DNA of 64,000 nucleotides from SAR92 clade bacterium H231 (lineage in GTDB: Bacteria > Pseudomonadota > Gammaproteobacteria > Pseudomonadales > Porticoccaceae), in contig JAOALC010000004.1 in the NCBI GenBank assembly GCA_025153775.1, positions 434,001-498,000 of the forward strand. The letters run 5' to 3'. A program made the translations under genes and the position numbers. Shown one piece after another: positions 1-64,000 of this stretch. The notes beneath the pieces are model-generated. The model saw only the letters and a list, made by a program, of their open reading frames with translations, ran no database searches and was not told the origin of the DNA. Position 1 is the first letter of the stretch, and each line of letters starts with the position of its first letter.

Positions 1-2
1 GA

Positions 3-3000
3 TTACTGGACATTTTGACGCTCCCCTTTGGGATCATAGAATACAGAACTAACAATCTCCGCAGCTATGGTGCGGCCATCGGCCAGAGGACAGTGCACAG
101 TCTGCCCCAGACGGCTATGGCCACCTTTAACCACCGCCAAGGCAATGGAGTGGCCCATATTGGCGCTGTAATAGCTGGAGGTCACATGGCCCTGCATAGA
201 CATAGGAATAGCTTGCTGGGGGTCAAAAACTACCTGAGCACCCTCGGGCAGCACCTGGGTGCCATCCAGGGTTTTAAGGCCCACCAATTGCTTGCGGTCT
301 GCCCGCACTGAGTCACTGCGCTGCAGTGAGCGTTTGCCTATAAAACTAAAGCTTTTATTTTTGCCTACTACCCAATCCATATTCATATCTGCTGGGGTCA
401 TAGAGCCATCTGTATCCTGGCCAACAATAATAAAACCCTTCTCGGCGCGCAGCACATGCATGGTCTCGGTGCCATAGGGGGTAATATCAAACTCCTCCCC
501 TGCTGCTATAAGCGCCTCCCAGAGATAACGGCCATATTGGGCGGGCACATTTATCTCGTAGGATAATTCGCCGGTAAAGCTGATGCGGAAAACCCTGGCC
601 TGCACACCGGCCACAGTGCCATCTCGCCAGTCCATAAACTGAAACGCGTCCTGATCCAGGTCTATATCATCGCAAACCTGAGCCAGCACTTTGCGGGCAT
701 TGGGGCCTGTAATGGTAGCCGTGGTCCAATGGTCAGTGACCGAGGTGAAATAGACCCTGAGATCCGGCCATTCGGTTTGCTGCCAAAGCTCCAGCCAGGC
801 CAACACGCCTGCCGCCCCGCCGGTGGTAGTAAACATTAGATAATGGTTGTCACCCAGACAGGCGCAGACGCCATCGTCAAAGATCATGCCATCTTCTTTC
901 AACATAACCCCATAACGACATTTCCCCGGCGCCAACTTCAGGTAGGAGTTGGTATAGATGCGGGTAATAAATTCAGCCGCGTCCGGGCCCTGAATATCGA
1001 TTTTACCCAGAGTACTGGCATCCAGAATACCCACAGAATTGCGCACCGCCAGGCATTCCCGGTTGACCGCATCCTGCATAGACTCGCCAGACTGGGGGAA
1101 ATACCAGGGTCGTTTCCACTGGCCTACATCCTCAAACTCAGCCCCCTGTTGCTGGTGCCAGCGATGTACTGCTGTGTAGCGTTCAGGGTCAAACAACCCA
1201 GCCACATCAGCACCGGCAATAGCGCCGAAAGTGGTCGGGCTATAAGATGGGCGAAAAATGGTGGTGCCTGTCTGCTCAATACTTTGACCCAGAGCATTAG
1301 CCAGTATGGCCATACCATTAATATTACCTAGCTTGCCCTGATCTGTGCCAAAGCCCATAGCGGTATAGCGCTTTATATGCTCCACCGACTTAAAGCCCTC
1401 TCGCACGGCCAGCTCAATGCCACTGGCACTCACATCCAGCTGCATATCCACAAACTGACTGGGTGCACGGCTGGTGGCCTTGGTGTGGGGCACCAGAAAC
1501 AGCGCCTGGGGCGGCTGTTCGCTGTATTCCTCAACCTGCGGCATGGGAAAATGCACAGCACCATCACCACAGCCCACTAGTTTCGCTGCCTCTGCTCCAG
1601 CGCTGGCTCCTTCGGCAATACAGTCTGCCAGACTGTAGGTACCACCACAGGCCCCTACCGAGCGCTCCTGTTGTACTGACTTGCCTGGCTTAAAGCCAAT
1701 AATTGCCTGGTCCCAGACCGGCTTGGCGCCAGTGTGAGAACTCAAGTGAATGGCCGGGCTCCAGCCTCCGGAGCAGGCGATCAGATCACAGACCAATTTT
1801 TGCACAGCGCCGGTAATCTCAGTGCCATCAGCATTGAGCGGAGCAATTAATGCGCGCTTAACCCGCTTGCCTCCCTGAGCTTCAATCACAGCAGAACCAG
1901 CTATCACCAAAATACCCAGATCCTTGACCTCTTGCACAATCTGGCCATTGGGTGCGGGCCTGCTATCGACCACTGCGACTAAAGCACGGCCAGTTCTATG
2001 CCAATCTATAGCAGTTTGGTAGGCGTTATCATTGGTGGTGAACAGCACCATTCTCTGGCCCGGAGCTACAGCATAGCGATTGATGTAGGTGGACACAGAG
2101 GAGGCCTGCATAACTCCAGGAATATCATTGTGGGCAAACACCAGTGGCCGCTCAAAGGCACCGGTAGCCAGAATTACCCGCTTGGCACGTACCCGATGTA
2201 AACGCTGGCGAGAGCCGGAGGCAGCGCTGATACCCAGGTGATCAGTGCGGCGCTGCAAAATGCCCAGGAAGTTATGGTCGTAGTAACCAAACACTGTGCT
2301 GCGGGGCAAAGTCTGCACATTGGAGAAGCCATTGAGCTCGGCGACCAGTTCATCAACCCAGCTGGTCGCTGGCTGACCATCAATACTGTTGGTCGAGGCC
2401 AACAAACTACCACCAAATTCATTTTGTTCGTCGGCAATAATCACTCTGGCACCAGCGCGGGCGGCCTCTCGGGCTGCGACCAATCCAGCCGGACCTGCAC
2501 CCACTACCAGCAGGTCACAGTGCTGATTAAGTTTGTCGTAGTGATCTGGGTCATCCTGCACAGGTGCACTGCCAAGACCTGCTGCCTTGCGAATAAAATG
2601 CTCGTAGGTCATCCACAGTTTGGCGGGATACATAAAGGTTTTATAGTAGAACCCAGGTGGCATCATGCGCCCAAACCAACCGGTAATACTCATCAAATCA
2701 AAGTTTACGCTGGGCCAGCCATTGACCGAGGCAGACTCAAGGCCCTCGTAGAGTTCAACCTGAGTGGCTTTTAAGTTGGGCACAGTGGCCGCACCTGAAC
2801 CAATCTGCATAATGGCATTGGGCTCTTCAGCACCATGGCCAACAATGCCACGGGGGCGGGAGTACTTAAAGCTGCGACCCACCAGATTAACACCATTGGC
2901 TAACAGGGCCGAAGCCAGCGTATCGCCAGCAACCCCCTGCATCTGTCTGCCGTTATAGGTGAAGTTGATGGGACTGTCACAGTCAATGCGACCCTTGGAA

Positions 3001-3023
3001 TTAAGGCGATTTATCTGACTCAT
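3..3023 (-). CDS. soxA: Sarcosine oxidase alpha subunit
   Basis: Large subunit of heterotetrameric sarcosine oxidase, which oxidises sarcosine to glycine and passes the methyl carbon to tetrahydrofolate as 5,10-methylene-THF. The 1006 residues fit the family. Seen: an N-terminal ferredoxin-like segment (about residues 15-75, with a SRPRGI motif), a dinucleotide-binding Rossmann motif VVGAGPAG near 173-180, and a C-terminal GcvT-like folate-binding region (about 600-1000). The start overlaps the soxD stop by 4 nt (ATGA), indicating translational coupling. The TAA stop lies at the very left edge, so the gene is complete, but soxG, which normally follows, would be outside the window. The product is cytoplasmic. 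Confidence 0.97.
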   Translation of the reverse strand: MSQINRLNSKGRIDCDSPINFTYNGRQMQGVAGDTLASALLANGVNLVGRSFKYSRPRGIVGHGAEEPNAIMQIGSGAATVPNLKATQVELYEGLESASVNGWPSVNFDLMSITGWFGRMMPPGFYYKTFMYPAKLWMTYEHFIRKAAGLGSAPVQDDPDHYDKLNQHCDLLVVGAGPAGLVAAREAARAGARVIIADEQNEFGGSLLASTNSIDGQPATSWVDELVAELNGFSNVQTLPRSTVFGYYDHNFLGILQRRTDHLGISAASGSRQRLHRVRAKRVILATGAFERPLVFAHNDIPGVMQASSVSTYINRYAVAPGQRMVLFTTNDNAYQTAIDWHRTGRALVAVVDSRPAPNGQIVQEVKDLGILVIAGSAVIEAQGGKRVKRALIAPLNADGTEITGAVQKLVCDLIACSGGWSPAIHLSSHTGAKPVWDQAIIGFKPGKSVQQERSVGACGGTYSLADCIAEGASAGAEAAKLVGCGDGAVHFPMPQVEEYSEQPPQALFLVPHTKATSRAPSQFVDMQLDVSASGIELAVREGFKSVEHIKRYTAMGFGTDQGKLGNINGMAILANALGQSIEQTGTTIFRPSYSPTTFGAIAGADVAGLFDPERYTAVHRWHQQQGAEFEDVGQWKRPWYFPQSGESMQDAVNRECLAVRNSVGILDASTLGKIDIQGPDAAEFITRIYTNSYLKLAPGKCRYGVMLKEDGMIFDDGVCACLGDNHYLMFTTTGGAAGVLAWLELWQQTEWPDLRVYFTSVTDHWTTATITGPNARKVLAQVCDDIDLDQDAFQFMDWRDGTVAGVQARVFRISFTGELSYEINVPAQYGRYLWEALIAAGEEFDITPYGTETMHVLRAEKGFIIVGQDTDGSMTPADMNMDWVVGKNKSFSFIGKRSLQRSDSVRADRKQLVGLKTLDGTQVLPEGAQVVFDPQQAIPMSMQGHVTSSYYSANMGHSIALAVVKGGHSRLGQTVHCPLADGRTIAAEIVSSVFYDPKGERQNVQ

Positions 3024-3316
3024 TGGACTGCTCCCTGAGCTCTGACCTGGGGCTGCTCACCGACTTTGTAGGTCTCTAAAATCTCGTAGCTCAGGGTGTT
3101 GCGGGTCGCATAAAAATACCTTCTACAACCCACAGCGTGATACCACATCTCATGGTGGATACCTCTGGGATTCTTGCGGAAGAACAGGTAGTCGCCCCAG
3201 TCTTCGTCACTCAGGGCCTCTGGCTCTAATGGCCGCACAATATGAGCTTCGCCACTGTAGCTGTACTCTTCTTCTTCGCGGTCTTCCCGGCAATGGGGAC
3301 AGTGAATTAATAACAT
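3020..3316 (-). CDS. soxD: Sarcosine oxidase delta subunit
   Basis: Small zinc-binding subunit of heterotetrameric sarcosine oxidase, 98 residues, the usual family size. An N-terminal CPHC motif (residues 6-9) and a later Cys-Arg-Arg region (GCRRYF) fit the known zinc site of the delta subunit. The family also shows the DWGDYLFFRKNP and HHEMWYHAVGCRR blocks seen here. It lies 14 nt after soxB and overlaps soxA by 4 nt, giving the conserved order soxB-soxD-soxA. The role is structural, holding alpha and beta together in the cytoplasm. Confidence 0.96.
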   Translation of the reverse strand: MLLIHCPHCREDREEEEYSYSGEAHIVRPLEPEALSDEDWGDYLFFRKNPRGIHHEMWYHAVGCRRYFYATRNTLSYEILETYKVGEQPQVRAQGAVQ

Positions 3317-3330
3317 AGGAATAAATTCTC

Positions 3331-4581
3331 TCAGTGAGCCACACCGGCAGCGCCATGCTCATCAATCAGCGCTCCAGTATTAAATCGGTCAACATTAAAG
3401 GCCGCTGCCAATGGGTGGGGATGGTCATTGGCCACGGTATCGGCAAACACATAGCCAGAGCCTGGAGTAGCCTTAAAGCCACCTGTGCCCCAGCCACAGT
3501 TGAAATAAAGTCCGTCGACTGAGGTCTTGCTGATAATCGGACAGGCATCGGGGCAGGTATCCACCACACCACCCCACTGGCGATTCATACGCACCCGACT
3601 AAAGGCCGGAAACAGTTCGCAGATCGCCTGCAATGTATGTTCTATAACATGGAATGAACCGCGCTGGCCGTAACCATTGTAACCATCGACACCGGCACCA
3701 ATCACTAGATCGCCCTTGTCAGACTGACTGATATAACCGTGCACTGCATTGGACATAACCACTGTATCCAGACAGGGTTTTACCGGCTCTGATACCAGTG
3801 CCTGCAATGGTCGCGACTCTACCGGTAGCCTCAGACCAGCCATTGCGGCTACAACGCCGGAATTACCGGCAGTCACACAGGCCACTTTGCGAGCACCTAT
3901 AAAGCCCTGAGTGGTTTCAACTCCCACCACTGCACCATTTTTGCGGCGAATACCAGTGACTTCAGTCTCCTGAATCAGATCCACCCCCAGGGCGTCGGCA
4001 CCACGGGCATAGCCCCAGGCCACAGCATCGTGGCGGGCTGTGCCGCCCCGCGGCTGCCATGAGGCGCCCAGGATCGGATAGCGGCAGTCTTTGGAAATAT
4101 TAATCAGCGGGGCTATTTCTTTGATCCGCTCTGGGGTTACCACTTGGCCATCTATACCATTTAAACGGTTGGCATTGACCCGCCGCTCAATATCGCGCAT
4201 ATCCTGAAGGTTGTGACCCAGGTTAAGCACGCCGCGCTGGCTGAACATCACGTTATAGTTGAGTTCCTGACTAAGCCCTTCCCAGAGCTTGAGCGACAGC
4301 TCGTAGAGCTGGGCTGCTTCATCCCAGAGATAGTTAGAGCGAATAATGGTGGTATTGCGGGCTGTGTTACCACCACCCAAATAGCCTTTCTCGATAACTG
4401 CGACATTGGTAATGCCATGGACTTTGGCAAGGTAGTAGGCTGTGGCCAAACCATGTCCGCCACCACCTACAACAATCACATCGTAGTCGTCTTTGGGCTT
4501 GGGGCTGCGCCACAGATTTTGCCAGTTTTCATGGTAGCTCAGGGCGTTTTTAAACAGGCTAAAGCCAGAGTACTTTTTCAT
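3331..4581 (-). CDS. soxB: Sarcosine oxidase beta subunit
   Basis: Catalytic flavin subunit of heterotetrameric sarcosine oxidase, 416 residues from the chosen ATG. The reading frame stays open 27 codons further upstream, but the family begins with the [10 protein letters not shown]-type N-terminus, so the internal ATG at 4581 is preferred. Seen: a DAO-type FAD-binding motif VVGGGGHG near 37-44. A His in the ARHDAVAW segment (H184) corresponds by family knowledge to the residue that carries covalent FMN. It is the first gene of soxBDA and is divergent from a GlxA-type regulator across a 222-nt intergenic region that probably holds both promoters. Confidence 0.96.
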
Positions 4582-4803
4582 TGATTCAACTCTAAGGAAT
4601 GACTGATGATAGCTGGCATTGGAGCAATTTATAAGGGCTAGTCGATAGAACAAAACTGACAATTACAATGCTAAAAGCGACAATAACCGACGAAATCGAC
4701 TAAAAATTAGCCAAAATGGCATTATGGTTCAACAGCGACGGCCAATCTGTTGTATATATGCGCCGCCAAACTTAAAATAGTGCCTTTTCGGGATAGACAG
4801 ATT
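4582..4803. promoter_or_regulatory. Divergent soxB / GlxA-regulator control region
   Basis: This AT-rich 222-nt spacer separates soxB (leftward) from a GlxA-type regulator gene (rightward). It contains an 8-bp inverted repeat TAGTCGAT / ATCGACTA (4639-4646 and 4695-4702) with 48 nt between the arms, and a short GCC-AAAAT-GGC dyad at 4710-4720. In Pseudomonas, GbdR and SouR activate sox promoters from sites of this kind. Binding of the adjacent regulator here is inference only, and no -10/-35 pair is clear enough to name. Confidence 0.4.
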
Positions 4804-5790
4804 ATGCCCAAATCCGCCGCCAGCAACCTCCAGCCCTCACCCAGTTTATCTGTGGGTTTTGTGCTTATGCCAAGCTTTACCCTGCTGCCTTTCTCAGCGT
4901 TTATCGATGCATTGCGCCTAGCCGCCGACGAAGGGGATCACAGTGAACAGATTCACTGCCGCTGGACCATTATGGGCCCCAATCTAAACCCTATTAACTC
5001 CAGCTCTGGGGTGACTGTGCAACCCTGGGAAACCTATCGCGATCCAGCTGAGTTTGACTATATTGTGGTGGTGGGCGGTCTACTCTCAGAGACCTTGTCT
5101 GGCAGCCAGCACCTGATTGATTATCTGCAGCGAGCCAATCAGGCTCACACACCTATTATTGGGCTCTGCACTGGCTCCTTTGCCATGATCCGAGCTGGTC
5201 TGATGCACAACCGGCGCTGCTGTGTCAGCTGGTTTCACCACCGCGATCTCAGCGATCGCTACACAGATGTTATGCCTGTGGCTGATCAGCTATTTGTTGA
5301 CGATGGTGATCGAATTACCTGTGCTGGGGGCGCCGTGGCCGCGGATCTAGCCGCCTATATTATTGAGCGCCACCTGGGCCAAAGCTGGGCGAGAAAAAGC
5401 TTGCGTATCTTGGTGATGGACAGCCCCAGACCTGCAAATGCACCCCAGCCACAGCCTACCTCGGACTATCAGGTAGAAAATAAATGGGTGGTTAAGGCGC
5501 TGCTGCTGATGGAACAAAATCTCAGCCGCCCACTGGCTACTGATGAGATCGCTCTGCGTATTAATATCTCCAAGCGCCAACTAGAGCGATTATTTCTGGC
5601 CGACACTGGTGAGAGTTTACAAAAGTTTTACCGCAAGATTCGCCTGAGCTACGCCCTTTGGCTACTGCAAAATACCCAGCGCTCGATCACAGATATTGCC
5701 CAGGAATGTGGTTTCGCAGATACAGCCCACTTTTCTCGTGCCTTTCGCAGCGCCTTTGCAACCAGACCCACGGAGTATCGCAACCAGTAA
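4804..5790 (+). CDS. GlxA-family (DJ-1/PfpI + AraC HTH) transcriptional regulator
   Basis: A 328-residue regulator from the ATG at 4804; the frame opens at 4750 but the extra 18 residues do not look family-like. The N-terminal two thirds is a DJ-1/PfpI-like amidotransferase fold with the nucleophile-elbow-like GLCTGSF segment. The last ~95 residues form an AraC double helix-turn-helix (ISKRQLERLF, then DIAQECGFADTAHFSRAFR). Pseudomonas GbdR, SouR and CdhR share this architecture and control betaine, dimethylglycine, sarcosine and carnitine catabolism. Its divergence from soxBDA suggests a sarcosine- or dimethylglycine-responsive activator; the ligand is not readable from sequence. Confidence 0.9.
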   Translation: MPKSAASNLQPSPSLSVGFVLMPSFTLLPFSAFIDALRLAADEGDHSEQIHCRWTIMGPNLNPINSSSGVTVQPWETYRDPAEFDYIVVVGGLLSETLSGSQHLIDYLQRANQAHTPIIGLCTGSFAMIRAGLMHNRRCCVSWFHHRDLSDRYTDVMPVADQLFVDDGDRITCAGGAVAADLAAYIIERHLGQSWARKSLRILVMDSPRPANAPQPQPTSDYQVENKWVVKALLLMEQNLSRPLATDEIALRINISKRQLERLFLADTGESLQKFYRKIRLSYALWLLQNTQRSITDIAQECGFADTAHFSRAFRSAFATRPTEYRNQ

Positions 5791-5798
5791 CCAGACTG

Positions 5799-6791
5799 TT
5801 AGGCCAGTGCCCGCCGCTCGTTGCTAGGTGGCTTGCCATACAGGTCACTGTAGCACTTGCTGAAATGAGGTGCGGTAGAGAACCCACAGCTGATAGCCAC
5901 ATCGATCACAGGAATAGAGGTTTGCAACAGTAGCAACCTGGCCCGGGATAGACGCAGCTCCAAATAGTAGCGAGACGGCGCGCAGTGCAGATAGCGATTG
6001 AACAGCCGCTCCAGCTGGCGTCTTGAAATGCCCACATAGTCTGCCACCTCATCCAGACTCAGCGGTTCTTCAATATTGGTTTCCATCAATGTGACTGCAT
6101 CTACCAGTCGCGGCTGACTGGCACCAATCAAATACTGCAGTGGCGCACGCTGGGGATCTTTCTCGGTGCGCACCCTGTCACAGGTAAACTGCTCTGAGAT
6201 CTGTTGCACCAGCTGGTGGCCATGAATACTGGCCACTAGATTGAGCATCAAATCAATGGAGCTAATGCCACCGGAACAGGTGTAGCGATTGCGGTCAATT
6301 ACAAATAGGCTTGAGGAAATATTCAGCTTGGGAAACTGTTCGCGCATGCTGGCAATATTTTCCCAGTGGATGGTACTTCGATAACCATCGAGTAACCCAG
6401 CGGCTGCTAGAACATAGCTGCCTGTGCACATGCCTCCCAGAGGAATTTTTTTCTTGTCCATGGCGCGCAGTGCATCGACAACTGGTTTGGTGCAATAGTT
6501 TTTAATATTGTACCCACCGCAAACCATCAGCACATTCATATCCCCCAGGGATTTAATGCTGCCATCCAGCACTAACTCAATACCAGAACTGGAGATCACA
6601 GGCTCACCATTAAGACTAAATACAGAGTACTGATATAGCTCTCTGCCGCTTAGCCTATTGGCCATACGCAGTACGGAAACAGCATTAGAAAAAGTACTTA
6701 GGGTGTACTCTGGCATCAAAAGAAAGCCCACATGCAAGGTTATATTTGCATCCGAGTTTTCAACCTCAACTGCATCTACGGTATCTACCAT
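5799..6791 (-). CDS. Second GlxA-family (DJ-1/PfpI + AraC HTH) transcriptional regulator
   Basis: A 330-residue regulator with the same architecture as its convergent neighbour, whose stop is only 8 nt away. A DJ-1/PfpI-like domain contains GGMCTGSYVLAAAG, and the C-terminal AraC HTH has ISRRQLERLFNRYL and DVAISCGFSTAPHFSKCY. The start is supported by AAGGA about 9 nt upstream of the ATG. The gene follows the corrinoid activator gene on the same strand after a 172-nt gap holding a hairpin, so it may have its own promoter or be read through from the C1 operon. By context it is a GbdR/SouR-like regulator of methylated-glycine genes. Confidence 0.9.
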   Translation of the reverse strand: MVDTVDAVEVENSDANITLHVGFLLMPEYTLSTFSNAVSVLRMANRLSGRELYQYSVFSLNGEPVISSSGIELVLDGSIKSLGDMNVLMVCGGYNIKNYCTKPVVDALRAMDKKKIPLGGMCTGSYVLAAAGLLDGYRSTIHWENIASMREQFPKLNISSSLFVIDRNRYTCSGGISSIDLMLNLVASIHGHQLVQQISEQFTCDRVRTEKDPQRAPLQYLIGASQPRLVDAVTLMETNIEEPLSLDEVADYVGISRRQLERLFNRYLHCAPSRYYLELRLSRARLLLLQTSIPVIDVAISCGFSTAPHFSKCYSDLYGKPPSNERRALA

Positions 6792-6845
6792 ATCAACAAT
6801 CCTTTCGCGGGAGTTCGCTTTATTAACTGCGTTTATTATTATTTA

Positions 6846-6868
6846 TTAAGGCTTTAAAAAAGCCTTAA
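6846..6868 (-). terminator. Hairpin between corrinoid activator and GlxA-type gene
   Basis: A perfect 10-bp stem (TTAAGGCTTT / AAAGCCTTAA) with a 3-nt loop lies about 95 nt after the activator stop and 55 nt before the regulator start. It has terminator geometry, but neither strand has a clean U tract after it. It could instead be a processing or attenuation site. Confidence 0.4.
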
Positions 6869-6963
6869 TTCAGCTTGCTACTTTTCGCGATTATAGGCCC
6901 ATAACCTGCTGTATAAGAAGGCTTTTTTGTGTCAAAAGCCAAAATATTTTGCTGCTATGAAAT

Positions 6964-8976
6964 TTATCGGCGGCGGCGTTTGCGACCGGTTCCGGAATTT
7001 TCAGCAACCACCTTGGGCTCAGGCCTGACAACCACAGAAAACAGGTTGGGAAAGGCGTCGGTTTTATTGGGAAAGGCCATGGCATCGACAAAATAATCCT
7101 GGAATTTTGGCTCCATGGCAGTTTCAATTTTCTCGATATTTTTGACCAGGTTTTCAATCCTGTCCCGCGACTGACTGTTTAACAGGGCTATGCGAGCGCC
7201 AGTGCCAGCCGCATTGCCGGCGGATGACACCTGCTCTAAAACCGCGTCGGGAATCAACCCCAGCACCATGGCATGCTGCACATTAATATGACTGCCAAAG
7301 GCACCGGCAAGACGAATTCGATCGACAGTTGCTGTGCCTATATGGTCCATCAAAAGTTTGACCCCGGCATAGAGTGCCGCCTTGGCCAACTGTATCTGGC
7401 GAATATCATTTTGTGTGACCACAATTGACGCTTCGTCATTTTCAGGACTGTGTAAAACATAGGACCAGGTGCGGTCGTTTTGAATCACGCGATCAGTGCG
7501 GCTACTGAGGTCACCATCAACAATACCGTCCACAGTGACTATGCCTGCCAGATACATCTCGGCCACCACCTCGATAATGCCTGAGCCACAGATGCCGGTA
7601 ACCCCATGGTCCTGTATAGCCTGGGCAAAGCCATCCTCATCGGACCACAGGTCCGAGCCAATAACTTTAAACCGCGGCTGCAAGGTTTGCGGGTCGATGC
7701 GCACGCGCTCAATGGCACCTGTGGCTGCACGCTGGCCGCAACTTATCTGGGCACCCTCAAAGGCAGGACCAGTGGGACTGGAACAGGCCAGCAGGCGGTG
7801 TCGATTACCGAGGACAATTTCAGCATTGGTACCCACATCCACCAGCAGGGTCATGCTGTCCTGATTCTGAGGCTCTTCGGCAAGAATAACGCCGGCGGTA
7901 TCGGCGCCAACATGACCGGCAATACAAGGCAACACATAGAGTCGGCCACCTTCATTAATTGTTAGCCCCATATCAGAGGCGGGCACTTCCACTGCTGCAT
8001 CAGTGGTCAGGGCAAAAGGAGCGCCGCCCAATTCAACCGGGCTAATGCCCAGCAAAATATGATGCATAACCGGGTTAGCCACCAATGTAATTTCAAGAAT
8101 ATCCTCTACCCTGGCATCGATTTTCTCTGCCACCTGAACAAACAGCTGGTTGAGCGCCTCGCGGATTACATGGGTCATCTCCTCCGCACCCTCAGGATGC
8201 ATCATCACATAAGACACGCGACTCATTAGGTCTTCGCCAAAGCGAATCTGCGGATTCATCAGACTGGCGCTGGCCAGCACCTCGCCGGAACCCAAGTCAC
8301 AGAGATGGGCGGCAATGGTAGTGGAACCCACATCCACGGCCACACCATAGGCGCGATCTCTAAAGCCAGGCCAGAGAGCAATAATCTGTTGGTTTTTATG
8401 CACAGCCACGCTGATGCCACGCTTGCCTTCGGTCAGGGCTGGCTGCAGAGTTTTTAATAGGCGGCTGTCGCAACCCAGATTAGGCAGCTGCCAATCCTGT
8501 TCCAGTGTTTCTACCAGACGCTGCAAGTCCCCCTTGGGCACATGCATATCTGGCTCTTCGACCTGCACATAATAGAGTCGGGTCGCCGGGTCTAATTCTA
8601 TATCCCTGTATTCCGCCTCTTTGCGCACAATCTGTCGATGTACCTGTGACTCCGGGGGTACATCAATGACTACATCGTCGAGCAATAATGTGTGGCAACT
8701 GAGGCGGCGACCATTGGCCAGGGGAGTTTTGCGCTCACCGTATTTAATTTCTGTCGCGCAGACCGGCGATAAATGGCTGCTGTGGGATTCAATTTGATGC
8801 TTGGTAAAAGAGCCCTCAGCACAGACTATCTGGCAGCGACCGCAAAGACCGCGACCGCCACAGACAGAATCAATATCCACGCCCAATACCCGCGCTGCAT
8901 GGAGCAGCGGCGTGTTGACCGGAAAACTGCCGCGCCGACCAGAGGGGGTAAAGACTACCTTGACCATGTCTTGCAC
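6964..8976 (-). CDS. Corrinoid activation protein: 2Fe-2S ferredoxin + ASKHA ATPase (RamA-like, DUF4445)
   Basis: Predicted ATP-dependent reductive activator that restores cob(II)alamin on the corrinoid protein to the active cob(I) state. Seen: an N-terminal 2Fe-2S ferredoxin domain with CGGRGLCGRC (C39, C45, C48 in this numbering) and a long ASKHA-type region with VDVGSTT, VDVGTNAEIVLG and LAGAFGSH motifs. The C-terminus is a basic run, GRKRRRR. Start: the frame opens with TTG at 9033, inside the preceding gene. GTG at 8976 has a GAGG motif 11 nt upstream and keeps the whole ferredoxin domain, so it is preferred; ATG at 8967 is the alternative. RamA and VanI-type activators are the known analogues. 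Confidence 0.9.
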   Translation of the reverse strand: MQDMVKVVFTPSGRRGSFPVNTPLLHAARVLGVDIDSVCGGRGLCGRCQIVCAEGSFTKHQIESHSSHLSPVCATEIKYGERKTPLANGRRLSCHTLLLDDVVIDVPPESQVHRQIVRKEAEYRDIELDPATRLYYVQVEEPDMHVPKGDLQRLVETLEQDWQLPNLGCDSRLLKTLQPALTEGKRGISVAVHKNQQIIALWPGFRDRAYGVAVDVGSTTIAAHLCDLGSGEVLASASLMNPQIRFGEDLMSRVSYVMMHPEGAEEMTHVIREALNQLFVQVAEKIDARVEDILEITLVANPVMHHILLGISPVELGGAPFALTTDAAVEVPASDMGLTINEGGRLYVLPCIAGHVGADTAGVILAEEPQNQDSMTLLVDVGTNAEIVLGNRHRLLACSSPTGPAFEGAQISCGQRAATGAIERVRIDPQTLQPRFKVIGSDLWSDEDGFAQAIQDHGVTGICGSGIIEVVAEMYLAGIVTVDGIVDGDLSSRTDRVIQNDRTWSYVLHSPENDEASIVVTQNDIRQIQLAKAALYAGVKLLMDHIGTATVDRIRLAGAFGSHINVQHAMVLGLIPDAVLEQVSSAGNAAGTGARIALLNSQSRDRIENLVKNIEKIETAMEPKFQDYFVDAMAFPNKTDAFPNLFSVVVRPEPKVVAENSGTGRKRRRR

Positions 8977-8983
8977 TGTATGA

Positions 8984-9889
8984 CTATCCTCTTCTGCGAC
9001 GTCCGCCTCTGGCTCGACCTTCACCCTCGGCAACTGGTTCCCGGTATGCTTTTATCCAGTTCGCGCAATTGGGATCATGGCCCATCATGACATCACCGCC
9101 ACGCACCGCAGCCATCACTTCTGGGTGCAGTGGGCTGGTGATTGCTGAGGTCATACCAGCACCCATAGCCATGGTTAAAAACGCGCTGTTAATGCCATTG
9201 CGGTTGGGCAGGCCAAAGCTGACATTGGAGGCACCGCAGGTGGTGTTTACTTTAAGTTCTTCCCGCAGACGACGGACCACATGCATCACTTGCAAACCAG
9301 CAGTGTTAATGGCACCAATAGGCATCACCAGTGGATCCACCACTACATCGCTGTGATGAATACCATAGTCTGCGGCGCGCTCAACAATTTTCTTGGCCAC
9401 GGCAAAACGCTCGTCCGGATCTTCAGAAATACCGGTTTCATCATTGGAGATGGCAACCACTGAGGCACCGTATTTGGCCACTAGAGGCAGAACTCGCTCT
9501 AGCACTTCATCTTCACCGGTGACAGAGTTGACCAGCGCCTTGCCCTGATACACCGCCAAACCGGCTTCCAGTGCTTCAATAATAGAGGAGTCAATACTCA
9601 GGGGAACATCGGTAATCGACTGCACCAACTGAATGGCTTCGGCGAGAATACGCGGCTCATCAGCCAGAGGAATACCTGCATTCACATCCAGCATCTGGGC
9701 ACCAGCGGCAACCTGAGCCAGGGCGTCGGCTTCCACACGACTGTAATCTCCCACCTTCATTTCTTCGGCCAGTATTTTGCGGCCAGTGGGATTGATGCGC
9801 TCACCGATAATTACAAAGGGCTGATCAAAGCCGATTTTGACCTCTCTGGTGGCGGAACTGATAGTCGTGATGGTCATGCTGTTCTCCAA
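8984..9889 (-). CDS. Methyltetrahydrofolate:corrinoid methyltransferase (pterin-binding, AcsE/MtvA-like)
   Basis: A 301-residue pterin-binding TIM-barrel protein related to the MeTr domain of MetH, AcsE and MtvA. It is predicted to move the methyl group between the corrinoid protein and tetrahydrofolate. Seen: the opening block FVIIGERINPTGRK, the pterin-contact segment MLDVNAGIP, PLSIDSS, and the late TCGASNVSFGLPNR block, all typical of this family. The C-terminus is unusual: GRARGGRRRRG, six Arg in about eleven residues. It lies just upstream of the corrinoid activator (stop 7 nt before the chosen GTG) and 3 nt after metF, within one operon. Confidence 0.92.
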   Translation of the reverse strand: MENSMTITTISSATREVKIGFDQPFVIIGERINPTGRKILAEEMKVGDYSRVEADALAQVAAGAQMLDVNAGIPLADEPRILAEAIQLVQSITDVPLSIDSSIIEALEAGLAVYQGKALVNSVTGEDEVLERVLPLVAKYGASVVAISNDETGISEDPDERFAVAKKIVERAADYGIHHSDVVVDPLVMPIGAINTAGLQVMHVVRRLREELKVNTTCGASNVSFGLPNRNGINSAFLTMAMGAGMTSAITSPLHPEVMAAVRGGDVMMGHDPNCANWIKAYREPVAEGEGRARGGRRRRG

Positions 9890-9892
9890 AAA

Positions 9893-10879
9893 TTAACGAT
9901 TCGGGTGCCAGGGGGTTCGATCTCCCAGCACTTTGGTTTTTTCTACAATCTCGGCAATACGCTCTTCCTGGCGGTAAGCCATAATGTGCACGCCGCTGGC
10001 CCCTTCGATGTCTTTGATCTCATTGATCATATCGATACAGATATTGACCCCTTCCTGCTTCTGATCTTCGGCGCCTGCCAGACGTTTGATAATGGCGTCA
10101 GGGATATGCACACCAGCCACATTGTTGCGAATCCACTCGGCAGATTTGGCCGAGGCCAATGGGCCCACACCAGGTAAAATAAATACTTTTTCGTGCAACC
10201 CCATATCCCGCACTTTGGCCATATATGTTTTTAGCATCTCTATATCAAAACAGTATTGGGTCTGCACAAATTGCGCTCCCGCCGCCACTTTTTTCGCTAG
10301 CCTCAGAGGACGATAGTCAAAAGGTGGCGCAAATGGATTGGCCGCTGCGCCGAGAAAAACCTGTGGCGGTGAACTGAGCTTTCGACCGCTGAGAAACTGT
10401 GCATCGTCGCGCATGCCACGAATCATTTGCAGACTGGTCATGCAATCCATATCAAATACTGGCTTGGCCTCGGGGTGGTCGCCAGACTGCACACCGTCGC
10501 CCGTTAAACAGAGAATATTTGAGACTCCCATGGCTGAAGCGCCCAGCACATCACCCTGCATGGCAATACGGTTTTTATCGCGACAGGAGATTTGCATAAT
10601 CATGGAGTAGCCACTGCGGGTCAGCAAGGCGCACATGCCTACACTGGACATATGGCAGTTTGCCCCGGAGCCATCGGTGGCATTAATAGCATCCACATAG
10701 CCATCAAACAGTGCTGCTCTGCGATAAACCTCCATGGGATCTGCGGAGTCTGGCGGCGCAATCTCTGCGGTAACCGCAAAATGCCCTGCGCGCAACACCC
10801 GCTCAAAGCGGCCCGGAGAGTCATGGCCCGGCAGTATTGGCAGGTTCTCCCCCGCTATGGGTTCGTCGTCAAACATCAT
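9893..10879 (-). CDS. metF: Methylenetetrahydrofolate reductase (MetF family)
   Basis: A 328-residue MetF-type TIM-barrel flavoprotein interconverting 5-methyl-THF and 5,10-methylene-THF. Seen: an N-terminal TAEIAPPDSAD segment (the active-site Glu region in the family), ILCLTGDG, FLGAAANPF, GAQFVQTQYCFD and ILPGVGPLAS. It overlaps the upstream MetV-like gene by 4 nt (ATGA), so the two are likely translated together and act as a pair. In this operon the probable direction is oxidation of methyl-THF made by the corrinoid methyltransferase. It is probably not the biosynthetic MetF, but whether a second metF exists cannot be seen. Confidence 0.92.
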   Translation of the reverse strand: MMFDDEPIAGENLPILPGHDSPGRFERVLRAGHFAVTAEIAPPDSADPMEVYRRAALFDGYVDAINATDGSGANCHMSSVGMCALLTRSGYSMIMQISCRDKNRIAMQGDVLGASAMGVSNILCLTGDGVQSGDHPEAKPVFDMDCMTSLQMIRGMRDDAQFLSGRKLSSPPQVFLGAAANPFAPPFDYRPLRLAKKVAAGAQFVQTQYCFDIEMLKTYMAKVRDMGLHEKVFILPGVGPLASAKSAEWIRNNVAGVHIPDAIIKRLAGAEDQKQEGVNICIDMINEIKDIEGASGVHIMAYRQEERIAEIVEKTKVLGDRTPWHPNR

Positions 10880-11337
10880 GACTCTGAGACTCCTGATTTT
10901 CGCCGCACTGCACGTAACCAGGCACTAGTGCCCTTATGACGCACATCGACCGGCGGCTGAATAACTTGTATACCAGTCTCAAGGTTGCCTATGCGCCGGC
11001 TACCTTCCCAGGATGTTACCCAGACGCAGACCATATCCGGGTCAACCTCACAGTGGCCATTGCTGCGCACTCCGCCGCAGGGGCCATTGCGCAGGGTCTT
11101 GGGGCAGTTCATTGGGCAGGCCATTCCGGTTTCACCCAGGCTGCACTGGCCACAGGACTGAGAGTCAAAAAGAAACCCTTTAACCAGTTTTTCCACTGCG
11201 GCAAAGGTGCCGTCTATGCGCTGATAACCCAGACGATCGAGGACCGGATGCAGAGCCACCAGACAGGCTTCCAGGGCTTTATAAACCCAGCGCAGCCAAC
11301 GGGCGTTTCTCACTGACCAGTAACGAACCAGTTTCAT
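10876..11337 (-). CDS. MetV-like Cys-rich methylenetetrahydrofolate reductase partner (MTHFR C-terminal domain)
   Basis: A 153-residue protein with seven Cys in a compact block (C62, C65, C74, C78, C87, C96, C104; CGQC, CPMNCPK, GPCGGV). This pattern matches the MTHFR C-terminal/MetV family, the Zn- or FeS-binding partner of MetF in acetogens such as Moorella. The N-terminal ~50 residues are basic and helical. It overlaps metF by 4 nt and the upstream small gene by 4 nt. Inference: a MetFV-type complex that may use an electron carrier other than NADH. Whether the site holds Fe-S or Zn cannot be decided from sequence. Confidence 0.85.
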   Translation of the reverse strand: MKLVRYWSVRNARWLRWVYKALEACLVALHPVLDRLGYQRIDGTFAAVEKLVKGFLFDSQSCGQCSLGETGMACPMNCPKTLRNGPCGGVRSNGHCEVDPDMVCVWVTSWEGSRRIGNLETGIQVIQPPVDVRHKGTSAWLRAVRRKSGVSES

Positions 11338-11642
11338 GGGTTTTGTTCCTTGAGACCTTTGGCGGCCACCAGAGCAGCAATATCGGCATTGGAATAGGCG
11401 GCTTCGATGGCTTCAGCAAATTGCTGGGCAATATCCTGAGGGCTACCCTCGGCTTCTATTTTACTGGTCACCCTGCGCCAGTCTTCAAGATATTCATCAC
11501 TGCCACCTTTGCCTGCACGCATAGCGGCGCGATCTATGGCCGCCTGAAACCTATGACTAAGCATAGCTTTACCGCGCACACGCCCACTCTTGACCAGGAT
11601 CTGTGCTGGAATATCGCGCCAATAGACTTCGATTTTTTGCAT
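11334..11642 (-). CDS. 'Virulence factor' family small protein (PF13769-like)
   Basis: A 102-residue protein opening with MQKIEVYWRDIPAQ and containing a KRG-like turn (KSGRVRGKAM), a pattern I associate with the family called 'virulence factor' (PF13769). That name is historical and gives no function. It has no membrane segment or signal peptide. It lies 11 nt after DUF1638 and overlaps the MetV-like gene by 4 nt, so it is an integral part of the C1 operon. A role in assembling or regulating the folate/corrinoid enzymes is only a guess from context. Confidence 0.75.
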   Translation of the reverse strand: MQKIEVYWRDIPAQILVKSGRVRGKAMLSHRFQAAIDRAAMRAGKGGSDEYLEDWRRVTSKIEAEGSPQDIAQQFAEAIEAAYSNADIAALVAAKGLKEQNP

Positions 11643-11653
11643 GCCGTCAGCCC

Positions 11654-12274
11654 CTATACAAGCTTGAGTATCTGCTCTTGTAGACCAGTCTCTAAATCAC
11701 CATAGCCGCTGTGCTCATGGCGAAAGTTTAAATCTAAAAATTCTGCTGCAGCGCGGGCCTGTTCTACCAGCTCTGCATCCTGACGCTGGGACAGGTAAAC
11801 CAGGCTGGTGTAATGGGCAAAATACTGATCACGCAGCTCGGGATGCCTATCCAGTTTCAAACCTCTTATCACCAGCCGGTCAAAATGTTCGACCAAAAAG
11901 TCGGTCAAATAAAAGCTGCCAAGCTCTGCGGCAGCCATCTGAGTAAAGCGTTCTTCACCGGCAAAAAACGAGTAGCAGTGGGCGCCCGGAAGTCGCTCAA
12001 TGCCCTCTTTGGCCAATAAAGTATCAATGGCTCCGCCGCTGCCGCAGTCAGCATAGGCGACAAAAATGTTTTTATAATGCTGGCGATTTTGCTCGATCTT
12101 GGCGGCCAGCTTATCTGCAATTAGTTTGGGTCTATTGTGGAGCTCTGCATCCAGACATTGCAGATCCATATGTTCCCAACCATTTAACTTCTGCAGCCAG
12201 ACAATCTCACGGGCCAGTGCGCCACAGGCAATCACCAGCAGGCGCCCAGGAGCTTGCTCACTGGCCAGTGCCAT
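11654..12274 (-). CDS. DUF1638 protein of corrinoid methyltransferase operon
   Basis: A 206-residue protein of the DUF1638 family, which often sits beside corrinoid methyltransferase genes; its biochemical role is unknown. Four Cys occur in motif-like settings: VIACGA (C17), QCLDAELHNRP (C40), YADCGSGG (C77) and HCYSFFAG (C100). A metal- or corrinoid-related role is possible. The start overlaps the stop of the corrinoid-protein gene by 1 nt, implying translational coupling and perhaps a role in cofactor loading or repair. No transmembrane segment is visible. Confidence 0.82.
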   Translation of the reverse strand: MALASEQAPGRLLVIACGALAREIVWLQKLNGWEHMDLQCLDAELHNRPKLIADKLAAKIEQNRQHYKNIFVAYADCGSGGAIDTLLAKEGIERLPGAHCYSFFAGEERFTQMAAAELGSFYLTDFLVEHFDRLVIRGLKLDRHPELRDQYFAHYTSLVYLSQRQDAELVEQARAAAEFLDLNFRHEHSGYGDLETGLQEQILKLV

Positions 12275-12972
12275 TAGGCCGGCTCTAGTGCTCTGCGCTC
12301 TGCGACCAGCCGAATTGCTGTTGTCGCTGCATCTGCGGCATCGCGGCAGTAGGCATCTGCTCCCACAGCTTCACCAAATTCTTCGTTCAGCGGCGCACCG
12401 CCTACCATCACTATATATTTGTCTCGCAGGCCCTGATCTTTAAGGGCATCAATCACCACTTTCATGTAGGGCATGGTAGTAGTCAGCAGTGCGGACATGC
12501 CTAAAATATCTGGCTGGTGACGCTCTAGGGCGGCAATATATTCCTCAACGGAATTATTGATGCCCATATCATGAACTTCAAAACCGGCACCCTCCATCAT
12601 CATGGCCACCAGATTTTTGCCTATGTCATGGATATCGCCTTTTACCGTGCCAATCACCATGGTGCCCACTGGTTTAGCGCCAGTTTCCGCCAGCAGCGGC
12701 TTGAGAATCGACATGCCACCTTTCATGGCATTGGCCGACAGCAATACCTCTGGCACAAACAGGATACCGTCGCGGAAGTCGATACCTACAATGGTCATAC
12801 CATCAACCAGAGCCTCGCCAAGCACTTTTTCTGCGGACCAACCGCGGTCAAGCAGGATGGTGGTGCCCTCTTCTATCTCTTCTTTCAGGCCATCGTAGAG
12901 ATCGTCATGCATTTGCAGCACCAGATCTTCGTCGGATAATTCTGCCAGTACAATATCGTCTTCATCAGACAT
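12274..12972 (-). CDS. B12-binding corrinoid methyl-carrier protein (MttC/MtbC-like)
   Basis: A 232-residue methyl carrier. Seen: a helical N-terminal cap domain (about 10-95), then a Rossmann B12-binding domain with the DxHxxG signature as GDIHDIGKN (His115 would be the lower cobalt ligand), plus MGINNS, GMSALLTTTMPYM and VGGAPLNEEFG. The first 36 residues hold about 16 Asp/Glu and one Lys, an unusually acidic start. A GGGAG-like SD lies 9 nt before the ATG. It is directly downstream of the MttB-family gene, the standard pairing. It should accept a methyl group from MttB and hand it to the methyl-THF transferase. Confidence 0.95.
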   Translation of the reverse strand: MSDEDDIVLAELSDEDLVLQMHDDLYDGLKEEIEEGTTILLDRGWSAEKVLGEALVDGMTIVGIDFRDGILFVPEVLLSANAMKGGMSILKPLLAETGAKPVGTMVIGTVKGDIHDIGKNLVAMMMEGAGFEVHDMGINNSVEEYIAALERHQPDILGMSALLTTTMPYMKVVIDALKDQGLRDKYIVMVGGAPLNEEFGEAVGADAYCRDAADAATTAIRLVAERRALEPA

Positions 12973-12999
12973 CTGTGGTAACTCCCAATTTGGTATTGC

Positions 13000-14553
13000 T
13001 TAGTAATCTCGATCTTCGAACGACCCTTTGCGTCGCGCCATAAAGTCCAGCAATGCTTCATCAACCGCCGGGTCAATGGCTGGGGCCTGATATTCGTTGA
13101 GCATTTTTTTCCACAGAACATTGGCACGCTGGGCTGTATCCAGTGAGCCATCCACCTGCCACTGCTCATAGCTGTTGTTATCGGCAACGGTTGAACGGTA
13201 GAAAGCCGTTTCAAAGTTTTTCAGGGTGTGGGCTGAGCCCAGATAATGTTTGCCCGGGCCCACTTCACGAACCGCATCCAGGGCCTGCCCATTCTCGGAC
13301 ATATCCATACCGCCCAACAGCACTGAGATCATGCTGGCCTGGTCGGCATCCATAATAAATTTCTCATAGCCCATGGCCAGACCACCCTCCAGCCAGCCTG
13401 CGGTATGTAACATAAAGTTGACTCCAGCCAATGCTGAGGTCTGCAATGTGTTGGCCGCTTCATAGGCTGCCTGGGCATCTGGCAGCTTGGAGCCGGTAAG
13501 GCCACCACCGCTTCTGAAGGGCACGCCAAGGCGGCGAGCCAGTGCTGCGGCTGCATAGATCACCTGGCTGGGCTCTGGGGTACCAAAGGTCGGTGCACCG
13601 GTGGCCATAGACACAGCTGCGGCAAAGGTGCCAAAGATCACTGGTGCCCCGGGACGACAGAGCTGGGTAAAGGCAATGCCCGCCATGGCTTCAGCCAGAA
13701 TCTGGGTAACAGTGCCTGCGGTGGTCACCGGCGACATGGCACCGGCAAGAATAAAGGGTGAAATCACTGTCGCCTGATTATTGCGCGCATAGACCTTGAG
13801 AGAACCGAGCATGGTGCCATCAAAGGTCATGGGTGAATTCACATTGATCAGACTGGTTAATACACAGTTTTGATCGACAAACTCGTCGCCAAATACCAGC
13901 TTGGCCATATCCACTGTGTCCTGGGCGCGCTCATGGTGGGTTACTGAACCCATCAATGGCTTGTCGCTGTACTTGAAATGGCTGTAGACCATATCGAAGT
14001 GACGCTTGTTTACCGGCAGGTCTACTGGCTCACAGATGGTGCCGCCAGAATGATGGATACCTGGGGCCATATAGGCCAGTTTGACAAAATTATTGAAGTC
14101 GTCGATGGTCGCGTAGCGTCGGCCCTGGTCAATATCATGGACAAAGGGTGACCCATAGGCTGGTACCAGTACGGTGCGCTTGCCGCCAATAATCACATTG
14201 CGTTCCGGGTTGCGGGCATACTGGGTATATTCACTGGGCGCGGTGGCCTGAATAATGGAACGGCACAGCCCCTTAGGGAAATGCACTCTGGTGCCCTGCA
14301 CATCGGCGCCCGCTTGTTTCCACATCTCAAGGGCTTCGGGATCATCGAGAAAATCGATACCGATCTCTTCCAGCAGAATATCCGCATTGTCTTCAATCAG
14401 CTGCAGATTCTCTTCGCTGAGATACTCAACGTAGGGAATTTTGCGCTCGATAAATGGCTTGGTTGCAACCACCGCATTAGCGCGGGCCTCACGGCGCCCT
14501 TCACGGCCACCAGCATCTCGCCCTGCTCTTCTTCGCCCAGTTCGTTCTGTCAT
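13000..14553 (-). CDS. Non-pyrrolysine trimethylamine-methyltransferase-family protein (MttB/MtgB-like)
   Basis: A 517-residue MttB-superfamily corrinoid methyltransferase. The frame is continuous with no in-frame amber codon, so it is a non-pyrrolysine member like MtgB (DSY3156), which demethylates glycine betaine. Seen: IERKIPYVEYLSEENL near 35-50, CEPVDLPVNKRHFDM, GSVTHHERAQD, VNSPMTFDGTML, FGTPEPSQV and GGGLTGSKLPDAQA blocks. The N-terminus has an Arg-rich tail of ~26 residues (nine Arg), absent from the compact core. Its neighbours, the corrinoid protein and a dimethylglycine-dehydrogenase-like enzyme, suggest a quaternary amine substrate, most likely glycine betaine. Carnitine or another betaine remains possible. 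Confidence 0.93.
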   Translation of the reverse strand: MTERTGRRRAGRDAGGREGRREARANAVVATKPFIERKIPYVEYLSEENLQLIEDNADILLEEIGIDFLDDPEALEMWKQAGADVQGTRVHFPKGLCRSIIQATAPSEYTQYARNPERNVIIGGKRTVLVPAYGSPFVHDIDQGRRYATIDDFNNFVKLAYMAPGIHHSGGTICEPVDLPVNKRHFDMVYSHFKYSDKPLMGSVTHHERAQDTVDMAKLVFGDEFVDQNCVLTSLINVNSPMTFDGTMLGSLKVYARNNQATVISPFILAGAMSPVTTAGTVTQILAEAMAGIAFTQLCRPGAPVIFGTFAAAVSMATGAPTFGTPEPSQVIYAAAALARRLGVPFRSGGGLTGSKLPDAQAAYEAANTLQTSALAGVNFMLHTAGWLEGGLAMGYEKFIMDADQASMISVLLGGMDMSENGQALDAVREVGPGKHYLGSAHTLKNFETAFYRSTVADNNSYEQWQVDGSLDTAQRANVLWKKMLNEYQAPAIDPAVDEALLDFMARRKGSFEDRDY

Positions 14554-14593
14554 AAGTCTGTATCCTTTAGAGCACTTTTAAAGCTCTTCTGTT

Positions 14594-14605
14594 CGATCAT
14601 GATCG
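14594..14605. promoter_or_regulatory. 12-bp palindrome upstream of mttB-like gene
   Basis: The perfect palindrome CGATCATGATCG sits in the 131-nt spacer between the dimethylglycine-dehydrogenase-like gene and the mttB-like gene, about 40 nt upstream of the latter. It could be an operator for a secondary promoter. Only the symmetry and the location support this. Confidence 0.25.
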
Positions 14606-14684
14606 GGCGCAGTCTGTGCCTGTTTAACCCGCGCCGCATAGTGTTTTGCGACAGGCTAATACCAGTCTACGACGCACCTGAAAC

Positions 14685-17198
14685 CTAAGCGGTTAAGCAG
14701 CTATTGGCCGCATCAAAAGGTGATTCTTCAATCACCGTTGCCCTGTAGCGCTCACCGAGAATCTCAATCTCCAATTCTGTGCCTATGGCACCAAATTCTG
14801 TCTTAACCATTCCTAGTGCCAGGGACCTGTTGGTGCGGAAGCCAAAGCCACCAGAGGTCGCCCTGCCCACTAGCTGGCCGTCCCTGTAGAGCCCTTCTGA
14901 ACCGCGGGCATCCGCATCAGTCACGCCGTGCACTTCCAGGGTGGCGAAGCAGTTGGCAAAGCCTTTTTCCTGCCAGGCCAGCAGCGCCTGCTTACCCACA
15001 AAGTCACAGTCTTTATCCAGCTTTACAAAACGGTGTAAACCAGACTCCAGGGCCGAATATTCAATGGACATCTCCCGGGGTATCAGACGGTAGGATTTTT
15101 CCAGTCGCATGCTCTCCATGGCGCGGATACCAAAGGGCTTGATATCAAACTCAGCACCGGCCTTCATCAGCTCGTCGAAGATATAGTTTTGCATTTCGAT
15201 GGGGTGATGCAGTTCCCAGCCTAGCTCACCGACAAAGTTAACCCTCAGGGCTTCAGCCTGGGCATAGCCCACATTGATCGATTTTCCCGTAAGCCATTTA
15301 AAGCTGTCGTTGGAGAGGTCAGTATCAGTAAGCTTTTGCAGTACATCCCGAGACTTTGGCCCGGCCAGCACCAGCACACCCATCTGGGTAGTGATTTTCT
15401 GAAGACTGACAGAGCCATCCCGGGGAGCCAGCTTGGTTAGATAGTCCCAGTCATGGCGCTCCTGAGCGCCGGCGAATACCAGGTAATAGCTATTTTGGCC
15501 GCGCTTATAGACAGTAAATTCGGCGCGCACACCACCATTCTGTGACAGCATATGGCAGAGACCAATTCGGCCCACGGCCTTGGGCACATTGTTGGCAACA
15601 ATGCTGTTAAGCCAGGCTTCTGAGCCGGGGCCAGTCACAGTTGCCTTGGAGAAGGCAGACATATCCAGCACACCGACCTTTTCATGGACATGGCGCGCCT
15701 CTTGGCCAACAAAGTCAAAGTAGTTGGAGCGACGGAAGGAATTCTTCTCAACAATACGGCCATCGTCCAGGGCCTTGGAATGGTTTTTATTCCACAATGT
15801 ATCCGACTTATTCAGATCAGTCTCTGAAAGAGCATACCCAACGGGCGCAAACCAGTTGGGGCGCTCCCAGCCGTAAACAGTGCCGAACACAGCGCCCAGA
15901 TCTTTCATGCGGTCGTAGCAGGGAGAGGTCTTTAATGGTCTCGCAGCGCCGCGCTCTTCGTCCGGGTAGTGGTTCTTAAACACATGATCATAGGCTTCTT
16001 CGTTCTTGGTGCGCAGGTAACCGCGGGAGGCATATGGGCCAAAGCGACGCGGGTCTACCCCCATCATATCCACTGTAGGCTCACCATCGACAATCCATTC
16101 CGCCAACTGCCAGCCAGCACCACCGGCGGCGGTGATTCCAAAGCTGTGACCCTCATTGAGCCAGAAATTTTTCAACCCCCAAGCTGGACCAACAATTGGG
16201 TTGCCATCTGGTGTGTAAGCAATAGCGCCGTTATAGACCGTCTTTACCCCCACCTCAGCAAAGGCGGGAACTCGGTTCATACAGGCTTCAATATGGGGCA
16301 TCAGGCGGTCTAGGTCGCCATTAAACAGCTCATATTCCGATTGATCGCTGGGACCGTCCATATAGCAGCAGGGCGCACCTTCTTCATAGGGTCCAAGAAT
16401 AAACCCACCAGCCTCTTCACGCAGGTAGTAGCCCGCGTCTGATTCACGTAAAACCGCCTGTTCAGGCAGCCCTTCGGCTTTGCGAGCCAGTACATCGGGG
16501 TGCGGATCCGTAACAATATACTGGTGTTCAACAGGAATAACCGGGATATCCAAGCCCACCATGTCGCCAGTTTTACGGGCGAAGTTGCCTGTGCAGGACA
16601 CCACATGCTCACAGTGGATATCACCTTTGTCGGTCTTAACAATCCAGCTGTCATCAGCTTGTTGCTCAAGCTCCAACACTGCAGTATTGCGATAGATAGT
16701 TGCTCCGCGAGCACGAGCCCCCTTGGCCAGCGCCTGAGTCAGGTCAGCGGGCTGAATATAGCCATCATCTGGGTGTTGTATGGCGCCAATAATGCCCTCG
16801 ACATTGGCCATGGGCCAAGCTTCTTTGACCTGCTCCGGAGTCAGAAAGTTAACCTCAACACCGACGGTCTGGGCCACACCTGAATAGTATTTATACTCAT
16901 CCATGCGGTCTTCATTGGACGCCAGACGGATATTGGAGACCACACTGAAGCCTACATTTTGCTCAGTCTCTTTTTCCAACTCATGATAAAAGTCCACAGA
17001 ATACTGGTGCAGCTTGCCCACTGAGTAGCTCATATTAAATAGCGGCAAAAGACCCGCCGCGTGCCAGGTCGACCCGGAAGTAAGCTCCTTGCGCTCCACC
17101 AACACCACATCGGTCCAGCCTTTCTTGGCCAAATGGTACAGGGTACTGACGCCGACAACGCCTCCGCCAACCACCACCACTTTTGCACTAGTTTTCAT
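14685..17198 (-). CDS. Dimethylglycine/sarcosine dehydrogenase-like FAD + GcvT-domain oxidoreductase
   Basis: An 837-residue flavoprotein built like mitochondrial DMGDH and SARDH. It has an N-terminal DAO domain with VVVGGGVVG (8-16) and SGSTWHAAGL, where H46 corresponds to the residue carrying covalent FAD. A C-terminal GcvT/folate-binding half (about 430-830) contains GFGFRTNRSLALGMV. Expected reaction: oxidative demethylation of dimethylglycine (or sarcosine), giving methylene-THF. Substrate cannot be fixed from sequence, but the soxBDA genes nearby already cover sarcosine, so dimethylglycine is the economical choice. It is the first gene of the minus-strand C1 operon and divergent from fhs. 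Confidence 0.9.
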   Translation of the reverse strand: MKTSAKVVVVGGGVVGVSTLYHLAKKGWTDVVLVERKELTSGSTWHAAGLLPLFNMSYSVGKLHQYSVDFYHELEKETEQNVGFSVVSNIRLASNEDRMDEYKYYSGVAQTVGVEVNFLTPEQVKEAWPMANVEGIIGAIQHPDDGYIQPADLTQALAKGARARGATIYRNTAVLELEQQADDSWIVKTDKGDIHCEHVVSCTGNFARKTGDMVGLDIPVIPVEHQYIVTDPHPDVLARKAEGLPEQAVLRESDAGYYLREEAGGFILGPYEEGAPCCYMDGPSDQSEYELFNGDLDRLMPHIEACMNRVPAFAEVGVKTVYNGAIAYTPDGNPIVGPAWGLKNFWLNEGHSFGITAAGGAGWQLAEWIVDGEPTVDMMGVDPRRFGPYASRGYLRTKNEEAYDHVFKNHYPDEERGAARPLKTSPCYDRMKDLGAVFGTVYGWERPNWFAPVGYALSETDLNKSDTLWNKNHSKALDDGRIVEKNSFRRSNYFDFVGQEARHVHEKVGVLDMSAFSKATVTGPGSEAWLNSIVANNVPKAVGRIGLCHMLSQNGGVRAEFTVYKRGQNSYYLVFAGAQERHDWDYLTKLAPRDGSVSLQKITTQMGVLVLAGPKSRDVLQKLTDTDLSNDSFKWLTGKSINVGYAQAEALRVNFVGELGWELHHPIEMQNYIFDELMKAGAEFDIKPFGIRAMESMRLEKSYRLIPREMSIEYSALESGLHRFVKLDKDCDFVGKQALLAWQEKGFANCFATLEVHGVTDADARGSEGLYRDGQLVGRATSGGFGFRTNRSLALGMVKTEFGAIGTELEIEILGERYRATVIEESPFDAANSCLTA

Positions 17199-17457
17199 AA
17201 CCTACTCTCTTTGAATAATGGCCTCAGTGTAACCAGCCCAGTGATTCTGTTTGCATACAATTACGACAGCAACATACTCGACCGCGTCATCCCCGGAGTC
17301 CACAGCAGGCTTGACCTACCGTCGTTTTTAAGACAGCATTCGCCGGTCTCAGAAAGCCACAGATTAAGTGGGACAAGGAAGATGGCTCTGATTGTTTTCA
17401 GGCCCCTAAAACAGGATCAACCAGACCTGAATTTTGCACTAGTCACGGAGAGAGAAA
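17199..17457. promoter_or_regulatory. Divergent promoter region, DMGDH-like gene / fhs
   Basis: This 259-nt spacer lies between two divergent one-carbon genes. Each gene has a purine-rich SD at its edge (GGAGAGAG before fhs, AGAGAGTAGG before the dehydrogenase). I looked for a glycine or THF riboswitch core on both strands and did not recognise one. No other RNA structure stands out. Confidence 0.4.
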
Positions 17458-19125
17458 ATGAGTGATATCGAAATCGCCCGCAGGGCAAAAACCCAGCCCA
17501 TAACTGAAATTGCCAGTAAGTTGGGTATTCCTGAGTCAGCCCTGATACCTTACGGCAGAACCAAAGCAAAAATTGACCCACAGCATATTGCCTCTCTGCA
17601 AGACAAGGCTGATGGCAAACTTATTCTAGTGACTGCAATTACGCCAACACCAGCTGGAGAGGGTAAGACAACTACCTCTGTGGGCCTGACCGATGGCCTT
17701 AACCGAATTGGTAAAGATGCCCTGGTCTGTCTGCGAGAGCCCAGCCTGGGCCCCTGCTTCGGCATGAAGGGCGGCGCGGCGGGCGGCGGCTATGCGCAGG
17801 TAGTGCCCATGGAAGATATCAACCTGCACTTCACCGGTGACTTCCACGCTATTGGCGCAGCCCACAACCTGCTGTCCGCCTTACTAGACAACCATATTCA
17901 CTGGGGCAATAGCCTAGAAATCGACGCCAGACGCATAGTCTGGAAACGTGTGGCCGATATGAATGATCGCGCTCTGCGCAATATTAACTGTGGCCTGGGT
18001 GGTCCGGGCAATGGTTTCCCACGACAGGATGGCTACGATATTACCGTTGCCTCTGAGGTTATGGCGATTTTCTGTCTGGCTACTGATCTAGATGATCTTA
18101 AAAATCGCCTCGATAAGATTGTGGTCGCCTACACCAGAGAGCACAAACCAGTGCATGCAAGTGACATACTGGGTACAGGGGCAATGGCAGTATTGCTCAA
18201 AGATGCCCTGGCACCCAATCTGGTGCAGACATTGGAGAATAATCCGGCCATTATCCACGGCGGCCCCTTCGCCAATATAGCCCATGGCTGCAACTCAGTG
18301 ATAGCTACTAAAGCAAGCCTTAAATTGGCGGACTATGTTGTTACTGAGGCAGGTTTTGGCGCCGACCTTGGCGCTGAGAAATTCTTTGATATCAAATGTC
18401 GCGCCGCCAATCTAAGCCCGGATGTCTCAGTGATTGTTGCCACCACAAGAGCATTAAAAATGCACGGTGGTGTGGCTAAAAATGACTTGGATAGAGAGGA
18501 CCTGGATGCTCTGCGCGACGGCTGCTGTAATCTGGTGCGCCATATAGAAAATGTTAAGTCCTTCGGTGTTCCCGTGGTTGTGGGTATCAATCGATTTACC
18601 TCTGATACAGATGCTGAAATAGCAGTGATTAAAGAAATTGCCGCCGCCAATGGTGTCAAGGCTATTGAGTGCACACACTGGGCCGATGGCGGCGCCGGTA
18701 CCGAGGAACTGGCTCGGGAAGTAGCCAGTCTCGCCGATAGTGGGTCGGCCAGCTTTGCGCCTCTGTACCCAGATGAAATGCCTATCTGGGACAAAATAAA
18801 AACTGTGGCCACCAGGCTATATCGCGCCGATGATATTATTGCCGACCAAAAAATTCGCGACCAGATTCGGAAATTTGAAGAGGACGGCTATGGTCATTTC
18901 CCGGTCTGTATTGCCAAGACCCAGTATAGCTTTTCAACCGACCCCAACCTTAAAGGTGCACCCACAGATCATGTGGTAGCCATTCGTGAAGTGCGGCTCA
19001 GTGCTGGCGCCGGCTTTATAGTGGTAGTCTGTGGCGATATTATGACCATGCCGGGGCTACCCAGAGTGCCTGCGGCCAACAGCATAGCTATGGATGAAAA
19101 TGGTGAGGTCACTGGCCTGTTTTAA
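17458..19125 (+). CDS. fhs: Formate--tetrahydrofolate ligase
   Basis: ATP-dependent ligase interconverting formate + THF and 10-formyl-THF; 555 residues, the usual length. The P-loop-like [12 protein letters not shown] (about 63-73), a [13 protein letters not shown] block, FTGDFHAI and [17 protein letters not shown]-like blocks mark the family clearly. The start has a GGAGAGAG SD. It is divergent from the demethylation operon and overlaps the next gene by 1 nt. Here it probably runs toward formate, recovering ATP from 10-formyl-THF formed by oxidising the methyl carbons. The intermediate dehydrogenase/cyclohydrolase (FolD) is not in the window. Confidence 0.97.
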
Positions 19126-19952
19126 TGAGCAATAGTTATAAATGCCCCAACTGTGGCCTGGAGCTGCTGCAACAGCAAGCAGCTCGGAGCTTCAGCTGTG
19201 AAAATAATCACAATTTCGATTTAGCCAAGGAGGGTTATCTCAACCTGCATCTTGCTCAGCATAAGCGCAGCCGCAATCCCGGCGATAGCGATGAGATGAT
19301 TCGCAGCCGCCAGCGATTTTTAAATACTGGACATTATAAATTTCTGGCCGAAGGTCTCATCAAGCAACTCAGCCATATGTCCAGCGAACAGCGGCTTTTG
19401 GATATAGGTTGCGGCGAGGGCTATTATCTCGAACAGATTTACCGCTCCAATCAGTCGCTGCAGCTAGTGGGGCTGGATATCAGCAAAGCTGCTGTTCGCC
19501 TGGCAGCTAAGCGCAAGCTCAGCGCCCAGTTGGCTGTAGATAGCGCATTTAATATGGCTCTGTTTGATCATAGTGTCGACAGTGCTATTTCAGTGTTCTC
19601 ACCTATAAGTCCCGAGGAGGCTGCCAGAGTTATCAAACCTGGTGGCACTCTGATTATGGTTGGACCAGGAGAGCAACATCTCTCTGGCTTGACCGCCCAG
19701 ATATATGACAAAACCATGGCGAGAACAGGTAATTTTGAGGCCCTGGATAGCAGCCAACAGTTTACCCAGCTAGATCAAATTGAGTTGTTGGAGGAACTAC
19801 ATATCCAGGGATCTGCTATTGCCGATCTGCTGCATATGACCCCCTACTACTGGCATGCAAAACCGCAACAACAGGAGCGTTTAAAAAATTTAAACCGTCT
19901 TGAAACCCCTGCACATTTTATTATTCGCCGGTATCAGAATACTCAAACCTAG
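19125..19952 (+). CDS. 23S rRNA (guanine-N1) methyltransferase-like protein (RlmA family)
   Basis: A 275-residue SAM-dependent methyltransferase similar to E. coli RlmA (m1G745 of 23S rRNA). An N-terminal zinc-binding domain has CPNCG and C...H pairs (residues 5-27), followed by the AKEGYLNL block typical of RlmA. The SAM site is LLDIGCGEGYYLEQ near 90-103. The start ATG overlaps the fhs TAA stop by 1 nt (TAATG), so it is translationally coupled to fhs, though a functional link to C1 metabolism is not obvious. Related RlmA(II)/TlrB enzymes modify the neighbouring base, so the exact target is uncertain. Confidence 0.85.
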   Translation: MSNSYKCPNCGLELLQQQAARSFSCENNHNFDLAKEGYLNLHLAQHKRSRNPGDSDEMIRSRQRFLNTGHYKFLAEGLIKQLSHMSSEQRLLDIGCGEGYYLEQIYRSNQSLQLVGLDISKAAVRLAAKRKLSAQLAVDSAFNMALFDHSVDSAISVFSPISPEEAARVIKPGGTLIMVGPGEQHLSGLTAQIYDKTMARTGNFEALDSSQQFTQLDQIELLEELHIQGSAIADLLHMTPYYWHAKPQQQERLKNLNRLETPAHFIIRRYQNTQT

Positions 19953-19958
19953 GGTTAA

Positions 19959-20981
19959 CTAGCGCTTAGAGGCTGCAGCCATATCTGTATAGCGATCCAT
20001 GGGCAACATCATCCTGAAGGTGGTTCCCATCCCCAGCCGAGACATCACTGTGGTGCGTCCGGAATGGGCCTCAACCGCCACCTGAACCTGCTGCAGTCCG
20101 AGCCCACTACCCGTGGCCGATGTCTTAGTGGTGAAGAATGGATTAAATATTTTACTAAGATTTTCGTCGCTAATACCCACACCAGTATCTTCAATATCAA
20201 CCCAGATCATCGAACTATGGGTACCAGTGCGCACTGTAATAGTGCCTTTGGATTCAATTGACTCAACTGCATTAAACAGCAGATTTAAAAATGCCTGAAC
20301 CAACTGACTGCCATCACAGAAAATATTGGGCAGACGACTGTACTGTTTGACGATCTCAGCTTTATAGCGCAATTCACTAGAGGCTATATTGAGTGATCTA
20401 TCCAACAGCCTATTGATATCTTCCTCGGCAATCTCTCGTCGATCAGCGGCGCAAAACTGGGTGACATCCCCTACCAGTGTCTGCACTCTGACAACTGCTT
20501 CATCCGAGTCCTTCAGCAGGCTGCCAATATCAGATTTAATAAAATCAAAATTAATCTTCTTCTTAAGTTTTTTAATGTTTTTGACCTGTGCGGCCTGGGA
20601 TACACCAGTGGATTGCGATAACTCAACAGCCTCAGCTTGCTGTTCTATAAGCCCAAAAATATCCTGGTAATAACTATTCACAGATTTTAAATTTTCCGCA
20701 ATAAAGGCTAGAGGATGAATTATTTCCTCCCCAATACCAGCCAATAACAATCCCAGCTTAGCCATTTTCTCGGAGTGCGCAAGGCGCAATCTAAGCTGCT
20801 CCATATCCTCATTGACCTGACGTAACTTGGCGCTTTTCTCAGCGACGATTTGTGTTCGATACTGCAGTGCAGCGGAGGTTTGATAAAGCTCTGCAGCCAC
20901 CTCTTCCAGTCTTTTCTCTGCAGTCTTGCGAGCTTCAGATTCCCGGCACAGATTTTCGCTGAGCATGTTGGCATCAGTCAT
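19959..20981 (-). CDS. Cytoplasmic sensor histidine kinase with altered H-box
   Basis: A 340-residue protein with no membrane segment. The N-terminal ~75 residues are strongly coiled-coil, followed by a dimerisation helix pair and a HATPase_c domain with intact N-box (QAFLNLLFNAVES), G1 (DTGVGIS) and G2 (TGSGLGLQQV) motifs. The H-box reads LAGIGEEIIHPLAF where family members have GxAHEINNPL: Glu85 replaces the phospho-acceptor His, and the only nearby His is residue 89. It may bind ATP but not autophosphorylate normally. AGGAA lies 8 nt before the ATG. No response regulator gene is adjacent. It converges on the rlmA-like gene with a 6-nt gap. Confidence 0.85.
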   Translation of the reverse strand: MTDANMLSENLCRESEARKTAEKRLEEVAAELYQTSAALQYRTQIVAEKSAKLRQVNEDMEQLRLRLAHSEKMAKLGLLLAGIGEEIIHPLAFIAENLKSVNSYYQDIFGLIEQQAEAVELSQSTGVSQAAQVKNIKKLKKKINFDFIKSDIGSLLKDSDEAVVRVQTLVGDVTQFCAADRREIAEEDINRLLDRSLNIASSELRYKAEIVKQYSRLPNIFCDGSQLVQAFLNLLFNAVESIESKGTITVRTGTHSSMIWVDIEDTGVGISDENLSKIFNPFFTTKTSATGSGLGLQQVQVAVEAHSGRTTVMSRLGMGTTFRMMLPMDRYTDMAAASKR

Positions 20982-21229
20982 AGGTAATTCCTGCAGTCCT
21001 TTTGCTCAGAGACAGCAGCATACTGATACCCGCATCTACAATGCTGGTATGAGATTGATCAGTAAAAAGAAAAATACAGACTGGCAATGGTGTAATCCTC
21101 CCTTTAGTTGCCCGCTTCCCATCCAGTGAAAGCGTAAAACAGACTACTGTTGACCCTACTTCTCACAGAGTGCTCTATTAAAATATAGCCGAATTTCTTC
21201 TCTGCGTTTAACTTAAATTTGGAAACAGG

Positions 21230-21445
21230 TTAGTGACTAAAGTCAAATAGTTGCATGACCTCTACATTCAGAGCGCTGGCAATTTTTTCCAGATTGTCGA
21301 ACCTGGGTCCAAAGATACCCCGCTCCATATTACTAATAGACTCAATACTAAGCTCAGTGGCGTCTGCCAACTGCTCCTGGGTTAAGCCTCTGCCGGTTCT
21401 CAGCGATTTTAATCGACTGCCGAACCTGGTTTTTAAACTAGCCAT
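21230..21445 (-). CDS. Small XRE-type helix-turn-helix regulator
   Basis: A 71-residue single-domain Cro/C1-type DNA-binding protein with start at the ATG at 21445; the frame runs 22 codons further up, but that part is hydrophobic and unlike the family. The HTH core is TQEQLADATELSIESISNMERG, with recognition-helix residues in the second half, followed by the typical FDNLEKIASALNV helix. It is divergent from a glycerate kinase gene across a 352-nt AT-rich region. The target is unknown; autoregulation from that spacer is plausible. Confidence 0.85.
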   Translation of the reverse strand: MASLKTRFGSRLKSLRTGRGLTQEQLADATELSIESISNMERGIFGPRFDNLEKIASALNVEVMQLFDFSH

Positions 21446-21797
21446 AACAGCATTCCCGAAGAAAAAAATGGCATTTAATTTAATTAAAATAATCAATCTA
21501 GCTAAGTCCAACTTCTTATTTAACAGAGTTAAACTTCGTTTTTGTTATAACTGCGATCAGCTTCTCCATAAGCCATTAACAAATGATTATCTGCGGCAAA
21601 ATCGAGTAAGCATCAACTCAGCCGAAGCTGACTTTCAGCCTAAAACTGGAAGCCCTACAGGGCTCTTTTATGTCAGATTTATAGTTATTGGACTATATTA
21701 ATAGCTGGATAGTTTCCCATTAATTGCGCCTATGCTAGGCTACAACAGCGATCCAATTCTCTGCGCCTTTTTAATTATTCACCGATACAAAGAACCT
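21446..21797. promoter_or_regulatory. AT-rich intergenic region between HTH and glycerate kinase genes
   Basis: A 352-nt gene-free stretch. The left half is very AT-rich and holds a TTTAATTAAA palindrome about 30 nt upstream of the HTH gene, a possible autoregulatory operator. The right half contains a short AGCCC-TACA-GGGCT hairpin followed by CTTTTA (21651-21670). I see no convincing ORF or known RNA here. Confidence 0.4.
21651..21670 (+). terminator. Short terminator-like hairpin
   Basis: Stem AGCCC/GGGCT with a TACA loop, followed by CTTTTA on the plus strand. No plus-strand gene lies immediately upstream, so it would end a leader or small transcript, if it terminates anything. Confidence 0.3.
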
Positions 21798-22676
21798 ATG
21801 ACCCCTGCCACAGAAGCCTTTCTCGAACGCAACCAGCTGCCGGAGAGCTATCTGCAGTTTGCTCAGCGCTGGTTTGAACCCTTAGTGGATCAAATTTTTC
21901 AGCAGTATCAAATGCAAAAACGACCGCTGGTATTAGGGATTAATGGCTGCCAGGGCTCAGGTAAATCCACTCTGGCAGACTATCTGTGCAGCATGGTTGC
22001 CGAGCGCCACGCTATAGCCACCGCCAATCTGTCACTGGATGATTTCTATCTACCCCTGAAACAGCGTATGCAGCTATCTGAAACAGTACATCCCCTGTTG
22101 GCAACTCGCGGTGTACCAGGCACCCATGACATAGATCTAGCTATAGAGACCATAGAGCAGCTTGTGGCTGGCAATACCACCAGGATACCCAGATTCGACA
22201 AGAGTATTGATGATCGAGTGCCAGAGAAAGATTTTGACAGAGTTACAGGTCCGGCGGGCTTAATTATTCTTGAGGGCTGGTGTCTGGGCGCCCTGCCCCA
22301 GTCTGATAGCGATTTGCAGCAACCGGTGAATGACCTGGAGAGACTAGAGGACGAGCAGGGTATTTGGCGTCAATATATCAACCTTGCTCTGGCCGGAGGT
22401 TATCAGCAGCTGTTCGCCATGGTCGATCAGTTGATTATGCTGAGAGCACCCTCATTCGATACTGTGTTTCAGTGGCGCTGGCAACAGGAGAGTAAATTGC
22501 AGGAAAAACATAGCCAGACCAATAGATCAGGCCTGATGACAGAACAGCAAGTTTTGAGATTTATTCAATATTTTCAACGTATTACCGAACAGTCTCTGGC
22601 TGAAATGCCTGGCCGCAGCCAGCATGTCTTCCAGCTGGATTTAGATCGACAGATTAGTAACCATACTGCTATTTAG
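21798..22676 (+). CDS. Plant-type D-glycerate 3-kinase-like P-loop kinase
   Basis: A 292-residue P-loop kinase resembling Arabidopsis GLYK and related bacterial and yeast proteins, which phosphorylate D-glycerate to 3-phosphoglycerate. Seen: Walker A GINGCQGSGKSTLA (about 48-61), LSLDDFYLP, the family hallmark TRGVPGTHD, PRFDKSIDDR, and IILEGWCLG. ATG at 21798 is chosen over 21732 because the upstream extension lacks family character. The gene stands alone between a divergent HTH regulator and a convergent CBS gene. If glycine made by the sarcosine genes is turned to serine and hydroxypyruvate, this kinase could finish that route; that link is inference. Confidence 0.8.
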   Translation: MTPATEAFLERNQLPESYLQFAQRWFEPLVDQIFQQYQMQKRPLVLGINGCQGSGKSTLADYLCSMVAERHAIATANLSLDDFYLPLKQRMQLSETVHPLLATRGVPGTHDIDLAIETIEQLVAGNTTRIPRFDKSIDDRVPEKDFDRVTGPAGLIILEGWCLGALPQSDSDLQQPVNDLERLEDEQGIWRQYINLALAGGYQQLFAMVDQLIMLRAPSFDTVFQWRWQQESKLQEKHSQTNRSGLMTEQQVLRFIQYFQRITEQSLAEMPGRSQHVFQLDLDRQISNHTAI

Positions 22677-22710
22677 CTGTGGAATCAGTTTTGAAGCAGC
22701 CTACAAGAAA

Positions 22711-23130
22711 CTAATGGGCAGCGATGCGATTCTGATTAAACTCGCTGATCACACGCAATAACTGGCGGCAGGTAATCTGCCCAACCAGCCGACCATGATC
22801 GAGCACCGGGCGGCGGCGATGACCTTTCTTGAGCATATCATCTGCTACATCCACCAGATCAGCGTGAACATCACAGACATCCACATTGGCTGTCATATAC
22901 TCGCGGGCCTTGCCTACATCACCCGCCTCGTTGTAAGTGGCGGCTAAAATAGCACTCAGGCAATCCATCTCGGAAAGCACACCGACCAGCATTTCCTGAT
23001 CATCAACAACACAAATTCCCGATACCCTGTGCTCTATAATCAGATGAATAGCATCAAAAAGATCTTCATTAGCATGAATTTTTACTGGATCATGAAGCAT
23101 ATAGTCACTGAGATCCACGGAACCTAACAT
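22711..23130 (-). CDS. CBS-domain pair protein
   Basis: A 139-residue protein made of two CBS motifs (about 10-65 and 75-130), with SGICVVDDQEMLVGVLSEMDCL and RRRPVLDHGRLVGQITCRQLL-type strands. Stand-alone CBS pairs usually sense adenine nucleotides. The start at 23130 is fixed by AAGGAG 7 nt upstream; five further codons upstream are excluded. It follows nuoN by 68 nt on the same strand and has an FNR-box-like dyad just before its SD. It could be the last nuo-operon gene or separately controlled. The partner protein is unknown. Confidence 0.85.
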   Translation of the reverse strand: MLGSVDLSDYMLHDPVKIHANEDLFDAIHLIIEHRVSGICVVDDQEMLVGVLSEMDCLSAILAATYNEAGDVGKAREYMTANVDVCDVHADLVDVADDMLKKGHRRRPVLDHGRLVGQITCRQLLRVISEFNQNRIAAH

Positions 23131-23155
23131 AGCTATCTCCTTCACTTAAAATGGG

Positions 23156-23169
23156 CTGATTTAAATCAA
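23156..23169. promoter_or_regulatory. FNR/Anr-box-like dyad upstream of CBS gene
   Basis: CTGATTTAAATCAA matches the FNR/Anr consensus TTGAT-N4-ATCAA at 9 of 10 fixed positions and lies in the spacer between nuoN and the CBS gene, centred about 32 nt before the CBS start codon. That is too close for ordinary class II activation of a leadered transcript, so repression or a chance match must be considered. Confidence 0.35.
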
Positions 23170-23198
23170 CTGCACCTGTATTCCCTGTGGCAAATTCA

Positions 23199-24644
23199 CT
23201 ACAGCGCGCCTGCAAACTCGATAAAGGGCTGTGGCCAGCTACCTAGCGCCAATACCAGCAACAACAAAAGGGCTGCCACAATATCCTGGGCACCAAGGGC
23301 GGCTCTAGACTCTGTTTTAATCATAGTCCCCGAAGTCTTGCTCATGGCAAATATAATGCGCAGATAATAATAGATGGCTATGGCACTACCCAGAACCAGA
23401 GCCCCAAGCAAAACCCAGAGCTGGGATTGAATGGACAGCATGATCAGATAAAACTTACCAATAAATCCAGCGGTTAGAGGTATGCCTGCAAATGACAGCA
23501 TGGCTACGGTAAGCGCGCTGGCCTGAACCGGGTTGCGCCAGAATAGTCCCTCAAATGCACTGAGCATGGATTTACTATCGTCTTCGCCGGCCAGATTGGC
23601 TATGACTGTAAAGGCCGCCAGCGTAGTCACAATATAGGCCGCCAGATAGAAGGTAATGGCCTGACCAATCAACTCACTTGACATGGTACTTTGAGCAGCA
23701 GCCAGAGCAATGAGCACAATGAGTAGATAACCAAAATGAGCAATAGAAGAATAGGCCAGCAGACGCTTGATATTGTCCTGACGCAGAGCCAACCAGTTAC
23801 CCACCAACATAGAGGCCATAGCTACCACAGATAGCGCCATAATCAACGAGTCGTATTGGTAGAGTTGGCCGTCGAGATAAAACCTGGTCAGGGCAACAAA
23901 CACAGCACCTTTGGATACCGTGGCCAAAAAGCCCGTAACCGGTGTAGGTGCGCCCTGATAGACATCGGGCGTCCACATATGAAATGGCACCACAGACAAC
24001 TTAAAGCCCAGCCCGGCAAGTACCATTGCACTGCCAGCCATAAGCACCAGGGGCTCCTGACTGAAGGCCGCAGCAGCTTTGGCACCCATGCCCCCGTAAC
24101 TAAGGTCGCCTGTCGCAGCGTAAATCAGCGCAAAACCAAACAGCAGCATGGCCGAGGCACAGGCCGATAGCACCAGATATTTAATGGCCGCCTCCAACGG
24201 TAGCTCGCCCTTTTCAGGAAACGCGATCATGCCGTACAGAGCTACGCCCATCAGCTCCATACCCAATAGCAGCGAGGCCATATGGCTGGATTGAATCAGC
24301 ACCACTGCACCCAGCACAGATAGCACCAGCAGCAGATAATATTCTTCTTTGCGCTCTCCCTCTGGAGAAAAGCTATCTTTCGAAAGAATAAGTGTTACCA
24401 GAGAGGCCACCAGAATCAGGGTAGTAAAAAACAGCCCCCAGTCGTCCACCATCAACAGCATGGTCACCGGCTGGGTAAATTCGCGGGCGTAGCCAGCTCC
24501 CCAGAGGGTCAGCAAAAAGCCTATTGCAGTGATCCACCAGGCCAACCCCTGATCCCGTTTAATTGAAGCCTGGATCATTAGCACCACAGCCGTCAGTGAC
24601 AGCATCAAAATCGGCATCAACGCCATCAGTTGCCCTGTATTCAT
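23199..24644 (-). CDS. nuoN: NADH-quinone oxidoreductase subunit N
   Basis: Antiporter-like membrane subunit of complex I, 481 residues, with about 14 hydrophobic segments. Seen: family blocks GMELMGVALYGMIAF (containing the membrane Glu), KYLVLSACASAMLLFG and PFHMWTPDVYQGAPTPVTGFLATVSK, with the conserved broken-helix region and Lys residues of the proton channel. It is the last gene of the nuo operon, overlapping nuoM by 4 nt. It sits in the inner membrane and contributes to proton pumping. Confidence 0.97.
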   Translation of the reverse strand: MNTGQLMALMPILMLSLTAVVLMIQASIKRDQGLAWWITAIGFLLTLWGAGYAREFTQPVTMLLMVDDWGLFFTTLILVASLVTLILSKDSFSPEGERKEEYYLLLVLSVLGAVVLIQSSHMASLLLGMELMGVALYGMIAFPEKGELPLEAAIKYLVLSACASAMLLFGFALIYAATGDLSYGGMGAKAAAAFSQEPLVLMAGSAMVLAGLGFKLSVVPFHMWTPDVYQGAPTPVTGFLATVSKGAVFVALTRFYLDGQLYQYDSLIMALSVVAMASMLVGNWLALRQDNIKRLLAYSSIAHFGYLLIVLIALAAAQSTMSSELIGQAITFYLAAYIVTTLAAFTVIANLAGEDDSKSMLSAFEGLFWRNPVQASALTVAMLSFAGIPLTAGFIGKFYLIMLSIQSQLWVLLGALVLGSAIAIYYYLRIIFAMSKTSGTMIKTESRAALGAQDIVAALLLLLVLALGSWPQPFIEFAGAL

Positions 24645-26158
24645 GGCATTGCCTCCACCGAAGTCATTTCAAGCAGACTCTGCAGCACCGGCTGAGCCAT
24701 ATCTAGAACCGGCTGGGGATAGAGCCCAAGACCAATTAGTGCAACCATCATCACCGTCATTGTAAGCATTTCACGGCCGGCGAAATCTACCAGACCATGG
24801 TCCTGAAGCTTTGGATTAGGCTCGCCCTGAAACGATTTCTGCATCAGTATCAGTGAATAGATAGCCCCGGTAATCAAACCCAGTGCAGCCACTGCGGTGA
24901 TCCAGGGGCTGATCTGAAACAGCCCCAACAGCACTAAGAACTCGGCCACAAAGTTACCCAGCCCGGGCAGACCCAAACTGGCCAATACAAAGAACATGGC
25001 CACTGCACCCATGCGCGGCATCTGTTGCCACAGGCCACCCATCTCGCGCATATCTCTGGTATGCAGCCTCTCCTGCAGAGAGCCGGCAATCATAAACAGT
25101 GCCGCAGTACTAAAACCATGGGCTACCATCTGCATCACAGCTCCCTGCAGAGCCAGCTCATTCCATGCATAAACTCCGAGGAGCACAAAGCCCATATGGC
25201 TGACACTGCTGTAGGCAACCAGACGTTTAAAGTCGCTCTGGGAAAAGGCCAGTACCGCGCCGTACACCACTCCAGCAGCACCCAGCGCCATAGCAGTCCA
25301 GGAGAAATCTAGCGCAGCCTCAGGGAACAGGGGTACCGCAAAACGAATCAAGCCATAGGCGCCAGTTTTAAGTAGAATCCCAGCCAGAATTACACTGCCA
25401 GCCGTAGGTGCCTGGGTATGGGCATCAGGCAACCAGGTATGAAAAGGAAAGGCGGGCAACTTGACCACAAAGGCAATAAAGAAGCCAAGCATCAGCCAGT
25501 GGGCAGTCTGTTCAGGCATAGGAGTGTTTAACAAATCGAAGTAGCTAAAGCTCCACTGCCCAGTAGCGCTGTGATTGACCTTGACCAGTGCCAGAGTAGC
25601 CACCAGCATTAGCAGACCGCTGGCCTGGGTAAAAATAAAGAACTTCATGGCCGCATAGCCACGGTTTTCATGGCCCCAGATGGCGATCATAAAGTACATG
25701 GGAATAAGCATCACTTCCCAGAACAGGAAAAACAGGAACAGGTCCAGAGCCATAAATACCCCCAGCACACCGGCTAGGGTCCACAGCAGGTTGGCCTCAA
25801 AGAAGCCGTGCTTGACCGCTATATCTGTCCATGAAGCACTGACAGCTATGGCTCCCAGCACCAAGGTCAGCAGCACCATCAGCAGGCTGATGCCGTCCAG
25901 TGCCAACTCAATACTGATACCAAAGGCGGGAATCCACTGGGCTTTAAAATGCATCAACCAGGTGCTGGGGTCGTCTGGCATGGGTGCCTGTAACTGGGTG
26001 AGAGATGGCATGCCCCAAAGCTCAGATAGCAGATAGGCCAAATCTAGCATAATAACCACCAGGGCTACCCTGCGCGGTATATTCTCTCCAGCCCGCTCAG
26101 ACAGCATGGCAATAACACCACCCAGCAGCAATATCAGAATCAGATTGACCATAACCAT
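24641..26158 (-). CDS. nuoM: NADH-quinone oxidoreductase subunit M
   Basis: Antiporter-like complex I membrane subunit, 505 residues and 14 predicted membrane helices. Seen: the MLIPMYFMIAIWG segment with the conserved Glu helix before it (FLFFLFWEVMLIP), FPFHTWLPDAHTQAPTAGSV, and the KRLVAYSSVSHMGFVLLG block. It overlaps nuoN by 4 nt and shares its start region with the nuoL stop (TAATG-type 1-nt overlap at 26158). The length and motifs are normal. Confidence 0.97.
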   Translation of the reverse strand: MVMVNLILILLLGGVIAMLSERAGENIPRRVALVVIMLDLAYLLSELWGMPSLTQLQAPMPDDPSTWLMHFKAQWIPAFGISIELALDGISLLMVLLTLVLGAIAVSASWTDIAVKHGFFEANLLWTLAGVLGVFMALDLFLFFLFWEVMLIPMYFMIAIWGHENRGYAAMKFFIFTQASGLLMLVATLALVKVNHSATGQWSFSYFDLLNTPMPEQTAHWLMLGFFIAFVVKLPAFPFHTWLPDAHTQAPTAGSVILAGILLKTGAYGLIRFAVPLFPEAALDFSWTAMALGAAGVVYGAVLAFSQSDFKRLVAYSSVSHMGFVLLGVYAWNELALQGAVMQMVAHGFSTAALFMIAGSLQERLHTRDMREMGGLWQQMPRMGAVAMFFVLASLGLPGLGNFVAEFLVLLGLFQISPWITAVAALGLITGAIYSLILMQKSFQGEPNPKLQDHGLVDFAGREMLTMTVMMVALIGLGLYPQPVLDMAQPVLQSLLEMTSVEAMP

Positions 26159-28011
26159 TAGAGGGCCTCCGCTGAGATCTGCAGTGCCAGGGTCAGCACC
26201 AGAATTAAGCCAAACACCATACTGGCAATATACCAGCGCATGCGGCCAGTCTGTGATTCCGCAAGCCAGTGATTAAAGGTTTGATTAATCGCCACAATCA
26301 GCCCGTAGATGGCATCTATGGGCTCATTGACCATAATCCCGGACAGCCGATAATAGGGCCGCACAAAAATCCGATCATAGAGCCAGTCTATACCCCAACC
26401 ACTGTGCCAGAACCGCCGCAGCCACTGACCCAGAGATGAGTTAACCAGTTTGTCGACATTGAGCTGGCCACTGTGGAATATCAAATAGGACAGCAGTAGA
26501 CCCATCAGGGGCACCGAGATGGACACATACTCCACCCAGTTAGCCGGATGCTCACCACTGGCCACAGGGAACACCTCCGCCACCGGGATAATAAAGTATC
26601 CACCCACCATTGCCAGGCCACAGAGAACTACCAAGGGCAGGGCCATTCGCCAGCCTGTATCCCCGTCCGGTTGAGTTTTAGCCTCACCAAAGAACACTAC
26701 AAACACCAACCGGAAACTATAGATCGCTGTCAGCAGCGCCCCCAGCAAACCACCCAGCCACAGCCAGGGCCCAGCGTCTGGCTGTAGATAAGCCTGCAGT
26801 AAAATCTGATCCTTACTGAAGAAACCAGAAGTCATTGGCAGTGCTGCCAGCGCCGCCGAGCCAATCATAAAGCTCCAGAAAGTCACCGGCATTTTGCTGC
26901 GCAGACCGCCCATCTTGAAAATATCATGCTCATGATGCAGGTAGTGGATAATGGCTCCAGAACCCAAAAACAACAGCGCCTTAAAGAAGGCATGGGTCAT
27001 AAGATGAAAAATACCCGCGGTCCAGGCACCCACTCCCAGTGCAAGAAACATATAGCCAATCTGGCTGATGGTGGAATAGGCCAGAATGCGTTTAATATCA
27101 GATTGCATCAATGCGGTAAAAGCGGCCATCAGTGAAGTGGCCAGGCCTATTAGGGCCACAATCATCATCGCAGTTGGCGCCAGCAGGAACAGACCATTAG
27201 TGCGAGCGATCAGGTAGACGCCCGCAGTAACCATGGTGGCCGCATGAATCAGCGCACTCACGGGGGTTGGGCCAGCCATAGCATCAGGCAGCCAGGTGTG
27301 CAGCGGCAGCTGCGCCGACTTGCCCACAGCGCCACCGAGCAACAGCAGACAAGCAATTAATGGCAGCGTATCCCCCACTTGCCACTGCTCATTGGCAACC
27401 CCCATCATCGCCTGAATATCCAAAGTACCCAGCTGGGTAAACAGCAGCAGCAACCCCAGGGCCATGGCTGTATCACCTATGCGCGTTACCACAAAGGCTT
27501 TGCGCGCCGCCTGACCATTGGCGCTATTCTGATACCAGAAGCCGACCAGAAGATAACTGCAGACGCCCACGCCTTCCCAACCCAGATACAGCAGTAGTAA
27601 ATTGTCTGCCATCACCAACACCAACATAGCCGCAACAAACATATTCAGGTAGGCAAAGTAGCGTGCGTAACTGACGTCCTCTTCCATAAACTCAGTGGAG
27701 AAAAGATGGATCAAAAAACCAACCCCGGTAATCACTGACATCATCACCAGCGTCAGGCCATCAAAATAGAAGGCAATGCCTGGACTAAAGTTACCCACCT
27801 GCATCCAGGTCCACAGAGTCATCTGGAAGGGTTGTGGGTTGGCCAGGAAATCCAGGCCAACCAATAACGTCAACACTGCTGCTGCGCCTACAGAGCAAAC
27901 ACCTAACAGCCCTATTATTACTCTAGGTAAGCTCCCGGAGCCAAGCATCAATAGAATTGAACTCAGCATTGGAATCAGTGGCACTAACCAGATCATATCG
28001 CCCATGCTCAA
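26158..28011 (-). CDS. nuoL: NADH-quinone oxidoreductase subunit L
   Basis: The most distal antiporter-like subunit of complex I, 617 residues. It carries the extra C-terminal lateral helix and anchor seen only in NuoL (about 540-615). Seen: [48 protein letters not shown], and [20 protein letters not shown], the proton-channel core. It overlaps nuoK by 4 nt. Inner membrane protein; no anomalies. Confidence 0.97.
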
Positions 28012-28322
28012 CCCCTCATCCTGTTGGCACTGTCCATATCCAGTGTTTTAAAGCGCCGCTGCACCTGCAATACAAGACCCAAACCCACAGCCACTTCTGC
28101 CGCAGCTACAGTCAAAATCAGCATAAAAATAATCTGCCCGTCGGGCTGTCCCCAATGGGCACCGGCGGCAACAAAGGCTAGGGCTGCTGCATTGAGCATG
28201 ACTTCGAGTGACATCAAAATAAATATTATATTGCGCCTGATCATCAGGCCCAGCATGCCAATACTGAACAGCAGGGTAGACACCAGCAGAATATGGTTAA
28301 GGGGAATATTCAATCCTTCCAT
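28008..28322 (-). CDS. nuoK: NADH-quinone oxidoreductase subunit K
   Basis: A 104-residue membrane subunit with three helices. The conserved Glu of helix 2 is visible in [18 protein letters not shown], and a second Glu lies in [13 protein letters not shown], the two residues known to matter for proton transfer. It starts 3 nt after nuoJ and overlaps nuoL by 4 nt. Length and composition are typical. Confidence 0.96.
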
Positions 28323-28325
28323 GCT

Positions 28326-28832
28326 CTACTCCTCCCGCTCTAAATAGCGACGACCCAGATGAAAGGAACCCACCAACCCTGCCAGTAGCAGCATTGCGGC
28401 AATCTCGACAGCCAGCACATAGGGTCCAAACAGTGCCAACCCAACCTCTTTGGCGCTCACTGCCTGAGTGGACACAGGTCCTTCGATAGTGGAGATCATA
28501 TACAGCAGTTCTGCAAACAGCAGCAGCGACAGCACTGTTGGGCCGGCCCATATACTAGGCTGCAGGAGTCCCCGCTCCCGTGCATCGCCCTCTTCTCCCA
28601 GGTTGAGCATCATAATGACAAATACAAACAGCACCATGATGGCGCCGGCGTAGATAACTATTTCTAGGGCAGCGGCGAAGGGTGCGCCGATCAGGAAGAA
28701 GATCACGGCCACGGCCAGTAGGGAGACGATTAGGTAGATGAGAGCATGGATGGCGTTGGCTCTGGTCATGGCCAGTACTGTGGCTACTAGGGCTATGGTG
28801 GCGGCTATGTAGAAGAGGGTTATCTCAAGCAT
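28326..28832 (-). CDS. nuoJ: NADH-quinone oxidoreductase subunit J
   Basis: A 168-residue, five-helix membrane subunit of complex I. The LEIVIYAGAIMVLFVFVIMMLN block, containing the pi-bulge helix region of NuoJ, is diagnostic. AGGA lies about 9 nt upstream of the ATG. The gene is separated from nuoI by 294 nt, unlike the other nuo junctions here (overlaps or a few nt), because a palindromic repeat element lies between them. Expression of nuoJKLMN may depend on read-through of that structure. Confidence 0.96.
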   Translation of the reverse strand: MLEITLFYIAATIALVATVLAMTRANAIHALIYLIVSLLAVAVIFFLIGAPFAAALEIVIYAGAIMVLFVFVIMMLNLGEEGDARERGLLQPSIWAGPTVLSLLLFAELLYMISTIEGPVSTQAVSAKEVGLALFGPYVLAVEIAAMLLLAGLVGSFHLGRRYLEREE

Positions 28833-28991
28833 GGCTTGAATCCTGTTTGGGCTTGGTGTGGGTTGGAAATGGGGGCAGCATGGCTCTGGGTTCTACTCCG
28901 TTGACAGACTGTGAATACCTCCGTGTAAGCTCGAGGCCATTGATCTTGATCTCAGCCACATCAATTACCCGGAACGAAGCTACCGAAACTA

Positions 28992-29105
28992 AGGCTATAG
29001 GTTTCCTAGGCCTTTCTGTGACCGTGGCCAGCAGGGATGCTGGCCTCGAGTCTACAGGGAAGTATTTACGACGTGTCACAGAAAGGCCTAGGAAACCTAT
29101 AGCCT
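28992..29105. repeat. Palindromic repeat element with 31-bp inverted repeat between nuoI and nuoJ
   Basis: A perfect 31-bp inverted repeat: left arm 28992-29022 (begins AGGCTATAGG), right arm 29075-29105. The 52-nt interior has its own 8-bp hairpin (GGCCAGCA-GGGA-TGCTGGCC, 29026-29045). A further CTCGAGGCC at 28930-28938 can pair with GGCCTCGAG at 29042-29050, so the element may fill most of 28843-29126. It contains short open frames on both strands that look like by-products. It resembles a miniature inverted-repeat or extragenic palindromic element; I see no second copy in this window and no clear target duplication. Confidence 0.85.
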
Positions 29106-29126
29106 GACAATCAACGCTCCAAACCC

Positions 29127-29642
29127 TCATGGCAACAAACTCTTAGTATCAATAGGCCGAGCCTCATTCCGCCCCTCACCCTTATCCTTAAAAGCCGTCT
29201 GCATCCCAGACACCCGATAAAAATTATAGTCCGGATACTTACCCACCCCATTAATCAGCAAATTCTCCTTCTCATAAACCATGTTTTGACGATCGTACTC
29301 ACACATCTCGAAATCGGGCGTCAGCTGAATTGCATAGGTAGGACAGGCCTCCTCACACATGCCGCACATAATGCAGCGAGAAAAATTAATGCGGAAAAAC
29401 TCCGGATACCAGGTGCCGTCCTCTCGAGTATCTTTCTGCAGAGCAATACAGTCCACCGGGCAAACCGCGGCGCACAGATTACAGGCCACACAGCGCTCCT
29501 CTCCGTCCGGATCCCGGGTCAACACAATTCGTCCGCGATAGCGAGGAGCAAGATAAGGCATCTCCTCCGGATACTGCACAGTGTCAGCTTTAGTGAAGCT
29601 GTGTTTAAAGATTTCCCACATGGTTCGCAGTTCACTTAACAT
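29127..29642 (-). CDS. nuoI: NADH-quinone oxidoreductase subunit I (2 x 4Fe-4S)
   Basis: Peripheral-arm subunit carrying clusters N6a and N6b. Both 4Fe-4S motifs are intact: [12 protein letters not shown] and [12 protein letters not shown]. The 171-residue length uses the ATG at 29642, which overlaps the nuoH TAA stop (TAATG); the longer upstream frame lies inside nuoH. It passes electrons from NuoG toward NuoB and quinone. The long spacer after it holds the inverted-repeat element. Confidence 0.96.
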
Positions 29643-30619
29643 TAGACAGCGCCCTCCATCCATAACAACACCGCGCCGGTAATCACCAGATTAACCAGCG
29701 TAATCGGCAACATCACCTTCCACCCCAGAGACATCAGCTGGTCATATCTGGGACGAGGAATCGCCGCCCGCAACAGCACAAAAAAATTAATCACCAAGAA
29801 CACTTTAAGCCCAAACCAAGCCAGCGGAGGCAGCCATGGGCCAATTACAGCAGGCCCCATCCAGCCCCCAAAAAACAGAGTCACAATCATGCAAGAGATA
29901 AGCATCAGGCCCAGATACTCCCCGAGCATAAACATAGCGAATTTCATGCCGCCATATTCAGTGTGAAAACCCGCAGTTAACTCATGCTCCGCCTCAGGCA
30001 AATCGAACGGCAAGCGGTGGCTTTCGGCAATACCCGCAATCACAAACACCAGTAAACCCAGGGCCTGAGAAAAACAAAACCAGACATCGGATTGGGCCTC
30101 AACTATGTCCACCAGACTAAAGCTGCCCGACATCATCACCACACCCATTAGCGATAGGCCCATAAAGACCTCATAGCTAACCATCTGTGCCGCAGAGCGC
30201 AAGCCACCCAGCAGGGCATATTTATTATTGGAGGCAAGGCCACCCAGCAGCACGCTGTAAACCGCCAGCGAAGTCATACCCAAGAAAAACAGCAGCCCAA
30301 TATTGACATCGATAATCATCACATCCGGCGCAAAAGGAACCACCGCAAAACCCATCATCATCGCCACTACAATGGCCGTCGGCGCAAAAATAAAAACTAC
30401 CTTGTCGGCAAAGGGTGGCACCCAATCATCCTTGGTCAGTAACTTGATCATATCTGCCAACACCTGGCCTATGCCGAAAGGACCCAGACGATTAGGGCCA
30501 TATCTATCCTGCCAAAAGCCCAGCAAGCGTCGCTCCCACCAGGTCAGCACAGCAGCACCGCCGACACCACCCAGCAATATAGCCAGCGCCAACAGCACTG
30601 GCATCATTAACTCAGACAT
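29642..30619 (-). CDS. nuoH: NADH-quinone oxidoreductase subunit H
   Basis: Membrane subunit forming the quinone-access chamber, 325 residues from the ATG at 30619, with eight or more hydrophobic helices. Seen: [43 protein letters not shown], and the conserved acidic loop [23 protein letters not shown], all hallmark NuoH segments. The start overlaps the nuoG end by 8 nt. The frame could begin 24 nt earlier, but the MSELMMP start matches family N-termini better. Confidence 0.96.
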
Positions 30620-33374
30620 GGGCAGAGCCTCCCTCAGCAACAATAGGATCAGGGGTCGCTTTATCTGATGCGATTAACTGGGGCTGAGGTCGCTGCCACT
30701 GCGCATCCACCGCCAGTGTCGCCAGTGAGCCCGCCCGCAAATAGAGGGTTTCGGCATAGCCCAGACCAAAACCAATGCAGTTCTTGGCAACGCGCTGCAA
30801 AATACGCACTTCGAGAGAAACCTCAGTTCCCCCAGAGGCCAGAACCACACCATCGCCCTCCGAGACTCCCAGCTTATGGGCAACCGCAGCTCCCAGAGAG
30901 ACAAAACCCATACCGGCCATCTCGGCAATTTCATCCGTATTGACCGACAGTTCGTCGGACCCATGCACCTGATGCACTGGCACTAGCTGCCAATGGTGGG
31001 CCTGCATTTCGACAGCCTCGCAAGAAGCCTTCTGGGTGGCTCCACTGGCAGATGACTGAAGTAATTTTACGCCTGCAGTACCACCTTTTAGCGGGCCATC
31101 CACTTCGGCCTGAAACTTCTGCAAAGATTGATTGCTGTTCCAGCCCGGTGACCATACATAGGGCGTAAGCGCCGCCGGCTGATCTCTATTGAGACCTTCC
31201 ATGCTGAAGGCCAGGGGCGATTCATGGTCGTGGGGCTGCTGGGGCTCATGCACATTGACGCCAGCATTCATAGCCGTGCGTCCACTGTATCTATGGGTCT
31301 GACGAGGGATTTTCAGGCCGCGATCGCGAAAACTCTGGTCCGGAGCTGCGTCAACCAGATTAGTAAATTCAGCCTGACTCTTGGCGCAGGCCGCCACCAC
31401 CTGATCAAAGTGCTCGATTTTGGATAGGGATTTATGATTGGTTAAAGCAGCAAGTTTTAACAGCCACTGCCAGCTGGGCAATCGCTCAGCAGCAGGTTCA
31501 AATACCGGGAAATAACGCTGAGCACGGCCCTCCATATTTACCAGAGAACCCTGGGACTCCGCATAGGAAGCTGCAGGCAAAACCATATCGGACGCACCCA
31601 AAGTAGCGTTCTCCAGCATATCCATACTGATCACCAGAGTGCCGGCGCTCATTAGCTGTTCCATCTGCTGAGGATTGAGGCGCCGCTGAAGATCATTCTC
31701 CACCACCAGCAATACCTCAGGCGGGCTGTTGACCAGATCGGGCAGAGACGGACTAGACTTATCAGCCAGCAGTGCTACACCCAAGCTGTTAGCCTCGGGG
31801 ATACAGAGACTCAGCATACAGCCGGATGGCTCTGTACAGAGTGACTCCGCAATGGCAACCGCAGCATTAACAATCCCCCAGTGCACCATGCTAGTGCCGC
31901 TGATAATCAGAGGGTTTTTAGCCGACTGCAATATCTCCGCAATCTGATTGGCCTGCTTATTGGACGAGGGCTCACCGGCCAGAGCCTCAACAATGGATAC
32001 GGCAAATTCAGCAATCTGATCCGGGGCAAGCGAAATACATTGGCTGGCAATATCATCTAGCCTAGTCTCCATAGCTGAAACTATTATCAGTGGCGAGCGC
32101 TGATCCTGGGCTAGATTGCGCACGGCCGCATCCTGCCACTGAGGCAGACCCATCTGCTCGGCCAGCTCAAATGATTTATTGCGTACCGACTGACGCAGCG
32201 CCAGCGCGACTCTTGGCGCGGTATGGGTAATATCCTCACCCAATACCAACACCGCATCTGCAGCTTCAATCTGTTTAATACTTGGAATCATCGCCTGGGT
32301 GGTTTGCAGTATCCGGCGCACAGAAGCCATCAGTGGCGCCTCAGCCTCAGAGAAACCGGCAGCAAAATGCTCTGCGCCCACCAGCTCCCGGAGCAGATAA
32401 TTAGCCTCCACAGAGGCCCTTGGCGAGCCAATACCAGCCACTTTTTTGCCCTGCATCCAGCTCGCAGCAGTCTCCAGCGCCTGCTGCTGATGCACCGCCA
32501 TATAGCTGCCATCCGCCTGCTTGATGCCGGCATAGTCCAGGCGCGCATCGCTATTGACGTAGCCACTGCCAAAGCGACCGCGATCGCAGAGAAAGTAACC
32601 ATTGACCTCATGGTTGTATCTGTTGTGTACGCGCTTTAATTTGCCATAACGCTCACCAGGGGCAATATTACAGCCCACAGCACAGCCATTGCAGATTGAG
32701 GGCGCCGACTGCAAATCCCATTTGCGGCTGTACTGTTTTAAAAATGGCTTGTCGGTAAATACCCCAGTGGGGCAGACCTCCACCAGGTTGCCGCTAAATT
32801 CGCTCTCCAGTACACCCTCTTCATGGCGCCCAAAGTACAGGTGATCATGAGAGGCCTGGGCGCCCAGATCAGTACCACCAGCATAGTCTTTGTAGTAGCG
32901 CTCGCAGCGATAACAGGTAATGCAGCGATTCATCTCATGGTGAATCAATGGCCCCAGATACTGGTTGCGATGGGTATTCTTTTTGCCACTATAGCGGCGA
33001 TCTCTATGCCCCACCATCACTGTCATATCCTGCAAATGGCACTCGCCGCCCTCGGCACAGACAGGGCAATCGTGCGGGTGGTTAAGCATCAGCGACTCCA
33101 CAACCGCCTCGCGGAACTCTGTGGCATTTTCTGCTTTTAGCGAAAACCGAGCACCCTCAGTCACTGGCGTCATACAACCCATAATAATGCGGCCGCGGGT
33201 ATCATCTTCATTTTGATACTGCACCAGAGCGCACTGACGGCAGGAGCCAATAGACCCCATGGCCGGGTGCCAACAGAAATAAGGTAAATCTAATCCAGCA
33301 TTAAGACAGGCCTCGAGAATATTCTCGCCGTCGTTAACCTGAAGTTCCTGACCATCTATAAATATGGTGGGCAT
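30612..33374 (-). CDS. nuoG: NADH-quinone oxidoreductase subunit G
   Basis: The largest peripheral subunit, 920 residues. The N-terminal ferredoxin-like part binds 2Fe-2S (CWHPAMGSIGSCRQC) and further clusters (HDCPVCAEGGECHLQD, CITCYRC), with CNGCAVGC supplying the extra cluster found in bacterial NuoG. The C-terminal two thirds is a degenerate molybdopterin-oxidoreductase fold without active-site function. It follows nuoF by 13 nt and overlaps nuoH by 8 nt. Length and motifs match E. coli-type NuoG. Confidence 0.96.
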   Translation of the reverse strand: MPTIFIDGQELQVNDGENILEACLNAGLDLPYFCWHPAMGSIGSCRQCALVQYQNEDDTRGRIIMGCMTPVTEGARFSLKAENATEFREAVVESLMLNHPHDCPVCAEGGECHLQDMTVMVGHRDRRYSGKKNTHRNQYLGPLIHHEMNRCITCYRCERYYKDYAGGTDLGAQASHDHLYFGRHEEGVLESEFSGNLVEVCPTGVFTDKPFLKQYSRKWDLQSAPSICNGCAVGCNIAPGERYGKLKRVHNRYNHEVNGYFLCDRGRFGSGYVNSDARLDYAGIKQADGSYMAVHQQQALETAASWMQGKKVAGIGSPRASVEANYLLRELVGAEHFAAGFSEAEAPLMASVRRILQTTQAMIPSIKQIEAADAVLVLGEDITHTAPRVALALRQSVRNKSFELAEQMGLPQWQDAAVRNLAQDQRSPLIIVSAMETRLDDIASQCISLAPDQIAEFAVSIVEALAGEPSSNKQANQIAEILQSAKNPLIISGTSMVHWGIVNAAVAIAESLCTEPSGCMLSLCIPEANSLGVALLADKSSPSLPDLVNSPPEVLLVVENDLQRRLNPQQMEQLMSAGTLVISMDMLENATLGASDMVLPAASYAESQGSLVNMEGRAQRYFPVFEPAAERLPSWQWLLKLAALTNHKSLSKIEHFDQVVAACAKSQAEFTNLVDAAPDQSFRDRGLKIPRQTHRYSGRTAMNAGVNVHEPQQPHDHESPLAFSMEGLNRDQPAALTPYVWSPGWNSNQSLQKFQAEVDGPLKGGTAGVKLLQSSASGATQKASCEAVEMQAHHWQLVPVHQVHGSDELSVNTDEIAEMAGMGFVSLGAAVAHKLGVSEGDGVVLASGGTEVSLEVRILQRVAKNCIGFGLGYAETLYLRAGSLATLAVDAQWQRPQPQLIASDKATPDPIVAEGGSAHV

Positions 33375-33387
33375 AATTTACACTCGT

Positions 33388-34668
33388 CTAATGGTAGGGG
33401 CAGCGGCCACTACTGATATGCTGTTTAAAGTCATCGTAAAAATATTTTAAGGCGCTCTGCAGAGGCTCCATGGCACCTGGCGCCAGTGCGCAGTGGGTGT
33501 TGCCAATCGCGCCTATATATTTGATTTGATAGGACAGAGTTTCCAGATCTTCTGGCTGGCCCCTACCCTCCTCTAAATCTTGAAGAACCTGCCGCGACCA
33601 GGGCAGTCCATCCCGACAGGGTGTGCAAAACCCGCAGGACTCATGGGCAAAGAAACGAATAAGATTGAGTACCATTCCCACGGGACAGGTGCGGTCGTCG
33701 AGGATAATCATGGTGCCAGTACCCATGCGGCTGCCGGCTGCACCAATCACGTTGTAGTCCATGGCTAGATCAAGGTGCTCAGTAGTCAAGAAATCTGTGG
33801 AACCACCGCCAGGCAAGAAACCTTTCAGCTGATAACCATCGCGCATACCGCCCGCATGCTGTTCAATAATTTCTCGAATAGGCGTGCCCATTGGCAGCTC
33901 CCAACAGCCGGGGTTTTTTACCCTGCCGCTGACACCAAACAGTTTGGTGCCCGCATCCTCGCCAAGCCCCAGGGTTTTAAACCAGTCCGCACCGCGATCA
34001 ATAATGTGGGGGATATTGCACAGAGTTTCCACATTGTTAACTATGGTTGGTCTACCCCAGAGACCACTCACCTGCGGGAATGGCGGCTTGGCTCTAGGAT
34101 TGGCGCGCTTGCCTTCCAGCGCATTGATCAGGGCGGTTTCCTCACCACAGATATAGCGACCGGCACTGGGGTGCAGGTACATATTGAGGCTATAGCCGCT
34201 ACCCAAAATATTGTCTCCCAGCAGGCCCGAGGCATAGCATTCTTTCAACGCATCTCGCAGGCGCTGAATCGCCAACAGGTACTCACCGCGAATAAAAATA
34301 TAGGAGATATCTGCGCCGATGGTATAGGCAGATAAAATCATCCCCTCAATTAACTGGTGGGGATCGCACTCCATCAGCAGACGATCCTTAAAGGTTCCCG
34401 GCTCCATCTCATCGGCATTGCATACCAGGTATTTATGCCCCGGGGTGCATTTATCATCGGAGGGAACAAAGCTCCACTTCATACCTGTGGGAAATCCGGC
34501 GCCGCCGCGGCCGCGCAGATTAGAGTCACTGATCACCGCCTGACAGTCCTGGGGGGACATACCAGCCATAACTTTGCGCAATCCCTGATAGCCGCCATTG
34601 GCCTCATAGGCTTTTAGATCTGTGGGCTTCTGGTCCACACCAATATTGCGGGTAAGTACTTTTTCCAT
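33388..34668 (-). CDS. nuoF: NADH-quinone oxidoreductase subunit F (NADH/FMN)
   Basis: NADH-oxidising flavoprotein of complex I, 426 residues. Seen: the glycine-rich NADH/FMN site RGRGGAGFPTGMKW, the ICGEETALINALEG segment, and the N3 4Fe-4S motif ESCGFCTPCRDG with its later Cys in NTHCALAPG. The start overlaps the nuoE stop by 1 nt. It is a cytoplasmic peripheral-arm subunit. Confidence 0.97.
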   Translation of the reverse strand: MEKVLTRNIGVDQKPTDLKAYEANGGYQGLRKVMAGMSPQDCQAVISDSNLRGRGGAGFPTGMKWSFVPSDDKCTPGHKYLVCNADEMEPGTFKDRLLMECDPHQLIEGMILSAYTIGADISYIFIRGEYLLAIQRLRDALKECYASGLLGDNILGSGYSLNMYLHPSAGRYICGEETALINALEGKRANPRAKPPFPQVSGLWGRPTIVNNVETLCNIPHIIDRGADWFKTLGLGEDAGTKLFGVSGRVKNPGCWELPMGTPIREIIEQHAGGMRDGYQLKGFLPGGGSTDFLTTEHLDLAMDYNVIGAAGSRMGTGTMIILDDRTCPVGMVLNLIRFFAHESCGFCTPCRDGLPWSRQVLQDLEEGRGQPEDLETLSYQIKYIGAIGNTHCALAPGAMEPLQSALKYFYDDFKQHISSGRCPYH

Positions 34669-35186
34669 TACTCGGCACTCCCCTGCTCAGCGCTGGCAAA
34701 CAGCTGCTGTACCATTTCATGATCTATGTGGGTGACCAGATCGTCCCCCACCATCATCACCGGGGCGCGGTCGCAGGCACCCAGACAGGGCACTGGCAAC
34801 AGGGTGTAGCTATTGTCTGAGGTGGTCTCGCCGTAATCTATGCCCAGGGTCTGAGAAATCTTATCTTTAATATCATCGCAACCATTAATCCAGCAGCTCA
34901 CGCTGTCGCAAAAAAGAATGACTTTTTCACCCACTGGTCTGCGGTAAATCAAATTGTAAAAAGTGGCCACTCCCTCAAGCTCTTCCGCCGACATATCCAG
35001 ATGCCGAGCAATGCCCTGTAGACATTGATCCGACACCCAGCCGCGATTAGCCTGAACAATTTTCAATGCGTCTATGGCGGCACCGGATTTATAGGGTACA
35101 TGAGCCAGCTCTGCGTCGATCTCTGCAATTTCTTCAGCTGTCAGCACAGAGCCGATATCGGTTTGAATCATTTCACTTTTACTCAT
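34668..35186 (-). CDS. nuoE: NADH-quinone oxidoreductase subunit E
   Basis: A 172-residue thioredoxin-like 2Fe-2S subunit (cluster N1a). The four ligands are visible as CDSVSC near residues 93-98 and CLGAC near 134-138. The helical N-terminus (residues 15-75) is typical. It overlaps nuoCD by 4 nt and nuoF by 1 nt, so translation is coupled. It pairs with NuoF at the tip of the peripheral arm. Confidence 0.96.
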
Positions 35187-36934
35187 CGGTCAACATCCGC
35201 CATAACAAAATCTATACTCGCAATAATGGCAATCAAATCCGGAATCATCAGGCCTTTGCTAATCAGAGGAATCTGCTGCAAATGGGGGAAAGAGGGAGTG
35301 CGAATTCTGGTGCGGTAAGAGTTGGTGCTGCGATCACTGATCAGGTGATAACTGTTAATTCCTTTAGTGGCCTCAATCATTACTGAAGCCTCGCCCTCAG
35401 GAATCACGGGTCCCCAACTGACATTTAAAAAATGATGGATCAGGGTTTCAATATCCTCCATGGTGCGCTCTTTGGGCGGAGGAGTAGTGGCCGAGTGCTC
35501 GCTCTTGTAGGGCCCACTGGGCATATTGTCAACGCACTGGCGAATGATCTTCAGGCTCTGACGCATCTCCTCGATACGCAACACAGCCCTGTCATAGCAG
35601 TCACCGTTTTCAGCGGTGGGCACCTCAAAGTCAAATTGATCGTAACCGCCATAGGGTCGTTTTTTACGTACATCCCAATCGCTGCCAGTAGCGCGCAATC
35701 CTGGCCCTGTCACACCCCAGTCCAAAGCCTCTTGCTGGGTATAAACGCCAATACCGACGGTGCGCTCTTTGAGCATTTTATTTTGCATGGCCATCTTGTC
35801 GTAGTGGTCTAGGCGAGCCGGCAGATAGTCGAGGAATTCACGAATCATCCGATCCCAGCCATTGGGCAAATCCTGGGCCACGCCACCGATGCGGAACCAG
35901 GCAGGATGCATGCGGCCACCAGTAATGGCTTCAACTATGCCAAACAGTTTTTCCCGGTCAACAAACATATAGAACACCGGTGACATCTGGCCCACATCCT
36001 GAACAAAGGTGCCATAGAAAACCAGGTGACTGGAAATCCGAAACAATTCAGCAAGCATAATGCGAATCACTTTGGCGCGCTCAGGTACCTCAATGCCAGC
36101 TAGGGTTTCTACAGATTGAATATAGGCCAGGTTGTTCATTACCCCACCCAGATAGTCAATGCGATCTGAATAGGGAATAAATGTGTGCCAGGTCTGGCGC
36201 TCTGCCATTTTTTCTGCGCCGCGATGGTGATAGCCAATATCTGGAACCGAGTCCATAATCACCTCACCGTCCAATTGCAGCGCAATACGGAATACACCGT
36301 GGACGCTGGGGTGATTGGGGCCCAGATTGAGAAACATAAATTCGCTATCTTCGCTCTCGGCTTTCATGCCCCAGTCTTCAGGACGGAAACGCAGTGCCTC
36401 CTGTTCTTTTGCTACGCGCTCTGGACCCATTTCGAACGGCGCCATCTCTGTGGCTCGGGCGGGATGGTCTTTGCGCAGCGCATGCCCCTCCCATGTGGGT
36501 GGTAACAGAATGCGAAATAAATTGGGATGGCCTGTAAAGTCGACACCAAACATATCCCAGGCCTCCCGCTCGTACCAATTGGCATTGGGCCAGATAGCAA
36601 TAATAGTCGGCAAACTGAGGTCAGACTCGGCCAGGGCAACCTTGATACGCAAATCTTGATTGCGCTCCATAGACAGCAGTTGATAGACCACAGTGAAATC
36701 TGAATTGGGCTGGCCGTCGCGATGGACTCTGGTGCGCTCGTCGATCGCAAACAGATCGTAGAGCATAGAAAAACTGGGTTTAAGAAATTCTAATACTTCG
36801 ATTAAACGCTTGCGACTAACCCAAACTGTGGGAATTTTATCCGCACAATATTGGGCCACAAATAGATCCTCACCGAACTGTCGGTACAGGTTCTCTTCCA
36901 CCTGGCTATGCACCAGAGTTTCAGCCGTTTGCAT
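35183..36934 (-). CDS. nuoC: Fused NADH-quinone oxidoreductase subunit C/D
   Basis: A 583-residue fusion of the 30-kDa subunit (about 1-185, ending near [11 protein letters not shown]) and the 49-kDa subunit (about 195-583). The 49-kDa part has [38 protein letters not shown] and a C-terminal DFVMADVDR end, near the quinone site. The same C-D fusion occurs in E. coli and many other gammaproteobacteria. It follows nuoB by 31 nt and overlaps nuoE by 4 nt. Confidence 0.96.
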
Positions 36935-36965
36935 TTAAACCCCTTAGATTTTTATAACTGTTTCC

Positions 36966-37604
36966 CTAGGTATCTTTTGGTTCCCTTAACTCTGTTGCCT
37001 GAATTCTCTGAGCAGTAAGTTGATCCCGCTGGCTGATTTTCTGTGGCTTAATCACAGTCTGATCACCAGCAGCCCAGGTAATAGGCCTTCTCTCTTTGCC
37101 AATTGATTCTTGCAACATTAGTAGCCCCTGCATCAGCGCCTCAGGACGTGGGGGGCAACCGGGGACATAGACATCCACCGGAATAAATTTATCCACTCCC
37201 TGAACCACAGAGTAGATATCGTACATACCGCCAGAATTAGCACAGGAGCCCATGGAAATTATCCAGCGCGGCTCAAGTAACTGTTCGTAGAGGCGCTGTA
37301 CTACCGGAGCCATTTTTAAAAAACAGGTGCCAGAAATAACCATTAAATCTGCCTGTCGGGGTGTGGCGCGAATAACCTCGGAACCGAAACGGGCAATATC
37401 GTGACGGCTGGTAAATGAAGTGGCCATCTCTACATAGCAGCAGGATAGACCAAAGTTAAACGGCCACAGAGAATGGGCCCGACCCCAGGCAATCAAATCT
37501 TCCAGTTTGGCAAATGCCACATTGCGCTTTACCTGCTCCTCAATAAAATCCTGACTACCACTGACTTGATTGCCATCTTCTGGGCGACTCAGACTCCACT
37601 TCAT
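36966..37604 (-). CDS. nuoB: NADH-quinone oxidoreductase subunit B (N2 cluster)
   Basis: Subunit holding the terminal 4Fe-4S cluster N2. The tandem Cys in [21 protein letters not shown] and [10 protein letters not shown] supply the ligands. At 212 residues it is in the normal range, with a polar C-terminal tail. It overlaps nuoA by 4 nt. Confidence 0.96.
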
Positions 37605-38041
37605 GACTTCTCCTCAGCAGTTTTTCGCGCCTTCTCTCTGGCCTGGGCTCGATCTAACCCGACACGGGTTTTATTGCCCCAATCCAGCGCACCAGAGCGC
37701 CATTCGTAAATTAGTACCAGCGCCAAAATGGCAATAAACACCAGCATCGCCAGGTAGCCCTCCCAGCCCAACTCAAAAAATGCGATGGCCCAGGCGAAGA
37801 TAAAAACAGTTTCCAAATCAAAGATTACAAAGAATATGGCCACCAGATAAAACTCGACAGAAATGCGTACCTGACTATTGCCCACAGACACAATGCCCGA
37901 CTCAAAAGGATCATTTGTGGCAGCCTCACGACGGCGCTGACCCAGCAACCAGGAGAGCACCAACATGGTGATAACCAGCAGAATAACCATGCCAAAGTAG
38001 ACGGCCAGGGGCCAGATTTCAGTGGAGAATTGGTTGACCAT
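37601..38041 (-). CDS. nuoA: NADH-quinone oxidoreductase subunit A
   Basis: The first gene of the nuo operon: a 146-residue, three-helix membrane subunit. The PFESGIV loop and [22 protein letters not shown] block are diagnostic, the latter containing conserved acidic residues. The C-terminus is a short charged tail. It overlaps nuoB by 4 nt. A 456-nt region upstream separates it from purA and should hold the operon promoter. Confidence 0.96.
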
Positions 38042-38497
38042 TAGCTGTGCCCACCGGTGTGAAAGCAGCGCCGGAGGACAGCAGAGAGAGTGAAAATATT
38101 GAGATTAAAAGAAAGGCTTACCACCCTGGATAAGTGGCGCGTACAGCTTGAACGAATAATTTCCATATACATATTTCGTGGCATAAATACCCCATACGTA
38201 TCGGATTTCTATCGCCTGTAATAATTCCTAACCGGCGTTGAACCCGTTTGTCTTTATTCAGTGCTACAAATTTACCGTACCTAAGTTGTTAGATTTTCGC
38301 AAGCAAATTTAGACCTGTGCAATCACCCAGGGAATTTTTGAAAAGGAATTTTTACTATTTTGAGAATATATTTATTTGTGAATAGAGCGCTTTAACTTGC
38401 GCCCAACCCCATGCATAGCTTGGGCGCAAATAAATTTAAAGCAACTTTTTTTGAGGGGAAAAACCGACCAGTAAATCGGCGAAAAAAAATTTACAAT
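38042..38497 (-). promoter_or_regulatory. nuo upstream region / purA 3' region
   Basis: A 456-nt gene-free stretch between the purA stop and the nuoA start. Near purA there is a weak hairpin (CCGA/TCGG region, 38463-38479) followed by T-rich sequence on the minus strand, a possible purA terminator. A stronger 10-bp dyad lies at 38397-38429. The rest (38042-38390) is AT-rich in its purA-proximal half and probably contains the nuo promoter and a long leader. No ORF or known RNA is recognisable. Confidence 0.5.
38397..38429. repeat. 10-bp inverted repeat downstream of purA, upstream of nuoA
   Basis: Perfect arms TTGCGCCCAA (38397-38406) and TTGGGCGCAA (38420-38429) with a 13-nt spacer, in a very AT-rich setting. 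It may be a terminator stem for purA (no good U run on the minus strand) or an operator for nuo control. The GC-rich arms in an AT-rich field make it stand out. Confidence 0.55.
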
Positions 38498-39799
<1,302 letters not shown>

Positions 39800-39834
39800 T
39801 TACTCGAAAAAATTACACCACCTGACAAACAGAG

Positions 39835-41013
39835 TCAGGACAACTTTTTAATCAGATACTCACCGCCCTGCTCTACCAGCTCACGGTCACAATTCAATTC
39901 TTCAAAATCAACAGTTTGGCCTGCGAAACCCTGCACTACTCGATTGCCCTGACTACGCAACAGCGCAACCTGATTATGCAATTCTGGATCGCTACCAGCA
40001 GCCACAAAAATACCGCCCACCTGAGCTCTGTGCTTGCACCCCTGGGTGACCAGAGACTTGAGATCAAAGGCAAAACCGGTGGCCGGACGGGCACGACCAA
40101 AGGCCTCGCCCACATGATCATAGCGACCACCGTTACCCAGCGCCTTGCCATAACCCTGTACATAGGCCGCAAACACCACCCCAGTGTGGTAGTGGTACCC
40201 GGGCATCTCGCCAAGATCTAAATAGATACTGATATCAGCATCAGTCAGAGCCTCAATAATCTGCTCGAGCTGCTCTATGGCCTCAAGTACAGACAGCGGC
40301 GCACCAGCCAGAGCAGTTTTTGCTGCCCCCAGCACTTCAACACTGCCCGCCAGGGATGGCAGTGCAGTCAACCAGTTCGCCAGCCGCTTATCTTGAATAT
40401 TGCTAGCTACCCAGGCGTCTAATTCGCCAACGGCCTTGCGCTGCAATAATTCGAATAGTTCTGCTTCAAGGTCTGTATCCAGGCTGGCCTCTGCCAGAAG
40501 GCCTCGGTAGATATCTACGTGACCCAAGTCCAGATGCACAGCTCCGACTCCAGAGGTTGTTAGCGTCTGTAAAAATAGCTCTATCACCTCTATATCAGCA
40601 GCTAGGGAAGCTTCACCAAACAACTCGACACCCAACGAGATGGGCGTGCGCGATTCAAGGGGCCCTCTGGGGCGCGTGTGCAGCACAGTGCCTGCATAGC
40701 ACAGGCGGTTGGGGCCTTCGCGACGCAGACTGTGAGCGTCCATACGGGCTGTCTGGGGGGTAATATCTGCGCGGATGCCCATCATGCGACCACTGAGCTG
40801 GTCGGTGATGCGGAAAGTCATAAGGTCCAGATCTGATCCGGAGCCACTGAGTAGGGATTCGGTAAACTCCACCATAGGAGGGATAACCAGATCGTAGCCC
40901 CAGTTGTGATAGAGATCGAGGAGCTGTCGTCGCAGATACTCGACGTCCTGTGCCTGCTCTGGCAGCACTTCATCGACGCCATCCGGCAACATCCAACGAT
41001 CTACATTTGTCAC
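39835..41013 (-). CDS. hisZ: ATP phosphoribosyltransferase regulatory subunit
   Basis: A 392-residue HisRS-like paralogue that forms the regulatory subunit for short-form HisG in the first step of histidine synthesis. Class II synthetase-like blocks are present (LPDGVDEVLPEQA, FRITDQLSGRMMGIRADITPQTARM, NGGRYDHV), but it lacks the C-terminal anticodon domain and the strict HisRS histidine motifs. It is commonly located before purA. Cytoplasmic; hisG is not in the window. Confidence 0.93.
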   Translation of the reverse strand: MTNVDRWMLPDGVDEVLPEQAQDVEYLRRQLLDLYHNWGYDLVIPPMVEFTESLLSGSGSDLDLMTFRITDQLSGRMMGIRADITPQTARMDAHSLRREGPNRLCYAGTVLHTRPRGPLESRTPISLGVELFGEASLAADIEVIELFLQTLTTSGVGAVHLDLGHVDIYRGLLAEASLDTDLEAELFELLQRKAVGELDAWVASNIQDKRLANWLTALPSLAGSVEVLGAAKTALAGAPLSVLEAIEQLEQIIEALTDADISIYLDLGEMPGYHYHTGVVFAAYVQGYGKALGNGGRYDHVGEAFGRARPATGFAFDLKSLVTQGCKHRAQVGGIFVAAGSDPELHNQVALLRSQGNRVVQGFAGQTVDFEELNCDRELVEQGGEYLIKKLS

Positions 41014-41116
41014 AGAAACCTCATAGATTCTTTAAAATATTTCTTAGCCGCCTACAAAAACCTTCGAGCGAGCACCGCGCGTAAAAATGACCGCCGCTTG
41101 TAAAAAAAGTAGCAGG

Positions 41117-41302
41117 TCAGCGCCAAAAAATCAGTAACATTAGCCCCAGCAGCATGCTTAACAGGCCAATCAAGCGCATAGACCTCTCATCAATGGAAGC
41201 CAGCACCTGAGCCATATTGCGCCATCTATTGGGCGACAGGAAAGGCATAATGCCTTCGAACACCAGCATCAAACCAACTGCTCTGCCTATATCTTCGAGC
41301 AT
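41117..41302 (-). CDS. DUF2065 small membrane protein
   Basis: A 61-residue protein from the ATG at 41302, with two hydrophobic helices (about 8-24 and 42-60) separated by a SPNRWRNM loop. It belongs to the YjeT/DUF2065 family, which commonly sits between hflC and purA. The function is unknown; inner membrane location is expected. A strong terminator separates it from hflC upstream, so it probably uses its own promoter together with hisZ-purA. Confidence 0.88.
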   Translation of the reverse strand: MLEDIGRAVGLMLVFEGIMPFLSPNRWRNMAQVLASIDERSMRLIGLLSMLLGLMLLIFWR

Positions 41303-41397
41303 TACAACAGACCTCAACTTCGGCATAAAAAAACCGAGTTACCCCGGCGCCAGAATTCTAACAAAATCGCCCCCATTGTGGCAGAGGTTTTTAAACT

Positions 41398-41427
41398 AAT
41401 TAGGCGAGCATCGCTGCTCGCCTAATT
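41398..41427 (-). terminator. Strong hairpin terminator after hflC
   Basis: A perfect 13-bp stem (AATTAGGCGAGCA / TGCTCGCCTAATT) with a 4-nt loop, 39 nt after the hflC stop. On the minus strand it is followed by AGTTTAAAAA. It most likely ends the amiC-to-hflC transcript and may also act on the opposite strand. Confidence 0.8.
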
Positions 41428-41465
41428 GTTGTGTTAATTACTGCCAGGCTGGGAGCCTGTATTGA

Positions 41466-42335
41466 CTACTGAACATCCTGCTTATTCAGATATTTAAAGA
41501 AGTCACTGTCTGGCTCAAGCAACATAATGTCTGCCTTGGAGGCAAAGGCAGACTTATAGGCGTTGAGGCTGCGCACAAAGGAATAGAACTCCGGATCGCG
41601 CTGGTAGGCGTTGGCATAGACTGAGGCTGCTTCTGCATCCCCCTCACCGCGCAACTCTTCCGCATCCCGGTAGGCATTGGCCAGTTCGATAGTGCGCTCG
41701 CGATCAGCAGAGGCGCGAATCTTTTCCGCTTTCTCTTTACCAGTAGACCGCAACTCTCGCGCTTCTTTTTCCCGCTCCGCGGTCATACGGCGGAATACCT
41801 GGCTGCTCACCTCCTGAGGAAGATCGATACGCTTGACCCGAATATCCACTACCTCAATTCCCAGCTCTTCTAATACAGTGCTGTTGAGGTCTTCGGTAAT
41901 ATTCTTCATCAGCAGATCGCGCTCACCAGAGACCACTTCATTGAGTGTGCGGGTACCAAACTGATTTCTCAGACCGTCGTTGACACGATTGGCCAGACGA
42001 TTCTGAGCCACCGACTCCACACCACCGGTTTTGGTGTAGTACGTCTCTACATTGGCAATGCGCCATTTGGCATAGGAATCTACAATTAATCGCTTCTTTT
42101 CAACAGTAAAGAAGCTGGCAGGCTGAGCATCCACAGTCAAAACCCGGGCATCAAATATCCGCACATTGTCGACAAAAGGCATTTTAATATGCAGACCAGG
42201 CTGAATATCACCTTCGATTAGCTCACCAAAACGCAACTTGATACCGCGTTCAAACTCGCTCACCACAAAGAGCGAACTCTGAGCAACAACCAGCGTAAGG
42301 GCCAGCAGAACGATTGCTTTAATTGAACTATTCAT
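41466..42335 (-). CDS. hflC: FtsH protease modulator HflC
   Basis: A 289-residue SPFH/band-7 protein with one N-terminal membrane anchor (about 7-25). It forms the HflKC cage around FtsH in the inner membrane. The SPFH core spans about 25-200, followed by the Glu/Ala-rich coiled coil (AEKIRASADRERT region) and the conserved YxxSL-type end (FYSFVRSLNAYK). It overlaps hflK by 4 nt. Length is slightly below E. coli HflC but the domains are intact. Confidence 0.96.
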   Translation of the reverse strand: MNSSIKAIVLLALTLVVAQSSLFVVSEFERGIKLRFGELIEGDIQPGLHIKMPFVDNVRIFDARVLTVDAQPASFFTVEKKRLIVDSYAKWRIANVETYYTKTGGVESVAQNRLANRVNDGLRNQFGTRTLNEVVSGERDLLMKNITEDLNSTVLEELGIEVVDIRVKRIDLPQEVSSQVFRRMTAEREKEARELRSTGKEKAEKIRASADRERTIELANAYRDAEELRGEGDAEAASVYANAYQRDPEFYSFVRSLNAYKSAFASKADIMLLEPDSDFFKYLNKQDVQ

Positions 42336-43465
42336 CGTCGTCTCTCCGGTTGAACTCTGTCACTGTTTCTCTGTAATTTCTCTATCACCTCATTGGCGAT
42401 ACGATCGACCATCTGCTCGCTGGTGCCAGATGAACGTAGGGTACCCCCTGATGATCCCTGCTGAATAATTTTATCCAGCGGCAGATAGAGCATATTGTTA
42501 CCGCCCTCGGTATCTACCAGCACCTTGCTGCTGTTGGTCATAACTTCTTCAATAGCATCTAGGTACAGACGTTCACGGGTTACCTGGGGCGCTTTCTTGT
42601 ATTCTGTCAACAACTTGATAAAGCGATTTGCCTCACCCTCAGATTTAGAGACCACCTGGGATTTGTAGCCATTGGCCTCTTCACGCAACCGCTGAGCTTC
42701 ACCGCGAGCTTCTGGAATAATGCCGTTTGAGTAGGCCTGAGCCTCATTCACCAGACGCTCCAGATCCTCTCGGGCTTTAATCACATCATCGTATGCCGCC
42801 TTGACCTCGGTAGGAGGACGCGCCTCTTCGATATTGATCGTAACCACATTAATACCGCTGCCATAGATATTCAGCAAATCTTGCAACCTTTGAGCTGTGC
42901 CCACAGCGACCTGTTCACGGCCAGTGGAAATCACGCCATCCAAGCCTGTACTGCCCACCACATGGCGCAGTGCGCTGTCGGTAGCCTGCTTGAGGCTGGT
43001 CTCTGGCTCTTTGATATTGAGCACAAAGTCTCTGGCATTAGCTATGTTGTACTGAACCGTCAGAGAAATCTCAACAATATTTTCATCCTGGGTCAGCATC
43101 AGTCCACGGGCCGAGTACTGCCGCTCCTCGGTCACCCGAACAATAATTACCTTATCGATCAGTGGCGGATTCCATTTAAGGCCCGCATTCAATGTGTCAT
43201 GGTATTTACCCAGTCGCAGCACCAGAGCCTGCTCTTTCTCATCGACCTGATACACACCCAACAGACCCCAGATAATGGCTATTACCAGCAGACCTATGGG
43301 CAGCAAGCTTTTGCCGCTGCCGCCAGCACCGGAACCTGAACCACCACCAAATGCTGAAAATGTCTCTTTAAGCTTTTTTATCGCTTCGTCTATATCTGGT
43401 GGCCCCTCATTGCTGCGGTTGCCGCCCCATGGGTCCTTACCACCACCCGGTTCATTCCAGGCCAT
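42332..43465 (-). CDS. hflK: FtsH protease modulator HflK
   Basis: Partner of HflC, 377 residues from the ATG at 43465. A TTG 12 nt upstream keeps the frame open, but GGAG 8 nt before the ATG and the family start MAWNEPGGG favour 43465. Seen: a Gly/Asp-rich cytoplasmic N-terminus, a membrane helix near 55-75, the SPFH core (about 75-270) with RYSARGLMLTQDEN-like blocks, and a Gln/Arg-rich C-terminus. It sits in hfq-hflX-hflK-hflC order. Confidence 0.96.
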   Translation of the reverse strand: MAWNEPGGGKDPWGGNRSNEGPPDIDEAIKKLKETFSAFGGGSGSGAGGSGKSLLPIGLLVIAIIWGLLGVYQVDEKEQALVLRLGKYHDTLNAGLKWNPPLIDKVIIVRVTEERQYSARGLMLTQDENIVEISLTVQYNIANARDFVLNIKEPETSLKQATDSALRHVVGSTGLDGVISTGREQVAVGTAQRLQDLLNIYGSGINVVTINIEEARPPTEVKAAYDDVIKAREDLERLVNEAQAYSNGIIPEARGEAQRLREEANGYKSQVVSKSEGEANRFIKLLTEYKKAPQVTRERLYLDAIEEVMTNSSKVLVDTEGGNNMLYLPLDKIIQQGSSGGTLRSSGTSEQMVDRIANEVIEKLQRNSDRVQPERRR

Positions 43466-43515
43466 AATTTTCTCCAATTGATAATTAATGTTGTGTGCTT
43501 GTTAATACTGTTAGT

Positions 43516-44817
43516 TTAACCCGACAGACTGACTAAATCTTGTAATTTCAACCCTGAACTCTTGAGCAGTCGCAAAAAATCGCTCTCGGCAAGCTTTATT
43601 TCAAGGTTTATCGCACCCTGTTCGTTGACCTGCTCTGCCACCACTGCCTTATGGCTGTACAGAGCGGCTCTGAGAGCACCCTGATCAGGCTGCAACTGCA
43701 AATGTTTGTGTACTATCTGACTCGGCAGACATTCGACTATGGCTTGCAGCAGCAAGTCCAAACCTTCGCCAGATAGGGCTGACAGCCACACGGCTACTGG
43801 CATGCCGCTGTCGTTGCGATCTATACGCGGCTGCACATTATCCAGAAGGTCAATCTTGTTATACACCATCAGCGTTGGCAGCCTGTGGGCATCAATCTCT
43901 TTCAGTACCTCATCGACCCGCTTAATATTGATGGCTCGCTCCTCGGCGGCAGCGTCAATAATATGCAGCAGCAGAGTGGCCGAGGCCGCTTCTTCAAGGG
44001 TCGCGCGAAACGCATCCACCAAACGGTGCGGCAGATGACTGATAAACCCTACTGTATCCGCAAAGATCACCGGACCCAACTCGGCCAGATCCAGACGCCG
44101 CATAGTGGGGTCGAGGGTGGCGAAGAGCTGATCGGCGGCAAATACATCGGAACCAGTCATACGATTAAACAGTGTAGATTTGCCGGCATTGGTATAGCCC
44201 ACCAGAGACACTGTGGGAATCTCTGCCCGGTCTCTGGAACGACGGCTCTGACCGCGCTGCTTTCTCACCTTCTCCAGGCGCTTTTTGATCGTCTGAATAC
44301 GCTCTCTGACCATGCGCCGGTCAGATTCCAGCTGGGTTTCACCCGGGCCACGCATGCCTATACCGCCTTTTTCGCGGTCTAAGTGAGTCCAGCCACGGAC
44401 CAATCTGGAGGAGAGATGCTGCAGCTGGGCCAGCTCAACCTGCAGCTTGCCCTCGTGAGTTCGTGCTCGCTGGGCAAAAATATCCAGAATCAGGCCAGTT
44501 CTATCCAGCACACGGCACTTGAGCTCAGCCTCGAGGTTGCGCTCCTGACTGGGGGACAGGTTGTGGTTGAAGATAACAATCTCTGCATCACGACTTTTGA
44601 CCAGATTGCCGATTTCTTCCAGCTTGCCGGTACCTACAAAAAATTTGGCATGGGGCGACTGGCGGGAACCAGTCAAAAATTCGACCGGATCGCCACCAGC
44701 GGAGATCACTAGCTCTTCAAATTCCCTGGGGTCTTCAGGCTCTGATTCACTGTTTAGCTTGAGGTGAACCAGAATGGCGCGCTCGCCGACATCAGGTCGT
44801 TCAAAAAATAATGACAC
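43516..44817 (-). CDS. hflX: Ribosome-associated GTPase HflX
   Basis: A 433-residue GTPase that splits stalled ribosomes under stress. N-terminal HflX domain (about 15-190) with the RMRGPGETQLE-type segment (here IGMRGPGETQLESDRR), then G1 GYTNAGKSTLF, G3 DTVGFI and G4 NKID, all intact. The start is GTG at 44817, 5 nt after the hfq stop, so hfq and hflX are likely coupled. The C-terminal ~70 residues match the HflX tail. Confidence 0.96.
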   Translation of the reverse strand: MSLFFERPDVGERAILVHLKLNSESEPEDPREFEELVISAGGDPVEFLTGSRQSPHAKFFVGTGKLEEIGNLVKSRDAEIVIFNHNLSPSQERNLEAELKCRVLDRTGLILDIFAQRARTHEGKLQVELAQLQHLSSRLVRGWTHLDREKGGIGMRGPGETQLESDRRMVRERIQTIKKRLEKVRKQRGQSRRSRDRAEIPTVSLVGYTNAGKSTLFNRMTGSDVFAADQLFATLDPTMRRLDLAELGPVIFADTVGFISHLPHRLVDAFRATLEEAASATLLLHIIDAAAEERAINIKRVDEVLKEIDAHRLPTLMVYNKIDLLDNVQPRIDRNDSGMPVAVWLSALSGEGLDLLLQAIVECLPSQIVHKHLQLQPDQGALRAALYSHKAVVAEQVNEQGAINLEIKLAESDFLRLLKSSGLKLQDLVSLSG

Positions 44818-44822
44818 TCGTG

Positions 44823-45116
44823 TTAGTAGTTGTCGTCGCTGTAATTACCCACATCATCGCCAGCGTGGCCAGCTTCAGACTGACCTCCTGTGGCATTGCT
44901 GGCAGGCAAGCGCACGGCTCGAGAGGGGACAACTGTCGATATAGCGTGTTTGTAAACCATCTGGCTAACAGTGTTTTTAAGCAACACAACAAACTGGTCA
45001 AAAGACTCAACTTGGCCCTGAAGCTTGATACCATTAACGAGAAAAATAGATACGGGGACACGTTCTTTTCTTAGGACATTCAGAAAAGGGTCTTGTAGAT
45101 TATGCCCTTTTGACAT
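44823..45116 (-). CDS. hfq: RNA chaperone Hfq
   Basis: Sm-like hexameric RNA chaperone, 97 residues from the ATG at 45116, chosen because AAGGAG lies 7 nt upstream and [13 protein letters not shown] is the universal Hfq start. Sm1 and Sm2 are intact: [26 protein letters not shown] and [15 protein letters not shown]. The C-terminal tail (about 70-97) is Gly/Asp/Asn-rich and acidic at its tip ([12 protein letters not shown]), as in enteric Hfq. It follows miaA by 183 nt, a spacer likely to hold an hfq promoter. Confidence 0.98.
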
Positions 45117-45252
45117 TTTACTACTCCTTGTTATTGAAAATTCAATGGGTGCTGCAATAGTTACAGCAAAAAACAGCCGCACCAAAGTCCGCGGCATCAA
45201 TAACGGCTCGAGCGTCTCAACTCAGCAGCCAGGTGGGATTGCAACTCACCTA

Positions 45253-45269
45253 AGGGAAAAGCTTTCCCT
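45253..45269. other. Hairpin in the miaA-hfq spacer
   Basis: A perfect 7-bp stem (AGGGAAA / TTTCCCT) with a 3-nt loop lies in the 183-nt spacer upstream of hfq. In E. coli, hfq leader sequence is a site of autoregulation. Whether this stem is a weak attenuator, an Hfq binding site or neither cannot be told from sequence. Confidence 0.3.
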
Positions 45270-45299
45270 CTCATCTAGTATATATTATTTGAGCCCTGG

Positions 45300-46256
45300 T
45301 CAGAGATATTTCAAACACTGAGCGCTAATTTCATCCACAGTCAGAAACCCGCTTTGGCTATCCACGGCTATTTCAATCGCCTGGGGCCAGTTTCTCAACC
45401 AGGTCAGCTGACGTTTAGCTAGCTGGCGACTGGCAACTACGGCCTTTTCCTGAGCCTCAGCTAAACTGCATTTGCCTGAGCAGTAATCCCAGAGCTGACG
45501 GTAGCCTACCGAGCGTATTGCCGGCAGATCAGCGTGCAGATCACCCCGCTGGTAGAGCGCCCTCACCTCTTGCTCCAACCCCGATTTCATCATTTGCTGA
45601 AATCTAGTTTCTATACGACTATGCAATAGGCTGCGGTTCTGTGGAAGCAGAGAAAATTGCACAATATCGTAGCTATCCCCTAACCCACCGGTGGAGTTGC
45701 CCTGCAGCGATGACATGGGGACGCCTGTAATACGATAGACTTCCAGCGCGCGCTGAATGCGCTGAGAATGATTGGGATGTAAGCGGCCAGCCATCTGGGG
45801 ATCTACTTTCTCCAGCTCGCGATAGAGTGCCGGCCAACCTTGCAGCGCCGCCTGCTGCTCAATCTCAGCACGTATCTGCGGATTTGCCTCAGGTAAGTCT
45901 GACAGGCCCTCGAGAAGCACCTTGAAATACATCATGCTGCCACCAACCAGCAGAGGTACCTTGCCAGCGGCCACTATGTCTGCCATTTCAGCCTTGGCAT
46001 CAACCAGAAAATCTGCAGCACTGTATGCCTGAGTGGGGTCGCGAATATCGAGTAGGCGGTGGGGCGCTGCTGCCAGGGTTGCTGCATCTGGCTTGGCACT
46101 GCCAATATCCAGCCCAACATAGATCTGCGCTGAGTCTACATTAATTAACTCAACTGGAAGCTGTTTGCGCAGTTCTATGGCAAGAGCAGTCTTGCCACTG
46201 GCCGTTGGACCCATCACAAATATAGCTCTGGGAGGATTGGCGGAGCTGGCGCTCAT
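45300..46256 (-). CDS. miaA: tRNA dimethylallyltransferase
   Basis: Transfers a dimethylallyl group to A37 of tRNAs reading UNN codons; 318 residues. Seen: the P-loop [11 protein letters not shown], the DSAQIY segment, [30 protein letters not shown] and the [14 protein letters not shown] block of the substrate channel, followed by the [14 protein letters not shown] motif. It overlaps mutL by 4 nt and is upstream of hfq, as in E. coli. Confidence 0.97.
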
Positions 46257-48070
46257 CGGCCGCGCAGAAACAGCTTGTCCAACTCATCTAAATTGAGCTG
46301 GGACCATGTTGGCCTGCCATGGTTGCACTGGCCGCTGCGCTCGGTGGCTTCCATATCGCGCAGCAGGGCATTCATTTCGGGCACTGTGAGTTTGCGGTTG
46401 GCGCGCACTGAGCCATGGCAGGCCATGGTCGACAAAATTTCATTGATATGCTGCCTGATACGCTCTGATGAACCATGCATCAGCAGATCTGAGATCACAT
46501 CGCGCAACAGCCCTTCCACCTCTGAGCCGCGCAATATGGCTGGAATTTCTCGCACAATAATACTCTCGGCGCCGGCCCTCTCGACAACAAAACCCAGCTG
46601 GGCAAAAATCTGTGAGCTTTTATCGGCGATCTCGGCTTCGCGCTCACTCACCGACAGACTCTCTGGCACCAGCAGCGGCTGAGACACCAGACCCTGATTA
46701 TCAAAAGCTGTTTTCATACGTTCATAGGTGATGCGCTCATGGGCTGCATGCATATCTACAATAATTAAACCCTGAGTGTTTTCCGCGAGAATATAAATAC
46801 CTTTTAGCTGGGCAATAGCAAACCCCATGGGCGGCACATCCCCCTGCCCGTCGGGCATCTCGGTGGCATATAGACTGTGATAAGCCTCCATAGGTGCGTT
46901 TACCGAACCATGGCTGGGACTGGCAAATTGCGTATAGCTGGCAGAACCCTGCATCTGATTGCCGGGCGCCGGAAACTGAATGGTCGACTGACTGCTCGAC
47001 TGCTCCGGCTGCCAGCCCTGCTGAGGCATTTGCCCCGGGGCAGTCTCGGCAGACTGAAGGTGATCCTGTGGCCTATCCTGAGCTAGCGCCTTATTGAGCG
47101 TGCCATAGACAAAACCGTGGATAGACCTGCTATCGCGGAAGCGCACCTCGTGCTTAGTGGGATGCACATTGACATCCACATCTGCCGGTTCAATCTCAAG
47201 AAACAACACATAGGCCGGATGACGACCCTGATAGAGCACATCCTGATAGGCCTGACGTATGGCATGGGAGACTACTTTGTCGCGAATACAGCGACCATTG
47301 ACAAAAAAGTGCTGCAAGTCGGCCTGGCTTCTGGAAAATGTCGGCAGCCCCATCCAGCCCCAGAGGCGAATACCTGAGCGGTCGTTGTCCACATACAGGG
47401 CCTGCTGCATAAAAGCCGGCCCACAGATATCGGCGACCCGTTTCTCCTGCTCCAACTGGCTCAGTGCCGGCCGCAGATTGATTTGAGCACGCTGATTGTG
47501 GCGCAGGCTAAAGGCTATATCCATGCGGCTGAGGGCCAGTTTTTTAATACTGTCATCGATGCGGTTGTATTCTGTTCCTTCGGTGCGCAGAAACTTGCGC
47601 CGCGCTGGGGTATTAAAAAACAGATCACGCACCTCGACACTGGTACCCTGCGGATGGGCTGCCGGTTGCAACTCAACCTCCATATCGCGGCCCTCAGACA
47701 CGGCCTTCCAGCCACTGCTGTCCCCCGTATTGGAGGTTAGACTGAGTCGGGATACCGAGGCAATACTGGCCAGGGCTTCACCGCGAAAACCCAGTGTGGC
47801 TACAGCTTCAAGGTCTTCTAGATTATCAATTTTACTGGTAGCGTGGCGACTGAGAGCCAGAGCCAGCTCGGACTCTGGTATACCATGACCATCGTCGCGA
47901 ATTTTAATTAGCTTGGTGCCGCCCTGCTCTATCTCTATCTCAATGCGTTTAGCACCGGCATCCAGGCTATTCTCCACTAATTCTTTAAGCACTGAGGCCG
48001 GGCGTTCAACCACCTCTCCAGCAGCAATCTGATTAGCTAATTGCGGACTCAGTATATGAATACTAGACAT
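46253..48070 (-). CDS. mutL: DNA mismatch repair protein MutL
   Basis: A 605-residue GHKL ATPase that couples MutS to downstream strand removal. N-terminal motifs are intact: [43 protein letters not shown] and [15 protein letters not shown] Pro/Gln/Ser-rich linker (about 335-400) leads to the C-terminal dimerisation domain. The metal-binding endonuclease DQHAAHERxxYE motif reads [13 protein letters not shown], as in methyl-directed MutL homologues, and the remaining nuclease motifs are not evident. It is followed by miaA with a 4-nt overlap. Confidence 0.97.
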
Positions 48071-48095
48071 GAAATAGTGCCTTTAAAAATGCTGG

Positions 48096-49421
48096 TTAGC
48101 TCGAGGGAATTAAAATTCTCTGGCCAACGCGAATAGTGCTCGATGACATCTTATTGTAGCGCAGAATTTTGCGCACCGAGGTGTTGTGGCGGACGGCGAT
48201 TTCAGAGAGGGTGTCGCCCCGAGCAATAATATAGCTGCGCGCCACAGCATTGCCGTTTTTCGCCAGCAGGGTACCCACTGGTGGGTGCTCCGAGTAAAAC
48301 TGCACCAGGCCATCATAGATAGCATCGGCCATGCGCTGCTGATATTTACCGCTGGCCAGCTGCCGCGCCTCTTTGGGGTTGGAGATAAACCCTGTCTCAA
48401 TCAGCAATGAGGGAAGATCCGGCGATTTTAAAACCAAGAACCCAGCCTGCTCCACTTTCTTTTTGTGCAGCCGCGCCACTGAGCCCATATTTCTTAACAC
48501 ATGTTTACCGGCTTCCAGGCTACTGCTCAGAGTGGCAGTCATAGAAAGATCCAGCAGCACCCCCGCAAGCACATCGTCTTTGTTATCCAGACTCAGATTG
48601 CTGGCACCACCGATTAAATCAGCCCGGTTCTCTTTAGATGCCAGATAACGCGCCGCCTCACTGGTGGCACCTTTGGTAGACAATGCATAGACAGAGGCAC
48701 CATGGGCCTGGGGATTGGTAAAGGCATCTGCATGGATAGAGATAAAAAAGTCCGCCTGCTTCTCACGGGCCAGCTGAGAGCGCTTGCGATGGGCCAGGTA
48801 ATAATCACCGCTTCTCACCAGCTCGCCCTGGAAATTTGGGTTGCTATCAAAAAGCTTTTCAATGCGCTTAGCTATCTGGAATACCACCACCTTCTCACGG
48901 ACCTTGCTGGGCCCCAGCGCACCTGGGTCCTCACCGCCGTGGCCTGCATCAATGGCAATAATAATCTTGCGGTTTTTCTTTTTAACCACCTCTTCAACGG
49001 AGCGACTGACTACCCGTTTTTTATCAAACAGATCAATCACCAGACGGTCGCTGTATTGCTCGTTGGCCCTGAGGCTAAAACTCTTGGGGCTAACCTTGGT
49101 TTTTAAATCCAGTACCACCCGCACATCTGTATTGTTACGCACTGCTGCACGAATACCAGAGATGGGAGTATTGGCCAGATCCAACTTGTCGAATTGGGTT
49201 TTTAATTGGCTGTCGCTGAGATCAATCACCAGGCGATTAGGATTTTGCAGGGCAAATAAATTGTGCTCGGCGGCAGTGCTGAGATCCAGTACCAGTCTGG
49301 TGCTGTCTGGCGCTCGCCAGAGTCGCACCGACTCAATATCGGCCGCCCAGACAAAACTGGGTGTCAGCAGCGCGCCAAGTATGCAAAATCTGGTAATGAA
49401 CTGCTGCAACCTAATATTCAA
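48096..49421 (-). CDS. N-acetylmuramoyl-L-alanine amidase (AMIN + amidase_3 + LysM)
   Basis: A 441-residue periplasmic amidase that splits septal peptidoglycan during cell separation. Seen: a signal peptide (about 1-26, ending FVWA), an AMIN domain (about 30-130), a zinc amidase_3 domain with DAGHGGEDPGA, SIHADAF and LLIETGFISN (the zinc and catalytic residues), and a C-terminal LysM (about 395-440). The position between tsaE and mutL equals amiB in E. coli; the LysM domain also fits AmiB. I leave the symbol blank because AmiB/AmiC naming is not settled by sequence alone. Confidence 0.95.
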   Translation of the reverse strand: MNIRLQQFITRFCILGALLTPSFVWAADIESVRLWRAPDSTRLVLDLSTAAEHNLFALQNPNRLVIDLSDSQLKTQFDKLDLANTPISGIRAAVRNNTDVRVVLDLKTKVSPKSFSLRANEQYSDRLVIDLFDKKRVVSRSVEEVVKKKNRKIIIAIDAGHGGEDPGALGPSKVREKVVVFQIAKRIEKLFDSNPNFQGELVRSGDYYLAHRKRSQLAREKQADFFISIHADAFTNPQAHGASVYALSTKGATSEAARYLASKENRADLIGGASNLSLDNKDDVLAGVLLDLSMTATLSSSLEAGKHVLRNMGSVARLHKKKVEQAGFLVLKSPDLPSLLIETGFISNPKEARQLASGKYQQRMADAIYDGLVQFYSEHPPVGTLLAKNGNAVARSYIIARGDTLSEIAVRHNTSVRKILRYNKMSSSTIRVGQRILIPSS

Positions 49422-49424
49422 ACT

Positions 49425-49904
49425 TTAGCCCACCCCTAACTGAATGATTAACTGCTCTCCAAGAGCAGAATTTGCGCACAGGGTAACACAGCGTCCATCC
49501 CCCAGCTGTCTGATCTCAATAGCAATATCAGCTGTGGGCAAAAAGCCCTGGCCCCGCTCCGGCCATTCTATCAAGCAAAGCTGACCATCGGCCAGATAAT
49601 CGGCAAACCCCATATACTCGAGCTCCTCGGCATCCACCAGCCTGTAGAGGTCAAAGTGATAGACTGCACCGAGGGCTAACTTATAGGGCTCAACCAATGT
49701 ATAGGTGGGGCTTTTTACAGCACCACTATGGCCAAGCCCCTGTAAAATACCTCGGCTCAAAGTGGTTTTACCTGCACCCAAGTCGCCCTGCAAACTAATA
49801 ATAAGCGGGGCTCTGATCAGGCTGGCTATACTGCCGCCAAACCGCACCATTGCCTGCTCGTCAGGCAGTTCAAACCGCACACTGGCCTCAGCCTTTGCGC
49901 TCAC
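49425..49904 (-). CDS. tsaE: tRNA threonylcarbamoyladenosine biosynthesis ATPase TsaE
   Basis: A 159-residue P-loop ATPase required with TsaB and TsaD for t6A37 in tRNA. Seen: Walker A GDLGAGKTTLSRG, SPTYTLVEPY, HFDLYRL and LIEWPERG. The frame remains open upstream to 50018, but that part lies in nnr and is low-complexity; GTG at 49904 overlaps the nnr stop as GTGA and gives the normal family N-terminus. It lies between nnr and amiC, as in E. coli. Confidence 0.95.
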   Translation of the reverse strand: MSAKAEASVRFELPDEQAMVRFGGSIASLIRAPLIISLQGDLGAGKTTLSRGILQGLGHSGAVKSPTYTLVEPYKLALGAVYHFDLYRLVDAEELEYMGFADYLADGQLCLIEWPERGQGFLPTADIAIEIRQLGDGRCVTLCANSALGEQLIIQLGVG

Positions 49905-51403
49905 AGGTCCGCCTGATTTAACAGGCCGCCCAGATGGGCAAGCAGATCTGTAGCCACCAGGTTTCTGTGGCCCTGGGCCTCTGCCGCCAGATCGGCTGCA
50001 CTCGAATGCAGACAGCAACCCAATTCAGCAGCGGTTTGCAGATCGCAGCCCTGGGCAATCAGGGCACCGATAATGCCACTGAGAATATCGCCCATTCCAG
50101 CAGTAGCCATTGCCGGATTGCCATAGGGGCAGACCTTAGTAACCTCATTGGGGCCGGCGATCAATGTGCCAGGACCCTTGAGCACCACTACTGCGCCATA
50201 TTTTTCCTGCAGCTGCCGCACCGCGGCAAAGCGGTCGGCCTGCACCTCAGCCACTGTGAGACCCAGGAGTCGCGCCGCCTCACCAGCATGGGGTGTCAGC
50301 ACCCACTGGCTGCCATCTGGATTGGCAACCACGCGGCCCTCGGCCAATATATTCAGCCCATCGGCATCCAGCACCATGGGCAATTGTGCGGCCACAGCTT
50401 TTTGCAGCAGCTGCTCCGACCAGGAGGAGCGTCCCAAGCCCGGCCCTACCACTAACATATCCGGGCGCTCCAGCAGAGGTTCCAGCTCCTGACCAGAGAC
50501 CACAGGAGATGCCATTACTTCGGGCTGGCGCACCAGCATAGGGGCAACATGCTCTGGTCTGGTAGCCAGACTGGTCATGCCTGCACCGGTCTTGAGACAG
50601 GCTTCAGCGGCCATAATGGCTGCGCCACCATAGCCTCGATCGCCACCCACTATCATAGAATGGCCGCGCTGGGTCTTGTGTCCATCAATTGCTAGCCGGG
50701 GCAGATAGTCGAGGAGATCAGACAAATTTAGCAGTTCGGCGCTGGCTGGCACCTCAGGGTAAATATCTGCAGGCACATCCAGAGAATCGAGAATAATATC
50801 GCCACAAAACGCTGGGCCCTGCCCAGTAAACAGGCCCTGCTTGGCGCCTATAAATGTCACTGTAAGATCCGCTTGTACTGCCACTTCGGCTACATGGCCA
50901 GTATCTGCATTCAGGCCTGAAGGAATGTCGACGGCGACCAGAGGCAGGCCAGAATCATTGATCAGCTGTATTGCCTCACCGTAAGGTTGGCGAAGATTAC
51001 CTAGGTAACCAGTCCCCAGCAGGCTGTCTACAATAACGCCCTCTTCAATACTGAGACTGCTATCAAAGGGAACAAAGCAAACATTGGCCTCGGCGGCAAA
51101 ATTTCTCGCGCTGCTAGCGTCCTGGCTCAGGTTCTGCGATAGCTCAATTACCTGTACCTGAATATTTTTGGCGGCGGCCAGCGCAGCCACTATATAGCCG
51201 TCCCCTGCATTGTTGCCCGAGCCACAGAAAATACTCAGTAGACTGGGTGGCCCGAAGGTCTCTAGCAGCTCGGTCAACACTGACCGGCCAGCGCGCTTCA
51301 TTAGCACCAGGCTAGGAATCTGTCGCTGTTCGATAGCGATACGATCAAGTTCGGCCACTGATTTGGCACTGAATAAGGCGTCTTGAATAAGATTGTGCGA
51401 CAT
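49901..51403 (-). CDS. nnr: Bifunctional NAD(P)HX epimerase/dehydratase
   Basis: A 500-residue fusion repairing hydrated NAD(P)H. The N-terminal YjeF_N epimerase half (about 1-215) has CGSGNNAGDGYIVA and VDIPSGLNADTG. The C-terminal carbohydrate-kinase-like dehydratase half (about 230-500) has GGDRGYGGAAIMAAEACLKTGAG, GPGLGRSSW, LTPHAGEAARLLG and NPAMATAGMGDILSG. ATG at 51403 is chosen over the longer open frame. It is divergent from queG across 57 nt and overlaps tsaE by 4 nt. Confidence 0.96.
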   Translation of the reverse strand: MSHNLIQDALFSAKSVAELDRIAIEQRQIPSLVLMKRAGRSVLTELLETFGPPSLLSIFCGSGNNAGDGYIVAALAAAKNIQVQVIELSQNLSQDASSARNFAAEANVCFVPFDSSLSIEEGVIVDSLLGTGYLGNLRQPYGEAIQLINDSGLPLVAVDIPSGLNADTGHVAEVAVQADLTVTFIGAKQGLFTGQGPAFCGDIILDSLDVPADIYPEVPASAELLNLSDLLDYLPRLAIDGHKTQRGHSMIVGGDRGYGGAAIMAAEACLKTGAGMTSLATRPEHVAPMLVRQPEVMASPVVSGQELEPLLERPDMLVVGPGLGRSSWSEQLLQKAVAAQLPMVLDADGLNILAEGRVVANPDGSQWVLTPHAGEAARLLGLTVAEVQADRFAAVRQLQEKYGAVVVLKGPGTLIAGPNEVTKVCPYGNPAMATAGMGDILSGIIGALIAQGCDLQTAAELGCCLHSSAADLAAEAQGHRNLVATDLLAHLGGLLNQADL

Positions 51404-51460
51404 GAAGCAGATATCCCCGTAAAATTGGCGCAATTATAGGCCAGAACAACGAACTAAAAC

Positions 51461-52567
51461 ATGTCCGATAACAGTCTTAACAGCGATGTTGATAGCCAGA
51501 CAATGGAGAACCTAGCCAAAAAGATTAAGGCCTGGGGAGAATCTCTGGGTTTTCAGCAGGTGGCTATTGTCGAACCGGATCTCAGTCAGGCTTCGGAACA
51601 TCTCAATAAATGGCTGGCAGATGGTTTCCAGGGCTCTATGGACTGGATGGCTGAGCATGGCGATATGCGCTACCGCGTAGACAAGCTGGTCGACCACACG
51701 CTGCGAGTTATCTCGGTACGCATGGATTACCTGGCCGATGACAAGATGATAGCTGTACTCAAGAATGACAATAAAGCCTATATTTCCCGGTATGCGCTCG
51801 GCCGTGACTATCATAAATTAATTCGCAAACGCCTGGCCCAGCTGGTCGCCAATATTCAGTCTGAGCTGCCCCAGTTGCAGCTCTCGCAGCGCCCCTTTGT
51901 GGACAGCGCTCCGGTTATGGAAAAGCCCCTGGCCGAACAGGCCGGTCTGGGATGGATAGGCAAAAATACCCTGCTGCTTAACGATGAGGCTGGCTCTTGG
52001 TTTTTTCTTGGCGAGATCTATACCTCGCTGCCACTGCCCACGGACAAGAGTGAGCAGAGCAATCGCTGCGGCAATTGTCGCGCCTGCTTAAAAATTTGCC
52101 CTACTGATGCCTTTCCCGAACCCTATGTACTGGATGCAAGAAAGTGTATTTCCTATCTCACCATTGAAAACAAAGGGGCTATCCCTGAGACACTGCGCCC
52201 GCTGATGGGCAACCGGGTATTTGGCTGTGATGACTGTCAGATTATTTGCCCCTGGAATCGCTTTGCATCCCAGACCCAAGAGGACGATTTCAGCCCCAGA
52301 CATAATCTGGATAATGCTGATTTGGTGACCCTGTTTAACTGGACTGAGGAGCAGTTTTTAGACCACACCCAGGGATCACCGATCCGCCGTATAGGCCATG
52401 AGCGCTGGCTGCGCAATCTGGCAGTTGGTCTGGGCAATGCCAGTGGCAATAAAGATATTTTGCGCTGCCTTGAAACCAGAGCAGATGACCCATCTCCTCT
52501 GGTGAGAGAACATGTTCAATGGGCCATTGAACGTCAGCGCAACAAACTTCAGGCTAAGCCTGAATAA
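51461..52567 (+). CDS. queG: Epoxyqueuosine reductase
   Basis: Cobalamin- and Fe-S-dependent enzyme completing queuosine in tRNA, 368 residues. Two 4Fe-4S motifs are intact: [16 protein letters not shown] and [11 protein letters not shown]. Family blocks include [10 protein letters not shown] and [18 protein letters not shown], the latter containing the catalytic Asp. It is divergent from nnr and converges with orn, their 3' ends overlapping by 14 nt. Because QueG needs B12, it is a second B12-dependent enzyme in the window besides the corrinoid methyl-transfer cluster. Confidence 0.97.
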
Positions 52568-53102
52568 ATACCTTCCGGTAATAGGCAAGTTCGGCAATGG
52601 AATCATAGACATCGTCCATTGCCAGATGGCTTCCCTTTTTGACAAAGCCATTTTCTAACTCAGGCTTCCAGCGTCTTACCAGCTCTTTTAAAGTACTGAC
52701 ATCCAGATTGCGATAGTGGAAAAAAGCAGCCAGCTCGGGCATGTAGCGCACCAGAAAACGGCGATCCTGGCCAATTGAGTTGCCGCACATTGGAGAGGCA
52801 CCAGCTGGCACCCACTGGCGCAAAAAATCAATGGTTGCTGCGCTAGCCTGGGCCTCGCTGATCTGGCTGTTGCGCACTAGCTGAGTCAAACCAGAGCCAC
52901 CGTGCTGATTGCGGTTCCATTCGTCCATGGCATCCAGCAGAGTATCCTGCTGATGCACTACCAGTGAGGGACCCTCCGCCAACACATTGAGATTGGCATC
53001 GGTAACCACCGTGGCAATCTCGATAATACGCTCTCGCTCGGGATCTAAACCGGTCATTTCCAAATCGATCCAAATCAAATTAAGTGGGTCTTGAGCTGTC
53101 AT
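52554..53102 (-). CDS. orn: Oligoribonuclease
   Basis: A 3'-5' exoribonuclease that degrades 2-5 nt RNAs and pGpG, essential in many gammaproteobacteria; 182 residues from the ATG at 53102, supported by GAGGA just upstream. DEDDh motifs are intact: [16 protein letters not shown] (D, E), [12 protein letters not shown] (D), and [14 protein letters not shown] (H, D). It is divergent from rsgA and converges on queG with a 14-nt overlap. Confidence 0.98.
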
Positions 53103-53208
53103 CTGGTCCTCTTTAACGAGAGATGTAAGGCAAAATGTTACTGGGGACGATAATGCTATATCCTTGAGGGCCAGAACGCCAGACATCTAGGCTAACCAGG
53201 AAAAACTA

Positions 53209-54234
53209 TTGAGCAATCGCAGACTTAGCAAGCGCCAGAAAGACCGGATCCAAGCGATTCAGGAACGTAGGCGTGAGCGAGCTAATTTAAAGCAGAGCAT
53301 CCGAGACGAGGAACTGCAAAACCTTGCCCAGCTGAGCCCGGAAATGCTGGGCACTGTGATTACCAACTATGGCTCTCAGGTGGATATTGAAGGTAGCGAA
53401 GGGCCCTATCACAGGCAGATACTGCGCTGCCACAAACGAGCCAACCTCGATACATTGGTCACTGGCGACAGGGTAATCTGGCGCCATGCTGAACCCCATG
53501 GCGTGGTAGTGGCCCTGGAACCCAGAGAGTCTCAACTAATTCGCCCTGATATCTACGGCAAGTTGCGCACTGTTGCCGCCAATATTGACCGCATAGCTGT
53601 GGTATTTGCAGCCAAACCCACCCCCCACAGCAATCTCTTAGACCGCTACCTGGTAGCCGCCGAGGCTCAGCATATAACTCCGCTGCTGGTCCTTAACAAA
53701 GTCGATATGCTTGATCAACAGGACCATCCCGAGGTGGAGCAGCTTGTAAAGGACTATCGCAGTATTGGCTACGATGTGATCGCAGTCTCCGCCAAGACCG
53801 GCCAGGGCATAGATCAGCTTCAGGGCTATCTGGCCGAACATACCTCAATTTTTGTCGGCCAGTCTGGTGTCGGCAAATCATCCCTGCTCAATCATCTGCT
53901 GCCTGAGGCCAACCTACAGGTGGGCCCGCTGTCGGAAATCAAGCAGGAGGGAACCCATACAACCACCTCCTCCAGACTATTTCATCTGAACGGAGGCGGG
54001 GTGCTTATTGACTCACCAGGTATACGGGAGTTCGCGCTCAGCCATCTGAGTCAGGATAAGATTATCAATGGCTTTATCGATTTCAGACCCTATCTGGGTA
54101 ACTGTAAGTTTCGCGACTGCCAGCACAACAAAGAATTGGGCTGTGCACTACTGCAGGCCGTGGCGGATAAAAAGGTACTGCCTACGCGAATGAGTAATTA
54201 CCGACAGATTATTCTCAGCCAGCAGGACAGGTAG
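53209..54234 (+). CDS. rsgA: Small ribosomal subunit biogenesis GTPase RsgA
   Basis: A circularly permuted GTPase for late 30S maturation, 341 residues. Order seen: basic N-terminus and OB-fold (about 1-105), G4 LNKVDML, G5 VSAKTGQG, G1 GQSGVGKSSLL, G2 THTTTSS, G3 DSPGIREF, then a C-terminal zinc finger (NCKFRDCQHN...GC). The start is TTG at 53209 with AGGA 9 nt upstream; no in-frame ATG gives a complete N-terminus. It is divergent from orn, as in E. coli. Confidence 0.96.
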   Translation: MSNRRLSKRQKDRIQAIQERRRERANLKQSIRDEELQNLAQLSPEMLGTVITNYGSQVDIEGSEGPYHRQILRCHKRANLDTLVTGDRVIWRHAEPHGVVVALEPRESQLIRPDIYGKLRTVAANIDRIAVVFAAKPTPHSNLLDRYLVAAEAQHITPLLVLNKVDMLDQQDHPEVEQLVKDYRSIGYDVIAVSAKTGQGIDQLQGYLAEHTSIFVGQSGVGKSSLLNHLLPEANLQVGPLSEIKQEGTHTTTSSRLFHLNGGGVLIDSPGIREFALSHLSQDKIINGFIDFRPYLGNCKFRDCQHNKELGCALLQAVADKKVLPTRMSNYRQIILSQQDR

Positions 54235-54295
54235 GGCGCGCCCGGTCGCCAAAAGGTGCTAAAATTCCCAGCTGTTAAAATGCTTTGAAAATACC

Positions 54296-55111
54296 ATGAC
54301 CAATCTTCCACGCCTGATCGAGCCCAATGAGCTAGAGGCCCATTTGGATAAAGACAATCTGATTATTGTCGATCTCTGCAATCCCTCTCTGTATCAACAC
54401 AAACATGTGCCTGGTGCAGTGCATTTGTCTGGCAGCCATCTGCTGGCTGGAGTGCCCCCGGTTCCCGGTGCCTGCCCCAGCATTGAACAGCTTAAGAGCC
54501 TAATAAATCACCTGGGCATAGATGCCAGCAAACAGATAGTAGTCTACGACGATGAGGGCGGCGGCTGGGCCGGTCGACTGGCCTGGACTCTGGACTTGCT
54601 GGGCCTGCCCAACTGGTCCTACCTAAATGGTGGCATAGTTCCCTGGGTTAAAGAGGGTTTTGTCACCGAAGCTGGCACTGTGCAACCCCAGAGTAATAAC
54701 ACCGAGATCAGCTTTGCCAAACCAGAAGTAAGAATTGAGGTAGAACAGATCCTGGCTTCCTTGGATGACCCCAACTTTGCCATTTGGGATGCCCGAAGCC
54801 CAGGCGAATACAACGGCAGCATGGTGCGCGCTGCCCGCGGAGGCCATATACCCGGAGCCATTAATCTGGAGTGGACAGAACTGATGGACCAGGACAGAAA
54901 CCTGCGCCTACGCAATGATGCCCAACAGATTTTAGATGCGGCGGGGCTCAGCATTGATCGGCGTATAGCTACTCATTGTCAGAGCCATCACCGCTCCAGT
55001 TTCACCTATATGGTGGCGCGCATCCTCGGCTATCAGCACATAAGCGGCTATGATGGCTCCTGGGCCGAATGGGGTAATCTCGACGAAACGCCCATCGAAC
55101 AGGGCTTTTAA
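54296..55111 (+). CDS. Two-domain rhodanese-like sulfurtransferase
   Basis: A 271-residue protein with two rhodanese domains (about 8-130 and 150-268). The first is inactive-type (DDEGGGWAGRLAW); the second has the catalytic Cys in a HCQSHHRSS loop, a CxxxxR arrangement. Thiosulfate versus 3-mercaptopyruvate specificity cannot be read from this atypical loop. Cytoplasmic, no signal peptide. It lies between rsgA and psd on the same strand, 61 nt after rsgA and 37 nt before psd. Confidence 0.9.
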   Translation: MTNLPRLIEPNELEAHLDKDNLIIVDLCNPSLYQHKHVPGAVHLSGSHLLAGVPPVPGACPSIEQLKSLINHLGIDASKQIVVYDDEGGGWAGRLAWTLDLLGLPNWSYLNGGIVPWVKEGFVTEAGTVQPQSNNTEISFAKPEVRIEVEQILASLDDPNFAIWDARSPGEYNGSMVRAARGGHIPGAINLEWTELMDQDRNLRLRNDAQQILDAAGLSIDRRIATHCQSHHRSSFTYMVARILGYQHISGYDGSWAEWGNLDETPIEQGF

Positions 55112-55148
55112 TAACAATCAGAATTAATCAGTATTGAGCAGAGTAACT

Positions 55149-56012
55149 ATGAACCAGAGTGCAGAAATCTTTGTCGCGCTGCAGCGACTACTTCCCAAGC
55201 ATGGGTTATCGCGTCTGATTGCGAGGGCCGCTGAATCCGAGCGCCCCTGGCTAAAAGATTTTCTGATTAACCGCGCCATAGATGCATTTGATATAGATAT
55301 GCAGGAGGCTATCACGGATGACCTGGATTACTACCCTAACTTTAATAGCTTCTTTACCAGAGAACTCAAGCCTGGGGTCCGGCCTATAGCCAGAGCTAAA
55401 CGCAGCCTGGTATCGCCTGCCGACGGCGCCATTAGTCAGGCTGGTGCAATCAATGAAAATCGAATACTTCAGGCCAAGGGAATCCATTATTCTGTCAGCC
55501 GCCTACTGGGCAATTCAGAGACCGCCAAAGCCTACGAAAAAGGCAGCTTCGCCACTATTTACCTATCGCCAAAAGATTATCACCGCGTGCATATGCCCGC
55601 GGCGGGCAAGCTGCTCAGCAGCCGCTATATTCCCGGCGAATTATTCTCTGTTAACGATAGCACTGCCCAGGCTCTGCCGGGACTGTTTGCCCGCAACGAA
55701 AGACTGGTGTGCGAGTTTGAGTCCATTGAACTGGGGCGCTTCTCGGTTATCTTTGTTGGCGCCATGCTGGTAGCTGGCATTGAAACTGTCTGGGGAGGCT
55801 TTGAGCAACCAGGTCCGGGAGCCGTCAGAGAAAAAGACCATAGCCAAGAGTCGCTGTCATTTAAAAAGGGACAGGAAATTGGTCGCTTTAAATTTGGCTC
55901 TACAGTGATCCTGCTGTTTAAAGATCAGGCTGTAACCTGGGAAGAGAATATTCAGGCCCATGCAAAAATCAGCATGGGGGAGAAGATAGCTATTGCCCAG
56001 AGTCAGGGGTAG
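55149..56012 (+). CDS. psd: Phosphatidylserine decarboxylase proenzyme
   Basis: Makes phosphatidylethanolamine; 287 residues from the ATG at 55149 (a TTG 15 nt earlier is an alternative). Seen: the SPADGAIS segment with the catalytic Asp, YHRVHMPAAG with the autocleavage His, and the FGST self-cleavage site near residue 250, where the Ser becomes the pyruvoyl group. The chain would split into beta and alpha subunits at the inner membrane. It converges with the HD-GYP-like gene. Confidence 0.97.
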   Translation: MNQSAEIFVALQRLLPKHGLSRLIARAAESERPWLKDFLINRAIDAFDIDMQEAITDDLDYYPNFNSFFTRELKPGVRPIARAKRSLVSPADGAISQAGAINENRILQAKGIHYSVSRLLGNSETAKAYEKGSFATIYLSPKDYHRVHMPAAGKLLSSRYIPGELFSVNDSTAQALPGLFARNERLVCEFESIELGRFSVIFVGAMLVAGIETVWGGFEQPGPGAVREKDHSQESLSFKKGQEIGRFKFGSTVILLFKDQAVTWEENIQAHAKISMGEKIAIAQSQG

Positions 56013-56062
56013 AGATTTTATTTGCAGGGTTTAGCAGCCCTCGCCGCATAATGTATGGGCAC

Positions 56063-57529
56063 CTAGCCGACAAATCGCTGTTTTAAAGCCGCCAGAAAGC
56101 CACCCTTATTCTGGCTACCTGAGTCGGCGCTGCCCATGAGCAATTCATTGACCGGTGTATTAAAGGGCCGCGCAATCAGGTTTTCTAACAGGCTGTACTC
56201 CAGGCCAAAACTGTCTGGCTCAATATCGCGAACTATGGCCAGCTTGCTTACATCATAGGCTCGCCGCTGACCAAACCTGTGGAGCCGCTCTCTGGCCTGC
56301 TGCTCATTTTTTAAATCAATAAAAATATATTTGCCCTGATCTGCCCTGTCCATCCTATTTTTAAATACGGCCAATCTCGGTGCCAGTCTGCTGCGCGGAT
56401 TTTGCTCGATTACCATACCCTGATCCCCAGTGGTCAACTCAACCATGGTGCCAGCTGGGTACAGGCCTACAGATTGAATAAACTCCACTACCAGGTTCTC
56501 GGCAAAGGCCGAGCCGCGCAGCTGGTAGAGCCTGCTGGTGGCCTTAGAGGGCACCATGGTGTCACCAGCCTCACGGGAATTACACAGCCTGTCAAACTCG
56601 GTGGCTATGCCTACAACAGAGGCCAACATGGGAATGCGATTACCGGCGCAACCCTTGGGAAAGCCACTGCCATCAAAGCGCTCGCAGTGGAACTTGATAA
56701 TATTAATCACGCTGCGATTTTTAAACCCAGAGCTGCGCAGCTGCTCAACACTGTGGTTAACAAAACTGCGGTATTCCACCTCCTGGTCGCTATCTCGATT
56801 CTGATTGTGCAACAGGGCAGGGTCTAATTTTATCCGGCCTATATCCTTTAGCAACGTCGCCTGACAGAGGTCTCTCAGCTGCCCCAGATCCAATCCTATA
56901 TGACGACCAAACTGAGTAGCCCACAGGGATGAGCGCACAGAGTGGTCATGGGAGCGAGCATCTTTTGAGCGCAGCCTCAGCAGCCAGATAAAGGCGTCCG
57001 GGCAGCGGATAACACTGTCGATCATCTCGTCTACAGAGGCTTGCAGCTGGTCCTGATTGAAGGCCCCTCCCCGAGCCATCTGTCTGGTGGCCATGGTCAG
57101 ACAGCCCAAAACATTATTCATGGCCCCGCGGGCGGCCGGGATTTCTTTGGCGAGCTCCACGGTTTTTTTATACACATGGGGTTTAACCCTAAGATTGGAT
57201 TTAATATCTGCACCCACTGATAAATGGTGCTTACTGGGCCCAATATTGGCGCTGTTAATATGGCCTGAGTCGTCAGCAGATTGTTTGTTTGAATCAACTC
57301 TGAGACGGGCACCTATAACAGGTGAATCTACATCCTCTGGGGAGATACCTTTTTCTATATCCACAAAAACGTAATCGCAATAGGCTTTGACACGAGAAAT
57401 ATCGGCACCGCTTTTAATAACAAAACCCTGTATGGGAAAAGGAGTTTCCGCCCAGGGTTTATCCAGAGCAGAGACAAACATCCCCACCTTTAACTCATGG
57501 ATAAAAATCTTTAATTGCTTTAAGGACAT
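56063..57529 (-). CDS. Degenerate HD-GYP domain protein with DUF3391
   Basis: A 488-residue protein with a DUF3391-type N-terminus (about 5-125) and an HD-GYP-like domain (about 150-400), a layout used by c-di-GMP phosphodiesterases. Key residues are altered: the HD pair in the LLHDIGK block reads LLKDIGR (Lys228-Asp229), the HHERxDGxGYP block reads HCERFDGSGFP (Cys282, Phe290), so metal binding is probably lost. The fold-marking hydrophobic pattern is kept. GAGGATTGT precedes the ATG. It is likely a non-catalytic c-di-GMP binder or scaffold. It stands alone after hemE. Confidence 0.85.
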   Translation of the reverse strand: MSLKQLKIFIHELKVGMFVSALDKPWAETPFPIQGFVIKSGADISRVKAYCDYVFVDIEKGISPEDVDSPVIGARLRVDSNKQSADDSGHINSANIGPSKHHLSVGADIKSNLRVKPHVYKKTVELAKEIPAARGAMNNVLGCLTMATRQMARGGAFNQDQLQASVDEMIDSVIRCPDAFIWLLRLRSKDARSHDHSVRSSLWATQFGRHIGLDLGQLRDLCQATLLKDIGRIKLDPALLHNQNRDSDQEVEYRSFVNHSVEQLRSSGFKNRSVINIIKFHCERFDGSGFPKGCAGNRIPMLASVVGIATEFDRLCNSREAGDTMVPSKATSRLYQLRGSAFAENLVVEFIQSVGLYPAGTMVELTTGDQGMVIEQNPRSRLAPRLAVFKNRMDRADQGKYIFIDLKNEQQARERLHRFGQRRAYDVSKLAIVRDIEPDSFGLEYSLLENLIARPFNTPVNELLMGSADSGSQNKGGFLAALKQRFVG

Positions 57530-57541
57530 ACAATCCTCATA

Positions 57542-57559
57542 AATCTAATCCGTTAGATT
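57542..57559 (-). other. Hairpin just upstream of the HD-GYP-like gene
   Basis: AATCTAA and TTAGATT form a 7-bp stem with a 4-nt loop (CGGA on the transcribed strand), ending 12 nt before the start codon of the HD-GYP-like gene, next to its SD. It could influence translation initiation. Confidence 0.3.
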
Positions 57560-57596
57560 CTTAAGGCAGCGCCGAGACTGCTCAAAACCTAGACCA

Positions 57597-57616
57597 GCCA
57601 GCAACAGAGTGCTGGC
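57597..57616 (-). terminator. Possible hemE terminator
   Basis: A 7-bp stem (GCCAGCA / TGCTGGC) with a 6-nt loop, about 95 nt after the hemE stop. On the minus strand it is followed by TGGTCTAGGTTTT, a weak U tract. It may end the glt-hemE transcript. Confidence 0.35.
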
Positions 57617-57710
57617 CTATCAGGAGGGAATGTAAATACTTCTTTTACCTAAACTGTGTGACAGTCAATAGTCCAGATAAATATAGACCAAGAATATCTA
57701 GTTCTGAGGA

Positions 57711-58765
57711 TTAGTTTGCAGAAAATTTGTGAACAGCTTCAATAAAGACCTTTGCATGCTGCGGATCTATATCTGGTGTGATGCCATGACCCAGATTAAA
57801 GATATGCCCATTCCCAGCGCCGAAGGAAGCCAAAATACCTTGCACCTCGCGCTCAATCGTCGCCGGATCTGCACGCAGTATCGCCGGATCCATATTGCCT
57901 TGCAGGGCTACTTGGTCGCCGACTCTTTTCTTGGCCGCGCCAATATCCATGGTCCAGTCTAGGCCCAGGGCATGACAGCCTGTATCAGCCATAGCTTCCA
58001 GCCACAGGCCTCCACCTTTGGTAAATAGAATCACCGGCACATCTCGGCCATCGGCCTGCTTGATCAAGCCACTGACTATCTTTTGCATATAGGCCAGAGA
58101 GAATTCCTGATAGGCGGCATGACTGAGCGCCCCACCCCAGGTATCAAAAATCTGTACCACCTGAGCACCGGCAACAATCTGCGCATTCAGGTAATCGATT
58201 ACCGATAGCGCCAGCTTGTCTAAAAGCTGATGCATTAGCTCCGGCTGGGTATAGAGCATAGTCTTGGCACGAGCGAAATCACGGCTGCTCTGGCCTTCAA
58301 TCATATAGGTAGCCAATGTCCAGGGGCTGCCGGAGAAACCAATTAATGGCACCCGGCCCTGCAGTTCACGACGAATCATGCTGACTGCATCAGTGACATA
58401 GGACAGATCAGAGGCTGTATTAATCACCTGTAGTTGCTCGATGTCCGCTTCCGTGCGCACTGGCTTGCGGAATTTGGGACCCTCGCCCTCTTCAAAATAG
58501 AGCCCCAGACCCATGGCATCCGGAATGGTGAGAATATCAGAGAAGAGAATCGCCGCATCTAACTCGTAACGCTCCAGGGGCTGAAGTGTGACTTCGCAGG
58601 CCAGTTCAGTATTCTTGCACAGGCTCATAAAGTCGCCTGCCTGGGCGCGTGTGGCACGATACTCGGGCAAGTAGCGGCCAGCCTGGCGCATCATCCACAC
58701 CGGCGTGCGATCTACAGGTTGACGCATCAGCGCCTTTAAAAAACGATCATTCTTTAGTTCAGACA

Positions 58766-58766
<1 letters not shown>
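57711..58766 (-). CDS. hemE: Uroporphyrinogen decarboxylase
   Basis: Converts uroporphyrinogen III to coproporphyrinogen III; 351 residues, family length. Seen: the N-terminal [17 protein letters not shown] signature with the key Arg residues, [15 protein letters not shown] with the catalytic Asp, [17 protein letters not shown], and NLGHGITPD at the end. It overlaps gltD by 1 nt, so it is probably transcribed with gltBD. Confidence 0.98.

Positions 58767-64000
<5,234 letters not shown>

Follow-up and report, generated by a model that had tools for sequence, protein, structure and literature searches.

A probably mobile palindromic repeat with a YPAL/RU-2-like core in the nuoI-nuoJ spacer of SAR92 clade bacterium H231

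The window analysed here, a stretch of 64,000 nt from SAR92 clade bacterium H231, carries the nuo operon on its minus strand, running from nuoA (38041) to nuoN (23199). The identities of nuoH to nuoK were confirmed with Pfam, and those of the remaining genes were taken from gene order and length. The nuo genes overlap or are separated by at most about 31 nt at every junction other than nuoI-nuoJ, which had been described in a first-pass annotation as the sole long spacer of the operon. Two palindromic elements, e1 and e2, were recognised in this spacer (Table 1). Elsewhere in the window, the Rfam family PYLIS_3 matched positions 13401-13500 (minus strand) inside an uninterrupted 517-aa MttB-like ORF (13000-14553, minus strand). 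As this ORF has no in-frame TAG, it apparently represents a homologue that manages without pyrrolysine.

Table 1. Features of the nuoI-nuoJ region (window coordinates) and loci with variant cores.
Feature	Position	Strand	Basis
nuoI ORF	29127-29663	-	Pfam
nuoJ ORF	28326-28832	-	Pfam
nuoI-nuoJ intergenic spacer, 294 nt, mostly occupied by the element pair	28833-29126	-	Flanking ORFs, Pfam
Element e1, 114 bp (arm, 52-nt core, arm); core-forward on the nuo mRNA strand	28992-29105	-	Inverted-repeat search; model R1
e1 arm, 3′ arm in mRNA	28992-29022		31 bp, perfect complement of 29075-29105
e1 arm, 5′ arm in mRNA; begins about 21 nt past the nuoI stop codon	29075-29105		Complement of 28992-29022
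Conserved core strand ACGTCGTAAATACTTCCCTGTAGACTCG	29047-29074	-	Near-invariant in 31 diverse elements; YPAL/RU-2 match 26/30 nt
Small hairpin TAC..GTA with TCCC loop, within the conserved core strand	29053-29064	-	
Nested 8-bp hairpin GGCCAGCA-GGGA-TGCTGGCC	29026-29045		Read from sequence; covarying helix 3
Element e2 remnant, one arm and about 34 nt of core; core-forward on the plus strand	28872-28939	+	Whole e2 in G021; YPAL-core match
Residual inner spacer of the e1/e2 pair	28940-28991		Comparison with G021
Tract about 98 % identical to congener G011; flanks mostly 75-92 %	28741-29228		Identity comparison; nuoI tree
Loci with core variants carrying an insert of about 50 nt	L207:2992-3148, L026:2070-2188, L222, L223, L252, L257		

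The arms of e1 are 31 nt each, 100 % complementary and 52 nt apart, and the nested hairpin lies between them (arms at 29026-29033/29038-29045). The perfect 31-bp inverted repeat with a nested 8-bp hairpin claimed for this spacer is thus real. Element e2 was missed at that stage. It is half-deleted in the window and opposite in orientation to e1, and a weaker inverted match (76 %) between 28902-28939 and 29041-29078 is its trace. As the congener G021 carries a complete e2 at the nuo site (L017/L025), the complete insertion is a pair, of which the window retains a full e1 and half of e2. Judged from this comparison, the nuoJ-proximal element has lost half its length in the lineage of the window, and in the congener G013 the outer halves of both elements appear to have been fused by deletion. 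For the minus-strand RNA of the whole spacer we predicted a fold of -129.5 kcal/mol (z -8.46). None of 200 shuffles was as stable, so the fold is far beyond chance, and the very stable RNA stem proposed earlier holds at the level of prediction.

From 31 equal-length elements we built a covariance model, R1, which matched e1 at G000:C4:462997-463100 (minus strand) with 109.9 bits. The search of the genome and its relatives for further copies, proposed in the first-pass annotation, resulted in six copies on four contigs of the source genome. Of the 36 relatives, 17 had copies, as did 32 of 185 genomes of a class sample and 15 of 200 genomes of a phylum sample, all counts being lower bounds because the filters were strict and few candidates were scored per genome. 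The 15 genomes are all Gammaproteobacteria, and no copies were found outside the class in the phylum sample. The element is therefore not a unique sequence conserved at this site in distant relatives, which would have pointed to a cis-regulatory RNA instead of a repeat. Among the matches listed, the exact core pattern occurs in more than 100 stretches, from Rheinheimera, Marinobacter, Halopseudomonas, Stenotrophomonas, Shewanella, Nitrococcus, Aquisalimonas, Cellvibrio and others. Carriage by phages was rejected, as viral contigs contained no exact core match. A plasmid search gave two weak matches, and 5 of 5426 E. coli genomes had matches, four of the five on plasmids, which suggests rare plasmid-borne transfer of YPAL-like cores. 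Such cores were noticed on the E. coli wastewater plasmids NZ_CP058751, NZ_CP058883, NZ_CP067312 and NZ_CP067266. Many of the copies in congeners lie at orthologous sites, so recent mobility within the genus is not demonstrated. The genus also has other abundant repeats, of about 110 nt and 35 nt, with many copies per genome (L245:3232-3430).

In the alignment of 31 elements, hardly any variation is seen in the strand ACGYCGTRAATACNTCCNTGTAGNCTCG, whereas the sequences of the long stem and of the 8-bp hairpin change freely but remain paired. The elements of this alignment had been selected for pairing. Of the cells of paired positions, 93.1 % are paired, against 59 % in shuffles. Both sides have changed in 25 of 26 arm pairs and in 7 of 8 hairpin pairs, with a covariation score of 0.849, compared with 0.196 when shuffled and 0.118-0.193 when slid. 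In a test on 120 exact cores that were not selected for pairing, 62.5 % had at least 18 of 24 arm pairs of the Watson-Crick type, a level reached by 0.6 % when arms were swapped between elements. An element is built of a fixed strand of about 28 nt with the small TAC/GTA hairpin and of the variable 8-bp hairpin, closed by a long and largely locus-specific stem. Core variants with an extra hairpin insert of about 50 nt (GGTCGC...GGCATCC...GCGACAC) were seen in several species (Table 1).

Neighbouring elements follow a rule of orientation. Of 48 pairs of neighbours separated by less than 400 bp, the order '+-' (core-forward then core-reverse) accounts for 42, '++' and '--' for three each and '-+' for none; several loci of G025, G027 and G017 in this count had been chosen as pairs, but irrespective of orientation. 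The e1/e2 pair of the nuo spacer obeys the '+ then -' rule. Solo copies between co-directional genes have no bias relative to transcription (29 sense and 26 antisense). Based on crude ORF calling, which also put 20 units inside ORFs, the gene context is co-directional in 72 cases, convergent in 28 and divergent in 12, so that elements are rarer between divergent genes. The median distance from the upstream stop codon is 51 nt in the 72 co-directional cases, compared with about 21 nt after the nuoI stop, and elements are probably tolerated near upstream stop codons. A location close to upstream stop codons was reportedly noticed also in the original YPAL study.

The junction between nuoI and nuoJ was compared among relatives, as had been suggested earlier. 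In most congeners it is a short gap without the element. On the nuoI tree the element is limited to one supported clade, in which 7 of 10 rows carry it, and two changes are needed to explain this distribution. Between G000 and G021, whose nuoI genes are 90.9 % identical, 8 of the 31 pairs of the nuo arms changed on both sides with pairing kept and two changed on one side, compared with 2 differences over the 52 nt of the core. Reconstruction of the empty site with L205 and L245 gave gapped or rearranged alignments, from which no clean junction or target duplication could be read. The high identity to G011, whose nuoI groups with that of G021 on the tree, suggests that a short stretch around the element was exchanged by gene conversion or recombination, both assemblies being drafts. 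By overall inspection of the alignments, not window by window, no obvious comparable identity peak was seen at other element loci. The nuoI gene of G011 (L005/L224) is split by a frameshift, which may be real or an error of assembly.

The arm mismatches differ between the strands. Read on the core-forward strand, A.C mismatches outnumber G.T (185 vs 60) and C-containing pyrimidine pairs (YY) outnumber G-containing purine pairs (RR) (181 vs 45). The direction is the same in solos and in both pair members, although for minus pair members A.C vs G.T alone is not significant (p 0.11), and the p-values of these comparisons overstate independence because the elements are related by descent. The asymmetry persists or rises under stricter pairing thresholds, and the swapped control is much nearer to balance (651/571 and 927/739). 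On the core-reverse strand the same positions read as G.T, G.A and G.G, which are better tolerated mismatches. Folding of mRNA cannot easily cause this bias, since solos are random in orientation and a pair brings both orientations into the same transcript. We infer that it is the core-reverse DNA strand whose folding matters and that the bias points away from mRNA folding; alternatively, a mutation process specific to one strand, and not selection, may account for part of the asymmetry.

To place the element among known repeats, we compared its core with a Y. pestis RU-2/YPAL copy (PMC2759123) and found four mismatches over 30 nt (26/30) and a local score of 40, the maximum in 1000 shuffles being 27. 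The Rfam family RF02770 (Ysr224) contains the core. In four related loci its matches coincide exactly with the element, though they stay under the gathering score, and it gave no match at E<=1 on the window copy. As RF02770 misses the window copy and models one Yersinia sRNA, not the YPAL family, the link to YPAL is limited to the shared core. In a literature search on core strings, only the RU-2 paper was relevant. YPAL is listed for Yersinia and Erwinia carotovora in PMC2229807, which gives 3-26 bp for the target duplications, reports both empty and filled sites and mentions that mRNA stability may be affected. Like YPAL/RU-2, the elements described here are dispersed, multicopy and intergenic and have internal inverted repeats, the same core strand and a hairpin in the same place. 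However, YPAL is a unit of about 168 bp reported only from Yersinia and Erwinia in the literature we found, whereas our elements have long, nearly perfect and largely locus-specific arms, often form oriented pairs and range across the class. REP/BIME sequences (GTAG or CGTC REPs) are likewise palindromic and extragenic, with inverted dimers, tandem arrays and GTAG at the hairpin foot, but REPs measure 20-40 bp (PMC3733652), whereas the units here are about 100-170 bp long (at least 104 alignment columns), with a constant unpaired core, variable stems and no adjacent RAYT. Bacterial MITEs such as ERIC are also small palindromes, non-autonomous and for the most part located between genes, and co-transcription is possible; they conserve terminal inverted repeats, whereas here the centre is conserved and the arms vary. 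Integron attC sites are recognised by shape as a folded single strand, with one strand favoured and with variable paired arms. The likeness to attC is only in how the elements might work, since the conserved part here is apical, not terminal, and no R/L boxes were noticed.

Several other explanations were considered. The first-pass annotation proposed an attenuator, processing or stabilising site that sets the ratio of peripheral-arm to membrane-arm subunits, i.e. a cis-regulatory RNA selected to adjust NuoA-I to NuoJ-N. The very stable RNA fold just past the nuoI stop would suit such a role, as would the reported changes of mRNA levels by the related YPAL, ERIC and NEMIS palindromes (PMC2229807, PMC2267715). 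We nevertheless consider it improbable, because most congeners do without the element at this junction, the element lies also at unrelated loci, and solos are oriented at random relative to genes. Moreover, the nuo strand has no terminator-like or sigma-70-like promoter site within 28840-29126, where no hairpin with the U-run of an intrinsic terminator was found; the one terminator-like match is on the plus strand at 28825-28839, outside the element. The arm mismatches of the core-forward strand, which is mRNA-sense here, are mostly A.C and Y.Y, not G.U. The proposed control of subunit ratio thus found no support.

Mobilisation as a REP/BIME by a RAYT (Y1) transposase is likewise improbable. 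The GTAG tetranucleotide before the hairpin, the inverted pairs and the tandem arrays are BIME-like, and the source genome has one Y1_Tnp gene, but the flanks of Y1_Tnp loci lack the element core. G011, G013, G017 and G021 carry the element without Y1_Tnp, G003 has Y1_Tnp without the element, and several copy-rich genomes lack the gene; in the class sample, counted by hand, Y1_Tnp is present in 24 of 32 element genomes vs about 59 % of the rest. With no adjacency to elements and inconsistent co-occurrence, this transposase was rejected as a candidate. The arms could also be inverted duplications of local target sequence made at insertion by snap-back synthesis, which would agree with the pairs read from G025 and G027, where every copy has its own arms, and with the nuo arms, which have no further match anywhere in the source genome. 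By the same lack of a match, copying of the arms from elsewhere in the genome was rejected. Against snap-back synthesis, which we regard as unlikely, stand the arms common to copies at different loci within the lineages of Rheinheimera, Nitrococcus and Halopseudomonas, and the arms of orthologous copies, which drift in concert.

We consider it likely that the nuo spacer holds a dispersed, non-autonomous mobile palindromic repeat with a core homologous to YPAL/RU-2, perfected by DNA hairpin processes. The earlier impression of a non-autonomous mobile repeat gains support from the copies on four contigs, the class-wide spread and the presence or absence at nuo among congeners. The insertion would have taken place in an ancestor inside one subclade of the genus. 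The inserting enzyme probably recognises the folded core-reverse single strand via its core and shape, not via the sequence of the arms. Two processes may keep the arms matched: template switching within the hairpin, by which a change in one arm is copied to the other, and selection against copies that fold poorly. Template switching that homogenises inverted-repeat arms and inverts the spacer is described in PMC8604942, and the same arm-to-arm template copying in E. coli quasipalindromes is described in PMC7202029. The nuo transcript presumably reads through the element and forms a very stable stem. An effect of the element on nuo mRNA is possible, and any such effect on stability or processing would putatively be a by-product.

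More tentatively, and with clearly less confidence, the elements may represent a class-wide family of mobile repeats for which the folded shape of a single DNA strand is the recognition signal, with a fixed core, arms that vary freely yet are compensated and a strict '+/-' rule, which are moved or processed by a putative single-strand DNA enzyme other than RAYT. No mobilising enzyme was found from RAYT/Y1 co-occurrence, in element flanks or in widely spaced pairs. Several widely spaced '+ ... -' pairs were examined and no autonomous copy was recognised among them: L057 holds a KAP NTPase ORF, and L130 and L131 apparently contain ordinary metabolic genes. At L296:1640-2832, a 294-aa DUF4357 ORF lies between '+ ... 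-' elements with nearly the same core and inner hairpin. Its N-terminus looks GIY-YIG-like by eye, but Pfam finds no such domain. The ORF was rejected as a mobiliser, as no elements accompany its homologues at the other loci retrieved and these homologues occur in only 3 element genomes of 9; it could be cargo or coincidence.

These results widen the known range of a Yersinia repeat to the class as a whole and provide a natural data set of DNA palindromes evolving with near-complete compensation. The strand asymmetry of their mismatches helps to tell selection at the DNA level from selection at the RNA level, and knowledge of the substrate would allow a search for the mobilising enzyme.
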